DNA of 64,000 nucleotides from Clostridia bacterium. Its GTDB lineage: Bacteria > Bacillota > Clostridia > Oscillospirales > CAG-272. The stretch covers positions 1-64,000 of the forward strand of contig JAGAKG010000035.1 of the NCBI GenBank assembly GCA_017625755.1, in the 5' to 3' direction. This document shows positions 1 to 64,000 of this stretch, one piece after another. Position numbers and translations under genes: made by a program. Within the stretch, counting starts at the first letter, position 1. Every line of letters starts with the position of its first letter. Below the pieces are notes generated by a model, which ran no database searches, was not told where the DNA came from, and saw nothing but the letters and a program-made list of their open reading frames with translations.

Positions 1-60
1 GAAGGCAAGAAAAAAAGGATTTTCGGACACTGAAAAAGTGCCAAAAAACCTTGTAAAATA

Positions 61-90
61 AAGAAAAACGAGCAGAAATAATCTACTCGT
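61..90 (-). terminator. Terminator of tRNA-Pro
   Basis: On the minus strand an 8-bp stem (68-75 with 83-90, one G-U pair) is followed by a run of U (complement of 64-68). It starts five bases after the encoded CCA of the tRNA. The mirror structure also ends in TTTT on the plus strand, so it may serve an upstream plus-strand gene as well. Confidence 0.75.
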
Positions 91-95
91 TTTCT

Positions 96-171
96 TGGTC
101 TGAGTGACAAGACTTGAACTTGCGGCCTCTACCACCCCAAGGTAGCGCGCTACCAGCTGCGCCACACCCAG
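96..171 (-). tRNA. tRNA-Pro (anticodon GGG)
   Basis: Read on the minus strand the sequence folds as a full cloverleaf. The acceptor stem CTGGGTG/CACTCAG (165-171 with 100-106) has one G-U pair. The D arm is closed by GCGC/GCGC, the anticodon stem is CTACC/GGTAG, and the T loop is TTCAAGT. The seven-base anticodon loop TTGGGGT places GGG at positions 34-36 (136-138 here), which reads CCC and CCU proline codons. Discriminator A is followed by an encoded CCA (96-98), as is usual in Firmicutes. A consensus promoter and a terminator flank it, so it is a single-gene transcription unit. Confidence 0.95.
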
Positions 172-188
172 ATCTTTACGACCTTGTT

Positions 189-217
189 ATTATATCACAC
201 TTATTTCAATAAGTCAA
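189..217 (-). promoter_or_regulatory. Sigma-A promoter of tRNA-Pro
   Basis: Minus strand TTGACT (-35, 212-217), a 17-base spacer and a perfect TATAAT (-10, 189-194), about 18 bases upstream of the mature 5' end of the tRNA. Confidence 0.85.
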
Positions 218-299
218 GTGTAATTAATTAAAATAATTCATTATTTTTTTGCGGAATTTTGTGTAAATTGTCAATAACAAATAATTTACAATTAAATTG

Positions 300-328
300 T
301 TGCTTTTTTTCTTTAATTGTGGTATCAT
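300..328 (+). promoter_or_regulatory. Probable promoter of yajC
   Basis: TTGCTT (300-305), a 17-base spacer ending in TGG, and TATCAT (323-328), in an AT-rich stretch 35 bases before the yajC start. Confidence 0.6.
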
Positions 329-362
329 AATTAAGATAATTATTTTTGGAGGATTTTAACTA

Positions 363-650
363 ATGGGTGGAACTATCGGTTACTTTATTATGATTGCAGG
401 CATTCTTGTGGTTGGATATTTCTTTATGATAAGACCGCAGAAGAAGCAGGAGCAGCAGGTCAAAAATATGCGTGATTCTTTGCAGGTTGGCGACGAGATC
501 ACAACAATTGGCGGAATTATTGGTAAAATCGTCAGCATAAAGGAAGAAACTCTTGTTCTCGAAACAAGCCGTGATGGAACAAAGATAAGAATTCTTCGCA
601 GCGCGGTTCGTTGCGTAGATGTTCCCGCTGAGGATGCGCAGAACCACTAA
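363..650 (+). CDS. yajC: Preprotein translocase accessory subunit YajC
   Basis: A 95-residue inner-membrane protein with one N-terminal membrane segment (about residues 5-23) followed by the family hallmark MIRPQKKQ. The C-terminal part carries the GDEITTIGGIIGKIV pattern of the small cytoplasmic YajC domain. YajC associates with SecDF and the SecYEG channel; it is dispensable in known bacteria. Length is typical (85-110). The ATG is preceded by GGAGG at good distance. The gene has its own promoter and a terminator directly after it; secD and secF are not adjacent here. Confidence 0.95.
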   Translation: MGGTIGYFIMIAGILVVGYFFMIRPQKKQEQQVKNMRDSLQVGDEITTIGGIIGKIVSIKEETLVLETSRDGTKIRILRSAVRCVDVPAEDAQNH

Positions 651-665
651 TTGAACCAAAAGCAA

Positions 666-700
666 AATAACATCTGTCGTGTGGCAGGTGTTATTTTTTT
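666..700 (+). terminator. Terminator after yajC
   Basis: An 11-bp stem AATAACATCTG/CAGGTGTTATT (one G-U pair) with an 8-base loop, followed by seven T. Confidence 0.9.
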
Positions 701-760
701 ATTATTTTTATAACAGCATCTTCAAAAACAGATAAAAGTTCTTTAAATACCCGAAATCTA

Positions 761-790
761 TTGACACGACGCGTCTTTTAATGATATAAT
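761..790 (+). promoter_or_regulatory. Sigma-A promoter of the acyltransferase gene
   Basis: Perfect TTGACA (761-766), an 18-base spacer, and perfect TATAAT (785-790), about 28 bases upstream of the start codon. Confidence 0.85.
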
Positions 791-818
791 CAAGAAAAAA
801 CAAAGGAGTTTTAATTTT

Positions 819-1694
819 ATGATAACCGAACTTGCAAAACGCATAAATTTCCCGCCCGAGGCGATTGAATACTTTAAAGAAAAGCACGACGAGCTTATGC
901 GTCGTCCCGAGCTTTACGGTGAGCTTTACCGCGCCATGGACGAGTTTTATATGAAGGGTGACAGATCCTTCATCGAGATACTCGACAAGATTGCGGATGA
1001 GGCAAAAATGGAAAAGTATACGGTACATATGATATTCCTTCTCCTTGCCGCAAGACCGCTTCGCTATATTTACAGACAGCAGGGAATTTCAGAGGATATA
1101 TACTACAACACACTGAGCGACCTCACCTGTAAGCTTATGGAATGTAAGAATGTTCACAACTGCTGGGGAACATTTGTCGGTTGGTGGTATCCCGATATGT
1201 TCAGATGTAAGGTATTCAAGCTTGGAAGACTTGAATATGAGAGACTGAATTTTCCTTATGATGACTATAAGGGCTTTTTGAAAAAGGGGGACATTGTTTT
1301 CAACTGTCACATTCCATCAAGCGGCCCCGTGACGCCCGAGAGCGTTATTGAGTCACTAAAGATAGCATATTCATTCTTTGCTGACGAGCTGAAGGACGGA
1401 ATACTTCCCGTATATTGTAGCTCCTGGATGCTTTATCCCGCGCACAGAGAGCTTTATCCCGAGGGGTCAAATCTAAGAAGCTTTTATGATATGTTCGACA
1501 TCATTGACGAGGTGGAGGACAAAACCAATCACAATTTCTGGAGACTGTTTGGCGTCGATTATTCTCCTGAAACCTTTGAAGATGCGCCCGAGAGGACTAC
1601 GCTTCAGAGAAATATCAAGAACTATATTCGTAGTGGCAAGAATATGGGAACAGGCAGGGGAGTTCTTCTGTTCGACGGAGAAAATATACTCTAA
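819..1694 (+). CDS. Acyltransferase-domain protein (NAT_N / GNAT_C type)
   Basis: A 291-residue soluble protein without signal peptide. Its layout matches the Firmicutes family annotated as acyltransferase-domain-containing: an alpha-helical N-terminal half (about 1-130) and a GNAT-like C-terminal half (about 135-290), known as DUF5596 with NAT_N and GNAT_C domains. The N-terminal start ITELAKRINFPPEA and the central W-rich stretch WGTFVGWWYPDMF are typical. GNAT-fold proteins transfer acyl groups from acyl-CoA, but the substrate here is unknown. AAAGGAG precedes the ATG. It forms a single-gene unit with its own strong promoter and terminator. Confidence 0.75.
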   Translation: MITELAKRINFPPEAIEYFKEKHDELMRRPELYGELYRAMDEFYMKGDRSFIEILDKIADEAKMEKYTVHMIFLLLAARPLRYIYRQQGISEDIYYNTLSDLTCKLMECKNVHNCWGTFVGWWYPDMFRCKVFKLGRLEYERLNFPYDDYKGFLKKGDIVFNCHIPSSGPVTPESVIESLKIAYSFFADELKDGILPVYCSSWMLYPAHRELYPEGSNLRSFYDMFDIIDEVEDKTNHNFWRLFGVDYSPETFEDAPERTTLQRNIKNYIRSGKNMGTGRGVLLFDGENIL

Positions 1695-1738
1695 CAAACG
1701 CAAAGACATATGAGGTAGAAATCGAAAGTTAAATCGAC

Positions 1739-1774
1739 AGCCCTCGTTCTGAAAAGGAGCGAGGGCTAAATTTT
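1739..1774 (+). terminator. Terminator after the acyltransferase gene
   Basis: An 11-bp stem AGCCCTCGTTC/GAGCGAGGGCT with one G-U pair. The T-run after it is short and interrupted, so termination may be partial. Confidence 0.7.
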
Positions 1775-1899
1775 AATAATTGGCACTATAATAAACCGAT
1801 GAGACTCTGAAAACGACCGTACGGACAAAATCGGGCATTTCTCTATTTTTATTTGCTATAATGTTATCCGTAAGCGAAAAAAAACGGAGGATAATATAA

Positions 1900-2628
1900 A
1901 TGCAAACAATTAAAACCGCCCAACTTGTCAAACGGTATAAAAATATAACTGCCGTAGATAAGCTTAATTTAGAAATACGCGAGGGAGAACTATTCTCTCT
2001 GCTCGGTGTAAACGGTGCGGGAAAGACTACGGCGATTAAACTGCTTTCCTGCTTGACAAAGCCTACGAGCGGAGATGCCGTTGTAGGCGGTTATAGTATT
2101 ACAAAGGAATCGGAAAAAGTAAAACGGTTGATTGGCGTATCACCTCAAGAAACCGCTGTTGCACCAAACCTTTCTGTGAGGGAAAATCTTGAACTGATAT
2201 GCGGTATTCACGGCTTCTCCAAGAAAAAAACGCAGGCAAAGGTTACAGAGCTTTCCGAGCGGTTGGCTTTGGATACCGTTTTGGAAAGAAAAGCCGGAAA
2301 GCTGTCGGGCGGTTATGGGCGCCGTGTCAGCATCGCAATGGCTTTGATCAGCGAGCCTCAAATTCTGTTTTTGGACGAACCTACGCTTGGCTTGGATCTT
2401 ATTGCAAGATACGAGCTTTGGGAAACCATTAGGTCTTTGAAAGGCAAGATAACTATTGTTTTGACAACGCATTATATGGAAGAAGCCGAGGCACTCTCAG
2501 ACCGCGTCGGCATTATGAAAAATGGAAAGCTCCTTGCTGTAGGAACAGTAGAAGAATTGAACGCGAAGGCGAACACAAACGATTTTGAATCGGCATTCGT
2601 TTCTATCGTAAAGGAGAGTGCGATATGA
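1900..2628 (+). CDS. ABC transporter ATP-binding protein
   Basis: A 242-residue ATPase of the ABC-2 exporter type. Walker A GVNGAGKTT is at residues 36-44, the signature is LSGGYGRR, Walker B is ILFLDEP, and the H-loop is LTTHYMEEAE. It pairs with the permease that starts inside its stop codon (ATGA overlap), and would power export of an unknown substrate, drug or peptide. A LytTR regulator and a DUF3021 membrane protein follow in the same operon. Leucine is often TTG and arginine CGG here, unlike the neighbouring genes, which hints at transfer. A TATAAT at 1857-1862 has no clear -35. Confidence 0.93.
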   Translation: MQTIKTAQLVKRYKNITAVDKLNLEIREGELFSLLGVNGAGKTTAIKLLSCLTKPTSGDAVVGGYSITKESEKVKRLIGVSPQETAVAPNLSVRENLELICGIHGFSKKKTQAKVTELSERLALDTVLERKAGKLSGGYGRRVSIAMALISEPQILFLDEPTLGLDLIARYELWETIRSLKGKITIVLTTHYMEEAEALSDRVGIMKNGKLLAVGTVEELNAKANTNDFESAFVSIVKESAI

Positions 2629-3356
2629 GAATGTTGACTTTTGCTAAAAGATGTACAAAAGAAATTTTGCGCGATCCTATAAATCTTGGCTTCGGCTTGG
2701 GTTTTCCGTTGGTTCTGTTGTTGCTTCTCAGTGCTATACAGTCAAACATACCCGTGAGTTTATTTGAGATTGATACATTGACTCCGGGCATTACCGTTTT
2801 TGGACTCTCATTTATGACATTGTTTTCAGCAACGCTGGTTGCGAAAGACCGTGAAAGCGCGCTCTTGCAAAGACTATACACAACGCCTCTGAGCGCGTTT
2901 GATTTTATTATTGGATATATGCTTCCGCTTCTGCCCATTGCTCTCGGTCAGACGGTTATTTGCTATCTGTTTGCGTGTTGCTTGGGGCTTACTCTCAGCG
3001 TGAATATTGTTTATGCAGTTATCGGTATAATACCTATGGCTGTATTATATATTGCGCTTGGACTTTTGTGCGGTAGTGTTTTGGGAGTCAAGCAGGTCGG
3101 CGGCATCTGCGGAGCATTGCTTACCAATCTCTCTGCGTGGCTTTCGGGTGTGTGGTTCGATCTAAAGCTCGTGGGTGGCTTCTTTGAGAAAATGGCTAAC
3201 GCGCTTCCATTCGTTCACGCAACAGAAATGGAAAAGGCGTTGTTTAGCGGAGATTTTGAGCTTGCGGGGGCACATATTCTACCGATTCTTTTATACAGCG
3301 TAGCAATAACGACACTTGCGGTATTCTGCTTTCTCAGGCAAATGAAAAAACAGTAA
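2625..3356 (+). CDS. ABC-2 type transporter permease
   Basis: A 243-residue membrane protein with about six hydrophobic segments, and the ABC-2 pattern in which a charged loop (VAKDRESALLQRLYTTPLS, about residues 73-91) precedes the central membrane spans. It overlaps the ATPase gene by four bases, so the two are translationally coupled and should form one exporter at the cytoplasmic membrane. In related ABC/LytTR/DUF3021 operons the pump is thought to be self-regulated; the substrate cannot be read from the sequence. Confidence 0.9.
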   Translation: MRMLTFAKRCTKEILRDPINLGFGLGFPLVLLLLLSAIQSNIPVSLFEIDTLTPGITVFGLSFMTLFSATLVAKDRESALLQRLYTTPLSAFDFIIGYMLPLLPIALGQTVICYLFACCLGLTLSVNIVYAVIGIIPMAVLYIALGLLCGSVLGVKQVGGICGALLTNLSAWLSGVWFDLKLVGGFFEKMANALPFVHATEMEKALFSGDFELAGAHILPILLYSVAITTLAVFCFLRQMKKQ

Positions 3357-3367
3357 GGATATTGAAA

Positions 3368-3811
3368 ATGAAGTACAAACTCATCATTGACAAGGATGCC
3401 GAAGAAGAAATAATAGCAATCGTTCACTCGCCATCCTCATTGACACAAGAGATAGAAAACCTTGTGTATAATTTTTCGGGCGCAGACTTTATTATGGGTC
3501 ACAGAGAAGAAGAATTGCGAAAGCTCTGCTTTGCAGAAATAGAATGTATTACTATCCTGAATAGAAAGGTGATTGCCATTGATACAAAAGGCAAACATTA
3601 TTTTATCAAAGATCGGCTTCGTGATTTAGAGGATATTTTGCCATCTTATTTTATCCGTATTAACAAGTCCGCCCTTGCCAATGAACACCGTATTCAGAGA
3701 TTTGACGCGGTATTCAGCGGCGGCGTGGATGCCGTATTCAGGTGTGGATATCGGGAATATGTTTCAAGGCGTTGCTTTGCGGATATTAAAAGGAGGTATG
3801 AAGGAATATGA
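3368..3811 (+). CDS. LytTR-family transcriptional regulator
   Basis: A 147-residue protein made almost entirely of a LytTR DNA-binding domain (about residues 45-145). The pattern IECITILNRKVIAIDTKGKHYFIKDRLRDLEDILPSYFIRINKS followed by SALANEHRI is typical. It lacks the receiver domain of AgrA/LytR response regulators, so it should not be driven by a histidine kinase. I chose the ATG at 3368, which sits 8 bases after AAGGA; an in-frame TTG at 3362 is too close to that site. It overlaps the DUF3021 gene by four bases. Stand-alone LytTR plus DUF3021 pairs are common partners in clostridia and streptococci, and here probably control the operon. Confidence 0.88.
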   Translation: MKYKLIIDKDAEEEIIAIVHSPSSLTQEIENLVYNFSGADFIMGHREEELRKLCFAEIECITILNRKVIAIDTKGKHYFIKDRLRDLEDILPSYFIRINKSALANEHRIQRFDAVFSGGVDAVFRCGYREYVSRRCFADIKRRYEGI

Positions 3812-4242
3812 AAAAGTTTGTTTTGGATTTTGTACGCCGTGGATTCATTGCCTCGGGTATCGGTCCGATTGTTTTGGCGATAGTCTATCTGATTTTACAG
3901 GAATCCGCCGCCATAGATACCTTAACAGTCAATCAAGTCTGCATCGGTATATTTTCGCTCTCCGCACTTGCCTTTATTGCGGGCGGTATTAATGCTATTT
4001 ATCAAATTGAGCGCTTGCGGCTTATGGTGGCAATCTTGATTCACGGCGGTATTTTGTATGTTGGTTACCTAGGCACCTATCTGCTCAACGATTGGCTTGA
4101 CTTGGGTATAATACCAATCATAATATTCTCGGCAGTTTTTGTTGTCGGCTATGTCGTAATATGGGCTATCATTTATTCGATTATCAGAAAAAACACCGCT
4201 AAGCTCAATGAAATGCTTGGAAAAAAACAAGAAAAACCATAA
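3808..4242 (+). CDS. DUF3021 family membrane protein
   Basis: A 144-residue protein with four membrane segments and the DUF3021 start VRRGFIASGIGPIVLAIVY. Proteins of this family are nearly always encoded with a LytTR regulator, as here with an ATGA overlap. The likely role is an inhibitory or sensory membrane partner of the regulator; this is inference from context and not established for this protein. It is the last gene of the operon, followed by a strong terminator. Confidence 0.85.
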   Translation: MKKFVLDFVRRGFIASGIGPIVLAIVYLILQESAAIDTLTVNQVCIGIFSLSALAFIAGGINAIYQIERLRLMVAILIHGGILYVGYLGTYLLNDWLDLGIIPIIIFSAVFVVGYVVIWAIIYSIIRKNTAKLNEMLGKKQEKP

Positions 4243-4246
4243 GTAT

Positions 4247-4280
4247 AAAAGCGGAAGGCGTTTTGCCTTCCGCTTTTGCG
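4247..4280. terminator. Bidirectional terminator between convergent operons
   Basis: The stem AAAAGCGGAAGG/CCTTCCGCTTTT with a short loop ends in T on the plus strand and in U on the minus strand. It lies between the DUF3021 stop and the stop of the small minus-strand gene at 4282. Confidence 0.88.
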
Positions 4281-4281
4281 T

Positions 4282-4458
4282 TTATTCATCATCTTTGGGC
4301 TTGCTTCTTTCAGCCAGCTTGTTTGTAATCGCGTTCATTCCGTATATTGAAAGAATTATAACTCCGATAACTATGAATATACAGAGCATACCCTCGCCCA
4401 TATCCTTCAGGCTGTCAAAAAAGCGAGCCTTTACTTCATCAGTGAAAAAATTACTCAT
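4282..4458 (-). CDS. Small OadG-like membrane subunit (58 aa)
   Basis: A 58-residue reading frame with AAGGAG six to seven bases before its ATG, 16 bases after the stop of the decarboxylase beta subunit. It has a short charged N-terminus, one membrane segment (about residues 23-41, GMLCIFIVIGVIILSIYGM) and a charged lysine-rich tail. That span resembles the OadG / gamma-chain pattern (GMGxVFxxLxLLxxxxxxM), and a gamma chain belongs in this position because it anchors the decarboxylase complex. Unlike most gamma chains it has a 22-residue segment before the membrane span and no long Pro/Ala-rich or histidine tail. Assignment rests on context plus a short pattern. Confidence 0.65.
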   Translation of the reverse strand: MSNFFTDEVKARFFDSLKDMGEGMLCIFIVIGVIILSIYGMNAITNKLAERSKPKDDE

Positions 4459-4474
4459 ATCATTCTCCTTTCAA

Positions 4475-5590
4475 TTACGACGCAACCAAAGTAAGAATAA
4501 GTCCGCCCGCGATAACCGAAGCAATCTGTCCCGAAACATTGACGCCGATAGAGTGCATAAGCAGGAAGTTTTGCGGGTCTTCCTTAAGTCCCATCTTATG
4601 AACAACACGACCTGACATAGGGAACGCTGAAATACCCGCAGCGCCTATCATCGGGTTTATCTTTTCTTTCTGGAAAAGGTTGAGGAACTTTGCGAAAAGC
4701 ACACCGCCTGCGGTATCGAAGATAAACGCAAAGAGTCCGAGTGCGAGAATGAGAAGCGTCTGCCACTTGAGGAATTCGGTGGCTTCCATCTTTGTTGCTA
4801 TGGTAATTCCGAGGAATATAGTTATAAGGTTTGCGAGAACCTTCTGTGCGGTCTCCGAGAGGGAATTAAGCACTCCGCACTCTCTGATAAGGTTTCCAAA
4901 CATAAGGAATCCAACAAGAGATACCGATGCGGGAGCTACAAGACCTGCGATAACGGTAATTATGATAGGGAAAAGTATTCTCGTCGTTTTGGATATTTCC
5001 TTTCCCTTATAGGGCATACGGATAAGTCTTTCTTTCTTTGTGGTAAGTGCCTTGATAACAGGAGGCTGAATGATAGGAACAAGCGCCATATACGAGTACG
5101 CCGCCACCATTATAGCTCCGACATACTCAGAGTTCAACTGTTGCGCTACGACTATCGCAGTAGGTCCGTCAGCCGCACCGATTATACCGATAGATGCCGC
5201 ATCGCGAATGGGGAAGAAGAGAGAAGCCAGACAGTATGTCAGGAATATACCGAACTGCGCCGCCGCTCCGAATATCATAAGCTTTGGATTTGAAAGCACG
5301 GGGCCGAAGTCTATCATAGCTCCGATACCGATAAATAGAATGAGAGGGAACAGCTCATTAGCGATACCCGCGTTAAACAGAGTTGTCAGCGCCCCCTCTG
5401 CGCCGATAGCACCCGAGAGGGGAATGTTTACCATAATAGTTCCGAAGCCGAGGGGCAACAGAAGCGTAGGCTCCATATCCTTCTTTATCGCGAGATAAAT
5501 AAGCAATCCGCCGATAGCCCACATAACGAAATAACGCCAACCGCCGTCACTGAACAGATTTTCAACAATACCTTTGAAAATATCTACCAT
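4475..5590 (-). CDS. Sodium-translocating decarboxylase subunit beta
   Basis: A 371-residue polytopic membrane protein of the OadB/MmdB/GcdB family. These use decarboxylation of a carboxybiotin (from oxaloacetate, methylmalonyl-CoA or glutaryl-CoA) to pump Na+ out of the cell. Family motifs include GIGAMIDFGPVLSNP, IGIIGAADGPTAI (with the conserved Asp of the ion path) and NPMIGAAGISAFPMSGRV near the C-terminus. Length is usual. Only a small gamma-like gene follows; the carboxyltransferase alpha subunit and the biotin carrier must be elsewhere, so the substrate cannot be named. Promoter at 5624-5652. Confidence 0.93.
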   Translation of the reverse strand: MVDIFKGIVENLFSDGGWRYFVMWAIGGLLIYLAIKKDMEPTLLLPLGFGTIMVNIPLSGAIGAEGALTTLFNAGIANELFPLILFIGIGAMIDFGPVLSNPKLMIFGAAAQFGIFLTYCLASLFFPIRDAASIGIIGAADGPTAIVVAQQLNSEYVGAIMVAAYSYMALVPIIQPPVIKALTTKKERLIRMPYKGKEISKTTRILFPIIITVIAGLVAPASVSLVGFLMFGNLIRECGVLNSLSETAQKVLANLITIFLGITIATKMEATEFLKWQTLLILALGLFAFIFDTAGGVLFAKFLNLFQKEKINPMIGAAGISAFPMSGRVVHKMGLKEDPQNFLLMHSIGVNVSGQIASVIAGGLILTLVAS

Positions 5591-5623
5591 TTTTTACTCC
5601 TTATCGCAAATTTTACTCCTAAT

Positions 5624-5652
5624 ATTATACAACATTAAGCTACAAATTTCAA
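5624..5652 (-). promoter_or_regulatory. Promoter of the decarboxylase beta operon
   Basis: Minus strand TTGAAA (5647-5652), a 17-base spacer and perfect TATAAT (5624-5629), 34 bases before the start codon. Confidence 0.8.
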
Positions 5653-5754
5653 TAACCTTTTCATAAAAAACTTCACGAAAATTTCAAAAAATGTCATATA
5701 TTTTACGCATAACTCCACAAATTGAAAATATGGATTATTTTTATTTATTGTTTC

Positions 5755-5783
5755 TTGACATTCTAAAAGTAATATGTTATAAT
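5755..5783 (+). promoter_or_regulatory. Strong sigma-A promoter
   Basis: Perfect TTGACA (5755-5760), a 17-base spacer and perfect TATAAT (5778-5783), about 60 bases before the membrane-protein gene at 5845. Among the best promoter matches in the window. Confidence 0.88.
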
Positions 5784-5844
5784 TAAACGAATACTTGGAA
5801 ACCCGAGTGATACATACGCCGAGTTTCGGAACAGGAGCAAAAAA

Positions 5845-6495
5845 ATGGATCAAAAGAAAATCAGACCTATTGTTGGTATCGCGAGCATAGTTGCGGCAAT
5901 CCTCTTTGTCGTTTTGCTTATAATCGGTATCGTATATGACGGAGGTACCTTCTCGAAGATACTTCTTATAGCAATCTCCATCCTCGTGCTTGTGCTTGCT
6001 GCAGAGCTTGGATATTTGTTTTTTCTTTTCGGAGACACAAAGCCCAATTATTTCCTTTATAACACTCAGTCAAACAGAAATGTTTCGGTTCAGAAGCTTA
6101 CATTCCAGATGATAAATGTAAGAATGAACAGATATCTTGCGGCATACGCTCCCTCTGAGGGAAAGATATGGACTGACAGAGTATTTGATAACCCCTATCT
6201 TGAAATGGACGACGCTTTCAAGCCTCTCGTCGGATACAAGCTTTTGTTCGACCTTGCTGAGCGCGATTTTGACGCTGGCTGGAGATGCTTTGATCTCGCT
6301 TCCGACGATACCGTCAACTTTATCGCAGCTGCGATAGAGCTTAACGGAGAGACCGAAATGGCAAATACGCTCAGAACCTTAAAGGGAACTAAGCCCACAA
6401 ATCTCAAGCATGTAAGAGATTATCTCGTTGCCAAGAGAAACTATCTCCAGAACAAGATGTTTAAGTACACGGTTGAAAATATAGACCTTTTCTGA
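5845..6495 (+). CDS. Hypothetical membrane protein (two spans, soluble C-terminus)
   Basis: I do not recognise this 216-residue protein. It has two adjacent N-terminal membrane segments (about 10-30 and 37-59) and a mostly helical soluble part (about 65-216), which would face the cytoplasm if the loop between the spans is outside. No catalytic motif is apparent. AGGAG precedes the ATG. It is transcribed alone from a consensus promoter and closed by a strong terminator, so it is probably well expressed. Confidence 0.75.
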   Translation: MDQKKIRPIVGIASIVAAILFVVLLIIGIVYDGGTFSKILLIAISILVLVLAAELGYLFFLFGDTKPNYFLYNTQSNRNVSVQKLTFQMINVRMNRYLAAYAPSEGKIWTDRVFDNPYLEMDDAFKPLVGYKLLFDLAERDFDAGWRCFDLASDDTVNFIAAAIELNGETEMANTLRTLKGTKPTNLKHVRDYLVAKRNYLQNKMFKYTVENIDLF

Positions 6496-6513
6496 TTACT
6501 TTTATTAAATATA

Positions 6514-6558
6514 AACAATCACCGAGCATTATTTTTGGCACGGTGATTGTTTTTTTAT
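6514..6558 (+). terminator. Terminator after the 5845 gene
   Basis: The 11-bp stem AACAATCACCG/CGGTGATTGTT (6514-6524 with 6541-6551) is followed by six more T. Confidence 0.88.
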
Positions 6559-6560
6559 GC

Positions 6561-6589
6561 TTGAAATGTGAGATGTAATATGATATAAT
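6561..6589 (+). promoter_or_regulatory. Promoter of the kinase/PqqD/peptidase trio
   Basis: TTGAAA (6561-6566), a 17-base spacer ending in TGA, and perfect TATAAT (6584-6589), 48 bases before the first gene. Confidence 0.82.
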
Positions 6590-6636
6590 TATAGAAGGTG
6601 TATTTACTATATCAAAATCTGTTTTAAGAGGATAGT

Positions 6637-7350
6637 ATGCTTTATATAAAAATTGCCGATTTAAAAATTCAGATAGACAATAAATATAATTATGTGCGCG
6701 GTCTGTGCAGGGACTATATCATAGACGAATGTGAGGATTTCGACCTCAGTATCTCGGTGAGTGAAAAGGAGATAGACGACGAAATTGCTGTTGCCGAGGT
6801 AGCGGTTTCCCGCGGATACGCCGAAGGGGTTTGTATTTACAGAAATATCTGTTATCAGCTGCCCACAAAATTCAACTCCTATCTTCTGCATAGCGCGCTT
6901 ATTGAATACGAGGGCAAGGGATATGCTTTTGCGGCAAAAAGCGGTACGGGCAAATCCACACACATCTCGATTTGGCAAAAGGTCTTTGGAGACGGGGTGC
7001 GTATTATCAACGGCGACAAGCCCATAGTTCGATATATCGACGGCGATTTTATAGCATACGGAACTCCTTGGTGTGGTAAGGAAGGCTTTGCGGTGAACGA
7101 TTCGGTTCCGCTCAGAGCGCTCTGCTTTATAGAACGCTCCCCCACGAATTCTATTGAGCGTATTCCCGCGGCTGACGCGGTATTGAGAGTATTCCACCAG
7201 ATACTTACCCCAAGAGACGCGGCAACGGTCGACGCGCTTTTCCCGCTTCTCGACGAAACGCTCAAAAAGGTTCCATGCTATCTTTTGAAGTGTAATATGG
7301 ACGACGAAGCCGCAATCGTGGCTTATAACGGTATGAATAACGAACTCTAA
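6637..7350 (+). CDS. HPr-kinase-like protein of a peptide-maturation type locus
   Basis: A 237-residue protein with a P-loop AKSGTGKST (about residues 100-108) preceded by LLHSALIEYEGKGYAF, the arrangement of HprK / ATP-type PEPCK fold kinases found beside PqqD genes. A later NGDKPIVR (about 125-132) stands where HprK has its Asp pair. It is clearly distinct from the true HprK encoded at 21161-22090: the N-terminal half differs and the HprK signature is absent. Relatives in lasso-peptide clusters phosphorylate the precursor. Here it leads an operon with a PqqD-like protein (19 bases downstream) and an S24/S26 peptidase. AAGAGGA precedes the ATG. Its substrate is unknown. Confidence 0.75.
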   Translation: MLYIKIADLKIQIDNKYNYVRGLCRDYIIDECEDFDLSISVSEKEIDDEIAVAEVAVSRGYAEGVCIYRNICYQLPTKFNSYLLHSALIEYEGKGYAFAAKSGTGKSTHISIWQKVFGDGVRIINGDKPIVRYIDGDFIAYGTPWCGKEGFAVNDSVPLRALCFIERSPTNSIERIPAADAVLRVFHQILTPRDAATVDALFPLLDETLKKVPCYLLKCNMDDEAAIVAYNGMNNEL

Positions 7351-7369
7351 TGAAAGCTGAGGTAAAAAA

Positions 7370-7633
7370 ATGAAGATTAAATCAGGATTTGTTGTCAGAG
7401 AGGTTGCAGGACAGAGTATAGTTGTAGCTCTCGGCGAGGCTACCAAAACATTCAACGGTATGATAAGACTTAACGAAACAGGACGCATAATCTGGGATAT
7501 GCTGTCGGCAGGCAGCGAGAAGGCTGATATCGTAAAGCGTATCACAGAGGAATACGACATAGACGAGCAGACTGTGCAAGCCGATGTCGATGCGTTTATA
7601 AATACATTGCAAGGAGCAAATATTCTTGAATAA
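7370..7633 (+). CDS. PqqD family protein (RiPP recognition element type)
   Basis: An 87-residue protein that is one complete PqqD-like domain: an N-terminal beta-strand part (FVVREVAGQSIVVA), then FNGMIRLNETGRIIWDML and a winged-helix segment with ADIVKRITEEYDIDEQTVQADVDAFI. In known systems this domain binds the leader of a ribosomal peptide precursor and presents it to modifying enzymes. No radical-SAM enzyme, cyclase or precursor is encoded in the adjacent sequence. It lies between a kinase-like gene and a peptidase gene, with an 8-base overlap with the latter. Confidence 0.88.
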   Translation: MKIKSGFVVREVAGQSIVVALGEATKTFNGMIRLNETGRIIWDMLSAGSEKADIVKRITEEYDIDEQTVQADVDAFINTLQGANILE

Positions 7634-8108
7634 CGAATTTTATCTTGCGGACACGATAGACATAATAGAGGAGGTTTTGGCGTCGGACGGAGAATTTCGT
7701 ATGTACCCGAGAGGAACGAGCATGCTTCCTCTCATCGTGCAGGGAAAGGACTCTGTTGTGCTTCGCCGCTCCATAGATCCTCTTGTGAAAAATGATATCG
7801 CGTTTTATCGCCGCGATAACGGTCAGTTCGTTCTGCATAGAATAGTCAAGGTAAGCAAAAACGGAATATATACTATGTGCGGCGACAACCAAACAATTCT
7901 TGAACCCGGTATAAGACCAGACCAGATCATAGGGTATGTCTCCGCTATATACAAAGAGGACAAGCTGCTTAACACAAAATCCTTAAAGCACAGAGCATAT
8001 CTCTTTTTATGGGGACGGGTTTGGGCAAGAAATATCATCAGATTTCCAAGACGCTGTCTTGGTAAAATAAAGAGGATTTTTGTCAAAACATTCGGCAAAA
8101 AAGGTTGA
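7626..8108 (+). CDS. S24/S26 family peptidase (signal-peptidase-like)
   Basis: A 160-residue protein with the signal-peptidase fold: YPRGTSMLPLI (nucleophile Ser about residue 32), DSVVLRRS, LHRIVKV and MCGDN. At the second catalytic position it has His-Arg (about 71-72) where bacterial LepB has Lys-Arg, so it belongs to the Ser/His branch like SipW and the archaeal enzymes. There is no N-terminal membrane span; a hydrophobic, basic segment lies near residues 122-145. The start is TTG at 7626, supported by AAGGAG 9 bases upstream and by overlap with the PqqD gene. In context it may trim a peptide or leader; this is inference. Confidence 0.85.
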   Translation: MNNEFYLADTIDIIEEVLASDGEFRMYPRGTSMLPLIVQGKDSVVLRRSIDPLVKNDIAFYRRDNGQFVLHRIVKVSKNGIYTMCGDNQTILEPGIRPDQIIGYVSAIYKEDKLLNTKSLKHRAYLFLWGRVWARNIIRFPRRCLGKIKRIFVKTFGKKG

Positions 8109-8133
8109 CGAATCATCTTTGATATGGTATAAT
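8105..8133 (+). promoter_or_regulatory. Sigma-A promoter of the pyr operon
   Basis: TTGACG (8105-8110, overlapping the stop of the peptidase gene), a 17-base spacer and perfect TATAAT (8128-8133). The leader to the pyrC start is about 68 bases and shows no PyrR-type anti-antiterminator. Confidence 0.85.
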
Positions 8134-8207
8134 ACTCAGGATAGATTTATTTACGCTTTTTAATTTAAATAATACATCTAAATACTAAAGGAAAGGCAAG
8201 AACGAAA

Positions 8208-9467
8208 ATGAAGGTATTTCTGAAAAACGCGAAAATATTCAAAGACGGAAGATTTTTCGCTTCCGATTTTTTCGTGACCGATGGTATTCTTGCCCTTGCT
8301 GATACAATGCCGAAGAATCTTTATTCTGATTTTTCCTTTTATGAAAAATGTTTTATCTTTCCCGGATTTTGCGATGTGCATGTGCATTTTCGTGAGCCGG
8401 GTTTTTCTTATAAAGAAACGATACGGACAGGCTCTTTGGCGGCAGCAAGAGGCGGCTACACGGCAGTATGCACTATGCCAAATCTCTCGCCCGTGCCCGA
8501 TTCGGCAGAAAATCTGCAAAAGCAGCTCGACATAATCAACGCAGACGCGAAAATCAATGTTTATCCCTACGGAGCCATAACTGTTATGGAGGCTGGAATA
8601 GAGCTTTCGGATATGGACGCCATGGCAGATAAGGTAATAGCGTTTTCCGATGACGGACGCGGAGTTCAGAGCGACGAGCTTATGCTAGAGGCTATGAAGC
8701 GCGCACGCACGCTCGGAAAGCTGATAGTAGCGCATTGCGAGGACAATTCCTTGCTCAGAGGCGGATATATTCATGACGGAGAGTACGCAAAGGCTCACGG
8801 ACACGCGGGAATCTGCTCGGAGAGCGAATGGGGTCCCATCAAGCGAGACATTGAGCTTGTAAAAAAGAGCGGTTGCGCTTATCATGTCTGCCATATATCG
8901 ACCAAAGAGAGCGTGGCTCTTATAAGAGAAGCTAAGGCGCAGGGAGTAGATATAACCTGCGAAACAGCCCCTCATTACCTCGTTATGAACGATATGGACC
9001 TCGGCGAGGAGGGAAGATTCAAAATGAACCCGCCTATACGCTCCGAGGAGGACAGACTCGCACTTATAGAGGGAATTGCAGACGGAACGATAGACATGAT
9101 ATCGACCGACCATGCGCCTCACTCGGCAGAGGAGAAGTCACGCGGACTCGCTTTAAGTCCGATGGGGGTCGTTGGAATAGAAACCTCGTTCCAAATATTG
9201 TATACGCATCTCGTAAAGAAAGGCGTAATATCGCTCGAGAAGCTTATAGACCTTCTTTCGACAAACGCGAGAAAGCGATTTGGTATCGGCTCCGACGCGG
9301 GCTATACCGTATGGAAGCTTGACGAGGAGACGGTAATCAAGCCCGAGGAATTTCTTTCTATGGGAAAGAGTACGCCGTTTGAGGGTTGGGCGGTCTCGGG
9401 AGTTAATCTTATGACCTTACTTGACGGAGAAATAGTCTATTTAAATAAAACCTTGGAGGATAAATAA
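8208..9467 (+). CDS. pyrC: Dihydroorotase
   Basis: A 419-residue class I dihydroorotase that converts carbamoyl-aspartate to dihydroorotate, the third step of UMP synthesis. The zinc site DVHVHFREPG is at about residues 56-65 and the second signature STDHAPHS at about 300. The conserved GGYTAVCTMPN is also present. Length matches the family. AAAGGAAAGG precedes the ATG. First gene of the operon; its stop overlaps the pyrK start (TAATG), indicating coupled translation. Confidence 0.96.
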   Translation: MKVFLKNAKIFKDGRFFASDFFVTDGILALADTMPKNLYSDFSFYEKCFIFPGFCDVHVHFREPGFSYKETIRTGSLAAARGGYTAVCTMPNLSPVPDSAENLQKQLDIINADAKINVYPYGAITVMEAGIELSDMDAMADKVIAFSDDGRGVQSDELMLEAMKRARTLGKLIVAHCEDNSLLRGGYIHDGEYAKAHGHAGICSESEWGPIKRDIELVKKSGCAYHVCHISTKESVALIREAKAQGVDITCETAPHYLVMNDMDLGEEGRFKMNPPIRSEEDRLALIEGIADGTIDMISTDHAPHSAEEKSRGLALSPMGVVGIETSFQILYTHLVKKGVISLEKLIDLLSTNARKRFGIGSDAGYTVWKLDEETVIKPEEFLSMGKSTPFEGWAVSGVNLMTLLDGEIVYLNKTLEDK

Positions 9468-10198
9468 TGCAGCAACAGATTTTGCAGGTAAAGGAAAATG
9501 TAAAACTGACTGACAGTATATACCGTATGGTGCTGGTCGGTGATATGTCGGCTATAAAGAACTCAGGCGAGTTTGTAAATCTTGAAATACCGGGATATTT
9601 TCTCAGACGCCCTATATCGGTCTGTGATTTTAACGCGAACGAGTTAACGCTTATATATAAGGTAGTAGGCAAGGGAACCGAGGTTATGTCGGGCGCGGTA
9701 GCGGGAGATAGCTACGATGTTCTTCTGGGACTCGGAAACGGATATGATACGACCGTCAGCGGCTCTCACGCTCTCCTTCTCGGAGGCGGAGTCGGTGTTC
9801 CTCCTCTTTATAATCTCTGCCGCAGACTTATTTCCGAGGGCAAAAAAGTTACTGTCGTTCTTGGATTCAACACGGCGAATGAAATATTCTACGAAAACGA
9901 ATTCAATGCGCTCGGAGCAGATGTCAGAGTCACAACGGTCGATGGAAGCTATGGTATCAAGGGGTTTGTTACAGACGCGATAGCCGATATTGATTATACA
10001 TATTTTTACACTTGTGGTCCTGAGCCTATGCTCAAGGCGGTATATCGGGCGACAAAAACATCAGGACAGTTCAGCTTTGAATCAAGAATGGGTTGTGGCT
10101 TCGGTGCTTGTATGGGTTGTAGCTGCAAGACCAATTTCGGAAACAAGCGTATATGCAAGGACGGCCCCGTATTTGTAAAGGAGGAGATCTTATGGTAA
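9467..10198 (+). CDS. pyrK: Dihydroorotate dehydrogenase B, electron transfer subunit
   Basis: A 243-residue iron-sulfur flavoprotein that passes electrons from dihydroorotate (via PyrD-B) to NAD+. It shows the FAD-binding RRPISVCD, the NAD-site pattern LLLGGGVGVPPLY, and the C-terminal cysteine cluster MGCGFGACMGCSCKT with a later ICKDGPVF for the 2Fe-2S centre. It begins within the pyrC stop codon and overlaps the pyrD start, the usual pyrK-pyrD pair of Firmicutes. Confidence 0.95.
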   Translation: MQQQILQVKENVKLTDSIYRMVLVGDMSAIKNSGEFVNLEIPGYFLRRPISVCDFNANELTLIYKVVGKGTEVMSGAVAGDSYDVLLGLGNGYDTTVSGSHALLLGGGVGVPPLYNLCRRLISEGKKVTVVLGFNTANEIFYENEFNALGADVRVTTVDGSYGIKGFVTDAIADIDYTYFYTCGPEPMLKAVYRATKTSGQFSFESRMGCGFGACMGCSCKTNFGNKRICKDGPVFVKEEILW

Positions 10199-11103
10199 AC
10201 ACAAAAGTTATGCTGGCTGGAATTGAGATGGATAATCCCGTTATCCCAGCGAGCGGAACCTTCGGATACGGTCAGGAATTTGCTGAGCTTTACGATATAA
10301 ACTGCCTTGGTACTTTCTCCTTCAAGGGAACGACATCCGAGCCGAGATTCGGAAATCCCACTCCCAGAATTGCCGAGTGCAGCGCGGGAATGATAAACGC
10401 GGTCGGACTTCAGAATCCCGGCGTTGATGCGGTGGTCTCCCACGAGCTGCCCGAAATGAAAAAGTTTTTTCATAAGCCCGTTATGGCAAATGTATGCGGA
10501 TTTTCTCTTGAGGAATACGCACATGTTTGCGAGGTCCTCGATTCAGAGGAGCAGATAGGCTGGTTCGAGATAAATATATCCTGCCCGAATGTTCACGGCG
10601 GCGGAATGAGCTTCGGCACATCTCCTTGCGCGGCGGCAGATGTTGTCAAGGCGGTCAAAAAGGTTACAACTAAGCCTGTTATTATCAAGCTTTCCCCCAA
10701 TGTAACCGATATCGTTTCCATCGCAAAGGCGTGCGAGGCTGAGGGTGCTGACGGTATCAGTATGATAAACACTATGCTCGGAATGAGAATAGACCTCAGA
10801 ACAAAAAAGCCGATAATCGCAAATAAGATGGGCGGATTTTCAGGCCCGGCTATAAAGCCCGTAGCGCTCAGAATGGTATATCAGGTTTACGAGGCTGTGT
10901 CTGTTCCGATAGTCGGAATGGGCGGTCTTATGAACGCCGAGGATGTAATCGAAATGATGCTCGCGGGAGCTACTGCGGTCGAGGTCGGAACCGCAAACCT
11001 CATCGACCCCTTCGTTTGCAAGAAAATAGTCGACGAGTTGCCCGCGGTTATGGAAAAGTACGGAATTAAAAATTTAACAGATATAATAGGAGGAGCGCAC
11101 TAA
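10192..11103 (+). CDS. pyrD: Dihydroorotate dehydrogenase B, catalytic subunit
   Basis: A 303-residue TIM-barrel FMN enzyme that oxidises dihydroorotate to orotate. It has the class 1B features: the catalytic cysteine in INISCPNVHGGG, GTFGYGQEF near the N-terminus, and GMGGLMNAEDVIEMMLAGA near the end. I chose the ATG at 10192, because AAAGGAGG lies at ideal distance; an upstream in-frame ATG at 10153 lies within the pyrK Fe-S region and has no site. Its stop overlaps the pyrF start (TAATG). Confidence 0.95.
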   Translation: MVNTKVMLAGIEMDNPVIPASGTFGYGQEFAELYDINCLGTFSFKGTTSEPRFGNPTPRIAECSAGMINAVGLQNPGVDAVVSHELPEMKKFFHKPVMANVCGFSLEEYAHVCEVLDSEEQIGWFEINISCPNVHGGGMSFGTSPCAAADVVKAVKKVTTKPVIIKLSPNVTDIVSIAKACEAEGADGISMINTMLGMRIDLRTKKPIIANKMGGFSGPAIKPVALRMVYQVYEAVSVPIVGMGGLMNAEDVIEMMLAGATAVEVGTANLIDPFVCKKIVDELPAVMEKYGIKNLTDIIGGAH

Positions 11104-11801
11104 TGGGAAAAGATGTAATTATTGCTTGTGATTTCAACAGCAAAGAGGAGGTAATGAGCTTTCTTGATAAGTTCACGGGCAGAAAGCCTTATGTGAAAAT
11201 AGGTATGGAGCTGTTCTATGCGGCAGGCCCCGATATTGTAAAGGAGATAAAGGCAAGAGGACATAAGATATTCCTTGACCTCAAGCTTCACGATATTCCC
11301 AATACCGTAAAGAAATCTATGGCGGTTCTTTCAAAGCTTGATGTTGATATGTGTAACCTTCACGCAAGCGGAACTATCGCTATGATGGAGGCGGCTCTCG
11401 AGGGACTTATGAGACCCGACGGAACAAGACCTCTGCTTATTGCTGTAACTCAGCTTACCTCAACGAGCCAAGAGAGAATGGAGTCAGACCTGCTTATAAA
11501 GGAGCCTATCGAGGAAGTAGTTATGCACTACGCCCACAACGCAAAGCTTGCGGGACTTGACGGTGTTGTTTGCTCCCCCCGTGAAGCAACGGCGGTTCAT
11601 AACAAGTGCGGTCGCGAATTTCTCACGGTAACTCCCGGTGTAAGATTTGCAGACGGTGATATCGGAGACCAGGTAAGAGTTATGACTCCTGCTCAGGCTA
11701 GGGAAATCGGCTCGGATTATATAGTTGTCGGCCGTCCGATAACAGCAGCCGCAGATCCCGTTGCGGCATATGAGAGATGCGTTGCCGAGTTTGTTGACTG
11801 A
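11103..11801 (+). CDS. pyrF: Orotidine 5'-phosphate decarboxylase
   Basis: A 232-residue enzyme for the last step, OMP to UMP. It carries the catalytic motif FLDLKLHDIPNTV (Lys and Asp of the Asp-Lys-Asp-Asp array), the phosphate-binding VTPGVRFADGD, and IVVGRPITAAADPVAAY. Size matches the short bacterial group I. It starts on the last base of the pyrD stop codon and is followed by pyrE after 52 bases. Confidence 0.96.
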   Translation: MGKDVIIACDFNSKEEVMSFLDKFTGRKPYVKIGMELFYAAGPDIVKEIKARGHKIFLDLKLHDIPNTVKKSMAVLSKLDVDMCNLHASGTIAMMEAALEGLMRPDGTRPLLIAVTQLTSTSQERMESDLLIKEPIEEVVMHYAHNAKLAGLDGVVCSPREATAVHNKCGREFLTVTPGVRFADGDIGDQVRVMTPAQAREIGSDYIVVGRPITAAADPVAAYERCVAEFVD

Positions 11802-11853
11802 AACAGATAAAAAAATAAAATGCCGCTCAAGCCGCGGCGGAATGGAGATAAAT

Positions 11854-12510
11854 ATGGAAGGCTATAAAAGAGAGTTTATTCAGTTTTTGGAGAATGCGGG
11901 CGTTCTGAAATTCGGAGATTTTACCGCTAAGAGCGGAAGAAAGATTCCTTATTTCATCAACGCGGGAATGATAAAGACGGGGAACGATATCGCTACCCTC
12001 GGCGAGTTCTACGCAAAGGCGTATCTCGAGAAGCTCGGCGAAAAGCAGACTGTACTTTACGGTCCCGCGTACAAGGGAATTTCCTTGTCGGTATCCGCAG
12101 CTGTTGCTCTTTCCAAGAAAGGTCTGAATGTCCCCTTCTTCTTTAACCGTAAGGAGGTCAAGGACCACGGAGAGGGAGGCGTATTCGTAGGCTATGTTCC
12201 CACTCCCGGGGAGGAGATAGTTATAATAGAAGATGTTATCACCGCGGGTACGGCTATCCGCGAGAGTATGGAAATTCTTTCTCATGTCGAGGGCACTAAG
12301 GTTGCCGCTACATTCATTATGGTCGATCGCAAGGAAAAGGGGCAGGGCGAAAAGGGCGCTATGCAGGAGATTGAGGAGCAATTCGGTTTCCCCGTATACT
12401 CTATCGTAGATGTTTATGACATAATCGAATACCTCGAGGAAGACGAGAAAAACAGCGAAAATGTAGAACGCATAAAAAAATATCTTGAAGTCAACGGAGC
12501 CCGTACATAA
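11854..12510 (+). CDS. pyrE: Orotate phosphoribosyltransferase
   Basis: A 218-residue enzyme that joins orotate to PRPP. The PRPP loop is [11 protein letters not shown], with YGPAYKGI and [11 protein letters not shown] before it. The ATG at 11854 is 7 bases after GGAGAT; an ATG at 11842 lacks a clear site and would add only four residues. It lies between pyrF and pyrB in the same transcription unit. The C-terminus is longer and more acidic than in short versions of the family. Confidence 0.95.
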
Positions 12511-12542
12511 TTCCGATAAATCGAGAAAGGAATCAAAATGAT

Positions 12543-13460
12543 ATGAGAAGCCTTATAGATATACAAGAATTATCGACAGAAGAAATAAACGAGCTTATCG
12601 CAGTCGCGTCAGATATAATAGACAACGGCGCTAAATACAGCTCGGCGTGTCGCGGAAAGATACTAGCGACAATGTTCTTTGAGCCGTCAACCAGAACCAG
12701 ACTTTCATTTGAGTCAGCTATGTACGGTCTTGGCGGAAATGTTATTTCGGTATCGAGCGCGGAATCGTCATCGGCAGCTAAAGGCGAAAGCGTTGCTGAT
12801 ACCGCTAGAACGATATCAAATTACGCGGATATTATGGTAATGCGTCACCCCAAGGAGGGCGCGCCCCTGGTAGCGGCTATGAATTCCTCAATTCCCGTTA
12901 TCAACGCGGGCGACGGTGGTCATAACCACCCCACGCAGACGCTCACCGACCTTCTTACGATATATCGCGAAAAGGGAAGACTTGACAATATGACCATAGG
13001 TCTTTGCGGAGACCTCAAGTTCGGTCGTACCGTTCACTCGCTCATCTCGGCAATGTCGCGCTATACGGGAGTTAAATTTATACTTATATCCCCCGATGAG
13101 CTTAAGGTTCCAAGCTATGTAAAGAGAGATATACTGAAGAAAAAGGGTATCGAATATGTTCAGACAACCGATTTTGAGTCGGTGATCCCCGAGCTTGATA
13201 TTCTTTATATGACCCGAGTTCAGAGAGAGCGTTTCTTTAACGAGGAGGATTATCTCCGACTCAAGGACAGATACATACTCACTCCCGAAAAGCTCGCGAA
13301 CGCAAAGGCAGACCTGAGAATACTTCACCCTCTGCCCAGAGTTAATGAAATCTCGGTTGCAATTGACAATGACCCTCGCGCATGTTACTTCAAGCAGGTC
13401 TACTACGGAAAAATAGTCCGTATGAGCCTTATCCTTAAACTTCTGGAGGTAAATGTATGA
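12543..13460 (+). CDS. pyrB: Aspartate carbamoyltransferase catalytic chain
   Basis: A 305-residue enzyme that makes carbamoyl-aspartate. It has the carbamoyl-phosphate motif [13 protein letters not shown] and [14 protein letters not shown], with HPLPRVNEI near the end. GAAAGGA lies about 10 bases before the ATG at 12543. An ATG at 12538 opens only a two-codon frame (ATG ATA TGA) that overlaps this start, which might modulate initiation. pyrI follows with a four-base overlap, so the product is probably the dodecameric regulated form. Confidence 0.96.
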
Positions 13461-13879
13461 ATATAGACTCCATAAAAAACGGTATCGTTATAGACCATAT
13501 AACAGCGGGCAAAGGAATGAAGATATACAATCTTCTCGGACTCGACAAGCTTGATTGCCCGATAGCTATTATCAAAAATGTAAATAGCCGTAAGCTCGGT
13601 AAGAAGGATATAATAAAGGTAGACAGCGATATTCATGTCGACACGGACGCTCTCGGATATATCGATCCGGGGGTTACGGTTAATGTTATCAAGGATTGTA
13701 AGCTTATTGAGAAAAAGAACATATCGCTTCCCGCAAAGATTACAAACATTATATTCTGCAAAAACCCGAGATGTATAACAAGCACCGAGCAGGAACTGCC
13801 CCATACCTTCCGTCTTACAGACACCGAGAGTAAGGTGTATAGATGTATATACTGCGAAACCAAGGCGGAAACTAAATAA
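13457..13879 (+). CDS. pyrI: Aspartate carbamoyltransferase regulatory chain
   Basis: A 140-residue regulatory subunit. It has the N-terminal nucleotide-binding part ([13 protein letters not shown]) and the C-terminal zinc-binding domain with the four cysteines in FCKNPRC and YRCIYCE. It should confer CTP/ATP feedback on PyrB. Coupled to pyrB by an ATGA overlap, and the last gene of the operon. PyrI occurs in enterobacteria, archaea and part of the clostridia; Bacillus lacks it. Confidence 0.95.
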
Positions 13880-13881
13880 TC

Positions 13882-13920
13882 AAAACAGGCTGTTTTCGAT
13901 AATGAAAACAGCCTGTTTTT
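13882..13920 (+). terminator. Terminator of the pyr operon
   Basis: The stem AAAACAGGCTGTTTTC/GAAAACAGCCTGTTTT with a 6-base loop ends in a T-run. Confidence 0.92.
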
Positions 13921-13940
13921 AACTCTGTTTTTAAAAACTA

Positions 13941-13969
13941 TTGATTTTGCGAATATTTTATGATACAAT
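13941..13969 (+). promoter_or_regulatory. Promoter of the DUF4190 gene
   Basis: TTGATT (13941-13946), a 17-base spacer ending in TGA, and TACAAT (13964-13969), 55 bases before the GTG start. Confidence 0.75.
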
Positions 13970-14024
13970 TAATCTTGAGGTAGGTTTACTTGCTTCAACT
14001 ATTATCAATACGGAGGAAATTAAA

Positions 14025-14732
14025 GTGGATACCAATAACAACAATTTGAATGATATAAACGAAACAAATATAAATAATACGGATAATACAGCGGTCAACG
14101 ATACGGCAGCCCTCGAGCCCATTGCAGAAGCAGTTGCGGAAGCGGTTGTTGAGACGGTAACAGAAGAAATAGCAACCGTATTTGACGCAGACCCCGAAAT
14201 AATTTCGGAGGAATCTACCGATGTGGGAACAGAGGAATCAAACGAAGCTCAGCTTGCTCAGAGCGCTTTTGCGGTTTTCGACAGCCAACCGAATTCCAAT
14301 ACCGACTATTCTTCCTATGTGGCTGCGGCAACCACTCCTCCCAGAGCCGCAGCGGTTGCTTCTGCAAATGCCGCACCTACAGCTACATCGAATACTGTCA
14401 ATAAAAATGAATTTGCCGCTTCAAAAAGCAAAGCGACTGTGGCGTTGGTGCTTGGAATCGTGTCTATAGTTTTGAGCCCCTCTTGCTTGCCGATTTCCTT
14501 GTTCCTTTCGATCATCTCTTTTGTATTGGCATCCAAGTCCAAAAAGCTTTCTCCCGATAATAAGTTCAGCAAGTCGGCTATCGCAGCTATAATATGCTCG
14601 GCTGTGGGTCTGATTATCTGCCTTTTCTCATTCTTTTTCTGGTTCTTGCTGGGAGTGGTTATGATCACAGATCCCGAGATTCAGGCGATGATAAACGAAA
14701 TTCTTGCCGAATTTGGATATGAATTGTTATAA
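14025..14732 (+). CDS. DUF4190 domain membrane protein with low-complexity N-terminus
   Basis: A 235-residue protein. The first 100 or so residues are Asn/Thr then Glu/Ala rich and probably disordered. The C-terminal part has two hydrophobic hairpins matching DUF4190 (SKATVALVLGIVSIVLSP and AIICSAVGLIICL). I chose the GTG at 14025, 8 bases after GGAGG; the preceding in-frame stretch overlaps the promoter and starts without a ribosome site. Function unknown; the family is common in Gram-positive membranes. Confidence 0.75.
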   Translation: MDTNNNNLNDINETNINNTDNTAVNDTAALEPIAEAVAEAVVETVTEEIATVFDADPEIISEESTDVGTEESNEAQLAQSAFAVFDSQPNSNTDYSSYVAAATTPPRAAAVASANAAPTATSNTVNKNEFAASKSKATVALVLGIVSIVLSPSCLPISLFLSIISFVLASKSKKLSPDNKFSKSAIAAIICSAVGLIICLFSFFFWFLLGVVMITDPEIQAMINEILAEFGYELL

Positions 14733-14770
14733 TATAACGGGTGACCATATGGTCACCCGTTATATATTTT
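14733..14770. terminator. Bidirectional terminator
   Basis: A near-perfect palindrome around AACGGGTGACC/GGTCACCCGTT, AT-rich on both sides, between the stops of the DUF4190 gene and gpmI. Confidence 0.85.
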
Positions 14771-14773
14771 AAA

Positions 14774-16435
14774 TTACTTTATTTCTATGATGCTTTCATC
14801 CCACATCTCGGGAGCTGCATAGCCCAGAAGATTTACCATAGTAGCCGCGACATTGGAAAGACCGAAGCTTCCGTTATCTGCCTTGACGGTGTACTTGTCA
14901 GAATAGAAATTGTCATATACAATGCAAGGAACAGGGTTAAGTGTGTGGCTTGTCTTTGCCTTGAAATTACCATTCTTGTCTGCCTTGGGCATACCCGTCT
15001 TCTTATCGACCTCGTACATCTCGTCTGCGTTTCCGTGGTCTGCCGTGATAAGAGCAACTCCGCCGAGCGCGTCAACTACCTTGAGTATTCTCGCAAGCTG
15101 AAGGTCGAGCGCCTCCATCGAGCATCTGGTCGCAAGGAGAGAACCCGTGTGACCTACCATATCACCGTTGGGGAAGTTGACTCTGAGATACTGATATTTG
15201 CCAGACTCCATACACTCGATAAGCTTGTCTGTTATCTCTGCGCACTTCATCCAGGGGCGCTGCTCGAAGGGAACAACATCAGAGGGAATTTCAATATAAG
15301 TCTCAAGCTCCTCGGAGAACTTGCCCGATTTGTTTCCGTTCCAGAAATAGGTAACATGTCCGTACTTCTGTGTTTCGGAGATTGCAAGCTGATTTACACC
15401 CGCGTTTGCAAGATATTCGCTCATAGTATTTGTTATCTCAGGGGGAGAAACGAGATACTTGTGAGGAATGTGAAGGTCTCCGTCGTACTCGAGCATACCT
15501 GCGTAAATAACATTTGGAACGCGCTTACGGTCGAATTTATCGAAATCGCCCTCTGCCGCCTCAAATGTCTTGGATATCTCGATAGAACGGTCACCTCTGA
15601 AGTTGTAGAAGATAACGCTGTCGCCGTCATTTACAGTACCAACAGGAGTACCATTCTCTGCAATAACGAAGGGAGGAAGATCCTGGTCTATAACGCCGAG
15701 CTCTGCTCTGTAAGCAAGAACCGCTTCCTTAGCGGACTCAAACTGTCTGCCCTCTCCGAGAACATGGGTCTGCCAGCCGCGCTCAACCATAGACCAGTCA
15801 GCCTCGTAACGGTCCATAGTTATCTTCATTCGTCCGCCGCCCGAAGCTATGCATATATCGAAGCTTGCGTCTCTGAGGTCTGCAATAAATGCCTCAAACG
15901 GCTCGATATAATCAAGCGCGCTCGTCTCTCCGACATCGCGTCCGTCGATAAGAATGTGAATTCTTACCTTAGATACACCCTCTGCCTTTGCCTGAACTAT
16001 CATAGCTTTGAGGTGGTCGATGTGAGAATGAACATTTCCGTCAGAGAAAAGTCCGAGGAAGTGAAGCGTAGAGGCGTTAGCCTTTACATTTGAAACAAGC
16101 TCCTGCCAGGTTGCGGAAGCAAACATCTTGCCCGACTCTATAGATTGGGAAACGAGCTTTGCGCCCTGCGCGAACACCTGTCCCGCACCGAGGGCGTTAT
16201 GTCCAACCTCGGAGTTACCCATATCATCGTCGGAAGGAAGTCCGACTGCTGTTCCGTGAGCTTTGAGCTGAACCATAGGGTATTTACTCATAAGCATATC
16301 AAGTGTAGGAGTATAGGCACCTGCAACGGCGTTAGCTTCTGTTGCGGGGGCGATTCCGACACCGTCCATAACGATTGTGAGAACGGGCCCCTTTACTCCT
16401 TCAAAATTATTGAGTTTTTCAAGTTTTGCGCTCAT
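14774..16435 (-). CDS. gpmI: 2,3-bisphosphoglycerate-independent phosphoglycerate mutase
   Basis: A 553-residue di-manganese enzyme of glycolysis (3-PG to 2-PG). It has the catalytic serine in GNSEVGHNALGAG, the ligand motifs DGRDVGETSALDY, FPNGDMVGHTG and TADHGNADEM, and HTLNPVPC near the end. It is about 40 residues longer than the usual 510; part of the excess is a Lys/Asn-rich insert after the DHGNADEM motif. GGAGG lies upstream of the ATG and a promoter at 16474-16502. A second metalloenzyme-superfamily mutase of the ApgM type is encoded at 38171. Confidence 0.95.
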   Translation of the reverse strand: MSAKLEKLNNFEGVKGPVLTIVMDGVGIAPATEANAVAGAYTPTLDMLMSKYPMVQLKAHGTAVGLPSDDDMGNSEVGHNALGAGQVFAQGAKLVSQSIESGKMFASATWQELVSNVKANASTLHFLGLFSDGNVHSHIDHLKAMIVQAKAEGVSKVRIHILIDGRDVGETSALDYIEPFEAFIADLRDASFDICIASGGGRMKITMDRYEADWSMVERGWQTHVLGEGRQFESAKEAVLAYRAELGVIDQDLPPFVIAENGTPVGTVNDGDSVIFYNFRGDRSIEISKTFEAAEGDFDKFDRKRVPNVIYAGMLEYDGDLHIPHKYLVSPPEITNTMSEYLANAGVNQLAISETQKYGHVTYFWNGNKSGKFSEELETYIEIPSDVVPFEQRPWMKCAEITDKLIECMESGKYQYLRVNFPNGDMVGHTGSLLATRCSMEALDLQLARILKVVDALGGVALITADHGNADEMYEVDKKTGMPKADKNGNFKAKTSHTLNPVPCIVYDNFYSDKYTVKADNGSFGLSNVAATMVNLLGYAAPEMWDESIIEIK

Positions 16436-16473
16436 AATATTCCTCCAATATGAAATAATATTCTAACCTATAT

Positions 16474-16502
16474 AGTATACAACCAAACGCGTTTTTTTTC
16501 AA
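16474..16502 (-). promoter_or_regulatory. Promoter of gpmI
   Basis: Minus strand TTGAAA (16497-16502), a 17-base spacer and TATACT (16474-16479), 38 bases before the start codon. Confidence 0.78.
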
Positions 16503-16591
16503 GTCATTTTACTAAATTTTAAAGAATAAATTGTGAAAAAAGTTAAATTATGTAAAAAATAAAAATCAAACATTAAATATCTTAAAGACTA

Positions 16592-16620
16592 TTGAAAAAA
16601 TGAGGAAAAGGGTGTATAAT
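16592..16620 (+). promoter_or_regulatory. Promoter of the Mrp gene
   Basis: TTGAAA (16592-16597), a 17-base spacer ending in GTG, and perfect TATAAT (16615-16620). Divergent from the gpmI promoter about 90 bases away. Confidence 0.82.
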
Positions 16621-16660
16621 AACATTGTCACAAAAAAGCAATATCGAAAGGAAATTAAAA

Positions 16661-17500
16661 ATGTCTGAAGAATGTACCCACAACTGTTCCACATGCTCAA
16701 GCAACTGCGGCTCCAGAGAGAAGAATAGCCTTATGGAGCAGCCTCACGAGCTGAGCAGCGTTAAACATATCATAGGAGTCGTAAGCGGAAAGGGCGGCGT
16801 CGGTAAATCGATAGTCACCTCTATGCTTGCGGTCACAATGCAGCGTCTCGGATATAAGACCGCCATACTTGACGCCGATATCACAGGTCCCTCGATTCCT
16901 AAGGCGTTCGGGCTTAAAAAGCCCGTGGAAGGGGACGATAACGGAATGATTCCGCCCTCTACCACATCGGGAATAGATATTATGTCCGTAAACCTGCTGC
17001 TTGAGGACGAATCCCGTCCCGTTGTGTGGCGTGGTCCCGTTATCGCCGGTACTGTTAAGCAGTTCTGGACCAACACTATCTGGCACGATATAGACTATAT
17101 GTTTATCGACTGTCCTCCCGGAACGGGCGATGTCCCGCTCACGGTATTCCAGTCGATACCGCTTGACGGTATAGTTATCGTAAGCACACCTCAGGATCTC
17201 GTTTCAATGATAGTCTCCAAAGCTGCTAATATGGCAAAGATGATGAATATTCCCGTGTATGGAATTATCGAGAATATGAGCTATGTCAAGTGTCCCGACT
17301 GCGGAAAAGAAATAAAGCTTTTCGGAGACAGCCATATAGACGAGGTTGCAGAGAAATTCGGATATGACTTGCTTGCGCGTATTCCCGTTGACCCCAAGCT
17401 CACCGCTCTTGTTGACAAGGGTTGGATAGAGATCATGGACAACGATTATCTTGATGTCGCGGCACAGATAATAGAAAACAGAGGTAAATCCTCTAACTGA
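16661..17500 (+). CDS. Mrp/NBP35-type Fe-S cluster carrier ATPase
   Basis: A 279-residue P-loop ATPase that assembles or carries Fe-S clusters. The deviant Walker A GKGGVGKS is at about residues 43-50, then DADITGPSIPKAFG and FIDCPPGTGD. A C-terminal CPDC supplies the bridging cluster cysteines at the dimer interface. The N-terminus carries a second cysteine group (C5, C9, C12, C16), recalling the Nbp35 N-terminal cluster rather than plain ApbC. I chose the ATG at 16661 after GAAAGGAAA; the further upstream frame includes the promoter. Confidence 0.9.
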   Translation: MSEECTHNCSTCSSNCGSREKNSLMEQPHELSSVKHIIGVVSGKGGVGKSIVTSMLAVTMQRLGYKTAILDADITGPSIPKAFGLKKPVEGDDNGMIPPSTTSGIDIMSVNLLLEDESRPVVWRGPVIAGTVKQFWTNTIWHDIDYMFIDCPPGTGDVPLTVFQSIPLDGIVIVSTPQDLVSMIVSKAANMAKMMNIPVYGIIENMSYVKCPDCGKEIKLFGDSHIDEVAEKFGYDLLARIPVDPKLTALVDKGWIEIMDNDYLDVAAQIIENRGKSSN

Positions 17501-17522
17501 TTTTATTTATTATAGGAGTTAA

Positions 17523-18110
17523 ATGAAGAAGGCTGTTCTTATATTGATTGCCGCTATGGCGGCGCTCATGCTTGTTTTTTCCGCCTTTAATGTCTTTGTT
17601 CTTACTAAGACGGATAAATATATTCTGTCCGCTCCCGAGCTTGATAAAGCAAAATACGACTGTATTCTCGTTCTCGGCGCGGGTATCAAAGACGCGGAAA
17701 CACCATCGGATATGCTCAGGGACAGATTGACTACAGCAATAGGGCTTTATAAGCTCGGATATTCCAAAACTCTGCTTTTGAGCGGTGATCGCTCGGGCGA
17801 CCATTACGACGAGGTTGCCGTAATGAAAAAGGTCTGTCTTGAGAACGGTATTCCCGAGGAAGCTATCATTTGTGATGGAAAAGGATATTCGACTTATGAA
17901 AGTATGGATAACACCCGTAATGCGGGAGAGTATAAGAGGATAATCATTGTAACTCAGGAATATCATTTGAGCAGGGCAGTGTATATAGCTCGTGAAATGG
18001 GATTTGATGCGCACGGAATATGCGCAGATGTTCGTTCCTATCGAGGTCAGCTTGTGAGAGATGTGCGCGAGTGCTTTGCAAGAATGAAGGATGTCGTAAA
18101 GGTTATGTAA
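17523..18110 (+). CDS. YdcF/SanA family envelope protein (DUF218)
   Basis: A 195-residue protein with an N-terminal membrane anchor (about 4-26) and a DUF218 domain: CILVLGAGI, LLLSGDRSGDHYDEVAVMKKVCLENGI, STYESMDNTR and IVTQEYHLSRAVYIA. The layout matches SanA, linked in enterobacteria to envelope barrier function and vancomycin exclusion; the biochemical activity is unknown. It begins 22 bases after the Mrp gene with GGAG before the ATG, and probably shares its transcript. Confidence 0.88.
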   Translation: MKKAVLILIAAMAALMLVFSAFNVFVLTKTDKYILSAPELDKAKYDCILVLGAGIKDAETPSDMLRDRLTTAIGLYKLGYSKTLLLSGDRSGDHYDEVAVMKKVCLENGIPEEAIICDGKGYSTYESMDNTRNAGEYKRIIIVTQEYHLSRAVYIAREMGFDAHGICADVRSYRGQLVRDVRECFARMKDVVKVM

Positions 18111-18112
18111 AT

Positions 18113-18150
18113 ATATGGGGTATTCCTGATCTTCGGGGAATATCCCATAT
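18113..18150 (+). terminator. Hairpin after the SanA-like gene
   Basis: A 14-bp stem ATATGGGGTATTCC/GGAATATCCCATAT with one G-U pair. There is no clear T-run, so it may be an RNA-stabilising or weak terminating hairpin. Confidence 0.55.
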
Positions 18151-18185
18151 TATTCGGATAATTTGCAGAAAGGAATTTTAAATTA

Positions 18186-19316
18186 ATGAATGAAAAGGAA
18201 ATTGCCGAAATAAGACGGCGTTTCAATGCAAAAAGAAGTAATATAAACCATGTGCGCGGATGCTGCGTCAGCTCCGAGGGAGAACTTCTCGCCGAGTTTG
18301 ACCAGTCCTTGGCTTTTCTAACAGAGGACGAAAACGAAAAAATCCTCTCACTTATTAAAAAATCCCTCTCGGGATATGTTGGCAGAAATCTTGTCGATAT
18401 AGAATTTTCCACTAAGCAGGTGCTTGAGTCGGAGGAGCATAAGACTCTCATGACTATACGAAACTCGGCGCTCGCCGACGACACGGCGATACACTCGCTT
18501 TATGAGCGCATAATAGAATCGGTCAAGATGGAAGGGAACTATATAATTCTGCTTGCCACCGATAAATACGATGTACCCTCTCACGGTGTTGACGGAGAAA
18601 AGCGTGACGACTCCGAACAGGTCTTTACATATTTTGTCTGCTGTATCTGTCCTATAAAATCCTCGAAATCGCTTCTTGGATTCTATGTATCGGGCAACCC
18701 GTTCAGAAGCATTACAGCAGATACCGTCGTAGCCGCTCCCGAGCTTGGCTTTATGTTCCCGACATTTGACGACAGAAGTGCAAACATTTATAAGGCTTTA
18801 TACTACACGCGCGACACCGAGGCGGATTACTCGGAATTTGTGGATAAGGTATTCAAGTCGGAAATGATACCAATGCCCGCGGACCTTCAGAAGCAGACAT
18901 TCAATTCTATCCTTGAGCAGACGGTGAGCGAGGGGTGTAATCTCCATGTGGTCAAAACGATACATAACCAGATGAACGAAATAATTGAGGAGCATAAGGA
19001 ACGCAAGGACGAGGAGGCTCCGATGATAGACAGAAGCAAGTTCGTTGATGTTCTCACCTCGGGCGGAGTTCAAAGCGAGCAGATAAACGCATTTGAGGAA
19101 AGGTTCGTCAGTGAGTTTGGAGAAAAGACAGAGATAAGTCCTAGAAATATAGTTGAAACAAAGCATTTTCAGGTGAAAACTCCCGATGTGGTCATTAAGG
19201 TCAATCCCAAGCGCACAGACCTTATAAAGACGCGAGTTATAGACGGTGAAAAATACATTCTTATCAGCGCTGAGAACGATGTTGAGGTCAACGGAATAAA
19301 GATAAACATAGAGTAA
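18186..19316 (+). CDS. DUF4317 family protein
   Basis: A 376-residue soluble protein without signal or membrane segments. The start KEIAEIRRRFNAKRSNINHVRGCCV is diagnostic of DUF4317, a family found mainly in clostridia with no assigned function. The middle (about 130-190) has a hydrophobic Cys-containing core VFTYFVCCICPIKSSK. GAAAGGAAT precedes the ATG. It is the last gene before a strong terminator. Confidence 0.88.
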   Translation: MNEKEIAEIRRRFNAKRSNINHVRGCCVSSEGELLAEFDQSLAFLTEDENEKILSLIKKSLSGYVGRNLVDIEFSTKQVLESEEHKTLMTIRNSALADDTAIHSLYERIIESVKMEGNYIILLATDKYDVPSHGVDGEKRDDSEQVFTYFVCCICPIKSSKSLLGFYVSGNPFRSITADTVVAAPELGFMFPTFDDRSANIYKALYYTRDTEADYSEFVDKVFKSEMIPMPADLQKQTFNSILEQTVSEGCNLHVVKTIHNQMNEIIEEHKERKDEEAPMIDRSKFVDVLTSGGVQSEQINAFEERFVSEFGEKTEISPRNIVETKHFQVKTPDVVIKVNPKRTDLIKTRVIDGEKYILISAENDVEVNGIKINIE

Positions 19317-19326
19317 CTTTTATCCC

Positions 19327-19373
19327 AAACAAACAGAACGAGAGAACCTTGGTTCTCTCGTTCTGTTTGTTTA
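19327..19373. terminator. Bidirectional terminator
   Basis: A perfect stem of about 22 bp, AAACAAACAGAACGAGAGAA and its complement with almost no loop, with T/A flanks. It separates the DUF4317 gene from the convergent lipoprotein gene. Confidence 0.88.
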
Positions 19374-19400
19374 AGTATTTTGTATTACAACTGTGCTTGA

Positions 19401-20138
19401 TTACGGCAGCATATCCGCAATTATGGGAGCCTCTTCGTCGAGCAGACAGCTTGTGCATACCAGGAGACTGATAGGACCCTGATAGGGCTTGTATCTGTCC
19501 TTATCAACCGCAGTCTGCTTGTCCTTCAGCTCAGGCAAACTCTCAAAGCTGAAATACATAACGAACGCATATTTGTTATCAAGCGCAACGGTAGCGTTTC
19601 CGTACTTTCCATTGGTCTTAGCGAATGAATAGAATGTTACCTCTCTGCCTGCAAGCAGACCGTTCTCGTAGGAACCAAGCTCCTTATCAAACTCAATTTC
19701 TTCAAGCTCTCCTGCCTTTTTCCAATCCACACCCGCGGAGGAGACAAGATTTTCATCACCCGTATATGTTCCGAAATTGAAAAGCTTTACGCCGTAGAAA
19801 TCAGGAAGTTTAAATGTAGCAGTATCCACAGCCTCGAATTTAGTATTTTTGTTCTCGCTTACATCTCTTTTCCAAAAAGAGCTCAATCCGCTGCCGTGAG
19901 GTGCTTTTTCAATAATCTCTGTTTTACCGTCGGAGAAGAAATAATAATCGTCCTCATAATCCTTGAGGTTAGCGCCTGTGGTATACACCATTTCCTCGCC
20001 ATAGGCGTTTATATAGGTGTATGTAACCATATAGTCTACGGGGATAACAGCGCTCTTTTTGCTCGGCGCGCAGGAAGTCATTGTTAATGATGTTGCAAGT
20101 AGAACAATAGTCAGAATCAGTGTTAAAAACTTTTTCAT
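19401..20138 (-). CDS. Putative lipoprotein, function unknown
   Basis: A 245-residue exported protein. It has a lysine-starting signal peptide and the lipobox TMTSC (Cys about 23), so it should be anchored in the outer leaflet of the membrane. The mature part is rich in aromatic residues and beta strands and contains a late CTSC pair. I recognise no domain. Its gene lies just after the sugar isomerase-like gene on the same strand (27 bases). Confidence 0.72.
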   Translation of the reverse strand: MKKFLTLILTIVLLATSLTMTSCAPSKKSAVIPVDYMVTYTYINAYGEEMVYTTGANLKDYEDDYYFFSDGKTEIIEKAPHGSGLSSFWKRDVSENKNTKFEAVDTATFKLPDFYGVKLFNFGTYTGDENLVSSAGVDWKKAGELEEIEFDKELGSYENGLLAGREVTFYSFAKTNGKYGNATVALDNKYAFVMYFSFESLPELKDKQTAVDKDRYKPYQGPISLLVCTSCLLDEEAPIIADMLP

Positions 20139-20165
20139 AATAAGACCTCTCTTTGCTTTTGAAAA

Positions 20166-21134
20166 TTACGCCCAGCTCATAGTTGTAGGCTTTTCTTCTT
20201 TTATAATGATTCCGTTAAGGAAGGCTACTGCCTTTGCAAGTCCTTCATCTATCGTCATTACGCTGTCCTCATGCTCGATAGAGAGAACTCTGTCATATCC
20301 GCAAAGACGGAGATTGGAAACCAAATCTCTCCAGTATGTTTCACCGTTACCGTAGCCTACCGTACGGAATATCCATGCGCGGTTAAGCTCGTCGCTGTAA
20401 TGCTTGGTGTCAAGCACACCGTTTTTAGCGGTATTATATTTGTCTATCTTGGTGTCCTTTGCGTGAACATGGTAAATAGCACCCTTAAGCTCGCGAACCG
20501 CCGCAACGGGGTCTATTCCTTGCCAGATAAGGTGAGAGGGGTCAAGGTTAGCTCCTATCACATCGCCAACCGCAGCGCGGAGTCTGAGAAGGGTTTCGGG
20601 ATTGTATACACAGAATCCCGGGTGCATTTCAAACGCGATGTGGCTCACGCCGTGAGCGAGAGCAAATGCGCCTGCTTCCTTCCAGTAGGGAATGAGTTTT
20701 TCATTCCACTGCCAGTCAAGTATTTTAAGAAAATCGTCGGGCCAGGGGCAGGTAACCCAGTTGGGGTATTTAGCTCCGTCGTGGTCACCCGGGCAGCCCG
20801 AGAATGTAATAACCGTATCAACGCCGAGCTTTTCAGCAAGGAGAACGGCGTCTCTGAAATCATCATCAAACTGCTTTGCGATAGCCGCATCGGGGTGAAG
20901 CGCGTTTCCGTGAGCCGCGAGAGCGCATATCTCAACATCGTATTTTTTGAATGTTGCCACAAATTCATTGAATTTATCTGCATCGTTCAAGAGTTCCTTA
21001 GGATTACAATGCGCTTTTCCTGGGTATCCGCCAGCTCCTATCTCCACGGTATTAATCCCGAGAGAGGTGAGAATGGAGAGCGTCTCGTCAAGAGATTTGC
21101 TTCCGTAAAGATTTGCAAGTACACTAAGCTTCAT
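20166..21134 (-). CDS. Sugar phosphate isomerase/epimerase family protein
   Basis: A 322-residue TIM-barrel protein of the xylose-isomerase-like (AP endonuclease 2) superfamily. It shows NTVEIGAGGYPGK, FEMHPGFCVYNPETLLRL (Glu metal ligand), GANLDPSHLIWQGIDP, IYHVHAKDT and SIEHED, the usual order of metal-binding Glu, Asp/His, His and Glu. Such enzymes act on sugars, inositols or their derivatives; the substrate is not evident. I chose the ATG at 21134 because GGAGG lies just before it. Confidence 0.88.
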   Translation of the reverse strand: MKLSVLANLYGSKSLDETLSILTSLGINTVEIGAGGYPGKAHCNPKELLNDADKFNEFVATFKKYDVEICALAAHGNALHPDAAIAKQFDDDFRDAVLLAEKLGVDTVITFSGCPGDHDGAKYPNWVTCPWPDDFLKILDWQWNEKLIPYWKEAGAFALAHGVSHIAFEMHPGFCVYNPETLLRLRAAVGDVIGANLDPSHLIWQGIDPVAAVRELKGAIYHVHAKDTKIDKYNTAKNGVLDTKHYSDELNRAWIFRTVGYGNGETYWRDLVSNLRLCGYDRVLSIEHEDSVMTIDEGLAKAVAFLNGIIIKEEKPTTMSWA

Positions 21135-21160
21135 TTTTATATCCTCCATAAATAAATTGT

Positions 21161-22090
21161 TTAAGATTCAAAACCTTCAAGCAAACGCCTGTTAAATTCC
21201 TCGGCGGTATTATAGCCCATCTTTTTCTGACGGTTATTCATTGCCGCTATCTCGAGAATTATCGCAAGATTTCGTCCTGGCTTAACGGGAATCGTGAGAG
21301 AGGGAATATCTATACCGAGAATATTCTCGTGCTCCTCGTTCAAACCGAATCTGTCATACATTTTGTTTTGATCCCACGGCTCAAGCTGTATAACGATATC
21401 TATTCGTTCAGTCTGCTTGACCGAGCCCATACCGAACAAGCGCCTTACATCAACAATGCCTATTCCGCGAAGCTCAATATAGTGCCTTATAAGCTCTGGG
21501 GCAGTACCTACGAGCGTCTTTGAAGAAACCTTCGTTATTTCAACCGCATCGTCAGCTATAAGGCGGTGTCCGCGCTTTACAAGCTCTATTGCAGTCTCGC
21601 TTTTTCCTATTCCGCTGTCGCCGAGAATAAGCATACCCTCACCGTAGACCTCAACGAGAACGCCAGAACGGGTTATGCGCTCTCCAAGACTCGTGTTGAG
21701 AGATGCGATAAGTGCCGCCATAAACGAGCTGGTTCTATCTGCGGTGCGAAGCAGGGGAACCTCATATTTCTGCGCCACGGATATTATAGCGTCGTAGATA
21801 GGTAAGCTACTGGTGATAACGACCGCTACGGGCTTCATACTGAGGAATGTATCTATTCTCAGCTCTCTTTCATCTTTAGACATTTTAGCGAGATACTGAT
21901 GCTCTGCCTTACCGATTATCTGAATCCGATGCGGCTCAAAAAGCTCGTTGAAGCCCGCAAGAGCAAGTCCCGGACGGCTGACCTCTGTACTCGATATCAT
22001 AATTTCGTCGGGCTTTTGCGGTAGATAAAGCTCCTCTAACTGAAACTCTGAAATAAGCTTACTGAGCGGTATACTGTATTTCGATTTCAT
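21161..22090 (-). CDS. hprK: HPr kinase/phosphorylase
   Basis: A 309-residue bifunctional enzyme that phosphorylates Ser46 of HPr and removes the phosphate, controlling carbon catabolite repression. Walker A GDSGIGKS is at about 157-164, then HRLIADDAVEI with the catalytic Asp pair, and the HprK signature ELRGIGIVDVRRLFG. In the stretch before the P-loop most family members read HGVLV; here it is SGVLV, so the usual His is Ser. I chose the ATG at 22090, which follows AAGGAGG; this gives the standard length. ptsH and the PTS genes are not in the window. Confidence 0.93.
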   Translation of the reverse strand: MKSKYSIPLSKLISEFQLEELYLPQKPDEIMISSTEVSRPGLALAGFNELFEPHRIQIIGKAEHQYLAKMSKDERELRIDTFLSMKPVAVVITSSLPIYDAIISVAQKYEVPLLRTADRTSSFMAALIASLNTSLGERITRSGVLVEVYGEGMLILGDSGIGKSETAIELVKRGHRLIADDAVEITKVSSKTLVGTAPELIRHYIELRGIGIVDVRRLFGMGSVKQTERIDIVIQLEPWDQNKMYDRFGLNEEHENILGIDIPSLTIPVKPGRNLAIILEIAAMNNRQKKMGYNTAEEFNRRLLEGFES

Positions 22091-22261
22091 AAAAAACCTC
22101 CTTATTGAGATATTTATTTGATTATAGCACATTTTCACATAAAATGGAAGAATCTTTTTGAAATATTTTTTAACTCTTTTGCGATAAGTCGATTTATTCA
22201 CAATACTGTAACAAAATAGGTGTATAATGTTTAGAATAATAATTGAACTTAGAGGTTTTTA

Positions 22262-23506
22262 ATGAAGAACACATTTAAAAAGCTTGTTATAGCCGTATTA
22301 CTTATCACGCTTTGCCTTCCCGCATTTACAGCCTGCGAATCTATGCCGCTCAAGCTGAACAAGACCGCTTCGGCAACAGTCGGAACCGTGGGAGATTTTG
22401 AGGTTGCTTACGATGAACTTTACTTCCTTGTAAAAAGCTACCGCAACCAGCTTGATATAAAATACGGCGAGGACGCCTATAAATCGAGCAAGGAGATAAC
22501 CGTCACCGACGACGAGGGCAAGGAAAGCACAGTCGTTCTTTCCGAGCATTATATAAGCACCCTAAAATCTCTCGTATTCGATAATATAGTTTCTAACTAC
22601 GCGGTGCTTACTCTCTGTGAGGAGGCGGGAATATCTCTTGATTCTGAGACCGTTCAGGAGAATATTCAGGTTTCGGTCGACAAGTATATCGAGACCGATT
22701 TTAACGGTAGCAGAAGCGAATACAAAAAAGCACTCGAGGAGCAGGGAATTACCGATAACTATGTAAGATTCAACATCGGTGTCGATTTGCTCTATTCGGG
22801 ACTTGTTGCTCATTATCTCGAGAACGGTGTCCTGACAGATGACGAGGCTGAAATAAAGACCGCGATATACAATGAATTCGTCAGAACCTGGCATATTATG
22901 ATACTCAATGAGGACGGAAGCCCTGATAATCTTGCCCGCGCCGAGGAAGCGCTCGGAAAGATAAAGAACGGAACGAGTATGTATAAAATGATAGGTGGAA
23001 CCTATAACGACGACCTCACGCTTACCACGCTCGACGGATATTATTTCACTCGCGGAAGTATGGATGAAGCATACGAGGAGGCGGCGTACGCCCTTGATAT
23101 AAATGAAATCAGCGATATAGTTGCTTCTGTGGGAAAGGATTCCGCAGGAAATCAGGTCGACTGTTATTATATCATTCAGCGTCTTGAGCTTGAGGAGGCT
23201 TATATAGAGTCGAATTTTGAGGAGCTTAAAAGCAGTTATCACTCGTCAAAGGTATATTCTATGATAGACGGCCTTAGCGACTCTCTCAAATTCACTCCAA
23301 ATACTTACGGCGAGACTCTTGATTTTCTTAATCTCGAAGTCCCACACGAGAGCGATCCCGTCGTTACGATAACGGTTACATCTATCGTTGTCGGAACGAT
23401 TTTGAGCGCCGCAACGATCTGCCTTATCGTTTTTGCCGTTAAGAAGAAAAAGCAGAAGATACTAGCGTTATCAGCGAAAAACGCAAAATCATCAAAGGGA
23501 AAATAA
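22262..23506 (+). CDS. Parvulin-like foldase lipoprotein with C-terminal membrane segment
   Basis: A 414-residue exported protein with a lipobox (AFTAC, Cys about 25). A SurA/PrsA-like N-terminal helical part begins VGTVGDFEVAYDELYFLV. A divergent PPIC rotamase-like part spans about 210-315 (the pattern ARAEEALGKIKNGTSMYKMI to DCYYIIQRL). The C-terminus adds a membrane span (about 372-394) and a basic tail, unusual for a lipoprotein. Its neighbour at 23510 is a paralogue. The probable role is folding of exported proteins. GAGG precedes the ATG; a TATAAT lies at 22223-22228 without a clear -35. Confidence 0.75.
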   Translation: MKNTFKKLVIAVLLITLCLPAFTACESMPLKLNKTASATVGTVGDFEVAYDELYFLVKSYRNQLDIKYGEDAYKSSKEITVTDDEGKESTVVLSEHYISTLKSLVFDNIVSNYAVLTLCEEAGISLDSETVQENIQVSVDKYIETDFNGSRSEYKKALEEQGITDNYVRFNIGVDLLYSGLVAHYLENGVLTDDEAEIKTAIYNEFVRTWHIMILNEDGSPDNLARAEEALGKIKNGTSMYKMIGGTYNDDLTLTTLDGYYFTRGSMDEAYEEAAYALDINEISDIVASVGKDSAGNQVDCYYIIQRLELEEAYIESNFEELKSSYHSSKVYSMIDGLSDSLKFTPNTYGETLDFLNLEVPHESDPVVTITVTSIVVGTILSAATICLIVFAVKKKKQKILALSAKNAKSSKGK

Positions 23507-23509
23507 GCT

Positions 23510-24511
23510 ATGAAAATGGCAAAAAGGCTGTTGTGCACAGTGCTGTGCTTACTTGTGCTGACTATGTTCGGCTGCTCTCCCGCAAGACCGATAGAGTCGA
23601 CCGACGAGGAGCTTGCGGTAGTCGGAACGGTTGGTGAGTTCGAGGTCTTGTACGAGGAATTCAGATTTGTCGCGCTTATATACAGGGATATGCTTATAGA
23701 CACCTACGGAGCCGACATCTTCGATACCCCCGAAAGCGCCGAAAAGTACGCCGAAATGATAAGAGACTACACCTATGACAATATAACATACAATTATGCG
23801 ATTCTCACGATGTGCCGCGAGGTTGGCATAGAAGCCGACGATCCTGTATTACAGAAGGCAGTCGAGGACTCGATAACCGATACCGTAAAATCGGTAGGCG
23901 GCACGAGAGGAAAGTACAAAAAGTATCTCAAAGAAAACTATCTCACCGACCATTTCCTTCGCTTTAACACCTGCGTTGATTTTATGCAGAGCGAATTGTT
24001 TTATGTCTATTCCGACGATCTCGGCTTGATCGAAACCGACGACGAAAAGATTTCGGATATTATACTGAGTGATTTTGTTCGCACCCAGCATATATATGTT
24101 TCAAAAAACAACGGAAAGAGCCTCGAAGAAAATCGCAAAACGATAGAAGCGGCATACGATAAGCTGCTCGGTGGCGCCGATTTTATGACGCTTGTGACGG
24201 AATACGGCGAGGACGAGGAGATGACCGCGAGCGGTATCTGTTTTCCCGAGGGATATATGAATAGTGGGTACGAGAGTGCGGCATTTGCTCTGAGTGTTGA
24301 CGAATACAGCGAAATTATCGAGGACACAAACGGATATTATATAATCAAGAGGATAAAGCAGGACACCGCGTATGTCCTCGCAAACTTTTACACGCTTAAA
24401 CCAATTTATCAAGAATACAAGTTTTTGAGTATGATAGACGATATTCAGAATACGCTTGAATTTGTTCCAAATGATTACCTTAATTCGATTGATATTCTTG
24501 ATATAAAATGA
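23510..24511 (+). CDS. Parvulin-like foldase lipoprotein (paralogue)
   Basis: A 333-residue lipoprotein (lipobox TMFGC, Cys about 22). It shares the opening VGTVGEFEVLYEEFRFVALIYRDML and overall layout with the preceding protein, but lacks its C-terminal membrane span. The PPIC-like segment is at about 195-285 (TIEAAYDKLLGGADFMTLVTEYG to GYYIIKRI). The start lies three bases after the upstream stop, so the pair is co-transcribed and probably arose by tandem duplication. Confidence 0.75.
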   Translation: MKMAKRLLCTVLCLLVLTMFGCSPARPIESTDEELAVVGTVGEFEVLYEEFRFVALIYRDMLIDTYGADIFDTPESAEKYAEMIRDYTYDNITYNYAILTMCREVGIEADDPVLQKAVEDSITDTVKSVGGTRGKYKKYLKENYLTDHFLRFNTCVDFMQSELFYVYSDDLGLIETDDEKISDIILSDFVRTQHIYVSKNNGKSLEENRKTIEAAYDKLLGGADFMTLVTEYGEDEEMTASGICFPEGYMNSGYESAAFALSVDEYSEIIEDTNGYYIIKRIKQDTAYVLANFYTLKPIYQEYKFLSMIDDIQNTLEFVPNDYLNSIDILDIK

Positions 24512-24530
24512 CCGAGGAAAGGAGAAAATG

Positions 24531-25487
24531 ATGGCAAAGAGAGCCTCGTCGGGATACTACCGAAGAAATTCATACCGAAGAAAAAAATGGCGCAACATTC
24601 TTGTTATTTCGATAAGTGTCCTTGCAGCTCTTTTAATTCTTTTTCTCGTTCTCGGAAATATACTCAATAAAAAAACCGAGGGAGAGCGGCTGGAAGAAAC
24701 CTCGCCCGTTAAGCACCCGACTCAAGCCACAACACCTCCGATTGCCACACCGAGCTATACGGTAAGCATAAAAGGCGGTGCGGTAGATATACGGTCAACA
24801 GAGTTGAAGAAATCGTTTGCCACACTTGTGGAGAACGGATTTTCGGCGGTATCCTTCAATTTGTCCGATACAGATGGAAAGCTGCTTTATAAATCCTCGG
24901 TAGCCGCAAGATTCGGATATCAGACGGCAGATGGCGGACTCGCCGACCTTGACTCTGTAAACGCAAGTGCGGCTTCGTCGGGACTTGCCACAAGCGCGGT
25001 GCTTACCCTTAATTCATTCACCGAGGAAGACAAAATTACGCGTTCGGTGCTGCAGGCTTGCGAGGCAGCTATAATTTGCGAGATATACGACGCGGGAATT
25101 GACGATATTATAATCAGATGTCCCGAGCTTAAAGCAGAACACGCAGATGAGCTTATCGAATTGGCGAAAAGCATAAGTGAAATAAATGAAAAATCCATCG
25201 TCGGACTTGCCCTTACGGGTGAGTTTATCGAAAGCGATAGCTCAGCTTTGCTAATTGAAAGACTCGTATCGGCGTTTGATTTTATATCTCTCGATATAAC
25301 CGATATATCGCATGAAGCAGACCTCGCAGAGCATATCGAAAGCTCTTTGTCGACCGATAAATATTATTACATTTTACGATATAATATGAGGGTGCTTCTT
25401 CCCAAACCCGAAAATGACGATTCAGCAAAAAAAGCTTACGAATTAATGAAATCAAATAGTATAACAAATTGGCAGACCGTTTCCTGA
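24531..25487 (+). CDS. Membrane-anchored protein with TIM-barrel-like extracellular domain
   Basis: A 318-residue protein with a strongly basic N-terminus, a membrane span (about 22-43), a Pro/Thr-rich linker and an extracellular domain. The domain's alternation of beta-strand and helix (VDIRSTELKKSFATLVENGFSAVSFNLSD, then IDDIIIRCPEL, VGLALTGEFIESD, FDFISLDITD) recalls a TIM barrel such as the glycoside-hydrolase-like DUF4015 group, but I see no firm catalytic pair. The ATG at 24531 has better spacing to GGAG than the one at 24528. It is third in an operon with two foldase-like lipoproteins. Confidence 0.6.
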   Translation: MAKRASSGYYRRNSYRRKKWRNILVISISVLAALLILFLVLGNILNKKTEGERLEETSPVKHPTQATTPPIATPSYTVSIKGGAVDIRSTELKKSFATLVENGFSAVSFNLSDTDGKLLYKSSVAARFGYQTADGGLADLDSVNASAASSGLATSAVLTLNSFTEEDKITRSVLQACEAAIICEIYDAGIDDIIIRCPELKAEHADELIELAKSISEINEKSIVGLALTGEFIESDSSALLIERLVSAFDFISLDITDISHEADLAEHIESSLSTDKYYYILRYNMRVLLPKPENDDSAKKAYELMKSNSITNWQTVS

Positions 25488-25518
25488 CACGCGTCAGGAA
25501 GTTAGGTCTGCCTTTGTT
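25471..25518. terminator. Nested hairpin terminator between convergent genes
   Basis: An outer stem GGCAGACC/GGTCTGCC (25471-25478, 25505-25512) encloses an inner stem TTCCTGAC/GTCAGGAA (25481-25500). It overlaps the ends of both converging genes. Confidence 0.7.
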
Positions 25519-26027
25519 AATCTGTTTATTATTGTATTGGCGCAGGTACCGATAACACCGCCCGTCAGCCCTCCCGATATCAGAAGCACGGGCAGATACA
25601 GGGCAATATTCGGGCTGTTAAGAACGATTATAGCAACCGCAAGCTGTCCGATATTATGTGCGACTCCACCGCCGATGCTGACGCCGATAGGACTAAATCC
25701 TTTTATTTTTTTCAGCACACACATTATGCCAAAGCTCAGAACACCGCCCGCAAGACTGTATAGCAGGGAATAGATGTTGCCAAAAAGCATCGCGCAAACG
25801 AATATACGGACAAAAAGGACAAATAAGGTCTGCCTTTTTGAAAAAGTATACATCATAGTAACTATCACGAGATTTGCAAGTCCCAGCTTGACACCGGGTA
25901 TTCCAAAATCAAATGGAATCAAATGCTCGATATAACCAAATACGATTGAGAGTGCGGCAAAGAGCGCGGTCATCGCCATTCCTCTCGTTCGCACCGAGTG
26001 AGAGCTCTGATTGTCGGACATACGCAT
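25494..26027 (-). CDS. Gx transporter family membrane protein (EetB-like)
   Basis: A 177-residue protein with five or six membrane segments, of the family once called heptaprenyl diphosphate synthase component I and now Gx transporter. The conserved stretch FDFGIPGVKLGLANLVIVTM and the G-rich SIGGGVAHNIGQLAVA are seen. In the Listeria extracellular electron transfer locus a protein of this family (EetB) works with a NusG-II protein (EetA) and an ApbE flavin transferase. The same three families form one operon here. I chose the ATG at 26027, two bases after the preceding stop. Confidence 0.82.
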   Translation of the reverse strand: MRMSDNQSSHSVRTRGMAMTALFAALSIVFGYIEHLIPFDFGIPGVKLGLANLVIVTMMYTFSKRQTLFVLFVRIFVCAMLFGNIYSLLYSLAGGVLSFGIMCVLKKIKGFSPIGVSIGGGVAHNIGQLAVAIIVLNSPNIALYLPVLLISGGLTGGVIGTCANTIINRLTKADLTS

Positions 26028-26029
26028 AA

Positions 26030-26368
26030 TCAATCCTTTTCTATCGTTATAACCACCTTGTTCGGCGCGCACACCACGGGTTTTATCTCCTGCGCCGCAC
26101 CTGCGTTGACGCACACCTTGTCAGGACAGCTCGCCTCTGTTACATAAGCTGCGCCATCCTTTATAACCAGAAGGTTGTATCCGCCGTTTTCGGTTTCTAT
26201 TTTGTATTCAACATTCTCATTGAGAGGGAATTCCTTATATACCTCTCCGTCGACCGTAACCACTACCTTATCACCGCCCGTAAAAGCCCCTGTAAGCGCA
26301 AGAACGGCTGTTACGATAAGCGCTGCGGCGATAATCAAAAGCAGTAAAATTATATCTTTTTTTTTCAT
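26030..26368 (-). CDS. NusG domain II protein (EetA-like)
   Basis: A 112-residue protein with an N-terminal membrane anchor (about 5-28). The extracytoplasmic NusG domain II (DUF1312) has the hallmark EASCPDKVCVNAG and a final CAPNKVVITIE. The domain is found near Rnf, quinone and flavin redox genes. It is placed between the ApbE and Gx-transporter genes with gaps of 12 and 2 bases, so the three are one transcript. Confidence 0.88.
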   Translation of the reverse strand: MKKKDIILLLLIIAAALIVTAVLALTGAFTGGDKVVVTVDGEVYKEFPLNENVEYKIETENGGYNLLVIKDGAAYVTEASCPDKVCVNAGAAQEIKPVVCAPNKVVITIEKD

Positions 26369-26380
26369 ATAAAGCCTTTA

Positions 26381-27418
26381 TCAATCGGTTATGTAAGATT
26401 GGAAATTTTCAGAATAAAGACACTCTCCGCTCTGTGTTACCCACATAGCTTCAAGTCCGTCGGTGTTTGAAACAAGCTCATAGCCCACAGAATACGGCAT
26501 ATTAAAGAGTGCCGTTGACATAGCGTCAGCCAATGCGGAATCGTCGCACACAACTGATACCGATAAATATGTGTTCTGTGGCATAAGTGTAAAGGGGTCG
26601 ATTATATGGTGGTATCTTTTTCCGTCCACCGTGTAATATCTTTGATAAGAGCCGCTACTTACCAGAACCTTGTCTGTCAGCGAGAGGGAGCAAAGAGTTT
26701 TTGTGGTATCCGAGGGATTCTCTATACCTACCTTCCACGGATTATCATTTGATTTGCTTCCCGATGCGATAACATTTCCGCCGATATTCAGTATAAAATC
26801 CTTGTAGCCACACGCCTTAAGCTTTTCAGCTATCCTCTGCGCGGCATAGCCCTTTCCCACGGCTCCGACATCTATTGATGTATGCTTATCCGAAATATAT
26901 ACCTCGTTTTTGTTCTTGTCGATATTTATGCTGCTTATATTTGTATGAGCTGCCGCCTCGCGCAAAAGCGCTTCGTCGGGAATTCTCGCGCTATCGGGTG
27001 CGGAACGCGCCTCCTCTCGGCAGGTGTGCCATAGCATCAAAACACTTCCCATAGCTATATTCACATAGCCCGAGGTCATATCGTGCACAGATACGCAATA
27101 TTCAAGAAGCTCTATCAGCTCGCTATCGACGCAAACGGGAGCTATCCCTGCATTGTCGTTTATATCCTTCAGATTTGCAATTCCGTCATATTCATTATAT
27201 ATATCAAAAAGCTGGTGATATCGCTCAAGCTCGTCCTGAAGCGTGTAATTTGCCGCATCGGCTTCTTTTTTGCTCACACCGCATACCGTAAAGCTTGTAA
27301 CTGTATCAAAATAATCAAGGTAGGTTTCGCTATATCTCTGCGTTCGGGCGCAGGAGGGAAGAAGAAAGAGAATACAAGAAAGCAGTGAAACCGCTCGAAA
27401 GAAATTTTTTGTTTTCAT
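26381..27418 (-). CDS. apbE: FAD:protein FMN transferase lipoprotein (ApbE family)
   Basis: A 345-residue enzyme that attaches FMN covalently to Thr/Ser of target flavoproteins outside the membrane. It has a lipobox (LPSC, Cys about 23), the start YFDTVTSFTVCG, ISDKHTSIDVGAVGKGYAAQRI, FILNIGGNVIASG, and YHHIIDPFT with the metal-binding residues. I chose the ATG at 27418, after GGAGG. First gene of the operon with the EetA-like and EetB-like genes. The flavinylated target (an RnfG, FrdA-like or PplA-like protein) is not in the window. Confidence 0.92.
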   Translation of the reverse strand: MKTKNFFRAVSLLSCILFLLPSCARTQRYSETYLDYFDTVTSFTVCGVSKKEADAANYTLQDELERYHQLFDIYNEYDGIANLKDINDNAGIAPVCVDSELIELLEYCVSVHDMTSGYVNIAMGSVLMLWHTCREEARSAPDSARIPDEALLREAAAHTNISSINIDKNKNEVYISDKHTSIDVGAVGKGYAAQRIAEKLKACGYKDFILNIGGNVIASGSKSNDNPWKVGIENPSDTTKTLCSLSLTDKVLVSSGSYQRYYTVDGKRYHHIIDPFTLMPQNTYLSVSVVCDDSALADAMSTALFNMPYSVGYELVSNTDGLEAMWVTQSGECLYSENFQSYITD

Positions 27419-27447
27419 TTTCACCCTCCTCAATTTAATATATCTTT

Positions 27448-27476
27448 ATTATACTACCGATATCGCTTTTTGTCAA
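27448..27476 (-). promoter_or_regulatory. Sigma-A promoter of the apbE operon
   Basis: Minus strand perfect TTGACA (27471-27476), a 17-base spacer and perfect TATAAT (27448-27453), 30 bases before the apbE start. Confidence 0.88.
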
Positions 27477-27524
27477 TCGGATTAAAAAAGAGCGTTTCTT
27501 TTTATTTAAAAATAGAAAAAGCTC

Positions 27525-27553
27525 TTGAAATATACAAAAAATTACGGTATAAT
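27525..27553 (+). promoter_or_regulatory. Promoter of the fucO-like gene
   Basis: TTGAAA (27525-27530), a 17-base spacer and perfect TATAAT (27548-27553). Confidence 0.82.
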
Positions 27554-27585
27554 TAGTATATACTTTTTTTATGGAGGCATTTAAC

Positions 27586-28734
27586 ATGGCAAACCGTATT
27601 GTTTTAAACGAGACCTCGTATCACGGCGCAGGAGCGATAAAAGAAATCGTGACCGAGGCGATAGCGCGAGGCTTTTCAAAGGCGTTCGTCTGTACCGATC
27701 CCGATCTTTTGAAGTTCGGTGTTACAAAGAAGGTAACCGACCTGCTTGACGCCGCAAAGCTTTCCTACGATATCTATTCCGATATCAAGGCAAACCCCAC
27801 GATAGAGAATGTTCAGAGCGGTGTTTCCGCTTTCACTGACAGCAAGGCTGATTATATCATTGCCATCGGCGGTGGCTCATCTATCGACACAGCAAAGGCT
27901 ATCGGCATCATTGCCGCCAACCCCGAATACGCGGATGTAAGAAGTCTCGAGGGAGTTGCGCCCACCAAAAAGCCCTGCGTTCCGATAATTGCCGTTCCCA
28001 CCACCGCAGGAACCGCGGCAGAGGTAACTATCAACTATGTTATTACCGATGTTCAGAAGCAGAGAAAATTTGTTTGCGTAGATGTACATGACATTCCCGT
28101 GGTCGCAATCGTCGATCCCGATATGATGAGCACCATGCCCAAGGGACTTACCGCAGCTACGGGTATGGATGCGCTTACTCACGCAATTGAGGGATATATC
28201 ACCAAGGGTGCTTGGGAGATGACCGATATGTTCCACCTCAAGGCTATCGAGATAATTTCCAAATCGCTCAGAGGAGCTGTTGAAAACACCAAAGAGGGAA
28301 GAGACGGTATGGCTCTCGGACAGTATATCGCGGGAATGGGCTTCTCCAATGTAGGACTTGGAATAGTTCATTCTATGGCGCACTCTCTCGGAGCGGTATA
28401 CGACACACCTCACGGAATCGCAAACGCTATCCTTCTTCCTACCGTTATGGAATATAATGCGGAGGCAACGGGCGAAAAATATCGCGATATCGCTGCCGCT
28501 ATGGGAGTTAAGGGAACCGAGAATATGACTCAGGATGAATACAGACGCGCGGCTGTTGAGGCTGTTAAGAAGCTTGCCGCAGATGTAGGAATTCCCGCTG
28601 ACCTCAAGGCAATAGCAAAGGCTGAGGACATTCAGTTCCTCTCTGACTCCGCATACGCCGATGCTTGTCGTCCGGGAAATCCCAAGGAAACAAGTGTGGA
28701 AGATATAAAGAAGCTTTATTTGTCTCTTATGTAA
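27586..28734 (+). CDS. fucO: Lactaldehyde reductase (iron-containing alcohol dehydrogenase)
   Basis: A 382-residue group III Fe-dependent dehydrogenase that interconverts L-lactaldehyde and 1,2-propanediol with NADH. It reads like FucO throughout: MANRIVLNETSYHGAGAI at the start, IAIGGGSSIDTAKAIGII (NAD site), PTTAGTAAEVTINYVITD, ATGMDALTHAIEGYITKGAW, and HSMAHSLGAVYDTPHG with the iron-binding histidines. Length equals the E. coli enzyme. I chose the ATG at 27586 after GGAGG. It stands alone with promoter and terminator; no fucose or rhamnose genes are near. Confidence 0.88.
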   Translation: MANRIVLNETSYHGAGAIKEIVTEAIARGFSKAFVCTDPDLLKFGVTKKVTDLLDAAKLSYDIYSDIKANPTIENVQSGVSAFTDSKADYIIAIGGGSSIDTAKAIGIIAANPEYADVRSLEGVAPTKKPCVPIIAVPTTAGTAAEVTINYVITDVQKQRKFVCVDVHDIPVVAIVDPDMMSTMPKGLTAATGMDALTHAIEGYITKGAWEMTDMFHLKAIEIISKSLRGAVENTKEGRDGMALGQYIAGMGFSNVGLGIVHSMAHSLGAVYDTPHGIANAILLPTVMEYNAEATGEKYRDIAAAMGVKGTENMTQDEYRRAAVEAVKKLAADVGIPADLKAIAKAEDIQFLSDSAYADACRPGNPKETSVEDIKKLYLSLM

Positions 28735-28745
28735 TATCCGTAACC

Positions 28746-28790
28746 ATCACCGAGGCGACTATCGCCTCGGTGATTTTGAAATTTTTTTTA
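28746..28790 (+). terminator. Terminator after fucO
   Basis: The 13-bp stem ATCACCGAGGCGA/TCGCCTCGGTGAT with a 3-base loop is followed by T-rich sequence. Confidence 0.9.
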
Positions 28791-29080
28791 AAAATCCTGC
28801 AAGTAATGACTATGAAAAAATATAATTTACGCTATGCTTGTTAAAGGCGCAAAACTTTGATATTTCTTTGTCAAAACAATATATTTTTAATATACTCATA
28901 AGGTAAGAAAATTTCAAATTTAGTTAAATTTTTTATTGACACAATTATTATAACTGTGTTATAATATTCAAGTAATGTGAAATTTTTGAGATTTGAACTT
29001 GCAAATTGCTCGGAAAATTCTCAGAAATTCATTTTCAAAAGGTAATTTTTTAAAAATATAAAGAGAGAAGGTAACCAACA
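28791..29080 (+). other. AT-rich intergenic region upstream of gdhA
   Basis: About 290 bases with no reading frame or recognised RNA. It holds the gdhA promoter (28936-28965) and a leader of about 108 bases ending in AGAGAGAAGG. I see no riboswitch motif. Confidence 0.6.
28936..28965 (+). promoter_or_regulatory. Sigma-A promoter of gdhA
   Basis: Perfect TTGACA (28936-28941), an 18-base spacer and perfect TATAAT (28960-28965). Confidence 0.87.
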
Positions 29081-30433
29081 ATGAGTTTTAAGAATCAGTA
29101 TCTTAATGAATTGATGGAAAGAGTTGTTAAGAGAAATCCTAACGAGCCCGAGTTCCATCAGACTGTAAAAGAGGTTCTTGAGTCTATCGAGCCCGTTATC
29201 GAAGCTCGCCCCGATTATATCAAGTCAGGCGTTCTCGAGAGAATGGTAGAGCCCGAGAGAATTATCAAGTTCCGTGTTCCGTGGGTAGACGATAACGGCA
29301 ATGTTCAGGTAAACCGCGGATTCAGAATTCAGTTCAACAGCGCTATCGGTCCGTATAAGGGCGGTCTGCGTTTCCACCCCTCTGTAAACGAGAGCATTAT
29401 CAAGTTCCTCGGATTTGAGCAGACTTTCAAGAACTCCCTCACATCGCTTCCTATGGGCGGCGGTAAGGGTGGCTCTGACTTTGATCCTCAGGGCAAGTCC
29501 GATGCGGAGGTTATGCGCTTCTGCCAGAGCTTTATGACAGAGCTCCAGAAGTACATAGGCGCAGATACCGATGTACCCGCAGGTGACATTGGCGTTGGTG
29601 CAAGAGAGATCGGATATCTCTACGGTCAGTACAAGAGACTTCGCGACGAGTTCACCGGTGTCCTTACAGGTAAGGGACTTCCTTACGGTGGATCTCTCGT
29701 TCGTCCCGAGGCAACAGGCTTTGGCGCAGTTTACTACACCGTTGAAATGCTGAAGTATTTCAACGACGATATCAAGGGCAAGACTTTCGCAATCTCGGGC
29801 TTTGGAAATGTTGCTTGGGGTACCGTTAAGAAGGTTACAGAGCTTGGCGGTAAGGTAGTTACAATTTCCGGTCCTGACGGATATATCTACGATCCCGACG
29901 GAATTAACACTCCCGAGAAGATAAACTATCTTCTTGAGATGCGCGCTTCCTGCCGTAACAGAGTTCAGGACTACGCAGACAAGTTCGGCGTTGAATTCTT
30001 TGCAGGCGAGAAGCCTTGGGGCGTAAAGGCAGACATTCTTATGCCTTGCGCAACTCAGAACGAGGTTGGTATGCCTGAGGCAGAGAAGATGGTCGCTAAC
30101 GGACTCAAGTATTATGTTGAGGTTTCCAATATGCCCACAACCAACGAGGCAGTTGCTTACCTCAAGGCAAACGGCGTTATCGTTGCTCCTTCCAAGGCGG
30201 TCAACGCAGGCGGAGTTGCCGTATCCGGACTTGAGATGTCTCAGAACTCTATGCGTTACAGCTGGAGCGCTGAGGAAGTTGACGCAAAGCTTCATACCAT
30301 TATGAGCAATATCTTCCATAATTCCGTTAAGGCTGCTCACGAGTACGGTCTCGGTGACGACCTTGTTGCGGGTGCTAACATTGCAGGCTTCATCAAGGTT
30401 GCTGAGGCAATGAAGGCTCAGGGTGTTGTTTAA
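29081..30433 (+). CDS. gdhA: NADP-specific glutamate dehydrogenase
   Basis: A 450-residue hexameric-type enzyme for ammonium assimilation (2-oxoglutarate plus ammonia plus NADPH to glutamate). It has GPYKGGLRFHPSVN, the catalytic lysine in LPMGGGKGGSDFDP, the GADTDVPAGDIGVG stretch, and the dinucleotide site ISGFGNVAWG. Length and the N-terminal helix are those of the small bacterial NADP type. GAGAGAAGG lies before the ATG. It is a single-gene unit with a strong promoter, and its codon use looks optimised, as expected of a highly expressed enzyme. Confidence 0.96.
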   Translation: MSFKNQYLNELMERVVKRNPNEPEFHQTVKEVLESIEPVIEARPDYIKSGVLERMVEPERIIKFRVPWVDDNGNVQVNRGFRIQFNSAIGPYKGGLRFHPSVNESIIKFLGFEQTFKNSLTSLPMGGGKGGSDFDPQGKSDAEVMRFCQSFMTELQKYIGADTDVPAGDIGVGAREIGYLYGQYKRLRDEFTGVLTGKGLPYGGSLVRPEATGFGAVYYTVEMLKYFNDDIKGKTFAISGFGNVAWGTVKKVTELGGKVVTISGPDGYIYDPDGINTPEKINYLLEMRASCRNRVQDYADKFGVEFFAGEKPWGVKADILMPCATQNEVGMPEAEKMVANGLKYYVEVSNMPTTNEAVAYLKANGVIVAPSKAVNAGGVAVSGLEMSQNSMRYSWSAEEVDAKLHTIMSNIFHNSVKAAHEYGLGDDLVAGANIAGFIKVAEAMKAQGVV

Positions 30434-30451
30434 TCAATTTATATAAATATA

Positions 30452-30492
30452 AAAAATATTGCACACGCAATTGCGTGTGCAATATTTTTTGT
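30452..30492. terminator. Bidirectional terminator after gdhA
   Basis: A perfect palindrome, stem AAAATATTGCACACGCAA and its complement without loop, with T on both outgoing sides. It separates gdhA from the convergent DUF624 gene. Confidence 0.9.
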
Positions 30493-30502
30493 TTTTTGTT
30501 TT

Positions 30503-31492
30503 TTATTCTTCGATATCTTCAACCGTATCAGTATCGTCCACAGCCTCGATAGAATTCTCGTTCGCATAAGGCGCTATCATATACTTGTCTATAACGGGAT
30601 ATGCAGCGTAAGTAGATATGAAGCCCATAAGCGCCATCACATAGAAGAACGGAAGCACAAGCGGTATAGAAACGCCGATAGAGAGGAACATCACGATAAT
30701 CAGAATATTCAGAACTATAACGGCAACAAGTCCGAGGAGCGCAATTATGTTTCTCTTGATTCCCAAAACGGTAAAAATAAGTGAATTTTTCAGTATCTTG
30801 AAGGTTTTGAGGTCAAAGGTTATCATAAGCAGATACATATAGAACCTCATAACTATGTATATTATCGCGATAGCAAATATCATAAAATACATAACATCGT
30901 CGAGGTAGGACCCCGTCCTGTTATAAAAGAATACGAAATCCACAACAAGAACTACGATACACACAAAATCCAGAAGTCCCATGAAAAAAGCCTGCTTGAA
31001 GTTGCGCTTTATGGCGTAGAAGAAATCAGACCATATAAATACGGGGTCGCCGCGGAAAAGTCCGCGAAGCACATATGCCGCTCCAGTATTAATCCAACCG
31101 AATGTGACCGCCAGAAGAACAGCCAGACATATAAGCGTTATGATAACCGCTGGTGAGAAAATGGGAAGTCCCATCTGAATACTCCGAATATCAAGAAGCG
31201 CCGTGAGGGAAGGGGACTGAGTTATCTTTGATATTCCGTAAAGCGGAGCATATACAAGCTCGGTCGCCGTAGGCGTTTTCGTACCTGCAAAATAGACATA
31301 TAAAAATACGATAATAGGTATAACCTGAACCAGGAGCATCAGGTTGAGTCTTACAAGCTGTGAGAACTTTCTCCAAAGAAGCTTGAAGAAAAATAGAAAT
31401 GTTGGCTTCCTGTTTTCCTCCTCATATACTCCCTTGCCGTCTCTGTTCATATTAAACAGCTTAAATCTTTTCTTTTCACTATCCGTTTTCAA
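30503..31492 (-). CDS. YesL/DUF624-like membrane protein
   Basis: A 329-residue protein with six or so membrane segments, a basic N-terminus and an acidic C-terminal tail. The order of spans and the segment WINTGAAYVLRGLFRGDPVFIWSDFFYAIKRNFKQAFFMGLLDF match the YesL/DUF624 family, whose members often sit by carbohydrate transport genes. No function is established. It follows another membrane-protein gene by 26 bases on the same strand. Confidence 0.7.
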   Translation of the reverse strand: MKTDSEKKRFKLFNMNRDGKGVYEEENRKPTFLFFFKLLWRKFSQLVRLNLMLLVQVIPIIVFLYVYFAGTKTPTATELVYAPLYGISKITQSPSLTALLDIRSIQMGLPIFSPAVIITLICLAVLLAVTFGWINTGAAYVLRGLFRGDPVFIWSDFFYAIKRNFKQAFFMGLLDFVCIVVLVVDFVFFYNRTGSYLDDVMYFMIFAIAIIYIVMRFYMYLLMITFDLKTFKILKNSLIFTVLGIKRNIIALLGLVAVIVLNILIIVMFLSIGVSIPLVLPFFYVMALMGFISTYAAYPVIDKYMIAPYANENSIEAVDDTDTVEDIEE

Positions 31493-31518
31493 TTATAATT
31501 CTTACCTTTCAAATTCTT

Positions 31519-32169
31519 TTATTTCAATATATAGATAAGCCAACAATAAAGTCCGTTAAGAAGAAGGACAGAGCCAATGTTAGCGAATGTATATAACAAA
31601 AAATACAACAATGTTTTAGGGTTTATGACTATTCTGCCGTTGGCGCCCATTCGCCTAAGCTCCCCTGATAATATCGCCGCTCGGTATGAATATCCGAACA
31701 GTAAGATCAATATCGCGGTCTTAAAAAATATAAACACGATATACCGTATAATACCTATTCCGTACGAGTATCTCTGAGAGTCTATGAATGCAGATAAAAA
31801 GGATACAGCCAAGCCGAATCTCGTGCCGTTATATATCAGAACGAAATCGGTAGCCACATAGTTGAATGCGGCAAAGGATACGAAGAACACAACGGCGATA
31901 CAGATTATATCGTATACCGAATAAAGCGCAATACAGCTTATATAATCATAAGGCTCCGAGCAATTGATAAACAGGGTCTCAAAATGCGAGGAAACCCCCA
32001 GAACCGATTTTTCATAAAATCCGTCGGAGAGCGCGCCCGAAATCAGAAAACCGATTATAAGCGAGCATACTGTCATAAGCAAAAACTGAAAAGCGATTTT
32101 TACTCTCTCCAGCTTCATTGCGCGACTGCCTGAGGCAGAACCGAAATATGGATATGAATTGGTATTCAA
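31519..32169 (-). CDS. Hypothetical membrane protein (five or so spans)
   Basis: A 216-residue polytopic protein that I do not recognise. The general layout (cytoplasmic N-terminus, long first span at about 25-48, loop, then paired spans) resembles SpoIIM-type proteins, but no diagnostic motif is visible. It is upstream of, and probably co-transcribed with, the DUF624-like gene. The intergenic part before it (32170-32227) separates it from proC. Confidence 0.65.
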   Translation of the reverse strand: MNTNSYPYFGSASGSRAMKLERVKIAFQFLLMTVCSLIIGFLISGALSDGFYEKSVLGVSSHFETLFINCSEPYDYISCIALYSVYDIICIAVVFFVSFAAFNYVATDFVLIYNGTRFGLAVSFLSAFIDSQRYSYGIGIIRYIVFIFFKTAILILLFGYSYRAAILSGELRRMGANGRIVINPKTLLYFLLYTFANIGSVLLLNGLYCWLIYILK

Positions 32170-32227
32170 ACCGAACCTCCCATAAATAAAATATATATTT
32201 TAATTTATGAGAGCTTATGAAATTTTA

Positions 32228-33043
32228 TTACTTGTCTGAGCCAAGCTCGTCCGCTCTTGCGGTACAAGCCTTCATAGCCTCGCCGATACCCTCGGAAAAG
32301 CGGTATTCGTCAAGCGTCGCTAAGGCTCTCTCTGTTGTTCCGCCCTTTGAAGCAACCTTGGCTATAAGCACCTCGGGGGTATCCTTCGAGCCCTTGAGCA
32401 TCAACGCAGAGCCTATCACCATATCGCAAACTGCGTCAAGAAGTCCGTCCGTTTCAAGCCCCTGAGCGGCAGCTCCCTTGCAAATAGCGTCGATAAATTT
32501 GAAAACATAGGCGGGAGACGACGATGTTACTCCGATTATTCGGTTCATCTCGTCCTCGTCGATATCGATCACGCTTCCAGCGGATTCAAATATATTCTTA
32601 ACAAAGAGAAAATCCGATTTATCCACATTTTCGTTGCGACAGATGACAGAGACTCCTTTGCCGATAAGCATAGGCACATTGGGAAGAACTCTTATGACCG
32701 CGACATCTCCAAGAGATGCGCGTACAGCCCCCGTTGATATACCCGCGCCGATAGATATGTAGAGCTTATCCGAATATCCTTCGGAGCTTTTTATTTCGGA
32801 GAGTATCTCCGAATAATTCTGCGGCTTAACCGAGAGCAGAACTGTATCGGCGCGCTCTACGGCGTCGACAATCGAATCGGCAAAGACGAATTTTTCCGAG
32901 AGCGGCGAAAGGGAAGTGTACTGCGCGCGGTTTATATCGTAGAGAATAATCTCGTAGATATCAAGACCGACGCCCAAAATTCCTTCTATTATTGCTTTAG
33001 CCATATTTCCAACGCCTATCACGGCGAGTCTGGTGCGTTTCAT
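32228..33043 (-). CDS. proC: Pyrroline-5-carboxylate reductase
   Basis: A 271-residue enzyme for the last step of proline synthesis. It has the N-terminal dinucleotide site VIGVGNMAKAIIEGIL, the VLLSVKPQNY stretch and VIRVLPNVPMLIGKGVSVI. The family signature region near the C-terminus (VASKGGTTERALATLDEYRFSEGI) is complete. Length is normal. An AT-rich leader of 87 bases separates it from the methyltransferase gene on the same strand. Confidence 0.95.
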   Translation of the reverse strand: MKRTRLAVIGVGNMAKAIIEGILGVGLDIYEIILYDINRAQYTSLSPLSEKFVFADSIVDAVERADTVLLSVKPQNYSEILSEIKSSEGYSDKLYISIGAGISTGAVRASLGDVAVIRVLPNVPMLIGKGVSVICRNENVDKSDFLFVKNIFESAGSVIDIDEDEMNRIIGVTSSSPAYVFKFIDAICKGAAAQGLETDGLLDAVCDMVIGSALMLKGSKDTPEVLIAKVASKGGTTERALATLDEYRFSEGIGEAMKACTARADELGSDK

Positions 33044-33130
33044 TAAGGGATTTTTCCTTTCGTTAGCATAATATAACTTAGAAATTATATCACATAATTT
33101 TTAATAAATCATAAACAAGTATATGTTTTT

Positions 33131-33913
33131 TTACAAATTTCGCACTTTTCTGTTGATTTCAAATCCGAAAACCGCCGCGGTTGCCGCGGTCGAAAGCGAG
33201 CCGTTGAAATCATTTCCGTAGCCTATTCTCACGATGGCGTCAGATTTGTCGAGTACGGCGCGGGAAATACCTCTTTTTTCGCCGCCTATAATTACGAATA
33301 AGGGCGGTCTGAGGTCGGTATCGAACAAATCCGAGGAATCGCGAATTCCCGCGCATATTACGGTATATCCGCGCTCGCGGAATATATCAAGCGCCTCTCC
33401 GCAGTCGGATACCGAGTACATATCTATAAGCTCCGAAGCCCCTGCAGACGACCTTGCCACAACGCCCGCGGCGCCCATCCAGTTGCGCGCGCCGACGATA
33501 ATTCCGTCAGCCCCCGCGGCATAGAGCGAACGCACCGCATAGCCGAAATTATAGGGGTCCTCAACCCCCTCAAGCATATAATATATACCGTCAGGCTTGA
33601 TATTCTGCGAGGCAAGCGGCGATATCTCTCTATCGGAGCATATCGCAACTATGCCGCCGTGGGAGTTTCCTATGGTAATCTCTGATATTCTCTCGGCATC
33701 GCACAATTCAAGCTCGTACCCGAGGGTGTGCGATTTTGCCGTCAGAAAGCCGTATTCGGGGCGTTTTGAATTAAGCCTGTCCTTATCAAAAAGAATTTTG
33801 ATTATTCGTCTGTTGTTTTTATCTGCCTCAATAGCTTTTATAAGCGCGGATATCGAGGTCATACCTTCAAAAATTGAGGAATCAACAAATTTTTCGGTTT
33901 CTTTTCTTAACAT
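33131..33913 (-). CDS. SpoU/TrmH family RNA methyltransferase
   Basis: A 260-residue protein with an N-terminal substrate-binding domain (about 1-95) and a C-terminal SPOUT knot. The three motifs are seen as LEGVEDPYNFGYAVRSLYAAGADGIIVGARN, PLFVIIGGEKRGISRAVLDKSD and SLSTAATAAVFGFEI. In motif 3 the usual V-NVS is SLS, and motif 2 is intact. It probably makes 2'-O-methylribose in rRNA or tRNA; the target is not clear. I chose the ATG at 33913; an in-frame GTG at 33922 overlaps the ribosome site. Confidence 0.87.
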   Translation of the reverse strand: MLRKETEKFVDSSIFEGMTSISALIKAIEADKNNRRIIKILFDKDRLNSKRPEYGFLTAKSHTLGYELELCDAERISEITIGNSHGGIVAICSDREISPLASQNIKPDGIYYMLEGVEDPYNFGYAVRSLYAAGADGIIVGARNWMGAAGVVARSSAGASELIDMYSVSDCGEALDIFRERGYTVICAGIRDSSDLFDTDLRPPLFVIIGGEKRGISRAVLDKSDAIVRIGYGNDFNGSLSTAATAAVFGFEINRKVRNL

Positions 33914-34001
33914 AAAAAACACCTCAAATTAAAAAATCTATAATAACGGGGGATATGGCATCATATATTGTATTGAATAAAATTTACGGAGATGGTGCAA
34001 T

Positions 34002-34280
34002 ATGATGTATATATCCTCATATAAAGAAAGATGCGTGATACTCGCATCTTATCTTGTTGAAAACAAATCAACTGTAAGGGCGGTTGCTGCTAAATTTGGT
34101 ATAAGCAAAAGCACGGTACATAAGGACATAACTCAGAACCTCAAAAAGATAAACCAACCCTTGTATAACGAGGTTATGGCGGTGCTTGAGCAGAACAAAA
34201 AAGAACGGCACCTCAGAGGCGGCGAAGCCACCAAGAAGAAATATAAGGAAGCTGCAATTATACAAAACTTTCAAGGGTGA
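34002..34280 (+). CDS. spoIIID: Sporulation transcription factor SpoIIID
   Basis: A 92-residue DNA-binding protein of the mother cell that tunes the sigma-E regulon during spore formation. The helix-turn-helix TVRAVAAKFGISKSTVHKDI and the basic C-terminal region NKKERHLRGGEATKKKYKE match SpoIIID closely. GGAGATGG precedes the ATG; ATG also occurs at 34005. It lies divergent from the methyltransferase gene and ends only four bases from the convergent gene at 34285. It is the clearest evidence here that the organism forms endospores. Confidence 0.94.
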   Translation: MMYISSYKERCVILASYLVENKSTVRAVAAKFGISKSTVHKDITQNLKKINQPLYNEVMAVLEQNKKERHLRGGEATKKKYKEAAIIQNFQG

Positions 34281-34284
34281 AGGT

Positions 34285-34974
34285 CTAAAATATAGCCTTA
34301 GCGCCGCGGGAAGAATTGACTATCATCTTGGCATAATCGTTTTTTTCGATAGCCTCGCTAAGATAGGAAAACTTATCAAAAAGCCCCGAATAGTCGTCAA
34401 GAACGCCCGATATCCCGGGGATTATAATAGCGTTTGCGTCAATTAGCTTTTTGAGATACAGCATCATAGACGGATTGGTCATAGCGTTCATATCGAGCAT
34501 AAACGCCGACAGACGGGTGTGGATAAGATGCTCGGCAAAGGACGGCTCGTATGTAAGCAAATTTTTATCAAAGGATAGAAACAAAGGCTTTTTCTTTTGC
34601 TTGTATAGCAGATAATTGAGCGAAGCGTCGATCCAATCCTTACCGTCAAAAATAGGAAGCTCGAGCGGCAGATATTGCGACTTTCTGACAGAGAGGCGTG
34701 ATATCTGCTTTTCGTATATAGATTCATTCGTCATAAGCACATTGGAAACGACACAGCTTGAAATGCCGCGAGGTGAGAGCTTCGCAACCTTGGATGCGAG
34801 AAGCTTCTTGTCGGCAATATGACGCGCGGCAGTTACAGAGGAAACATCATGCGATAGCGTAAAAATAATTTTTCTGAATCCGTGATTTTCCAAAAGAGAA
34901 AAAGTTTTAATTAAATTGTCATCACGAAAGTCATTGTTTGAAACAATGACCGTACTAAACCCAAATGATTGCAC
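34285..34974 (-). CDS. Hypothetical protein, possible degenerate PHP-type phosphatase
   Basis: A 229-residue protein I cannot assign firmly. The order of segments (IIFTLSHDVSS, YLPLELPIFDGKDWIDASLNYLL, KPLFLSF, FMLDMNAM, IIPGISG) recalls the PHP-fold tyrosine phosphatases YwqE/CpsB. The histidines that hold the metals there (TPH, AHPER, SDAH) are absent or changed, so a catalytic role is doubtful. It has a promoter at 35173-35201 and a leader of about 190 bases with strong hairpins. Converges on spoIIID without a terminator. Confidence 0.5.
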   Translation of the reverse strand: MQSFGFSTVIVSNNDFRDDNLIKTFSLLENHGFRKIIFTLSHDVSSVTAARHIADKKLLASKVAKLSPRGISSCVVSNVLMTNESIYEKQISRLSVRKSQYLPLELPIFDGKDWIDASLNYLLYKQKKKPLFLSFDKNLLTYEPSFAEHLIHTRLSAFMLDMNAMTNPSMMLYLKKLIDANAIIIPGISGVLDDYSGLFDKFSYLSEAIEKNDYAKMIVNSSRGAKAIF

Positions 34975-35166
34975 GAAAGACCCTCTGAATGTATATAATC
35001 ATTATATTTGCGCGGAATCACTAATCCGCCTCAAATCCATTCCCTCAATTATACAAAATTTGCATTTTGTATAATTAACTCAATATGGCGAGATAGGGCG
35101 GAATGTTGCCGCAGATGTCCCGAGAGCCGTATTCCCCTGCCGCTTTGGCGGTTATTTAGGCTCATA
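34975..35166 (-). ncRNA. Structured leader or candidate small RNA
   Basis: A promoter at 35173-35201 (minus) should start transcription near 35166. The next 190 bases before the gene at 34974 contain CCGC-CAAA-GCGG, a GGAAT/ATTCC-closed stem with a GC-rich interior (35100-35135), a 13-bp perfect hairpin (35047-35059 with 35064-35076), and a GCGGA/TCCGC hairpin (35012-35029). The GC-rich part stands out against AT-rich flanks. It could be a 6S-like RNA, another small RNA or a long regulatory leader; I cannot name a family. Confidence 0.4.
35047..35076. repeat. Perfect 13-bp inverted repeat
   Basis: AATTATACAAAAT and its complement around a 4-base loop. AT-rich and without a following T-run, so unlikely to be a normal terminator. 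It divides the GC-rich structured block from the proximal hairpin. Confidence 0.75.
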
Positions 35167-35172
35167 AGATAT

Positions 35173-35201
35173 ATTTTATCAAATGCTTAGCCGATTGTCA
35201 A
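35173..35201 (-). promoter_or_regulatory. Sigma-A promoter reading toward 34974
   Basis: Minus strand perfect TTGACA (35196-35201), a 17-base spacer ending in TGA and TAAAAT (35173-35178). Confidence 0.8.
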
Positions 35202-35321
35202 TCGTTAATACCAAAATATGATTTAAAAAATAAAGCAATCAAATTTGAAAAAAGTACTTTATTTTTTCTGCGCGTTATGGTATAATCACTTTAGAATAAT
35301 TTTTTTGGAGGCTGACTGACT

Positions 35322-35756
35322 ATGGCACTTAAAATGAGATTTCTCTACTATTCAAGCAAAAGCAAAATGAAAGCTATGGCTGAGCTTGTAAAAACAGAAT
35401 TTGAGCTTACACAAAATCACAACGCAATCGACATTATTCCCCCTGCGTACGGTTGTGAGAACGAGCGCTTGGTAATCCTCGCGGTATCAGGCAAAGGCGA
35501 GCCCGACGATATTCTCAGACGCTTCTGCCTTGAGCTTAACAAGAAGAGCGCAAACAATGTTGCTATCCTTGTTGATGGCGACGAAAAGATGGGACAGAAG
35601 CTCCTTGAATGTCTCTCGACAACAGGAACTAATGTTATCGGCGATGTTCTTTATGTGAAGCTCGGCGGACTTCCTTTCCTCGGCGGAAAGCTTAACGACG
35701 CTGAAAAAGCTACCCTTCTTAACTGGGTAAACGGCGCTATCGCAAATCTGAAGTAA
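35322..35756 (+). CDS. Flavodoxin-like protein
   Basis: A 144-residue protein with alternating strands and helices of a flavodoxin fold: RFLYYSSKSKMKAMAELV (the phosphate-loop position after strand 1), RLVILAVSGKGEPDDILRRFC, NVAILVDGD and VLYVKLGGLPFLGGKLND. The FMN phosphate loop is not the classic T/S-x-T-G-x-T, so cofactor binding is unproven. GGAGG lies 10 bases before the ATG. TATAAT occurs at 35280-35285 with a weak -35. It is a single-gene unit with a terminator. Confidence 0.65.
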   Translation: MALKMRFLYYSSKSKMKAMAELVKTEFELTQNHNAIDIIPPAYGCENERLVILAVSGKGEPDDILRRFCLELNKKSANNVAILVDGDEKMGQKLLECLSTTGTNVIGDVLYVKLGGLPFLGGKLNDAEKATLLNWVNGAIANLK

Positions 35757-35783
35757 TCATATATCATATATTGAATGATAAAC

Positions 35784-35822
35784 ACCCCGACAGATTTTTT
35801 AGTCTGTCGGGGTAAGTTTTTT
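35784..35822 (+). terminator. Terminator after the flavodoxin-like gene
   Basis: The 11-bp stem ACCCCGACAGA/TCTGTCGGGGT is followed within four bases by six T. Confidence 0.9.
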
Positions 35823-35835
35823 AACAACTACTATT

Positions 35836-35959
35836 AGCCTTCTCCAGCGGAGAAGGTGGCAACCCTTGTCGGTTGACGGATGAGGAGAACATTGTTTCGC
35901 CTGACATTGCTCTCCTCATCCACCACTATCGTGGTCCCCCTTCTCCGCTGGAGAAGGCT
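35836..35959. repeat. MITE-like palindromic element with 21-bp terminal inverted repeats
   Basis: The outer 21 bp (35836-35856) begin AGCCTTCTCCAGCGGAGAAG and are matched perfectly in inverse at 35939-35959. Inside them GATGAGGAGA (35879-35888) nearly mirrors TCTCCTCATC (35911-35920). Each terminal repeat is itself a small palindrome. No reading frame. It resembles the short repeats with CTTCTCC...GGAGAAGG and GACGGATGAGG known from many gut clostridia. It lies between two terminated, converging genes. Confidence 0.85.
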
Positions 35960-36036
35960 TAATTAAATTTATTTGCCCGTTTTGTCCCCTTGCCGTGAGA
36001 GACCTTCATTATTCATTATTTAAAGATTTAAAGTCC

Positions 36037-37104
36037 CTATTCCGCTTCCGCAACAAACACACTATCAATTCTCTTTGATTCTGTCTCAATAGAAGGAATT
36101 GTGTCTTTATTTATCGTTCCATCCTCAACACCATTTATAAAATCTTTCCACAACTCACCATTTTGTATTTGCGTACTAAAAGAATATGAATTGCCGTCTT
36201 TATCATAAGCAAAACCATTAATTATATAAAAAAATTCCAAATTCTCAACCGCTAATCCTGCAAAATTAATATCCACATCAACAAACTTTTCGTCAATAAT
36301 TGCAGCAAGTTTTGTTGATTGTTCTTCAGTCATATATGCAAAATCGTTCGCGCTTGAATAATCAACACTAGTAAGTGTTCCATCAGAAATAGCAGTTGCA
36401 AATAGCTCTGCAAACTCAGAATATGTGCTAAAGTTGCTTGGATTTTTTAGTTTGTTATAATAAGTAACATTAACCGAGAATATCGATTTTGTATAACAAT
36501 AGTGTTCACTATCGCTATAACACTTAAACTTTGCATAAACAACAAGTTGCCTTTGAGTTGATGTTCTCTCTCCAACCTCAACAAAAGTTACAATCGGAGT
36601 TTTATCATACACAGGGAACCTTTTAAAAGCATCGTCAAAATCACCATAAGACACATATTGCCTAATTCTATCAGATATCAAACTAGAATACTCATACCCA
36701 TCCGCGTCGGCAGGAACATCATAATTTTTCTCAGATTCGTCTTCACCGCCCTGATTTTCGTCTCCGTCGGGAGTTTCGTTATCATCGGGAGCTGTTGTGC
36801 CTGTTGTTGTAGCCACCGTTGTTTCCGCCGTAGTTGCCGTCGTTTCTGCGGTAGTTTCTGCGATTGTTTCGGAGGTAGTAGCCGAGGTTGTGACAGCGGT
36901 CGTCTCCCCTGTTGAAACGCCTGTTGTTGCCCCTGTTGTCTGCGCCGTGGTCTGCGCCGTAGTCGTAGTCTCGTAACGGCTTGTTACAGCATCGGTGTCG
37001 GAGCCACCGTTATCCTCACCCTCGTCACACGCAACGATTATCACACACATCAGAAGCGCCATAGCAAATAAACTTATCTTCTTGAGTGCGTCGAATTTGT
37101 TCAT
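36037..37104 (-). CDS. Lipoprotein with Thr-rich linker
   Basis: A 355-residue exported protein with lipobox IVAC (Cys26). Then comes a Thr/Ala/Glu linker (about 43-104, many TTAE, TTGA and ATT units) and an acidic spacer. The C-terminal part (about 125-355) is of mixed structure, with a segment rich in Tyr and Phe. The linker probably spans the cell wall and might be glycosylated. The C-terminal half is visibly AT-richer than the linker and the neighbouring genes. I chose the ATG at 37104, 7 bases after GGAG, not the one at 37110. I recognise no domain. Confidence 0.72.
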   Translation of the reverse strand: MNKFDALKKISLFAMALLMCVIIVACDEGEDNGGSDTDAVTSRYETTTTAQTTAQTTGATTGVSTGETTAVTTSATTSETIAETTAETTATTAETTVATTTGTTAPDDNETPDGDENQGGEDESEKNYDVPADADGYEYSSLISDRIRQYVSYGDFDDAFKRFPVYDKTPIVTFVEVGERTSTQRQLVVYAKFKCYSDSEHYCYTKSIFSVNVTYYNKLKNPSNFSTYSEFAELFATAISDGTLTSVDYSSANDFAYMTEEQSTKLAAIIDEKFVDVDINFAGLAVENLEFFYIINGFAYDKDGNSYSFSTQIQNGELWKDFINGVEDGTINKDTIPSIETESKRIDSVFVAEAE

Positions 37105-37165
37105 AGTCATTCTCCATTTTCTTTTTTGATAAAATTGTTTTTATTATCTCACAGTAGATAAACCC

Positions 37166-37265
37166 CCGCCCGCGTCATCCTCGAACAAGCATCTTCCTTC
37201 GAGATTCTTCGCTTGCGCTCGAGAATTACGCCGAAGGAAGATGCGCCGTGAAGGAGCTCGGGCGG
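37166..37265. repeat. Imperfect long-hairpin repeat element
   Basis: Nested inverted repeats: CCGCCCG/CGGGCGG at the ends (37166-37172, 37259-37265) and GCATCTTCCTTCG/CGAAGGAAGATGC inside (37189-37201, 37232-37244). The core on the minus strand resembles the widespread bacterial repeat TTCTGAGCGAAGCGAAGAAT, with changes. No reading frame. Confidence 0.65.
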
Positions 37266-37303
37266 AAACACTTTTAGTTAAAACAAACTTATACTTTTAT
37301 TTA

Positions 37304-37981
37304 TTATTTATATTTTGCCGTCGTTATAGCGTCTATCTCCAGCTCTCCCGTTCTATCGGTCACGGTGATATACTGCTTCTTTGAGCCGTCTCCGATATCG
37401 TTACGGAAGGTTCCGTTATTCTTGAATATCTTATATTCAACGACGAATATATATTTTGTATAATCGCCGTCCTCTGTTATCGGCTCGGCGGATTCCTTTG
37501 TGATGTTCACATCATAGAGCTTCTGCATAGTAAACTCGCCGTGGCTATCGTTACTCTCATAATACGCGTCGCTGAAAAAGCCGTTATATTTTGAGTGGTC
37601 GCCCTCAATTATTGAGTAAATATAGTCAACCATAAAAGCGACATCGTCTCCGTGCTCTGCCGCCGTCTCACGCTCGACACCAAGTGTTACATTATTGGAA
37701 AAATCTGTATAATAGATAAATCCGTTATCAATCTTTTCTATGTATTCCCTGTCGTTATAAATATTTTCATCATAGTCGGCAGGATAAAAATCATAATCTA
37801 TCGGTGCGTTATCCTCGTCCCGCTTATTGTCGTAGTATTTATCTATCGCAAAGGACGCCGCAAAAAGCAAAGCTATAACCCCGAGAACCGACGCAATTAT
37901 TATCAGAAGTCTCTTTTTGAGCTTCTTATTATCCGCGATTTGCCCTTCTCTGCTCTCCTCGGCGGAATTTCTTTTTCGCAC
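37304..37981 (-). CDS. Hypothetical membrane-anchored protein
   Basis: A 225-residue protein with a basic N-terminus, one membrane span (about 25-47) and an extracytoplasmic acidic domain rich in Tyr and Asp. No family recognised; the C-terminal half (TKYIFVVEYKIFKNNGTFRNDIGDGSKKQYITVTDRTGELEIDAI) suggests a small beta-rich or NTF2-like fold. I chose the GTG at 37981, which follows GGAGGGG; an ATG at 38032 lies upstream of that site. Confidence 0.65.
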   Translation of the reverse strand: MRKRNSAEESREGQIADNKKLKKRLLIIIASVLGVIALLFAASFAIDKYYDNKRDEDNAPIDYDFYPADYDENIYNDREYIEKIDNGFIYYTDFSNNVTLGVERETAAEHGDDVAFMVDYIYSIIEGDHSKYNGFFSDAYYESNDSHGEFTMQKLYDVNITKESAEPITEDGDYTKYIFVVEYKIFKNNGTFRNDIGDGSKKQYITVTDRTGELEIDAITTAKYK

Positions 37982-38104
37982 TTTATCCCCTCCAAATCCA
38001 CAGATTTTAGCTTTATGAATATATGATACCACAAAATTGTCTTGATTTCAATAGAATTGCGCGTTATTTTTGTTTAATTTTTTATTAAATATTTTCAATA
38101 TTTA

Positions 38105-38133
38105 TTGTAAAATTACTTATTATATGTTATAAT
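38105..38133 (+). promoter_or_regulatory. Promoter of the ApgM/ThrB4 gene
   Basis: TTGTAA (38105-38110), a 17-base spacer ending in TGT and perfect TATAAT (38128-38133), 37 bases before the start. Confidence 0.75.
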
Positions 38134-38170
38134 ACAATGTGAATTTTTATTTTTTGAAAGGCATACTATT

Positions 38171-39385
38171 ATGAAATATCTTGTACTTATCCCCGACGGA
38201 ATGGCAGACGAGCCTATTGCTGAGCTTGGCAACCTCACACCTATGCAGAAGGCTAAGAAGCCCACTATGGATATGTTGGCTTCAAGCTCCTTTGTCGGAA
38301 CGGTTTCAAATGTACCCGAAGGAATGGTTCCCGAAAGCGATACCGCAAATATGGCGATACTTTCCTTTGACCCCAAAATATACTCCAAGGGCAGATCTCC
38401 TCTTGAGGCTGTCAGTATGGGAATCGAAATGCAGCCCGACGAAACGGCTTACAGATGTAATGTCGTAACGCTTACCGAGGAGCAGGACGCTTATGAGGAC
38501 AGAATTATTCTCGACCACAGCGCGGACGAGATAACCACTGCGGAAGCAGACCAGCTTATCAAGGCGCTTCAGAAAAAAATGGGCGACGATATAAAGAAAT
38601 TCTATACTGGCGTCAGCTACCGCCATTGCCTTATCTGGAAGAACGGCAACGACAAATATAACTTTATGAGACCCCACGATATACTCGGCAAGCGCATCGG
38701 AGACTATCTCCCCCGCGAGGCTGACGGCGGCGCGGAATTTCTCAAGCTTATGAGGGACAGCTACGATATACTTAAAGACCACCCCGTAAATCTCGCCAGA
38801 AAGGCAAGAGGACTCAAGCCTGCCAACTCCGCTTGGCTCTGGAGCCCGGGAAAGAAGCCTCAGCTTCCCTCCTTCAAGGCAAAGTGGGGACTCGACGCGG
38901 CGGTTATTTCGGCGGTCGACCTTATCAAGGGTATCGGACTTTGCGCTGAAATGGATTCTATTGATGTCGAGGGCGCAACGGGTAATGTTCATACGAACTA
39001 TGAAGGAAAGGCAAACGCCACTATCGAGGCGTTCAAGAGCGGAAAAGAGCTTGTCTATGTTCATGTTGAAGGTCCCGACGAGTGCGGACACAGAGCCGAG
39101 ACGGATAACAAGGTTCTCTCAATAGAGCTTATAGATTCCAAGATACTTAAGCCTGTTTACGAGTATCTGGTATCCACGGGTGAGGATTTCAAGATAATGA
39201 TTCTTCCCGACCACCCCACGCCCATAAGAATAAGAACACACTCTATCGACCCCGTTCCCTTTATGATATATTCCTCAGCGAGCAAGAGAGACGGTGTCAA
39301 CACATTCTCCGAGCTTACGGCAACCGCCACGGGAAATTATGTAAGCGACGGATATAACCTTATGGGAATACTTACCGAAAAATAA
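38171..39385 (+). CDS. ApgM-family metalloenzyme; probable homoserine kinase (ThrB4) or phosphoglycerate mutase
   Basis: A 404-residue alkaline-phosphatase-superfamily protein of the archaeal-type mutase group. It has VLIPDGMADEPIAELGNLTPMQKAKKPTMD, the nucleophile serine in VPESDTANMAILSFDP, HVEGPDECGHRAE, and the metal motif LPDHPTP with HSIDPVPF. The family contains both phosphoglycerate mutases and proteins proposed to be homoserine kinases linked to threonine genes. This genome already has a complete gpmI (14774), and thrC lies 3.6 kb downstream on the same strand, so the kinase role is more likely. No GHMP-type thrB is in the window. Confidence 0.85.
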   Translation: MKYLVLIPDGMADEPIAELGNLTPMQKAKKPTMDMLASSSFVGTVSNVPEGMVPESDTANMAILSFDPKIYSKGRSPLEAVSMGIEMQPDETAYRCNVVTLTEEQDAYEDRIILDHSADEITTAEADQLIKALQKKMGDDIKKFYTGVSYRHCLIWKNGNDKYNFMRPHDILGKRIGDYLPREADGGAEFLKLMRDSYDILKDHPVNLARKARGLKPANSAWLWSPGKKPQLPSFKAKWGLDAAVISAVDLIKGIGLCAEMDSIDVEGATGNVHTNYEGKANATIEAFKSGKELVYVHVEGPDECGHRAETDNKVLSIELIDSKILKPVYEYLVSTGEDFKIMILPDHPTPIRIRTHSIDPVPFMIYSSASKRDGVNTFSELTATATGNYVSDGYNLMGILTEK

Positions 39386-39407
39386 AATTATCGAAAGGAG
39401 CAGAATA

Positions 39408-40154
39408 ATGCTCGACAATGAAAACAACTTCGAGAACGAAAAGCTCGAGGCAGACGAACAGACTCAGGAGTCTGTCGACGCGGACGAATCCGAGAGCGAG
39501 ATTCTCGGCGGCGAAGAACCGATAACCGAGGAGAGCGTTGAAGGCTGCGACGCGGAGACGAGCGAGGGCGGCGAGGCGGTTATTGCGCCCAAGCGTTCCC
39601 GCGCGGCGTCTGTCATAGATTATGTTGAAATATTCGTATTGGCGATATGCTTCGTCATTATAATCTTCTCCTTCTTTACAAGGCTTTGCAAGGTAGTCGG
39701 CCCCTCTATGGAAAATACTCTCTTTGAAGGCGAGACACTTATAGTAACAAATCTTGCTTACGAGCCCGAGCGCGGAGATATCATCGTATTTCACCAGACA
39801 GGCGAGGGCGACGCGGCGCTCAACGAGCCGATAGTAAAACGAGTTATCGCAGTCGGCGGCGAAACGGTGAATATCGACTTTGAAACCTGGACGGTCACTA
39901 TAACCGACAAGGACGGAAATACATTCGTATACGACGAGCCTTATATGTATCTCGACAAATCCGCCCCGCTTCTGACCTCGGCTCACGAATACCCCTACGA
40001 GGTTCCCGAGGGTTCCCTCTTTGTTATGGGAGACAACCGAAATCACTCTGCCGACAGCCGCGGAACATCTATCGGACTCGTCGACGAGCGCAGAGTTCTT
40101 GGAAAAGTAGTTCTGAGAGTTTCTCCGTTCAGCAAATTCGGAAAAGTAGAATAA
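39408..40154 (+). CDS. lepB: Signal peptidase I
   Basis: A 248-residue membrane serine protease that removes signal peptides. It has a long acidic N-terminal extension (about 1-60, Glu/Asp rich), one membrane span (about 70-92), the catalytic Ser in VGPSMENTLFEGE, the catalytic Lys in VKRVIAVGGETV, and MGDNRNHSADSR. Most Firmicutes enzymes lack such an acidic extension. GAAAGGAG precedes the ATG. It starts the conserved lepB-ylqF-rnhB-yraN series; the usual upstream rplS is replaced here by the ApgM gene. Confidence 0.94.
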   Translation: MLDNENNFENEKLEADEQTQESVDADESESEILGGEEPITEESVEGCDAETSEGGEAVIAPKRSRAASVIDYVEIFVLAICFVIIIFSFFTRLCKVVGPSMENTLFEGETLIVTNLAYEPERGDIIVFHQTGEGDAALNEPIVKRVIAVGGETVNIDFETWTVTITDKDGNTFVYDEPYMYLDKSAPLLTSAHEYPYEVPEGSLFVMGDNRNHSADSRGTSIGLVDERRVLGKVVLRVSPFSKFGKVE

Positions 40155-40169
40155 TCAAGGTAAACAGAA

Positions 40170-41036
40170 ATGCCATCACAAAGAAACATACAATGGTTTC
40201 CGGGGCATATGGCGAAAACCCGCCGTCTGATAACCGATAACCTCAAAAATGTTGACGCGGTTATCGAGCTTCTTGACGCGAGAATCCCCATAAGCTCAAG
40301 GAATCCTGAAATAGTCAAGCTGACCGCTTCAAAGCCGAGAATAATTCTCCTCAACAAGGCATCTTTGGCTGATCCCGCTATGACCGCGAAATATGTCGCT
40401 GAGTACACCTCAGACAATACCGTGTGTATCGAGACAGACTGCATTACGGGTTACGGTCTTAACAAAATAGCGCCCGCCATAAAGAAGCTCTGTCAGGCAA
40501 AACTCGACAGATATGAGGACAAAGGAATGTCAGGGCGTATGCTCAAGGCTATGGTGTTGGGTATTCCGAATGTTGGAAAATCCTCTCTTATAAATAAAAT
40601 TTGCGGAAATAAAAAGGCGAAGGTCGAAAACCGTCCTGGTGTTACGCTCGACAAGCAATGGGTTGCCACCAATATCGGTATTTTGTTGCTTGATATGCCG
40701 GGTATTCTTTGGCCTAAGTTTGAGGACCCGACGGTCGGTGAAAATCTCGCGGTTACGGGAGCTATAAAGGACGATATTCTCGATATAGAAAGTATCGCCT
40801 GCACTCTCTGTTCAAGGCTGCGCGAGCTTTACCCCGAGTTGCTTTGCGCGAGATATAAGCTTGGAGATATATCGGTTGCCGACGGGCTTTCCGATTACGA
40901 GCTTTTGTCGCTGATAGGCAGAAAGCGCGGCTTTCTCGTCAGCGGCGGCGAGATAGATACCGAGCGCACCGCGAATATGCTTATAGACGAATTCCGCGCC
41001 GCGAAGATCGGTCGGATAACGCTAGATAAAATTTGA
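40170..41036 (+). CDS. ylqF: Ribosome biogenesis GTPase YlqF/RbgA
   Basis: A 288-residue circularly permuted GTPase needed for late 50S assembly. It shows the order G4-G5-G1-G2-G3: LLNKASL, then GIPNVGKSSLIN (P-loop), RPGVTLDKQW and DMPGILWPKF. The N-terminal IQWFPGHMAKTRR is a family hallmark. It follows lepB by 15 bases and precedes rnhB by 13, in the gene order conserved in Firmicutes. Confidence 0.94.
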   Translation: MPSQRNIQWFPGHMAKTRRLITDNLKNVDAVIELLDARIPISSRNPEIVKLTASKPRIILLNKASLADPAMTAKYVAEYTSDNTVCIETDCITGYGLNKIAPAIKKLCQAKLDRYEDKGMSGRMLKAMVLGIPNVGKSSLINKICGNKKAKVENRPGVTLDKQWVATNIGILLLDMPGILWPKFEDPTVGENLAVTGAIKDDILDIESIACTLCSRLRELYPELLCARYKLGDISVADGLSDYELLSLIGRKRGFLVSGGEIDTERTANMLIDEFRAAKIGRITLDKI

Positions 41037-41049
41037 CACAGAGGTTTTT

Positions 41050-41658
41050 ATGCTTGAATATACTGTTGAGAGCGAGGTACGCTCACGCGGATATAACATA
41101 ATATGCGGAGTTGACGAGGCGGGTCGAGGCCCGTTGTGCGGCCCTGTTACCGCGGCAGCTGTCATACTGCCCGACGGACTTTATATTGAGGGGCTCAATG
41201 ACTCTAAAAAGCTATCCGAGGCAAAGCGTGAAAAGCTTTACGATATAATCACCCGTGACGCTATCGCGTGGTCGGTCTGCCACGCCACCGTCGAGGAAAT
41301 AAACGAGACAGACATTCTCTCCGCGGCGCTTCTCGCCATGAGACGAGCAATAGAAAGCCTTTCGGTAAAGCCCGATTTCGCACTTATCGACGGAAATATC
41401 TCGCGCGGATTTACCCTGCCGACGCAGACGGTAATACACGGAGACGCAATCTCGCCGTCTATCGCCGCGGCGTCGATACTCTCCAAGGTCACTCGTGACA
41501 GAATATGCTACGAGCTTGACGCGGCTTATCCCGAATACGGCATAGCCAAACACAAGGGATATTCAACGAAAGACCATATGGAAGCACTGAGAAAATACGG
41601 CCCCGCACCGATACACCGCACCAAGTTCATAAGATTTCTCGACAAGGAGAAAAAATAG
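41050..41658 (+). CDS. rnhB: Ribonuclease HII
   Basis: A 202-residue enzyme that cuts RNA in RNA-DNA hybrids and at single ribonucleotides. It has CGVDEAGRGPLCGPV (metal-binding Asp-Glu), LNDSKKLSEAKRE, ALIDGN and AAASILSKVTRD with the downstream Tyr-rich end. Length is typical. Its stop overlaps the GTG start of the yraN-like gene by one base. Confidence 0.95.
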   Translation: MLEYTVESEVRSRGYNIICGVDEAGRGPLCGPVTAAAVILPDGLYIEGLNDSKKLSEAKREKLYDIITRDAIAWSVCHATVEEINETDILSAALLAMRRAIESLSVKPDFALIDGNISRGFTLPTQTVIHGDAISPSIAAASILSKVTRDRICYELDAAYPEYGIAKHKGYSTKDHMEALRKYGPAPIHRTKFIRFLDKEKK

Positions 41659-42035
41659 TGACGACCAAGGAGATAGGTGACATCGGAGAGCGCGCGGCGG
41701 CGAGGTTTCTAAAGCGAAGCGGTTATAAAATAAAAGGACGCAACAAGCATCTTTCTCACAATGAGATTGACATAATCGCAGAGGATAAAAGCTATATTGT
41801 TTTTGTCGAGGTGAAAACGCGAACTGTAAATCAAAGCAAGGACACATACACCTCACCCGCCTCTGCAGTTACCCACGCAAAGCAGTCGAAGCTGATAAGC
41901 GCGGCGTATGATTATCTGCGTCAAAAGCCGAGCAAAAAGCAACCGAGAATGGATGTTATAGAGGTCTGGCTTGATAAGGAAACGCAAAAGGTTATAGACA
42001 TAAATCATATTTACAACGCATACGGAACTAATTGA
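41658..42035 (+). CDS. yraN: YraN family (UPF0102) nuclease-like protein
   Basis: A 125-residue protein with the restriction-endonuclease-like core GERAAARFLKRSGYKI, NEIDIIAEDKSYIVFVEVKTR (the D-ExK metal site) and a C-terminal WLD segment. Members are thought to be Holliday-junction or DNA-repair nucleases; none is well defined. The start is GTG at 41658, overlapping the rnhB stop, with AAGGAG 9-10 bases upstream. rnhB-yraN adjacency is common in bacteria. Confidence 0.9.
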   Translation: MTTKEIGDIGERAAARFLKRSGYKIKGRNKHLSHNEIDIIAEDKSYIVFVEVKTRTVNQSKDTYTSPASAVTHAKQSKLISAAYDYLRQKPSKKQPRMDVIEVWLDKETQKVIDINHIYNAYGTN

Positions 42036-42050
42036 TACGCAGGAGATTTT

Positions 42051-42977
42051 ATGCGAAAGCTTTCCCTGTCGGATATCCATTGCGATACCGCTTACGAGAT
42101 GTTTAAAGGGGCGCAGTCCTTCGCTAGCAATTCCCTTGCGGTCTCTGCCAATAAAGCAGAGTGCTTCGAGCGCTACATACAGGTTGCGGCTATATGGAGT
42201 GACAAAACACTCGATAACGACGACGCCTACGAAAGATTTTTCAGGATCGCCGAATATCTCAAGCGTGATATCCTTACCGCAAATGACACGGATATTCTGC
42301 GAGAGCCGAAAACGACGGCAAAAAACAATATAATAATCTCCGTTGAGGACGCGAGGATACTCAACGGTCAGTTATCAAGGATTGATGATATTTTCCGCGT
42401 AGGGGCAAGGATAATGACGCTTCTATGGAGCGGAGAGACCTGTATCGGTGGAAGCTATGATACAAGGTCAGGGCTATCAGATTTTGGAAAAGATGTAGTA
42501 AGCAGATGCGCGGAGCTTGGAATTATCCCCGACATATCTCACGCGTCTGAACAAAGCGCGGAAGATGTATTCAACATCTGCGCCTCAAAGATACCGGTTA
42601 TAGCATCGCACTCCGACGCATATTCGGTTCACCCCCATCCAAGAAACCTTAACGACAGACAGTTTATAAGCATCAAATCCTGTGGAGGACTCGTCGGCAT
42701 AAATCTTTGCTCGGAGCATCTTGGAATATCCGAGGGCAGACGCCCTCTGCATACTGTAATGGCGCATATTGAGCATTACCTCTCGCTCGGCGGAGAGGAC
42801 ACGGTATGCTTCGGTTGCGACTTTGACGGAGCTGATACACCGTCGGAATTTCAAAGCATCGCTTCCCTGCCTATAATTGCGGAGGAAATGGCGAGACTGA
42901 ATTACAAAGATGAACTTATAGATAAAATCTTCTTTGAAAACGCAAAGAGCTTTATCTTTAAAAATATAAAATTATAA
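42051..42977 (+). CDS. Membrane-dipeptidase family (M19) peptidase
   Basis: A 308-residue TIM-barrel zinc dipeptidase. It has SDIHCDTAYEMF (His-x-Asp metal site), ISVEDARIL (bridging Glu), IPDISHASEQSAEDVF and VIASHSDAYSVHPHPRNL (His ligands), and FGCDFDGADTP. Relatives cleave L,D- or D,L-dipeptides and recycle peptidoglycan or antibiotic peptides. There is no signal peptide, so it acts in the cytoplasm. It lies 15 bases after yraN and 27 before thrC, and may share their transcript. Confidence 0.9.
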   Translation: MRKLSLSDIHCDTAYEMFKGAQSFASNSLAVSANKAECFERYIQVAAIWSDKTLDNDDAYERFFRIAEYLKRDILTANDTDILREPKTTAKNNIIISVEDARILNGQLSRIDDIFRVGARIMTLLWSGETCIGGSYDTRSGLSDFGKDVVSRCAELGIIPDISHASEQSAEDVFNICASKIPVIASHSDAYSVHPHPRNLNDRQFISIKSCGGLVGINLCSEHLGISEGRRPLHTVMAHIEHYLSLGGEDTVCFGCDFDGADTPSEFQSIASLPIIAEEMARLNYKDELIDKIFFENAKSFIFKNIKL

Positions 42978-43004
42978 TACCCTAAATCAAGGAAGGATAA
43001 AAAA

Positions 43005-44483
43005 ATGAAGTATTACAGCACACGCGACACACAGAAAAAAGCATTTGATTCGGCAGAGGTCATCAAGCAAGGTCTTGCTTCCGACGGAGGTCTTTTCATT
43101 CCCGAGAGCATACCTCAGCTCACCCGTGAAGATATATTGACTATTTCGTCGATGACATATCCCGAGAGAGCGGCAACCGTTCTTTCAAAATTTCTCACCG
43201 ATTATACATACGACGAGCTTCTCACAGACGCTAAGGCGGCTTACAGCGAAACCTCTTTCCCGGGCGGAGCTGCTCCTCTCAATAAAGTAAACGATTCTAT
43301 TTACTCGCTCGAGCTTTGGCACGGCCCCACGGCAGCCTTTAAGGATATGGCACTTCAGATAATGCCCCGACTCCTCTCCAGAGCCCTCGTAAAAACAGGT
43401 GAGAGCAACACCGCGCTTATTCTCGTTGCAACATCGGGTGATACGGGAAAAGCGGCTCTTGAGGGATATAAGGATATCGACAGAATCAAGATAATGGTAT
43501 TCTACCCCGTCGACGGTGTGAGCAAGGTGCAGAAGCTCCAGATGGCAACGCAGACAGGTAACAATGTCAATGTATACGCAATAAGAGGAAACTTTGACGA
43601 CGCTCAGACGGGAGTCAAGAAAATATTCTCCGATAAGGAAGCCGCGACTAAGCTTCTTGAAAATAAGTATATTCTTTCTAGCGCAAACTCTATTAACTGG
43701 GGGCGTCTCGTTCCTCAGATAGTTTATTATGTTTCCGCATACTGCGACATGCTCAACGCAGGTGATATCGAGTATGGCGAAACAGTAAATGTTTGCGTAC
43801 CGACAGGAAACTTCGGCAACATTTTTGCCGCGTATATTGCAAAGCTTATGGGTCTTCCTCTTGCTAAGCTCGTATGCGCTTCAAACGCAAACAATGTTCT
43901 CACAGATTTCCTCAGCACGGGTACTTACGACAGAAACCGTAAATTCCATACGACAATGTCTCCCTCAATGGATATTCTCATATCCAGCAACTTAGAGCGC
44001 CTTCTCTGCTTCGCCGCGGGCGAGGAAAAGACCGCCGCTTATATGGCAGAGCTTAACAAGAACGGCAAATATACGGTAGACGCGGCTACAAAGGCGACCA
44101 TCGACGAAACTTTCGTTGGCTTCTGCGCAAACGAGGAGGAAACCGCCGCAACTCTTAAAAAGTTCTATTCCGAGCAGGGCTATCTTGCCGACACTCATAC
44201 ATCGGTCGCACTCAACTGCGCCGAGCAGTATATGACCAAATACAACGACGGAAAGAAGATGATCGTAGCATCAACCGCAAGTCCGTATAAGTTTGCCGCA
44301 GATGTTTACAAGTCGATTACCGACACCGCGGCAAATTCCGACACAGAAGCGCTCGACCAGCTCTCGGCTCTCACGGATACTGAGATATCCTACCCGCTTC
44401 GCAATCTCACCGAGAGAAAGGTAAACTTTGACTCTGTTATCGATCCCGACCAGATGCTTGATGTTGTTTACAAATTTATGTAA
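43005..44483 (+). CDS. thrC: Threonine synthase
   Basis: A 492-residue PLP enzyme that turns O-phosphohomoserine into threonine. It has the long-form layout: MKYYSTRDTQKKAFDSAEVIKQGLASDGGLFIP at the start, the PLP lysine in HGPTAAFKDMALQIMPRLL, LVATSGDTGKAALEGY and VPTGNFGNIFAAYIAKLMGLP. AAGGA precedes the ATG. Its substrate could be supplied by the ApgM/ThrB4 candidate upstream. hom and lysC are not in the window. Confidence 0.95.
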   Translation: MKYYSTRDTQKKAFDSAEVIKQGLASDGGLFIPESIPQLTREDILTISSMTYPERAATVLSKFLTDYTYDELLTDAKAAYSETSFPGGAAPLNKVNDSIYSLELWHGPTAAFKDMALQIMPRLLSRALVKTGESNTALILVATSGDTGKAALEGYKDIDRIKIMVFYPVDGVSKVQKLQMATQTGNNVNVYAIRGNFDDAQTGVKKIFSDKEAATKLLENKYILSSANSINWGRLVPQIVYYVSAYCDMLNAGDIEYGETVNVCVPTGNFGNIFAAYIAKLMGLPLAKLVCASNANNVLTDFLSTGTYDRNRKFHTTMSPSMDILISSNLERLLCFAAGEEKTAAYMAELNKNGKYTVDAATKATIDETFVGFCANEEETAATLKKFYSEQGYLADTHTSVALNCAEQYMTKYNDGKKMIVASTASPYKFAADVYKSITDTAANSDTEALDQLSALTDTEISYPLRNLTERKVNFDSVIDPDQMLDVVYKFM

Positions 44484-44491
44484 TTAAAACG

Positions 44492-44535
44492 CAGGGCTGT
44501 CACTAAAATAGCGACAGCCCTGTGCGAAAGTTTTA
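44492..44535. terminator. Terminator after thrC
   Basis: The 10-bp stem CAGGGCTGTC/GACAGCCCTG with an 11-base loop lies between thrC and the convergent DUF1540 gene. The T-run is delayed and imperfect. Confidence 0.7.
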
Positions 44536-44733
44536 CTTTCTTTCCTTAAAGGTAGCGCAAACCGTATCAGAGCTGCAGGTTGCGTTGCTGGGGCCGACAT
44601 TTATCATCTCAGCCGTGCAATAACAATCGCAATCGTGATATACGCAGTTCTTAGCATCGCAGTTAATTCCGCGGTTATAATGCTTGGGCTTCTCCTCGCC
44701 AAAGCAACCGCAGTTGTCTTTCTTCTGTTCCAT
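44533..44733 (-). CDS. DUF1540 cysteine-rich protein
   Basis: A 66-residue protein with ten cysteines. The pattern INCDAKNCVYHDCDCYCTAEMINVG with later CSSDTVCATF is the DUF1540 signature, a small probable metal-binding domain common in spore-forming clostridia. GGAGGG precedes the ATG. Function unknown; some members are linked to sporulation or stress. It is single-gene and convergent with thrC. Confidence 0.88.
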   Translation of the reverse strand: MEQKKDNCGCFGEEKPKHYNRGINCDAKNCVYHDCDCYCTAEMINVGPSNATCSSDTVCATFKERK

Positions 44734-44814
44734 ATTTATTTACCCTCCTTTTTGGGATAATATTATTATGAGCAGAAAATCAGATTTAATTCATTTTACG
44801 CAAGGAGGTTTTAT

Positions 44815-45531
44815 ATGTCCGTTTTCGCAATATCCGATCTTCATCTTTCGATAAATAATCCCTCCAAGGCGATGGATGCGTTCGGAAACCGTTGGAATGA
44901 CTATCAAACTAAAATATATAACAATTGGACAAAAATAGTAAATAACACCGACACGGTAATAATCCCCGGAGATATATCCTGGGGTTCTTCGCTTCAGGGC
45001 TCGGCAGAGGACCTGCGTTTTCTTGATTCCCTGCCGGGGAAAAAGATAATATTCAAAGGCAACCACGATTTCTGGTGGTCGACAGTATCAAAGCTGACTG
45101 CTTTTTTCAAGGAAGAAAATCTCACCACGCTTAAAATACTTAACAATACTGCCATCGTTGTAGAAAATTATATAATAACCGGAACGAGAGGTTGGTTTTC
45201 CGACCCTTCGGCGCAAAATACCGTTCAGCCTACCGATTTCAATAAAATAGTAAACCGAGAGGCGATAAGGCTTCGCATCGCCCTTACCGAGGCAGCAAAG
45301 CTCAGAGAAGACAGCGGTAAGGAAATTATCGCTTTTTTCCACTTCCCTCCACTCTGGAAGGATTTTTGCGACGAGAACACTTTCGACGCACTCAATGAGT
45401 TCGGAGTGAAGAAATGCTACTTCGGTCATATCCACGGTTGCTATAATATTCCCGACAAACAAGAGTATCGCGGAGTGGAACTTATGATGATTTCGGCAGA
45501 TTATCTGAATTTTGTGCCAAAACTTATATAA
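44815..45531 (+). CDS. Metallophosphoesterase
   Basis: A 238-residue calcineurin-like phosphoesterase. The metal motifs are in order: ISDLHL, IPGDISWG, FKGNHDFWW, FFHFPP and FGHIHG. The protein has no signal peptide and belongs to the uncharacterised bacterial group with ISWG after the GD motif. The substrate is unknown. AAGGAGG lies before the ATG. Confidence 0.9.
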   Translation: MSVFAISDLHLSINNPSKAMDAFGNRWNDYQTKIYNNWTKIVNNTDTVIIPGDISWGSSLQGSAEDLRFLDSLPGKKIIFKGNHDFWWSTVSKLTAFFKEENLTTLKILNNTAIVVENYIITGTRGWFSDPSAQNTVQPTDFNKIVNREAIRLRIALTEAAKLREDSGKEIIAFFHFPPLWKDFCDENTFDALNEFGVKKCYFGHIHGCYNIPDKQEYRGVELMMISADYLNFVPKLI

Positions 45532-45567
45532 ACTGGTATTATTTATGCCCTTTTTTCTAAAATGATA

Positions 45568-45596
45568 TTGACAAAATGAAAGAAAAAAAGTAAAAT
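45568..45596 (+). promoter_or_regulatory. Promoter of tig-clpP-clpX
   Basis: Perfect TTGACA (45568-45573), a 17-base spacer and TAAAAT (45591-45596). No CtsR operator (a direct repeat of GGTCAAA) is seen nearby. Confidence 0.8.
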
Positions 45597-45649
45597 ATAC
45601 AATGTATGTAAAAAAATAATTAATTATACAATCCGGAGGTTTAAACAAA

Positions 45650-46933
45650 ATGAGTTTAACAAAATCTGAAGTAATCGAAAAGAACAGGTATGAGCTGCAG
45701 TTCTCTGTAGATAAAGCCACTTTTGATGAAGCTGTAACAAAGGTTTTCCGCAGAAAAGCTAAGAACATCAATGTTCCCGGTTTCAGAAAAGGAAAGGCTC
45801 CACGCGCTATTATCGAGAAGATGTACGGCGCGGGAATTTTCTACGAGGACGCAATCAATGACCTTATCCCCGACGCATATTCCGAGGCTCTCAAAGAGTC
45901 TGCTCTCGAAGTGGTCGGACAGCCCGAATTTGATATCGTATCTCTTGACGAGAACGGTCTCGTGCTTTCCGCTAAGGTTTATGTAAAGCCCGAAGTCCAG
46001 ATAAAGGATTATTTCGGAATTGAGGTTGAGAAAGAGGTCGTTCCCGTAACAGACGAGGATGTTGATAAGGAAATTCAGCTCGTCAGAGAGAGAAACTCCA
46101 GAGAAATCGAAGTAACAGACCGTCCCGCAGAGATGGGTGACACCGCTGTCATCGACTTTGAGGGCTTCTGCGACGGAGTCGCTTTCGAGGGCGGCAAGGG
46201 CACAGATTATGCGCTCAAGCTTGGCTCAGGCTCTTTCATTCCCGGCTTCGAGGAACAGGTTGCAGGCAAGAGCATCGACGAGGAGTTTGATGTTAATGTA
46301 ACATTCCCCACCGAGTACCACGCAGCAGAGCTTGCAGGTAAAGAGGCTGTATTTAAAGTAAAGATCCACGCAATCACTAAGGTTGAGCTTCCCGAGCTTG
46401 ATGACGATTTTGCAAAGGATGTTTCCGAATTTGACACATTTGCTGAATATCGAGAGGATGTTAAGGCAAAAATTGAAAAGAGACGCGAGAGCGAGGCTGA
46501 CAGAGCTGTTGAAGAAAAGCTTATGGATGCCCTCATTGAGAAGCTCGAGGCTGATATTCCCGAGCCTATGTTCGAGGCTGAGACCGAGAACTTTGTTCGC
46601 GACTATGATAACAGACTCCGTATGCAGGGACTCGATCTCAAGACATATTTCAAGTATACCGGTCTTACACTCGACACTCTCCGCGCTCAGATGAGACCTC
46701 AGGCAGAGCGTCAGGTAAAGGCAAGACTTGCGCTTGAAAAGATTGCAGAGCTTGAGAAGATCGAGGCATCCGAGGAGGATATCGAGAACGAATACAAGTC
46801 TATCGCAGAAGCTTATGGGGTTGAGCTTGACCAGGTTAAGGCAAGCATCGACGCTGACGCTATCGCGGCAGATATGAAGGTCAAGAAGGCTATGGACCTT
46901 GTAAAGGAAAAGGCAGTTATTATAAGCAAGTAA
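45650..46933 (+). CDS. tig: Trigger factor
   Basis: A 427-residue ribosome-bound chaperone and prolyl isomerase. The N-terminal ribosome-binding domain has the signature VPGFRKGKAPRAIIEKMYG (about 42-60). The FKBP domain (about 150-245) reads GDTAVIDFEGFCDG and LGSGSFIPGFEEQVAG. The rest is the helical arm domain. CGGAGG precedes the ATG. First gene of the conserved tig-clpP-clpX series. Confidence 0.96.
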   Translation: MSLTKSEVIEKNRYELQFSVDKATFDEAVTKVFRRKAKNINVPGFRKGKAPRAIIEKMYGAGIFYEDAINDLIPDAYSEALKESALEVVGQPEFDIVSLDENGLVLSAKVYVKPEVQIKDYFGIEVEKEVVPVTDEDVDKEIQLVRERNSREIEVTDRPAEMGDTAVIDFEGFCDGVAFEGGKGTDYALKLGSGSFIPGFEEQVAGKSIDEEFDVNVTFPTEYHAAELAGKEAVFKVKIHAITKVELPELDDDFAKDVSEFDTFAEYREDVKAKIEKRRESEADRAVEEKLMDALIEKLEADIPEPMFEAETENFVRDYDNRLRMQGLDLKTYFKYTGLTLDTLRAQMRPQAERQVKARLALEKIAELEKIEASEEDIENEYKSIAEAYGVELDQVKASIDADAIAADMKVKKAMDLVKEKAVIISK

Positions 46934-46972
46934 TTTTTTCCCTTTCACAAACAATTATTTTTGGAGGTTTTT

Positions 46973-47584
46973 ATGTTCAACTACGACAAAGGTATGTATA
47001 ATGCGCTTGTTCCTATGGTCGTTGAGCAGACTGCCAAGGGCGAACGCTCATACGATATTTTTTCAAGACTTCTTAACGACAGAATAATCTTTTTGTCCGA
47101 CGAGGTCAACGATACCACGGCTTCTCTGGTAGTTGCGCAGCTGCTCTTCCTCGAAGCGCAGGATCCCGACAAAGATATTAACTTTTATATCAACAGTCCA
47201 GGCGGCTCGGTAACCGCAGGTATGGCTATATACGATACTATGAACTTTATCAAGTGCGATGTCTCGACTATATGTATAGGTATGGCGGCAAGTATGGGAG
47301 CGTTTCTTCTCTCCGCGGGAACCAAGGGCAAGCGTATTGCTCTCCCCAACAGTGAGATAATGATCCATCAGCCTCTTGGCGGAGCTAAGGGTCAGGCAAC
47401 TGATATTAAGATTCAGGCAGAGCTTATCCTCAGAACGAGAGATAACCTCAACCGTATACTCGCCGAGAACACGGGTAAATCTATTGAAGAAATTGCAAGA
47501 GATACCGAGCGTGATAACTTTATGACCGCGCAGCAGGCTCTTGAATACGGACTGATTGATAAAATATTTGAAAAAAGAGCTTGA
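46973..47584 (+). CDS. clpP: ATP-dependent Clp protease proteolytic subunit
   Basis: A 203-residue serine protease that forms the Clp barrel. The catalytic Ser is in [16 protein letters not shown], His in [17 protein letters not shown], and Asp in DTERDNFM. I chose the ATG at 46973; an in-frame TTG at 46961 falls within the ribosome site TTGGAGG. It is 39 bases after tig and 11 before clpX. Confidence 0.96.
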
Positions 47585-47595
47585 GAGGATATTTG

Positions 47596-48924
47596 ATGTC
47601 TAACAATAACACAAAAGACGGTGTATATGCAGGCTCAAGATATTGTTCATTTTGTGGGCGGAAGGAAAATCAGGTAAATTTCCTGATTCCTTCCCCCACA
47701 GGAATTTATATATGCGATTTTTGCGTAGATGCCTGCGAACAGCTAATTTACGAAAACACAGAAAATGTTTCCGAGCTTGACGGAATGACTATCGCTTCCC
47801 TTCCCAAGCCCCGTGAGATAAAACAGACGCTTGACGAATATGTTATCGGTCAGGACGACGCCAAGATAGCACTCTCGGTTGCCGTATACAACCATTACAA
47901 GCGTATACTTTATAATCAGGCACAGAATAAAGGAAAGCGCCTAAAAGAAAGCACAGAAAGCGATGTCGATCTGCATAAAAGCAATGTGCTTCTTATAGGT
48001 CCCACGGGTGTTGGAAAGACATATCTGGCTCAGACACTCGCAAAATCACTCAAGGTTCCCTTCGCTATTGCAGACGCAACGACGCTTACCGAAGCTGGAT
48101 ATGTCGGCGAGGATGTTGAAAATATACTCCTCAGACTTATTCAGGCGGCAGACTATGATATCGAGCTTGCCGAACGCGGAATAATCTATATCGACGAGGT
48201 CGATAAGATTGCAAGAAAGAGTGAAAATCGCTCTATTACGAGAGATGTATCGGGTGAGGGCGTTCAACAGGCGCTTCTGAAAATCCTTGAAGGCACGGTA
48301 GCTAATGTTCCCCCGCAAGGCGGAAGAAAGCACCCAAATCAGGAATTTATCCAGATAAACACCGAGAATATTCTCTTTATCTGCGGCGGTGCGTTTGACG
48401 GTCTTGAACAGATAATCGAGCGCCGTCAGGGTAACCAGACCATCGGATTTTCGGGAAGCATTGTCAGAAAAGAGGAACGCCGCAAGGCGGGAGTCTTTAA
48501 GGATGTTGAGCCTCACGATATAGTAAAGTTCGGACTTATCCCCGAGCTTGTCGGTCGTATCCCCGTTATAGTCTCCCTTAACGACCTTGACGAGGAAGCC
48601 CTTGTGAGAATTCTCAGTGAACCCAAAAGCTCGCTTATTAAGCAATATCTTAAGTTGTTTGAAATGGACGGCGTTGAGCTTAATTTCACAGACGACGCGC
48701 TTCGCGCAATTGCCGCTCAGGCAATCAAGCGCAACACAGGCGCTCGCGGACTGCGTTCTATAATGGAACGGCTTATGATGAATGTTATGTATGATATTCC
48801 CTCACAGCAGGACATCGTTGAGGTTCTTATCACCGAGGACTGCGTCAACGGAATTGGAGAGCCAATAATCACACGCAAGGAATTGTTGGACCCCGCCCCC
48901 AAGGTTGCGGGAGAGCTTGAATAA
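47596..48924 (+). CDS. clpX: ATP-dependent Clp protease ATP-binding subunit ClpX
   Basis: A 442-residue AAA+ unfoldase that feeds ClpP. The N-terminal zinc finger uses C17, C20, C40 and C43. Walker A is [17 protein letters not shown], Walker [11 protein letters not shown], and the ClpP-docking IGF loop reads QTIGFSGS (IGF). Arginine-finger and sensor regions ([23 protein letters not shown]) are present. The ATG at 47596 follows GAGAGGA; an upstream TTG overlaps the clpP stop and is unlikely. Confidence 0.96.
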
Positions 48925-48933
48925 AATAGAAAT

Positions 48934-48970
48934 AACAGGCTGTCGCATCGACTGCGACAGCCTGTTGCAT
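48934..48970. terminator. Terminator after clpX
   Basis: The 14-bp stem AACAGGCTGTCGCA/TGCGACAGCCTGTT with a 5-base loop lies between clpX and the convergent cysteine-rich gene. T-run weak. Confidence 0.78.
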
Positions 48971-48984
48971 TAAGTGAAATCAGA

Positions 48985-49830
48985 TTACTGACAACCGCAC
49001 TTTCCACCCTTATCGCCTCTGTCGCGATAGGTATATCCCGGAGGACAGAATTCAGCGGTCGGAAAATCCATCGACCTGAAAAGACTGCAGGGATTGTCTT
49101 CCTCTGCTGCCACGCACTCCTTATCTGGAACACAGTATTCGGTAGCATTGATAAGATACTGAGCAGGACGAACTATTCTTACAACCGAGAATATTCCGAG
49201 AGAAACAGTAATATATCTGTCCTCGTCATGGTCGTTAAGAGTTCCCGAAATTCCCGCAGCAACATACTCGGGAATATCGTCGCAGCAACAGCAGCAACAG
49301 CTGCAGTTGTCGTTTGCCTCGCGAACCTTTGTGTTGAGGATAATAGGATCTACGACCTCAACTATCGCGATAGGAACATTTTTACTCGAGCAACAGGGCT
49401 CGGGAAGAGCGCAGTAATCCGAGGAATCGGGATTACTCTTGAATATACTTACATTACTTTCACTTCCGTAAAGAATAACCTTTTTTTCAAGCACAGCAAT
49501 TCCGTCAAACTCCTGACTTCTGCCACCGCTCATGCAAGCCTCAAAGGTAATCTTTACATAGAATTTTATCGTCACCGAATAAAATCCTCTGTTAAATCTT
49601 ACGGGATCTATTCCAATGTATGTCCACGCTATACAAGCGCTCCTTGCCCTGATATTTGTCGTACGCGATATAACATCGTTTCCGAAATCGGTCAGCAGCA
49701 CCTTCACATCCTCAAAACAGTCTCTGTCTCGGCAAGAATCGAGAATTCTGTTTGTCTCGATGCAAACCATTTCCGAGCGAGCGCCGTTATTTCCCTGGGA
49801 ATTACAGCACGAAAATTTATTATCTGCCAT
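48985..49830 (-). CDS. Cysteine-rich protein, possible spore coat component
   Basis: A 281-residue soluble protein with about two dozen cysteines, including a run of six (NCSCCCCCCDD, about residues 175-185). The middle part (RARSACIAWTYIGIDPVRFNRGFYSVTIKFYVKITFEAC) looks beta-rich. Similar clostridial proteins start ETNRILDSCRDRDC and are of unknown role. A cysteine-rich, signal-less protein in a spore former suggests a cross-linked coat or exosporium layer, but this is inference. GGAGG lies before the ATG and no operon partner is present. Confidence 0.6.
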   Translation of the reverse strand: MADNKFSCCNSQGNNGARSEMVCIETNRILDSCRDRDCFEDVKVLLTDFGNDVISRTTNIRARSACIAWTYIGIDPVRFNRGFYSVTIKFYVKITFEACMSGGRSQEFDGIAVLEKKVILYGSESNVSIFKSNPDSSDYCALPEPCCSSKNVPIAIVEVVDPIILNTKVREANDNCSCCCCCCDDIPEYVAAGISGTLNDHDEDRYITVSLGIFSVVRIVRPAQYLINATEYCVPDKECVAAEEDNPCSLFRSMDFPTAEFCPPGYTYRDRGDKGGKCGCQ

Positions 49831-49968
49831 ATCTCATTTCCTCCTGATAAAATTAGCCAGAGCAAGTAATTCGCTCCTTTAACAGAATATGCTCCGTAAC
49901 AAATTTTGACAATAATAAACTTTATCCGCAAAATTTTATAAATATTTTCATTTTTATTAAATTTAATC

Positions 49969-49997
49969 TTGAATATTATCGCAAAATGTATTAAAAT
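49969..49997 (+). promoter_or_regulatory. Promoter of the DUF1846 gene
   Basis: TTGAAT (49969-49974), a 17-base spacer and TAAAAT (49992-49997), about 58 bases before the ATG. Confidence 0.65.
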
Positions 49998-50055
49998 ATA
50001 TGTATGTTGTTTGTTTTATAAAATCAGAATGTAAAAATTACGCCGAGGTGATAAA

Positions 50056-51540
50056 ATGTCTAAAATAGGATTTGATAATGACAAGTACATAAAACTTCAG
50101 TCAGAAAAAATTCTCGAGAGAATTTCGGGCTTTGGAGGAAAGCTTTATCTTGAATTCGGAGGTAAGCTTTTTGACGACTATCACGCGTCTCGAGTTCTCC
50201 CAGGATTCAAGCCCGACAGTAAAATAAAAATGCTTCTTAACCTCAAGGACGAAGCTGAGGTCATTATCGTTGTCTCATCGGTCGCTATCGTTCAGAACAA
50301 AATACGCGGCGACCTCGGAATATCCTATGACCTCGACGCGCTCAGAATGATCGACGCATTTACCGATATAGGTCTTTGCGTTGGCGGAGTGGTGCTTACG
50401 CATTATACTCAGCAGCCCGCCGCAGATAAATTCATAGCCCGTCTGAAAAATCTCGGGGTCAAGGTATATAAGCATTACCCCATCGAGGGATACCCCACGA
50501 ACATCAGACATATCGTCAGCGAGCAGGGCTACGGTAAAAACGATTATATCGAAACCACGCGCTCTCTCGTTGTGGTGACCGCCCCGGGACCCGGTAGCGG
50601 TAAGATGGCAACCTGCCTCTCTCAGCTCTATCACGACAACAAGAGAGGAATTAAGGCGGGATACGCAAAGTATGAGACCTTCCCAATCTGGAATCTTCCG
50701 CTGAAGCACCCCGTAAATGTTGCCTACGAGGCGGCAACGGTCGACCTCAACGATGTCAATATGATAGATCCCTTCCATCTCGACGCTTATGGAATAAAAG
50801 CGGTCAACTACAACAGAGATATTGAGATATTCCCCGTTCTCAGAGCTATGTTTGAGAAGATATACGGCGAATGTCCTTATAAATCCCCCACCGATATGGG
50901 CGTTAATATGGCAGGAAATTGCATCATTGACGATGAGGTTACCTGCGAAGCTTCAAAAATGGAGATTGTGAGAAGATATTATGACGCCCTTTGTAAAAAG
51001 AAAAAAGGGCTTGCCAACGCCGACGAGGTGTTCAAGGCAGAGCTTATAATGAATCAGGCGGGAATCGACACATCTTTCAGAGAGGTCGTAGCTAAATCGC
51101 TTAAGAAGGCTGCCGACACAGGCGCGCCCGCAACTGCAATCCAACTCCCCGACGGCTCTATCGTAACAGGAAAGACTTCTTCCCTTCTCGGCGCGTCCGC
51201 GGCTGCACTCCTCAACGCACTTAAAAAACTCGGCGGAATAAACGATGAATTCCTCCTTATTCCACCCGTGGTCGTTGAACCTGTTCAGGCGCTTAAAACT
51301 CAGATTCTCGGAAATCACAATCCAAGACTTCACGCAGACGAAATTCTCATCGCATTGGCTATATCGGCAACAACAAACCCGATGGCGGCACTTGCTATGG
51401 AGCAGCTTCCCAAGCTTGTAGGCTGTGAGGCGCATACGAGCGTTATTGTTTCAAATGTAGATAAGGATATATACCGCAAGCTCGGTATCAATCTCACCTG
51501 TGAGCCGATATATCAGACAAAAAAGCTCTATCATAAATAA
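50056..51540 (+). CDS. DUF1846 (UPF0371) family protein
   Basis: A 494-residue protein that matches DUF1846 over its whole length: GFDNDKYIKLQSEKILERI at the start, LEFGGKLFDDYHASRVLPGFKPDSKI, VVTAPGPGSGKMATCLSQLYHD (a P-loop-like GPGSGK) and NPRLHADEILIALAISATTNP. Members occur in many Firmicutes and their activity is not established. GAGGTG precedes the ATG, and a weak promoter is upstream. Confidence 0.92.
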   Translation: MSKIGFDNDKYIKLQSEKILERISGFGGKLYLEFGGKLFDDYHASRVLPGFKPDSKIKMLLNLKDEAEVIIVVSSVAIVQNKIRGDLGISYDLDALRMIDAFTDIGLCVGGVVLTHYTQQPAADKFIARLKNLGVKVYKHYPIEGYPTNIRHIVSEQGYGKNDYIETTRSLVVVTAPGPGSGKMATCLSQLYHDNKRGIKAGYAKYETFPIWNLPLKHPVNVAYEAATVDLNDVNMIDPFHLDAYGIKAVNYNRDIEIFPVLRAMFEKIYGECPYKSPTDMGVNMAGNCIIDDEVTCEASKMEIVRRYYDALCKKKKGLANADEVFKAELIMNQAGIDTSFREVVAKSLKKAADTGAPATAIQLPDGSIVTGKTSSLLGASAAALLNALKKLGGINDEFLLIPPVVVEPVQALKTQILGNHNPRLHADEILIALAISATTNPMAALAMEQLPKLVGCEAHTSVIVSNVDKDIYRKLGINLTCEPIYQTKKLYHK

Positions 51541-51588
51541 TTCTGTTAAAAAACAAATTTAACACAATATAAAAACAAAGGAGTTCTT

Positions 51589-52182
51589 ATGAAAAAAATA
51601 GTTGGAGAATTTAAAACATTTATTATGCGCGGAAATATCGTGGATATGGCTGTCGGTGTTATCGTCGGTAGTTCATTCACCGCTATTGTCAACGCGCTCA
51701 GCAACAACATTCTCAAGCCCGTTATAAACTGGCTTCTCGCGCTCATATTCGGTGCGAACTCGCTCAGCGAGGTTTATACTATGCTTCGCCCCGTCGAGGG
51801 TGAGGACGGTCTTATCGACCTCACACAGTCGATATACATAGATTGGGGCGCATTTATCAACGCAATTATTAATTTCTTCCTTATTGCTTTGGTTCTCTTC
51901 ATTTTTGTTAAGATAATCAACAAAATAAGAGACGGACGCAAAGAGCTTGCCGAAAACATGGCAGAAGATATATCCTTCAAGGAAGACAGGAAGGAAATGA
52001 AGAAGCTCGGTATCAAGCGTTCCGACAAGGCCGCAGTTGCCGCTTTCTATGCTGAAAAGGCAAGAAAGGCTGAGGAAGCAAAGAGAGAGGCTGAGGAAAA
52101 GGCAAGACTTGAAAGACTTGCTAATCCCACCACTGAGGACCTTCTCAAGGAAATTCGTGATATTCTTCTCAATAAAAACTAA
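51589..52182 (+). CDS. mscL: Large-conductance mechanosensitive channel
   Basis: A 197-residue channel that opens under osmotic down-shock. The N-terminal helix and first span read FKTFIMRGNIVDMAVGVIVGSSFTAIVNAL, the second span FINAIINFFLIALVLFIFVK. The C-terminal cytoplasmic part is about 60 residues longer than usual, with a Lys/Glu/Ala-rich coiled-coil-like stretch (about 150-185) before the conserved final TTEDLLKEIRDIL. AAAGGAG precedes the ATG. Confidence 0.94.
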   Translation: MKKIVGEFKTFIMRGNIVDMAVGVIVGSSFTAIVNALSNNILKPVINWLLALIFGANSLSEVYTMLRPVEGEDGLIDLTQSIYIDWGAFINAIINFFLIALVLFIFVKIINKIRDGRKELAENMAEDISFKEDRKEMKKLGIKRSDKAAVAAFYAEKARKAEEAKREAEEKARLERLANPTTEDLLKEIRDILLNKN

Positions 52183-52188
52183 TATAGC

Positions 52189-52227
52189 AAAACGGCTGAG
52201 AATTTTAAAATTCTCAGCCGTTTTTTA
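52189..52227 (+). terminator. Terminator after mscL
   Basis: A perfect 18-bp palindrome around ACGGCTGAGAATTTT, ending in six T. Confidence 0.92.
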
Positions 52228-52230
52228 ATT

Positions 52231-52258
52231 AAGGGGTTGCGGATTTCCGCAACCCCTT
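52231..52258 (-). terminator. Hairpin terminator after pckG
   Basis: The 12-bp stem AAGGGGTTGCGG/CCGCAACCCCTT with a 4-base loop, directly downstream of the pckG stop. The U-run on the minus strand is short. Confidence 0.65.
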
Positions 52259-52271
52259 TACTGTCATAATT

Positions 52272-54053
52272 TTACGCTTTGAGTCTTGCTTCGAGTGCTG
52301 CAAGCTCGTCGTACATAGCCTGAGGAACTCTGTCGCCAACCTGAGCGTAGAATTCCTTGATGTTAGCAACATCCTCGAGCCAGGAAGCCTTATCAACTGT
52401 GAGAAGCTCCTTGATAGTGTCGAGAGTAACATTCTCAAGTCCCTCAATGTTGATGTCCTCTGCATTAGGAACATATCCGATAGGAGTGATGTTCGCGTCA
52501 ACCTTGCCCTCGCAACGGTCGAGTATCCACATAAGAACTCTCATATTATCGCCAAATCCGGGCCAAATGAAGTTTCCGTTATCATCGGTACGGAACCAGT
52601 TTACATGGAATATCTTGGGAGGATTAGGAATCATTGTACCCATCTTGAGCCAGTGTGCCCAGTAGTCACCCATATCGTAACCAACGAAAGGTCTCATAGC
52701 CATAGGATCGCGACGAACAACTCCTACTGCGCCTGCCGCAGCCGCGGTTGTCTCGGAAGCCATGATAGAGCCGACAAATGCGCCATTCTGCCAGCTTGTC
52801 GACTGGTAAACCAGAGGAGCGGTCTTTGCTCTGCGTCCGCCAAATACGATTGCGGAAAGAGGAACTCCTGCGGGATTATTGAACTCCTTGGAAATGCAAG
52901 GACAGTTGATAGCCATAGCTGTGAAACGGCTGTTGGGATGAGCGCCGCAGGTGGACTTGTCTGCCTTATTGTACTTCGTGCAATCCCATACATTGCCCTT
53001 CCAGTCTATTGCGTTCGTAGGAGGATTCTTGTCAAGTCCTTCCCACCAAACGGTATTGTTGTCAAGGTTATGAACAACATTTGTAAATATTGTATCTCTC
53101 ATAGTTGTGTGGAGAGCGTTGGGGTTGGACTGCTCGTTTGTACCGGGAGCAACTCCGAAGAATCCGTTCTCGGGGTTAACCGCCCAGAGTCTTCCGTCCT
53201 CACCGACACGAATCCAAGCGATATCGTCACCTACGCACCAAACCTTGTATCCCTTCTTCGCATAGAATTCAGGAGGAATAAGCATTGCGAGGTTGGTCTT
53301 ACCGCAAGCAGACGGGAATGCAGCAGAGATATACTTTGTCTCACCGTCGGGATATTCAACACCGAGAATGAGCATGTGTTCTGCCATCCAGCCCTCTTTG
53401 CGTCCGATATAGGAAGCTATACGGAGAGCGAAGCACTTCTTACCGAGAAGAACATTTCCGCCGTAGCCCGAGTTGACAGACCAGATGGTGTTGTCCTCAG
53501 GGAAATGGCAGATGTAACGGTTTTCCTCGTCGATATCAGCTCTTGCGTGAAGTCCCTTGATGAAGTCGCCGCTCTCACCGAGAGCCTCGAGAACATCGGT
53601 TCCAACGCGAGTCATTATAAGCATATTAAGAACGACATAGATAGAGTCTGTAAGCTCAATTCCGTACTTTGCGAAGGGCGAGCCAACGATACTCATAGAA
53701 TAAGGAATAACATACATTGTTCTTCCCTTCATTGAGCCGCGGTAAAGCTTTCCAAGCTTCTCATAGCACTCCTTGGGATCCATCCAGTTGTTGATGTTTC
53801 CTGCATCCTCTTTCTTGGAGGTGCAAATAAATGTTCTGCCTTCAACACGAGCAACATCGTTTACTGCAGTTCTGTGAAGATAGCAGTTAGGAAGAAGCTC
53901 CTCGTTGAGCTTGATCATTTCGCCTGTCGAGCACGCTTCAGCTCTTAAAGCCTCTGCCTGTTCCTCGGAACCGTCTATCCAGACGATCTTATCAGGCTGT
54001 GTCATAGCCTTCATCTCGTCGATCCAGCTAAGAACAAACTTGTTTTTTGTCAT
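52272..54053 (-). CDS. pckG: Phosphoenolpyruvate carboxykinase (GTP)
   Basis: A 593-residue enzyme that interconverts oxaloacetate and PEP with GDP/GTP. It has the kinase P-loop AFPSACGKTNLAMLIPP with the reactive cysteine of the GTP class, VGDDIAWIRVGEDGRLWAVNPENGFFGVAPGT, and WKGNVWD. In anaerobes it often runs in the carboxylating direction to make oxaloacetate and GTP. I chose the ATG at 54053 after GAGGAG. It stands alone, with a promoter at 54137-54165. Confidence 0.96.
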   Translation of the reverse strand: MTKNKFVLSWIDEMKAMTQPDKIVWIDGSEEQAEALRAEACSTGEMIKLNEELLPNCYLHRTAVNDVARVEGRTFICTSKKEDAGNINNWMDPKECYEKLGKLYRGSMKGRTMYVIPYSMSIVGSPFAKYGIELTDSIYVVLNMLIMTRVGTDVLEALGESGDFIKGLHARADIDEENRYICHFPEDNTIWSVNSGYGGNVLLGKKCFALRIASYIGRKEGWMAEHMLILGVEYPDGETKYISAAFPSACGKTNLAMLIPPEFYAKKGYKVWCVGDDIAWIRVGEDGRLWAVNPENGFFGVAPGTNEQSNPNALHTTMRDTIFTNVVHNLDNNTVWWEGLDKNPPTNAIDWKGNVWDCTKYNKADKSTCGAHPNSRFTAMAINCPCISKEFNNPAGVPLSAIVFGGRRAKTAPLVYQSTSWQNGAFVGSIMASETTAAAAGAVGVVRRDPMAMRPFVGYDMGDYWAHWLKMGTMIPNPPKIFHVNWFRTDDNGNFIWPGFGDNMRVLMWILDRCEGKVDANITPIGYVPNAEDINIEGLENVTLDTIKELLTVDKASWLEDVANIKEFYAQVGDRVPQAMYDELAALEARLKA

Positions 54054-54136
54054 GACTTTTCTCCTCTTTATGTTCATTTTTTAATTATTTGGGACAAATC
54101 CAAAGCTAACGACATTTCAATCGTTACCCATTTTAT

Positions 54137-54165
54137 ATTTTAACATCAAATTCCTTTTTTTGCAA
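54137..54165 (-). promoter_or_regulatory. Promoter of pckG
   Basis: Minus strand TTGCAA (54160-54165), a 17-base spacer ending in TGT and TAAAAT (54137-54142). The leader before the start is about 75 bases. No clear cre site is seen. Confidence 0.7.
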
Positions 54166-54232
54166 GAGGAATTTCATAATGGTTACACTTTGTTAACAAT
54201 TAAACAAGCTTTATCGTTGCTATAAAAGCAAA

Positions 54233-54264
54233 GGCTATAAAAGAGTTAATTCCCTTTTATAGCC
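54233..54264 (-). terminator. Terminator after malQ
   Basis: The 11-bp stem GGCTATAAAAG/CTTTTATAGCC lies just after the malQ stop on the minus strand, followed by U-rich sequence. Confidence 0.75.
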
Positions 54265-54271
54265 CTTGGCT

Positions 54272-55711
54272 TTAAGCTCTGCCGTAAAGATTATTAAGAT
54301 GGCGCAGCCTTGCTCTATCTATCGAATTTATCTGCTCGTATGTAAAGCGGATCTGCCAGTTTCCGTCCGCCTCTCCGGGGATATTCATTCGGGTGTCTCT
54401 GCCGTAACCAAGTATATCCTGAATTGGGATAATTACGGTCGCCGCATGACTTGCGAGCATTGTTTTCACAATATGTCTGCAAGCCTCATCCCAATCGTTT
54501 CCGTTATATCCGCAATAATCGAACACCCGTTTACGGGTATTCTCATCAAGCTCCCAGATATAGCCGAGAAGTGTATTGTTGTCGTGTGTTCCCGTATATG
54601 CTACACAATTTTCGGTATAATTGTGCGGCAGATGCGTCGAGTTACTGTCACCAAGAAATCCGAACTGAAAAACTCTCATTCCTGGGAAGCCGCTGTAACG
54701 CACAAGCTCCTCAACCTCGGGGGTTATATCGCCGAGGTCCTCGGCGATAACAAGCGAGTCGCCTACCGTCTTGCGAAGCTCGTTGATAAAACGCTTACCG
54801 CCGCTCTTCACCCATTTTCCTTTCCTCGCGCTATCCGCGTCCGCAGGAACACTCCAAAAGGATTCAAAGCCACGAAAATGGTCGATTCTTACTCCATCGA
54901 ACATTTCAAGATTATGTTTCATTCTCTCGCACCACCAGGCGTATCCGTCCTCACGCATCCTTTTCCAATCGTAAAGAGGATTTCCCCAAAGCTGACCGTC
55001 CTCTGAGAAATAGTCGGGCGGAACGCCCGCCACGCTCTTTGGCCTGCCGCGACTATCCATATCGAACAGCTCTTTATCCGAAAAAACATCAGCGCTATCG
55101 GGAGAAACATATATCGGTATGTCGCCGATTATGGCAATTTCCTTTTTGTTCGCGTATTCCCTTACCTTCTTCCATTGAAAGAAAAATTCGTACTGTATGA
55201 ATTTCCACATAAACAGGGTATCTGAGTCGTAGGTATCCACGGTAAAATCACAGCATTCCTTGCCGCCATTTGACTCTTTTAGCGACATAAATACACAGAA
55301 ATCCGCAAGTCTTTTATTCTTTTCGATAAATTTCTCGATTTTCTCTCTATGCGACGCACTTACGCGCTGCGATGCCTTTTTAAGCAAAGGCAAACGAGTA
55401 TCCCCGAGAAAATCATATTCGCAAACATAGGGCGTGCGCTGACGAAGAGATGCCAACTCATCCGCCGTTATAAGCCCCCTCTCATAAAGCTGCTCAAGGT
55501 CGACAAAATAGGGATTTCCCGCAAAAGCCGAATAGGATTTATACGGCGAATTGCAATCGTCTGTAACACCGAACGGCAAGACCTGCCAATAGGAAAATCC
55601 GCAATCCGACAAAAAATCTATAAACTGCTCCGCGCTCCTGCCAAAGCCGCCAATAGAATAATCTCCCCACAGCATAGTTATATGCATAAGGATTCCACTT
55701 TTTCGTTTCAT
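54272..55711 (-). CDS. malQ: 4-alpha-glucanotransferase
   Basis: A 479-residue GH77 amylomaltase that rearranges maltodextrins and glycogen-derived glucans. It has the nucleophile stretch DGVRIDHFRGFESFW, the acid/base AEDLGDITPEVEELV, and YTGTHDNNTLLGYIW. It starts RKSGILMHITMLWGDYSIGGFG. I chose the ATG at 55711 after GGAG. It begins 16 bases after the polA stop and may be read from the polA promoter. Confidence 0.95.
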   Translation of the reverse strand: MKRKSGILMHITMLWGDYSIGGFGRSAEQFIDFLSDCGFSYWQVLPFGVTDDCNSPYKSYSAFAGNPYFVDLEQLYERGLITADELASLRQRTPYVCEYDFLGDTRLPLLKKASQRVSASHREKIEKFIEKNKRLADFCVFMSLKESNGGKECCDFTVDTYDSDTLFMWKFIQYEFFFQWKKVREYANKKEIAIIGDIPIYVSPDSADVFSDKELFDMDSRGRPKSVAGVPPDYFSEDGQLWGNPLYDWKRMREDGYAWWCERMKHNLEMFDGVRIDHFRGFESFWSVPADADSARKGKWVKSGGKRFINELRKTVGDSLVIAEDLGDITPEVEELVRYSGFPGMRVFQFGFLGDSNSTHLPHNYTENCVAYTGTHDNNTLLGYIWELDENTRKRVFDYCGYNGNDWDEACRHIVKTMLASHAATVIIPIQDILGYGRDTRMNIPGEADGNWQIRFTYEQINSIDRARLRHLNNLYGRA

Positions 55712-55727
55712 ATTAACTCCGTAAAAT

Positions 55728-58295
55728 TTATTTAGCCTCAAACCAATTTGCGCCTATATGCGCCTCAACATCAAGCGGCACCTTGAGAGAAACCGCTCCC
55801 TCCATTTCGCTGACAAGTATTCTCATAGCCTCTTCCGCGCAATCCTTATGCGCCTCAAGCAAAAGCTCGTCGTGAACCTGAAGAATAAGCTTTGCGTCTA
55901 TCCCCGCCTCGGAAAGCTTTTTATGCGTGTTTATCATAGCAATTTTTATGATATCTGCCGCAGTTCCCTGAATGGGACTGTTCATAGCCACTCTCTCTCC
56001 GAAATGCTGAAGATTTTTATTCGACGCCTTTATCTCGGGTATATATCTCCGTCTGCCGAACAAAGTGGAAACATATCCGTCAAGCTTCGCTTGCTTCTTG
56101 ATATTTTCAAGATATTGATGGACTTTCGGGAAGCCCTCGAGGTATGACTCAATATATTGCTTTGCCTGAGCGCGTGATATTCCAAGGTCCTCAGAAAGCG
56201 AATATTCGCCGATACCGTAAACTATTCCGAAGTTCACCGCCTTTGCTCTCTTTCTCAGCTCGGGAGTGACATTCTCTCGGGAGACGCCAAAAACTCTTGC
56301 CGCTGTCGAGGTGTGAATATCCTCTCCGCCAACGAAGGCTTCTATCATCGTTTCATCCTCGGATATGTCGGCAAGAAGTCTCAGCTCTATCTGTGAATAG
56401 TCGGCGTCAACGATAACATAGTCCTCGTTTTTCGGAATGAAATATTTTCTGAACCGTCTGCCAAGCTCTGTACGCACGGGAATATTCTGAAGATTAGGCT
56501 CGGCAGAGGAAAGTCTGCCCGTCGCGGTACCCGTCTGGTTAAGCACCGTGTGAATTCTTCCGTCAGCGTCGGCAAGATTGATAAGCGCGTCTGTATATGT
56601 GGAATTAAGCTTGGTTATCTGTCTGTAATCAAGTATATCATCGATAATATCGTGCTTGCCTCTGAGCTTGTTAAGAACCTCTGCGTCGGTGGAATAACCC
56701 GTCTTGGTTTTCTTCAGTGCGGGAAGTCCGAGCTTATTGAACAAAACATCTCCAAGCTGCTTGGGGGAATCTATATTGAATTCCTCGCCCGCAGAGCAAT
56801 ATATCCTCTCTCTGAGCGCCTCGGCGACCTCGGAAAGCTCGTTGCGATACTCCGCAATTCCCGCGGTATCTATCTTCACGCCTACCGTTTCCATATCAGC
56901 TAAAACCGCCGCGAGCGGCATCTCGATATCAAAGAGAAGATGCTCTATACCCTCGGATATTATTTTAGGGAGCATTATTTCATAAAGTGTGAAGACCGCG
57001 ACCGCGGGATTTATATTCTCTGTAAGCGATGTTCCCGCATATTCAAGATATATTTCTTCAAGACCGTAGCTTCTGCGAGTTGAGTTGAGCGCATAAGCCG
57101 TGAGCATAACATCAAAATAGCAGGAGCTGTATTCTACCCCTCTCGCATAAAGGAGCTTATACATCGCCTTTGCGTCGTGGGTTACTATCCTTGCGCCGTT
57201 CAGTATCTCAGCAAGAAAACCACTCGCAAGCTCTGATGCCTCGCACATCAAAAGATTCTCCGAATCGTATACAGAAATCACTCCGTCGGACGATAGATAA
57301 ACCGAAATCGTCTTGTCTGCGAAGCAAGTCTTGGCGGCTGCGATAGATATAGTCTTTACAGCTCTGTCGCACAATGCCGTATCGGTAGTCTCCTCTGCGG
57401 TCTGTCCGACCTCAGGACTTTTCTCTGCTTCCACAGTATCAAGCTCAAGCTTTTTTATAAGTGAGAAGAATTCAAGCTTTTCAAAGAGGGCTTTAAGCAC
57501 GGGCTTGTTTATTCCTGTGTATTCAGCGGCAACGCTATCGAATGATATCGGCGCGTTTCTCTCGATACGCGCGAGCTTTTGCGAGAGGAAAGCGCTATCC
57601 TTGCCGTCGGTAAGCTTTTGCTTAACAGACGGCGAAAGCTTAGCTTCGCTGTATTTTTCATATACCCCTTCAAGTGTGGAAAATTCCCCTATAAGCTTCA
57701 GCGCGGTCTTTTCTCCTATTCCCGCGACTCCCGGGATATTATCCGAGCTATCTCCCATCAGTGCCTTGACATCAACGAACTGAGAGGGCTCTATTCCGTA
57801 AACCTCGCGGAAATGCTCTCTGTCGAAATTCACAGTTTCCTTGTTTGTCGCAAGAAGGACCGTCGTATCGGCGTCTATGAGCTGAAGCGAGTCTCTGTCT
57901 CCTGTCAGGACATAAGAGTGAATTTCCTCTTTAGCCGCGTGGGCAGATACCGTTCCCAATATATCATCTGCCTCATAGCCCTCAAGCTCAAGTACGCTAA
58001 GTCCCATTCCTCTCATACACTCCTTGGCGTACGGAAGCTGCTCTGCAAGTTCTTCGGGCATTCCCTTTCTGTTGGCTTTATATCCGTCGAACATTTTATG
58101 TCTGAATGTGGGCGCTTTAAGGTCAAAGGCTACCACGCAATAATCGGGCTTTACGACGCCTATATTTTTTGAAAGAATGGTATACATTCCGAAGACCGCA
58201 TTGGTGTGAAGCCCGTCCTTCGTTGTAAGCGGATGAACTCCGTAAAAGGCTCTGTTGAGTATACTGTTTCCGTCGACGACCAAGATTTTTTTCAT
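55728..58295 (-). CDS. polA: DNA polymerase I
   Basis: An 855-residue repair polymerase. The 5'-3' exonuclease domain (about 1-290) has VDGNSILNRAFYG and SDNIPGVAGIGEKTA. The middle 3'-5' exonuclease-like domain (about 305-460) lacks the DxE and distal Asp residues (YLSSDGVI and THDAKAMY stand there), so proofreading is probably lost, as in Bst and Taq. The polymerase domain keeps VDADYSQIELR (motif A), RAKAVNFGIVYGIGEY (O helix) and QVHDELLLE (motif C). A promoter is at 58336-58365. Confidence 0.96.
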   Translation of the reverse strand: MKKILVVDGNSILNRAFYGVHPLTTKDGLHTNAVFGMYTILSKNIGVVKPDYCVVAFDLKAPTFRHKMFDGYKANRKGMPEELAEQLPYAKECMRGMGLSVLELEGYEADDILGTVSAHAAKEEIHSYVLTGDRDSLQLIDADTTVLLATNKETVNFDREHFREVYGIEPSQFVDVKALMGDSSDNIPGVAGIGEKTALKLIGEFSTLEGVYEKYSEAKLSPSVKQKLTDGKDSAFLSQKLARIERNAPISFDSVAAEYTGINKPVLKALFEKLEFFSLIKKLELDTVEAEKSPEVGQTAEETTDTALCDRAVKTISIAAAKTCFADKTISVYLSSDGVISVYDSENLLMCEASELASGFLAEILNGARIVTHDAKAMYKLLYARGVEYSSCYFDVMLTAYALNSTRRSYGLEEIYLEYAGTSLTENINPAVAVFTLYEIMLPKIISEGIEHLLFDIEMPLAAVLADMETVGVKIDTAGIAEYRNELSEVAEALRERIYCSAGEEFNIDSPKQLGDVLFNKLGLPALKKTKTGYSTDAEVLNKLRGKHDIIDDILDYRQITKLNSTYTDALINLADADGRIHTVLNQTGTATGRLSSAEPNLQNIPVRTELGRRFRKYFIPKNEDYVIVDADYSQIELRLLADISEDETMIEAFVGGEDIHTSTAARVFGVSRENVTPELRKRAKAVNFGIVYGIGEYSLSEDLGISRAQAKQYIESYLEGFPKVHQYLENIKKQAKLDGYVSTLFGRRRYIPEIKASNKNLQHFGERVAMNSPIQGTAADIIKIAMINTHKKLSEAGIDAKLILQVHDELLLEAHKDCAEEAMRILVSEMEGAVSLKVPLDVEAHIGANWFEAK

Positions 58296-58335
58296 AAATA
58301 AACCTCTGTTTTTTCAGCAGTAATTATACTTAAAT

Positions 58336-58365
58336 AGTATATCACTTTTAATAACTCATTGTCAA
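58336..58365 (-). promoter_or_regulatory. Promoter of polA
   Basis: Minus strand perfect TTGACA (58360-58365), an 18-base spacer ending in TGA and TATACT (58336-58341). Confidence 0.82.
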
Positions 58366-58422
58366 GCAAATTGTGTTTATTGCAGCGCAATTGTATCTAT
58401 TTTTTTATTTTCAAGGAATATC

Positions 58423-58451
58423 TTGACCTACCGAACCAAATATTGTATAAT
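58423..58451 (+). promoter_or_regulatory. Promoter of the M23-like gene
   Basis: TTGACC (58423-58428), a 17-base spacer ending in TTG and perfect TATAAT (58446-58451), 38 bases before the start. Confidence 0.83.
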
Positions 58452-58489
58452 AGTTACATGCTTATCATAATCTTTCGAGGAGATAATAT

Positions 58490-60193
58490 ATGAAAAACAA
58501 GGGATACTTCGGCGGCGCAAGGCGCTCCGACAAAAAAGCCCCAAAAAGAATAATAATAATCGCAGCTATCGTCGTGGCTATATTCGTTCCCGCAATTGCG
58601 GCGTGGATAAACTATTCGCTGAAATCGAACGATACAAAATCAACACCTGACAATCTTATGAATGTGTCATTATACGAGGATAACACTTTGCTTTTTGAGG
58701 AAGAAGAAGACCCTGAAAAAGCAACCGCCGACACTCTTGTGTCTATATTCGATTCTATTTTGAAGAACAGGACAGAAGCACAAAGAGCCCCTAATCTCGC
58801 AGAAAGAACTCCTTTGCGTGCCGTCGTAACTGTTGCGGACACCTCCGACGAGTATCTTTGCTACTTCTCCGAGGACGATGACGACAACTACTGCGTCGAC
58901 AGCTCTGAAAAGGTGTATCTCATTTCTACCGTAGACGCTCAACACTTTATGACCTCGCAATACGCGGAAACGCTTTATGCGGAATCTATTCCGCCCCTTC
59001 TCTATACCTCGGCAGGAGACGCGGTAACTCCCGTATCAGTTGACTGGAAATATCAGGATATATCGGGAGCTATGCGGAGCGCGCAGAAGGCTAAGACCGC
59101 AGAAGCCGAGCTTATGTATAATATGGCGGGAGCGCTTGGGATTTCCTTTGATACCGAGCCCGACGAATGCTCGGTAAAGATATACAAGAGCGGAATTGTA
59201 ATCTATACGGGTACTTACACTAATATGTCCGAAATTATCGTTGAGCCCGGAACGACACTTCAATTGAAGGTAGACGCAATATGGAAGGCCTCTCCCGAGA
59301 AAAAATATGCGGGTACTGTATCTTATGATTTCAAGGTGCTTTTGAGAGACCGCTCGGAATTTATTCTCAACAAGACCGAGCTAACCACGGGCGACTTTAT
59401 AGCTGTTGCCTGCACGAATATCCTTGACCCGAGTAAGATAAGCTTCAAATCCGAGCCAGATATAGGCTTCACCCCTAAATTCTTCGAGGACGGAGATATC
59501 GTACGCGCGCTTATCCCGTTCGGTGATAATCTTGAAGCGGGTGACTATTCTCTGACATTCGTTTACGGAGCCGCAGAGGAAACTATTTCCGTCGCGCTCT
59601 CAGCCCACCCGAACCCCGACACATCTTACACCGTTGACGATACTAAAGAGCCTGAATTATTCAAAAATACGGTATCGGCAGACTTGATATTTAAAGACAT
59701 AATGAAGAAGCTCGATTCCTCGCATACCGACTATATTTTCTTCCGAAGCAGCTTCGACGATTACTCAAATCAGAGCGCGACAAAGACCTACGCATACGGC
59801 TACACCTTCAAAACCTCTGATGACACCGTAACGCACACAATCAAGGGTGAGTTCTGGTCATCTGATGAGGGAAAGGACGCCCCCGTAACCGCTCTCAACA
59901 GCGGATATGTTGCTTATAGCGGCAGCTGCGATTACCTAGGGAACTTCGTCGTATTAGAGCACGGAATGGGGCTTAGAACGGTATACGGACACCTTGAATC
60001 CAACAATGTGAAGGCGGGCGATTATGTCAAGAAGGGCGAAATCGTCGGATACACCGGAAAGCTTAATAAGTTCTCCGACGAGGGTGTGTTTATTCAATGT
60101 TATATTTTCGACACTCCCGTGGATTACAGTAAAATAGCAGGACAGCAGATAAAACTATACACCATTCCCGAACAGACAACAAAAACAGAATAA
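58490..60193 (+). CDS. Membrane-anchored protein with degenerate M23/LytM domain
   Basis: A 567-residue protein with a basic N-terminus, a membrane span (about 20-42) and a long extracytoplasmic region. The C-terminal part (about 445-555) has the LytM fold pattern: SGYVAYSGSCDYLGNFVVLEHGMGLRTVYGHLESNNVKAGDYVKKGEIVGYTG. The first zinc motif (HxxxD) is replaced by GEFWSSDEGKD and the final HxH by FIQCY; only the His of YGHL remains. It is therefore probably a non-catalytic LytM protein, like EnvC or the SpoIIQ-type adaptors. It precedes an FtsX-type ABC permease but has its own promoter and terminator. GAGGAG precedes the ATG. Confidence 0.78.
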   Translation: MKNKGYFGGARRSDKKAPKRIIIIAAIVVAIFVPAIAAWINYSLKSNDTKSTPDNLMNVSLYEDNTLLFEEEEDPEKATADTLVSIFDSILKNRTEAQRAPNLAERTPLRAVVTVADTSDEYLCYFSEDDDDNYCVDSSEKVYLISTVDAQHFMTSQYAETLYAESIPPLLYTSAGDAVTPVSVDWKYQDISGAMRSAQKAKTAEAELMYNMAGALGISFDTEPDECSVKIYKSGIVIYTGTYTNMSEIIVEPGTTLQLKVDAIWKASPEKKYAGTVSYDFKVLLRDRSEFILNKTELTTGDFIAVACTNILDPSKISFKSEPDIGFTPKFFEDGDIVRALIPFGDNLEAGDYSLTFVYGAAEETISVALSAHPNPDTSYTVDDTKEPELFKNTVSADLIFKDIMKKLDSSHTDYIFFRSSFDDYSNQSATKTYAYGYTFKTSDDTVTHTIKGEFWSSDEGKDAPVTALNSGYVAYSGSCDYLGNFVVLEHGMGLRTVYGHLESNNVKAGDYVKKGEIVGYTGKLNKFSDEGVFIQCYIFDTPVDYSKIAGQQIKLYTIPEQTTKTE

Positions 60194-60199
60194 TCCCCT

Positions 60200-60243
60200 A
60201 AGGGGCTGATTCATTCTTAATGACTCAGTCCCTTTTAATTTTT
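60200..60243 (+). terminator. Terminator after the M23-like gene
   Basis: The 10-bp stem AAGGGGCTGA/TCAGTCCCTT (one G-U pair) is followed by TTAATTTTT. Confidence 0.8.
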
Positions 60244-60310
60244 GTGTTTTTTGCACAAAAAGCAGAGTCGCATTTTATAATCTCGAACAAGCAAAAATCA
60301 TTCCATTTTC

Positions 60311-60339
60311 TTGATTTCATAATTTATATGTGATATAAT
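60311..60339 (+). promoter_or_regulatory. Promoter of the ABC permease operon
   Basis: TTGATT (60311-60316), a 17-base spacer ending in TGA and perfect TATAAT (60334-60339), 52 bases before the start. Confidence 0.8.
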
Positions 60340-60391
60340 TTTAAGTGGTAATTTTTGTTGCTTTAGGGATAAATTATACGGAGGAAAAAGA

Positions 60392-63300
60392 ATGTTCTGG
60401 GAGCTGAAGGAATATTTTCGGAAATTGTTTTCAATGACAATACGCCCTGCGATGAAAAATCTTTTTTCATCAAAAAAGAGCGCCATAGGTATGCTCTGCG
60501 TTATGCTTATATTGCAAACGCTCCTCTCGGTTATCTGCATAACGGGCGTTGAAAACATTAAAACTCAAAATAATATCCTCAAAGACCATAACGCAAATCT
60601 AGCGCTTTATTCCGAAAGTGAGGAGAAAACCGAAGCACCCGTAACCGACGCATCTGATAGCGAATTGACAGATAGTGCCGCTTCCGACGAGGGTCGTCTC
60701 GTTCCAAGCGAGGTAAACTCTGCCCTCAACGGAATACCGATTTTCGGCGGTTTTCTCTGCCTGTGGATAATCACGGCGATAATAGTATATCAGCGCATTT
60801 CTTCTGCCTCGGCAGACCGAGATAAATATATGTGGGGAATGTATATCACCTACGGCGCTCAGCGCAAAAAGGTGAGAAACATATTAAAATACGAGCTGTA
60901 TAGCGTACTTGCGGTTGCAACGATTCCCTCTTATTTTTTAGCACTGAAGTTGTGTAATTTTCTTGTAAGTAAGCAGGGGTATCAATATAGCTTTGAGGTA
61001 ATTCCCTTTTTGCTCGTCTTGCTTTTTTCTTATATCTGTATACGCCTGGTGGTCGCGTACGAGGTCAAACTCATCGGCAGAAGAAGCTGCACGGAGCTTC
61101 TAAAGGAGGAAGAAGGACCGTCGAAGCTTTGCCGCCCAAGGCGCACGGGAATACTTCGCAAGGGCTTCTCTCCCCTCAGATATGCCGCAACATCCTTTAT
61201 GCGGCTCAGAAAATATTATGTAATGCTCGCGCTTGCCGCGGCGATCCCCGCCATTATATGGATATGCTGTCAGACTGCGGCTTACAGCCAAAATCAATAT
61301 CTCTCATCTGACATTAAGGAATATAAGATAACTATAAAAAACGGAATTACCGAAAACGACCTCAAAAAGGTATATTTCAAAAACCTTTGCGAAATACAGG
61401 GCGTGTCCTCGGTAACCTCCTCGGCAATCTATCCCGCCGACGAAATATCTATGTTTATGCTCGCAGACCGTTCACAGTATAAAGACGAGTCTGCTAGTAT
61501 TCTCCACGGATACGATGTATACGCAGACGGTGACGCCGTACTTGCCTGCTGCTCCCAAGCATTTAAAAATAAAACGGGACTTTCGATGAAGGTGCCTCGC
61601 GGAAAAGTAACGGTAATATTGCCAAACGACGACACATCATATAGCTTTGAGGAGGGTGAGACTCTCTGCGTGGCTGTGTCACGACTCGACGGAAAGATAA
61701 GAACAGATATTGTCGATGTCAACACCGCGATTGAGCAAGACCTGTCCGAGGAATATGAGTACGAGCTTTTCACTATTGATAAGGTAACTTCCCTGAGACG
61801 AACATTCGCTTCTAGTAGCTTTATCAATGTCGAGCAACCCTATTTTCTGTTCAACGAGGCGGACTTTGAGAAGATAACATCACTCTCTCCCAATTATTTC
61901 TCGCACGACATAAATGATGCGCAGATATCCTTTGACCCAAGCGTAAAAGAGGACGGAAGCATTGACCTCGTTATAGGTAAAAGCGACCTCGCCGTACTTC
62001 CTAAGAAAGGTGATACAATACAACTCAGAGGAAGTGCAAGCTACAATATAACTCTCAGGACGCAAGATGGCGAGACATTGAACAATTGTCTGCAACTCAC
62101 ATTTAATCTTCTAAATGTAAATTCGGTTAGCGTGAGCGACAATCAAGTGAATATAAACGCCTCACCGAGAGTATCTGCGGTTATGAAATACGATATGGTA
62201 GAGCCTACCGTGATTTTCTTCGGCTTGCCCGAACAGATACCGAGTGACGCCGAAAACAGTATATATCTCCCGCACGACACCGAGGATGGAGCTATCAGGG
62301 TATACGATTCGACAGTCACGCTCGACTTTTCGGAAAGCGTTATCTTCACCGATCCTACGGTACGCGCCGCAGACGCAGGTACCCATCTCAAGCTCGGCGG
62401 AGCAAATATTTCGGCGCAGACAAAGGAGAAAAAGCTACTTTTAGAAAATCTTTACGGCAACAACCTCTTTGATATAGTCTGCGGCGACAGCACAACCACA
62501 GAGGCGCTTGGAATTGATGTCACAGTCACCGAGAGTGGCAAGGCGGCTATTATTCTCCCCGAGAAATATTTGTATGACTTTGACCTTGCGATTGGCGATA
62601 TAATACGCATAAACAAGACCGAATTTGATGTTTCGCAATACGAGAGCGACAACTGGCAGCTGAAGGATCCCAAGGAAAGACTTTCCGAGATAATCGGCAA
62701 AAGCTTCGAATATCAAAGATTTGAGATAACCGAGATAATATACAGTGACGAAGCGAAGCGCCCTCAGGTCATAATTTGCGGAGAGGATTTCGCAAGCGCT
62801 ATGAATATTGCCGCGCCTTACACTCAGTTGAATGTTTTTCTCGACAACTCGGTAGACTCGGAAAGATATGCCGCTATAAACGATTCGCTGACCTACGAGC
62901 TTCAAAAGATATCGCTGCTAAGCTCGAACGCTAGCTCTGCAAATATAGTATCTAACGGCGCGTTCCTTGATTTTCTGCTAAAAAAGAACGCAAACCACGG
63001 TCTTTGGATATCGGTAATAGGAACACTCATTCCGCTTACCCTGCCGTTTATATGGTATTATCCTCTAGCAACTCTTTTTGAGCGCAGGCGGCACGATTAT
63101 ATAACGCTCAAAAATCTCGGTAAAAAGAAAAGCAAGATAAGAGCGATATTCTTCCTCGAGGGGCTTATGGTAGCACTCACTGCGCTAATCGCAATAGCCC
63201 TGCTCTGCTATCCGTGTATGTTGGCTTTTGATCTGGTATGCTTCTTGTTTGAGCTTCCGATAGATTTCAATGTATCATTCCTTACCCCCGCAACATTTAT

Positions 63301-63418
63301 ATCGGCGTGTGCCGCAGGACTTTTCTGCGTTGCGCTTTCCTTTGTGATATGCTATTTCATAGCCGCGCCGAAAAAGCCTAAAATAAAGAAAACGAAGAAA
63401 CAGAAAGGAGAAGGCTGA
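60392..63418 (+). CDS. Large FtsX-like ABC transporter permease
   Basis: A 1008-residue membrane protein with one span near residues 28-50, spans at about 110-130, 165-185 and 200-222, and a span near 293-312. A long extracytoplasmic region (about 315-855) follows, then three C-terminal spans (about 865-890, 920-945, 970-995), with a basic tail. The final part (FERRRHDYITLKNLGKKKSKIRAIFFLEGLMVALTALIAI) is a typical FtsX/MacB coupling segment. The ECD of over 500 residues is much larger than in BceB or FtsX. GGAGG precedes the ATG. The ATPase gene starts inside its stop codon. Confidence 0.85.
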   Translation: MFWELKEYFRKLFSMTIRPAMKNLFSSKKSAIGMLCVMLILQTLLSVICITGVENIKTQNNILKDHNANLALYSESEEKTEAPVTDASDSELTDSAASDEGRLVPSEVNSALNGIPIFGGFLCLWIITAIIVYQRISSASADRDKYMWGMYITYGAQRKKVRNILKYELYSVLAVATIPSYFLALKLCNFLVSKQGYQYSFEVIPFLLVLLFSYICIRLVVAYEVKLIGRRSCTELLKEEEGPSKLCRPRRTGILRKGFSPLRYAATSFMRLRKYYVMLALAAAIPAIIWICCQTAAYSQNQYLSSDIKEYKITIKNGITENDLKKVYFKNLCEIQGVSSVTSSAIYPADEISMFMLADRSQYKDESASILHGYDVYADGDAVLACCSQAFKNKTGLSMKVPRGKVTVILPNDDTSYSFEEGETLCVAVSRLDGKIRTDIVDVNTAIEQDLSEEYEYELFTIDKVTSLRRTFASSSFINVEQPYFLFNEADFEKITSLSPNYFSHDINDAQISFDPSVKEDGSIDLVIGKSDLAVLPKKGDTIQLRGSASYNITLRTQDGETLNNCLQLTFNLLNVNSVSVSDNQVNINASPRVSAVMKYDMVEPTVIFFGLPEQIPSDAENSIYLPHDTEDGAIRVYDSTVTLDFSESVIFTDPTVRAADAGTHLKLGGANISAQTKEKKLLLENLYGNNLFDIVCGDSTTTEALGIDVTVTESGKAAIILPEKYLYDFDLAIGDIIRINKTEFDVSQYESDNWQLKDPKERLSEIIGKSFEYQRFEITEIIYSDEAKRPQVIICGEDFASAMNIAAPYTQLNVFLDNSVDSERYAAINDSLTYELQKISLLSSNASSANIVSNGAFLDFLLKKNANHGLWISVIGTLIPLTLPFIWYYPLATLFERRRHDYITLKNLGKKKSKIRAIFFLEGLMVALTALIAIALLCYPCMLAFDLVCFLFELPIDFNVSFLTPATFISACAAGLFCVALSFVICYFIAAPKKPKIKKTKKQKGEG

Positions 63419-64000
63419 TGGCAATACTTGAAGCAACCGATATAATCAAGCAATACAGAGGTCCCGACGGTGTCGTCACGGCAGTAAACCGCGCGTCGAT
63501 GAAGGTCGAGGAGGGCGAATTTGTTGCCATAACGGGAGAGTCGGGCTCGGGAAAAAGCACACTTATAAACATTTGCGCGGGTATTGATGTGGCGAACGCG
63601 GGCTCGGTAATGCTCGGCGGAAAAATGATATCGAGTATGCACGGAGACGCACTTACGAAATACAGAGGAAAGACAGTTGGATTTGTCTTTCAGTCGCATA
63701 AGCTTATCCCCTACCTGACAGCGTATGAAAATATAATTCTCCCCCTGAACGCGGGCGAGCTTCTGCGTGAGAAGCACGAGGAGCGCTTCAATCTTCTCGT
63801 TGACGCGCTCGGAATACGAAACCGACTTTCACATCTCCCCTCCGAGATGTCGGGTGGACAGCAGCAGAGAGTAGCGATTGCGAGAGCGCTTATTCACTAT
63901 CCTCGTATTCTTTTCGCTGACGAACCTACGGGTAACCTCGACAGAAGAAATGCGGATGAGGTTATATCTCTTATGATTGAACTGAAAAACACGCTCAAGC
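63418..64000 (+). CDS. ABC transporter ATP-binding protein (partial, runs off the window)
   Basis: The first 194 residues of a LolD/MacB/Bce-type ATPase; the gene continues beyond 64000. Walker A is GESGSGKST (about residues 40-48), then QSHKLIPYLTAYENI (Q-loop), SGGQQQRVAIARAL (signature) and ILFADEPTGNLD (Walker B and D-loop). The ATG overlaps the permease stop (TGATG) with AAAGGAG at good distance. It is the energy partner of the 1008-residue permease. Confidence 0.95.
   Translation, partial: MAILEATDIIKQYRGPDGVVTAVNRASMKVEEGEFVAITGESGSGKSTLINICAGIDVANAGSVMLGGKMISSMHGDALTKYRGKTVGFVFQSHKLIPYLTAYENIILPLNAGELLREKHEERFNLLVDALGIRNRLSHLPSEMSGGQQQRVAIARALIHYPRILFADEPTGNLDRRNADEVISLMIELKNTLK

Follow-up and report, generated by a model that had tools for sequence, protein, structure and literature searches.

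A trio of adjoining genes in a Clostridia bacterium (Oscillospirales; CAG-272), encoding an HprK-like kinase, a discrete RRE of the PqqD type and a signal-peptidase-like serine protease, is likely to form the trans-acting core of a maturation pathway similar to that of the linear polyphosphorylated peptides (LPP RiPPs), with acidic peptides scattered over the genome behind large, mostly secreted-protein genes as its substrates. The conservation of the trio, the existence of the peptides and their motif, their co-occurrence with the kinase, their arrangement behind partner genes and the selection acting on them are established here. The window is the whole stretch of DNA analysed, the first 64,000 nucleotides of contig JAGAKG010000035.1 (assembly GCA_017625755.1).

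LPPs are products of Bacilli (Popov et al., Nat Commun, 20 May 2026; PMC13381572). In the studied lpp cluster, that of Paenibacillus alginolyticus, the HprK-like kinase LppK polyphosphorylates Ser3 of the LPP core, the discrete RRE LppB binds the YxxP leader, and LppS, an archaeal-type SpI with the residues S29/H68/D93, removes the leader with the help of LppB; LppD (MsbA-like) and LppN (an NTP transferase) complete the LPP core (PMC13381572).

The kinase, PqqD and protease locus

Judged from its flanking signals, the trio is a single transcription unit of its own (Table 1). A terminator formed by a strong hairpin and a U-run lies ahead of it, downstream of ORF216, the trio has its own promoter, and the following pyr gene cluster has a separate one. 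The protease ORF has a TTG start and a ribosome-binding site (AAGGAG, 7612-7617), and overlaps the stop of the PqqD gene. The coordinates and the promoter and terminator analysis agree with the sequence-only reading, which had placed the three ORFs under one promoter. That reading had also distinguished the kinase from the true HprK, as the matches described below confirm, and had noted no adjacent precursor, cyclase, exporter or radical SAM gene; none of these, nor an NTP transferase, is seen among the immediate neighbours of the trio in the window. Upstream, ORF216 (5845-6495) encodes a two-TM protein and precedes the kinase in most genus members; an OadB-like decarboxylase sodium-pump subunit (4475-5590, minus strand) and an adjoining small OadG-like ORF (4282-4458) are also encoded there.

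Table 1. Features at the trio locus and a kinase outside it; positions are those of the window
Feature	Position	Strand	Characteristics
Intrinsic terminator of the preceding gene ORF216 (predicted)	6513..6552	+	Fold -17.9 kcal/mol, z -5.8; isolates the trio
Sigma-70-type promoter of the trio, extended -10 (predicted)	6561..6589	+	TTGAAA-17-TATAAT, TG; 11/12 matches in consensus scan
HprK/PEPCK-superfamily kinase (LppK-like)	6637..7350	+	237 aa; P-loop AKSGTGKSTH; NGDKP and GTPWxGK motifs
Discrete RRE / PqqD protein (LppB/B1-like)	7370..7633	+	87 aa; Pfam PqqD E=1e-18
Archaeal-type signal-peptidase-I-like serine protease (LppS-like)	7626..8108	+	160 aa; Ser32/His71/Asp87
Promoter of the following pyr gene cluster (predicted)	8105..8133	+	Consensus scan; separate from the trio
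True HprK kinase/phosphorylase	21161..22201	-	Motif GDSGIGKSE; 13 kb off; outside the system, for comparison only

The kinase is a distant relative of ScmC and HprK in an NCBIfam search. Its ScmC match (E 1.4e-7) lies far below the cut-off, and no full HprK family match is obtained, only weak ScmC- and HprK-related ones. The profile of the kinase family gives weak matches to PEPCK structures, and individual members match ScmC, HprK_rel_A and hpr-ser. The P-loop residues G103, G105, K106 and T108 are invariant in 26 proteins, and the predicted ATP site of the trio kinase is thus supported at the level of sequence. The protease matches Pfam S24 weakly (E=0.0021), as it does archaeal signal peptidase I (E=1.7e-4), and its family profile matches SEC11A/SEC11C and bacterial SPase I, placing it near the SEC11-type signal peptidases; the catalytic residues S32, H71 and D87 are invariant among homologues and are equivalent to the three LppS residues given above.

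The trio's PqqD protein is the only one in the window genome. As a single sequence, its best PDB match is LppB (9X8Z, E 1.2e-5), level with the lasso protein TbiB1, while the profile of the clostridial RRE family ranks TbiB1 first, with TbiB1 and TfuB1 above LppB. The residues with which LppB holds the YxxP motif (N33/Y60/D70/F74) map to N35/Y62/D72/F76 of the window protein. These are kept in 46-50 of 53 homologues (87-94%), position 62 being Tyr in 46 and Phe in 7.

The kinase is present in 25 of 59 relatives; PqqD accompanies it in 23 of them and is absent from all 34 relatives that lack the kinase. The two exceptions are G023, at a contig end, and G034, which kept the kinase and ORF216 only, without PqqD or the protease being found (L047). 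At about 20 of the 25 kinase loci all three genes are clustered, although their order and their neighbours vary, and the pyr neighbourhood is confined to the genus. The association is far beyond chance; the sequence-only reading had proposed to check whether the three genes keep together in Clostridia, and they do. Among GTDB genome contigs, the kinase is encoded on at least 587 stretches. PqqD lies nearby in 52 of the best 80 of these loci and the peptidase in 47, and genes for an ABC exporter, an NTP transferase (NTP_transf_5) or a radical SAM protein accompany subsets of the 80. Cultured carriers include Blautia schinkii DSM 10518 (L181) and Faecalibacterium gallinarum JCM 17207 (L148). At about 20 of the best 80 (within L127-L206), some of them at contig ends, neither PqqD nor the peptidase is close by, a hint that the kinase has other uses as well.

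A radical SAM branch is formed by loci with a SPASM-type gene beside PqqD, kinase and ABC genes (L051:8402-13223 and L050:7380-11838, G048; also at L139, L140, L148, L168, L197 and L200). L051 carries a Cys-bearing YxxP peptide, MKKTYEKPMVYFEELSFDTTIADMCS..., and this combination suggests other chemistry on the same leader type. L184:10001-15000, from a MAG labelled Spirochaetales, contains the kinase, PqqD, peptidase, ABC and NTP transferase genes with two YxxP peptides, whereas LPPs have been reported as limited to Bacillota. An ABC exporter gene also adjoins the trio in some other relatives. For the window genome a single exporter orthologue was sought and rejected, as its 28 ABC matches, at best 28% identical, allow no clear assignment. 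Its only NTP_transf_5 gene (PF14907, the LppN family; G000:C54:17291-18016, in L254) sits inside a polysaccharide/capsule locus, like lpp clusters in Bacilli.

Candidate precursor peptides and their partner genes

Neither in the window nor at about 70 of 80 further loci does a precursor like those described below occur within 6 kb of the trio. In two distant relatives a small ORF, encoding MKRHYETPEIEIQEFVVEDICTTSAPYEEGNI at L048 and MKELYEEPVIEIVHFQPEDIITNDSVPGGDDIETGGDEW at L045, is positioned a short way ahead of the trio, and at both loci a secreted-protein gene, the peptide gene and the trio all adjoin; peptides adjoin the trio at L181, L184 and L204 as well. A pattern search of the trio's own genome reveals at least 8 unlinked peptide ORFs of 44-50 aa with ribosome-binding sites, spread over seven contigs, none of which is the trio's. 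The possibility raised by the sequence-only reading, that a precursor is encoded elsewhere, is supported by 8 candidates with a matching RRE motif that co-occur with the trio, whereas their plurality and their place behind secreted-protein genes had not been foreseen. Its other suggestion, a minimal signalling module without a precursor, is not supported.

The peptides of the own genome share the leader MKKxYxxPExE...D[VI][IL]TxS, which contains the RRE-binding YxxP motif; the pattern of the clostridial peptides as a family reads YxxPE[IAL]E...[FL]...D[VI][IL]TxS. When 61 peptides are aligned on the Tyr, Y and P are each conserved at 100%, D+14 at 93%, T+17 at 82% and S+19 at 89%. The tail that follows the motif is acidic (22% D+E, 3% K+R), almost devoid of Cys and has a median length of about 21 residues, and the cores are very variable in sequence. 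None of the peptides tested matched an NCBIfam model. Three ortholog pairs between the window genome and G024 give a dN/dS of about 0.19, a sign of purifying selection, and the peptides are thus translated and selected. Relatives carry up to about 26 peptides per genome. Three near-identical paralogues in G004 (L223, L224 and L225; MKKYxTPEIEMIVLQSADCITFNSGDY...) are found with partner genes that differ in their C-termini, as if the peptides had spread or been converted independently of their partners.

The presence of the peptides follows that of the kinase. The order was sampled evenly, and 297 genomes, all at least 90% complete and mostly MAGs with heuristic gene calls, were searched with the peptide profile: 70 genomes have both, 30 the kinase only, 8 the peptide only and 189 neither (p=1.5e-34; p=4e-31 once the genomes used to build the profile are left out). 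Counted by genus, the numbers are 45, 13, 3 and 84 (p=5e-22), and this count is the safer one, as shared ancestry inflates the p-values. With this profile, no peptide is found in 30 of the 100 kinase-positive genomes. Among relatives that are about 90% complete or more, peptides occur in 15 of 17 kinase-positive and 1 of 17 kinase-negative genomes; the seven genus members with peptides and without kinase and PqqD are all less than 90% complete.

The surroundings of 50 peptide sites, from the own genome and from samples of other genomes, reveal a nearly constant position. The profile was built from leaders alone, so that no partner type was selected for. Each of the 8 peptides of the own genome starts 12-62 nt downstream of a larger gene on the same strand, and over the 50 sites the gap to this upstream gene has a median of 17 nt and is at most 40 nt in 44. 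Among the 46 upstream products that are full-length and reach 300 aa or more, 42 have a signal-peptide-like N-terminus. If no more than one additional TM segment is allowed, the count is 41 of 46 partners, compared with 52 of 126 other genes in the same stretches (p=1e-8, with a heuristic predictor). A few peptides follow non-secreted genes or sit at gaps of 160-200 nt; the one exception in the own genome (1 of 8, L089) lies 62 nt behind a GH32-like gene without a signal peptide.

The main domains of the partners are unrelated and include S8 subtilase, LRR, cohesin, beta-helix and EEP nuclease, among others. One of three recurring C-terminal modules ends 38 of the 50 partners and the other 12 have none of them; no Pfam model matched the three modules. 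A single domain common to all partners was considered and rejected, since the modules are not demonstrably homologous by sequence and cover only those 38.

Proposed maturation and competing readings

We infer each biochemical step, and the function, from these comparisons. The PqqD protein would bind the YxxPx[ILA] leader, as the matching motifs and binding residues indicate, and the HprK-like kinase would then phosphorylate the conserved Ser at Y+19 in TxS, by analogy with LppK and the paeninodin kinases. With PqqD presenting the leader, the protease would cut close to T(Y+17)/S(Y+19), as LppS suggests: after T, as in LPP; after S, where the residues at -3 and -1 are small and would suit a signal peptidase; or in front of S, so that Thr is penultimate, as it is in lasso leaders. 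An ABC pump, whose gene is unlinked here, would finally export the acidic linear core of about 20-30 residues, which the lone LppN-family nucleotidyltransferase from the polysaccharide locus may decorate further. The earlier proposal that the trio recognises, phosphorylates and cleaves a peptide gains comparative support, LPP maturation having the same three activities.

The large gene and the peptide gene that follows it appear to form a two-gene unit. Because it lies directly behind a gene for a surface or secreted protein, we hypothesise that its product probably acts with the partner protein at the cell surface. The fuller version, in which the one trio matures a whole set of phosphopeptides and each of these is co-translated with its own secreted partner and acts on it (for example in attachment, folding or surface protection), is offered tentatively. 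If it holds, the peptide would serve exported clostridial proteins in general as an accessory and would not be a natural product. Independently of this version, machinery of the LPP kind is present in about one third of the genomes sampled from one clostridial order, where searches within 5 kb miss many precursors, and the constant place behind secreted-protein genes is a first testable clue to the role of the peptides. A large class of small ORFs of gut Clostridia without a family model (MKKxYxxPE...TxS) also gains a likely identity.

It is conceivable, if on balance doubtful, that the same pathway yields independent secreted natural products or signals, the adjacency to partners then reflecting co-regulation or a shared insertion site. 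The unrelated partner families, the 12 of 50 partners without a recurring module and the parallel of scattered prochlorosin precursors are in keeping with this, and LPPs themselves have been reported without a known biological role (PMC13381572). The tight, nearly invariant spacing argues for a closer tie to the partner, however, as do cores that are short, acidic, nearly Cys-free and very variable.

Two further readings concern the substrate and the type of system. That the trio acts on something else, such as a protein, and that the YxxP peptides are part of some other system travelling with it, is unlikely: the only PqqD of the genome sits in the trio, the leaders bear exactly the motif bound by YxxP-type RREs, kinase and PqqD co-occur almost strictly, and peptides adjoin the trio at the loci listed above. 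Such a substrate would nevertheless agree with the 30 kinase-positive genomes without detected peptides and with the roughly 20 of the best 80 kinase loci at which PqqD and peptidase are not nearby, as the kinase may have other uses. A split or degenerate lasso system, with PqqD as B1, the dispersed peptides as lasso precursors and the peptidase in place of B2, is very improbable. Although a YxxPx[LI] leader with a discrete RRE is common to lasso B1 systems, TbiB1 is the best match of the RRE profile and paeninodin clusters have HprK-like kinases, the cores carry no fixed Gly1 or ring Asp/Glu at 7-9, and no cyclase stands next to the trio, whose neighbours in the window are ORF216 and the pyr genes. 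Lasso membership was rejected because a search of the genome gave no B2 (PF13471) above the cut-off, with a sub-threshold match only.

Comparison with known systems

The reading of the trio as an LPP-like core rests on several shared features. An HprK-like kinase, a discrete RRE with YxxP-type pocket residues and an SpI-like Ser/His/Asp protease are encoded together, the YxxP leader is followed by T...S, the locus has no cyclase, and an MsbA-like exporter and an NTP transferase are adjacent in some clostridial relatives. There are also differences. LPP hosts are Bacilli and the trio's hosts Clostridia; LPP clusters hold 1-3 precursors, which were sought within 5 kb (PMC13381572), whereas the clostridial genomes have 1-26, scattered and paired with secreted-protein genes. 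The LPP leader YxxPxVLxHQxIxFETxxS ends in FETxxS and the clostridial one in D[VI][IL]TxS. In the window no precursor lies in the cluster or within 5 kb, the precursors being on other contigs, and the exporter and LppN genes of the genome are unlinked to the trio. The system is not filed in the published LPP family because an in-cluster precursor and the LPP leader motif are lacking, neither an exporter nor a transferase gene adjoins the trio in the window, and the RRE is at least as close to lasso TbiB1 as to LppB. A literature search for such dispersed precursors, or for this trio in Ruminococcaceae, gave nothing beyond the LPP paper.

Paeninodin-like lasso systems (PadeC/ThcoK kinases, B1 RRE) also combine an HprK-like kinase acting on RiPP precursors with a discrete RRE and an xxxP leader motif. 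The trio system differs in having Y and not W in the motif and an SpI-like protease, with no B2 protease or macrolactam cyclase seen. SynChlorMet (ScmC kinase, ScmD PqqD; TIGR04249/TIGR04248) pairs a weak relative of the trio kinase with a PqqD protein; the trio locus lacks its radical SAM genes, and the precursors differ.

For prochlorosins, one trans-acting enzyme set serves many precursors scattered in the genome, with lanthipeptide chemistry; these precursors are not known to be paired with secreted-protein genes. The clostridial trio resembles them in this one-to-many arrangement and differs in its unrelated enzymes. In conclusion, the clostridial system appears to be LPP-like and trans-acting, with dispersed precursors coupled to surface-protein genes, an arrangement that is new and in which both the chemistry and the function are those suggested by comparison.
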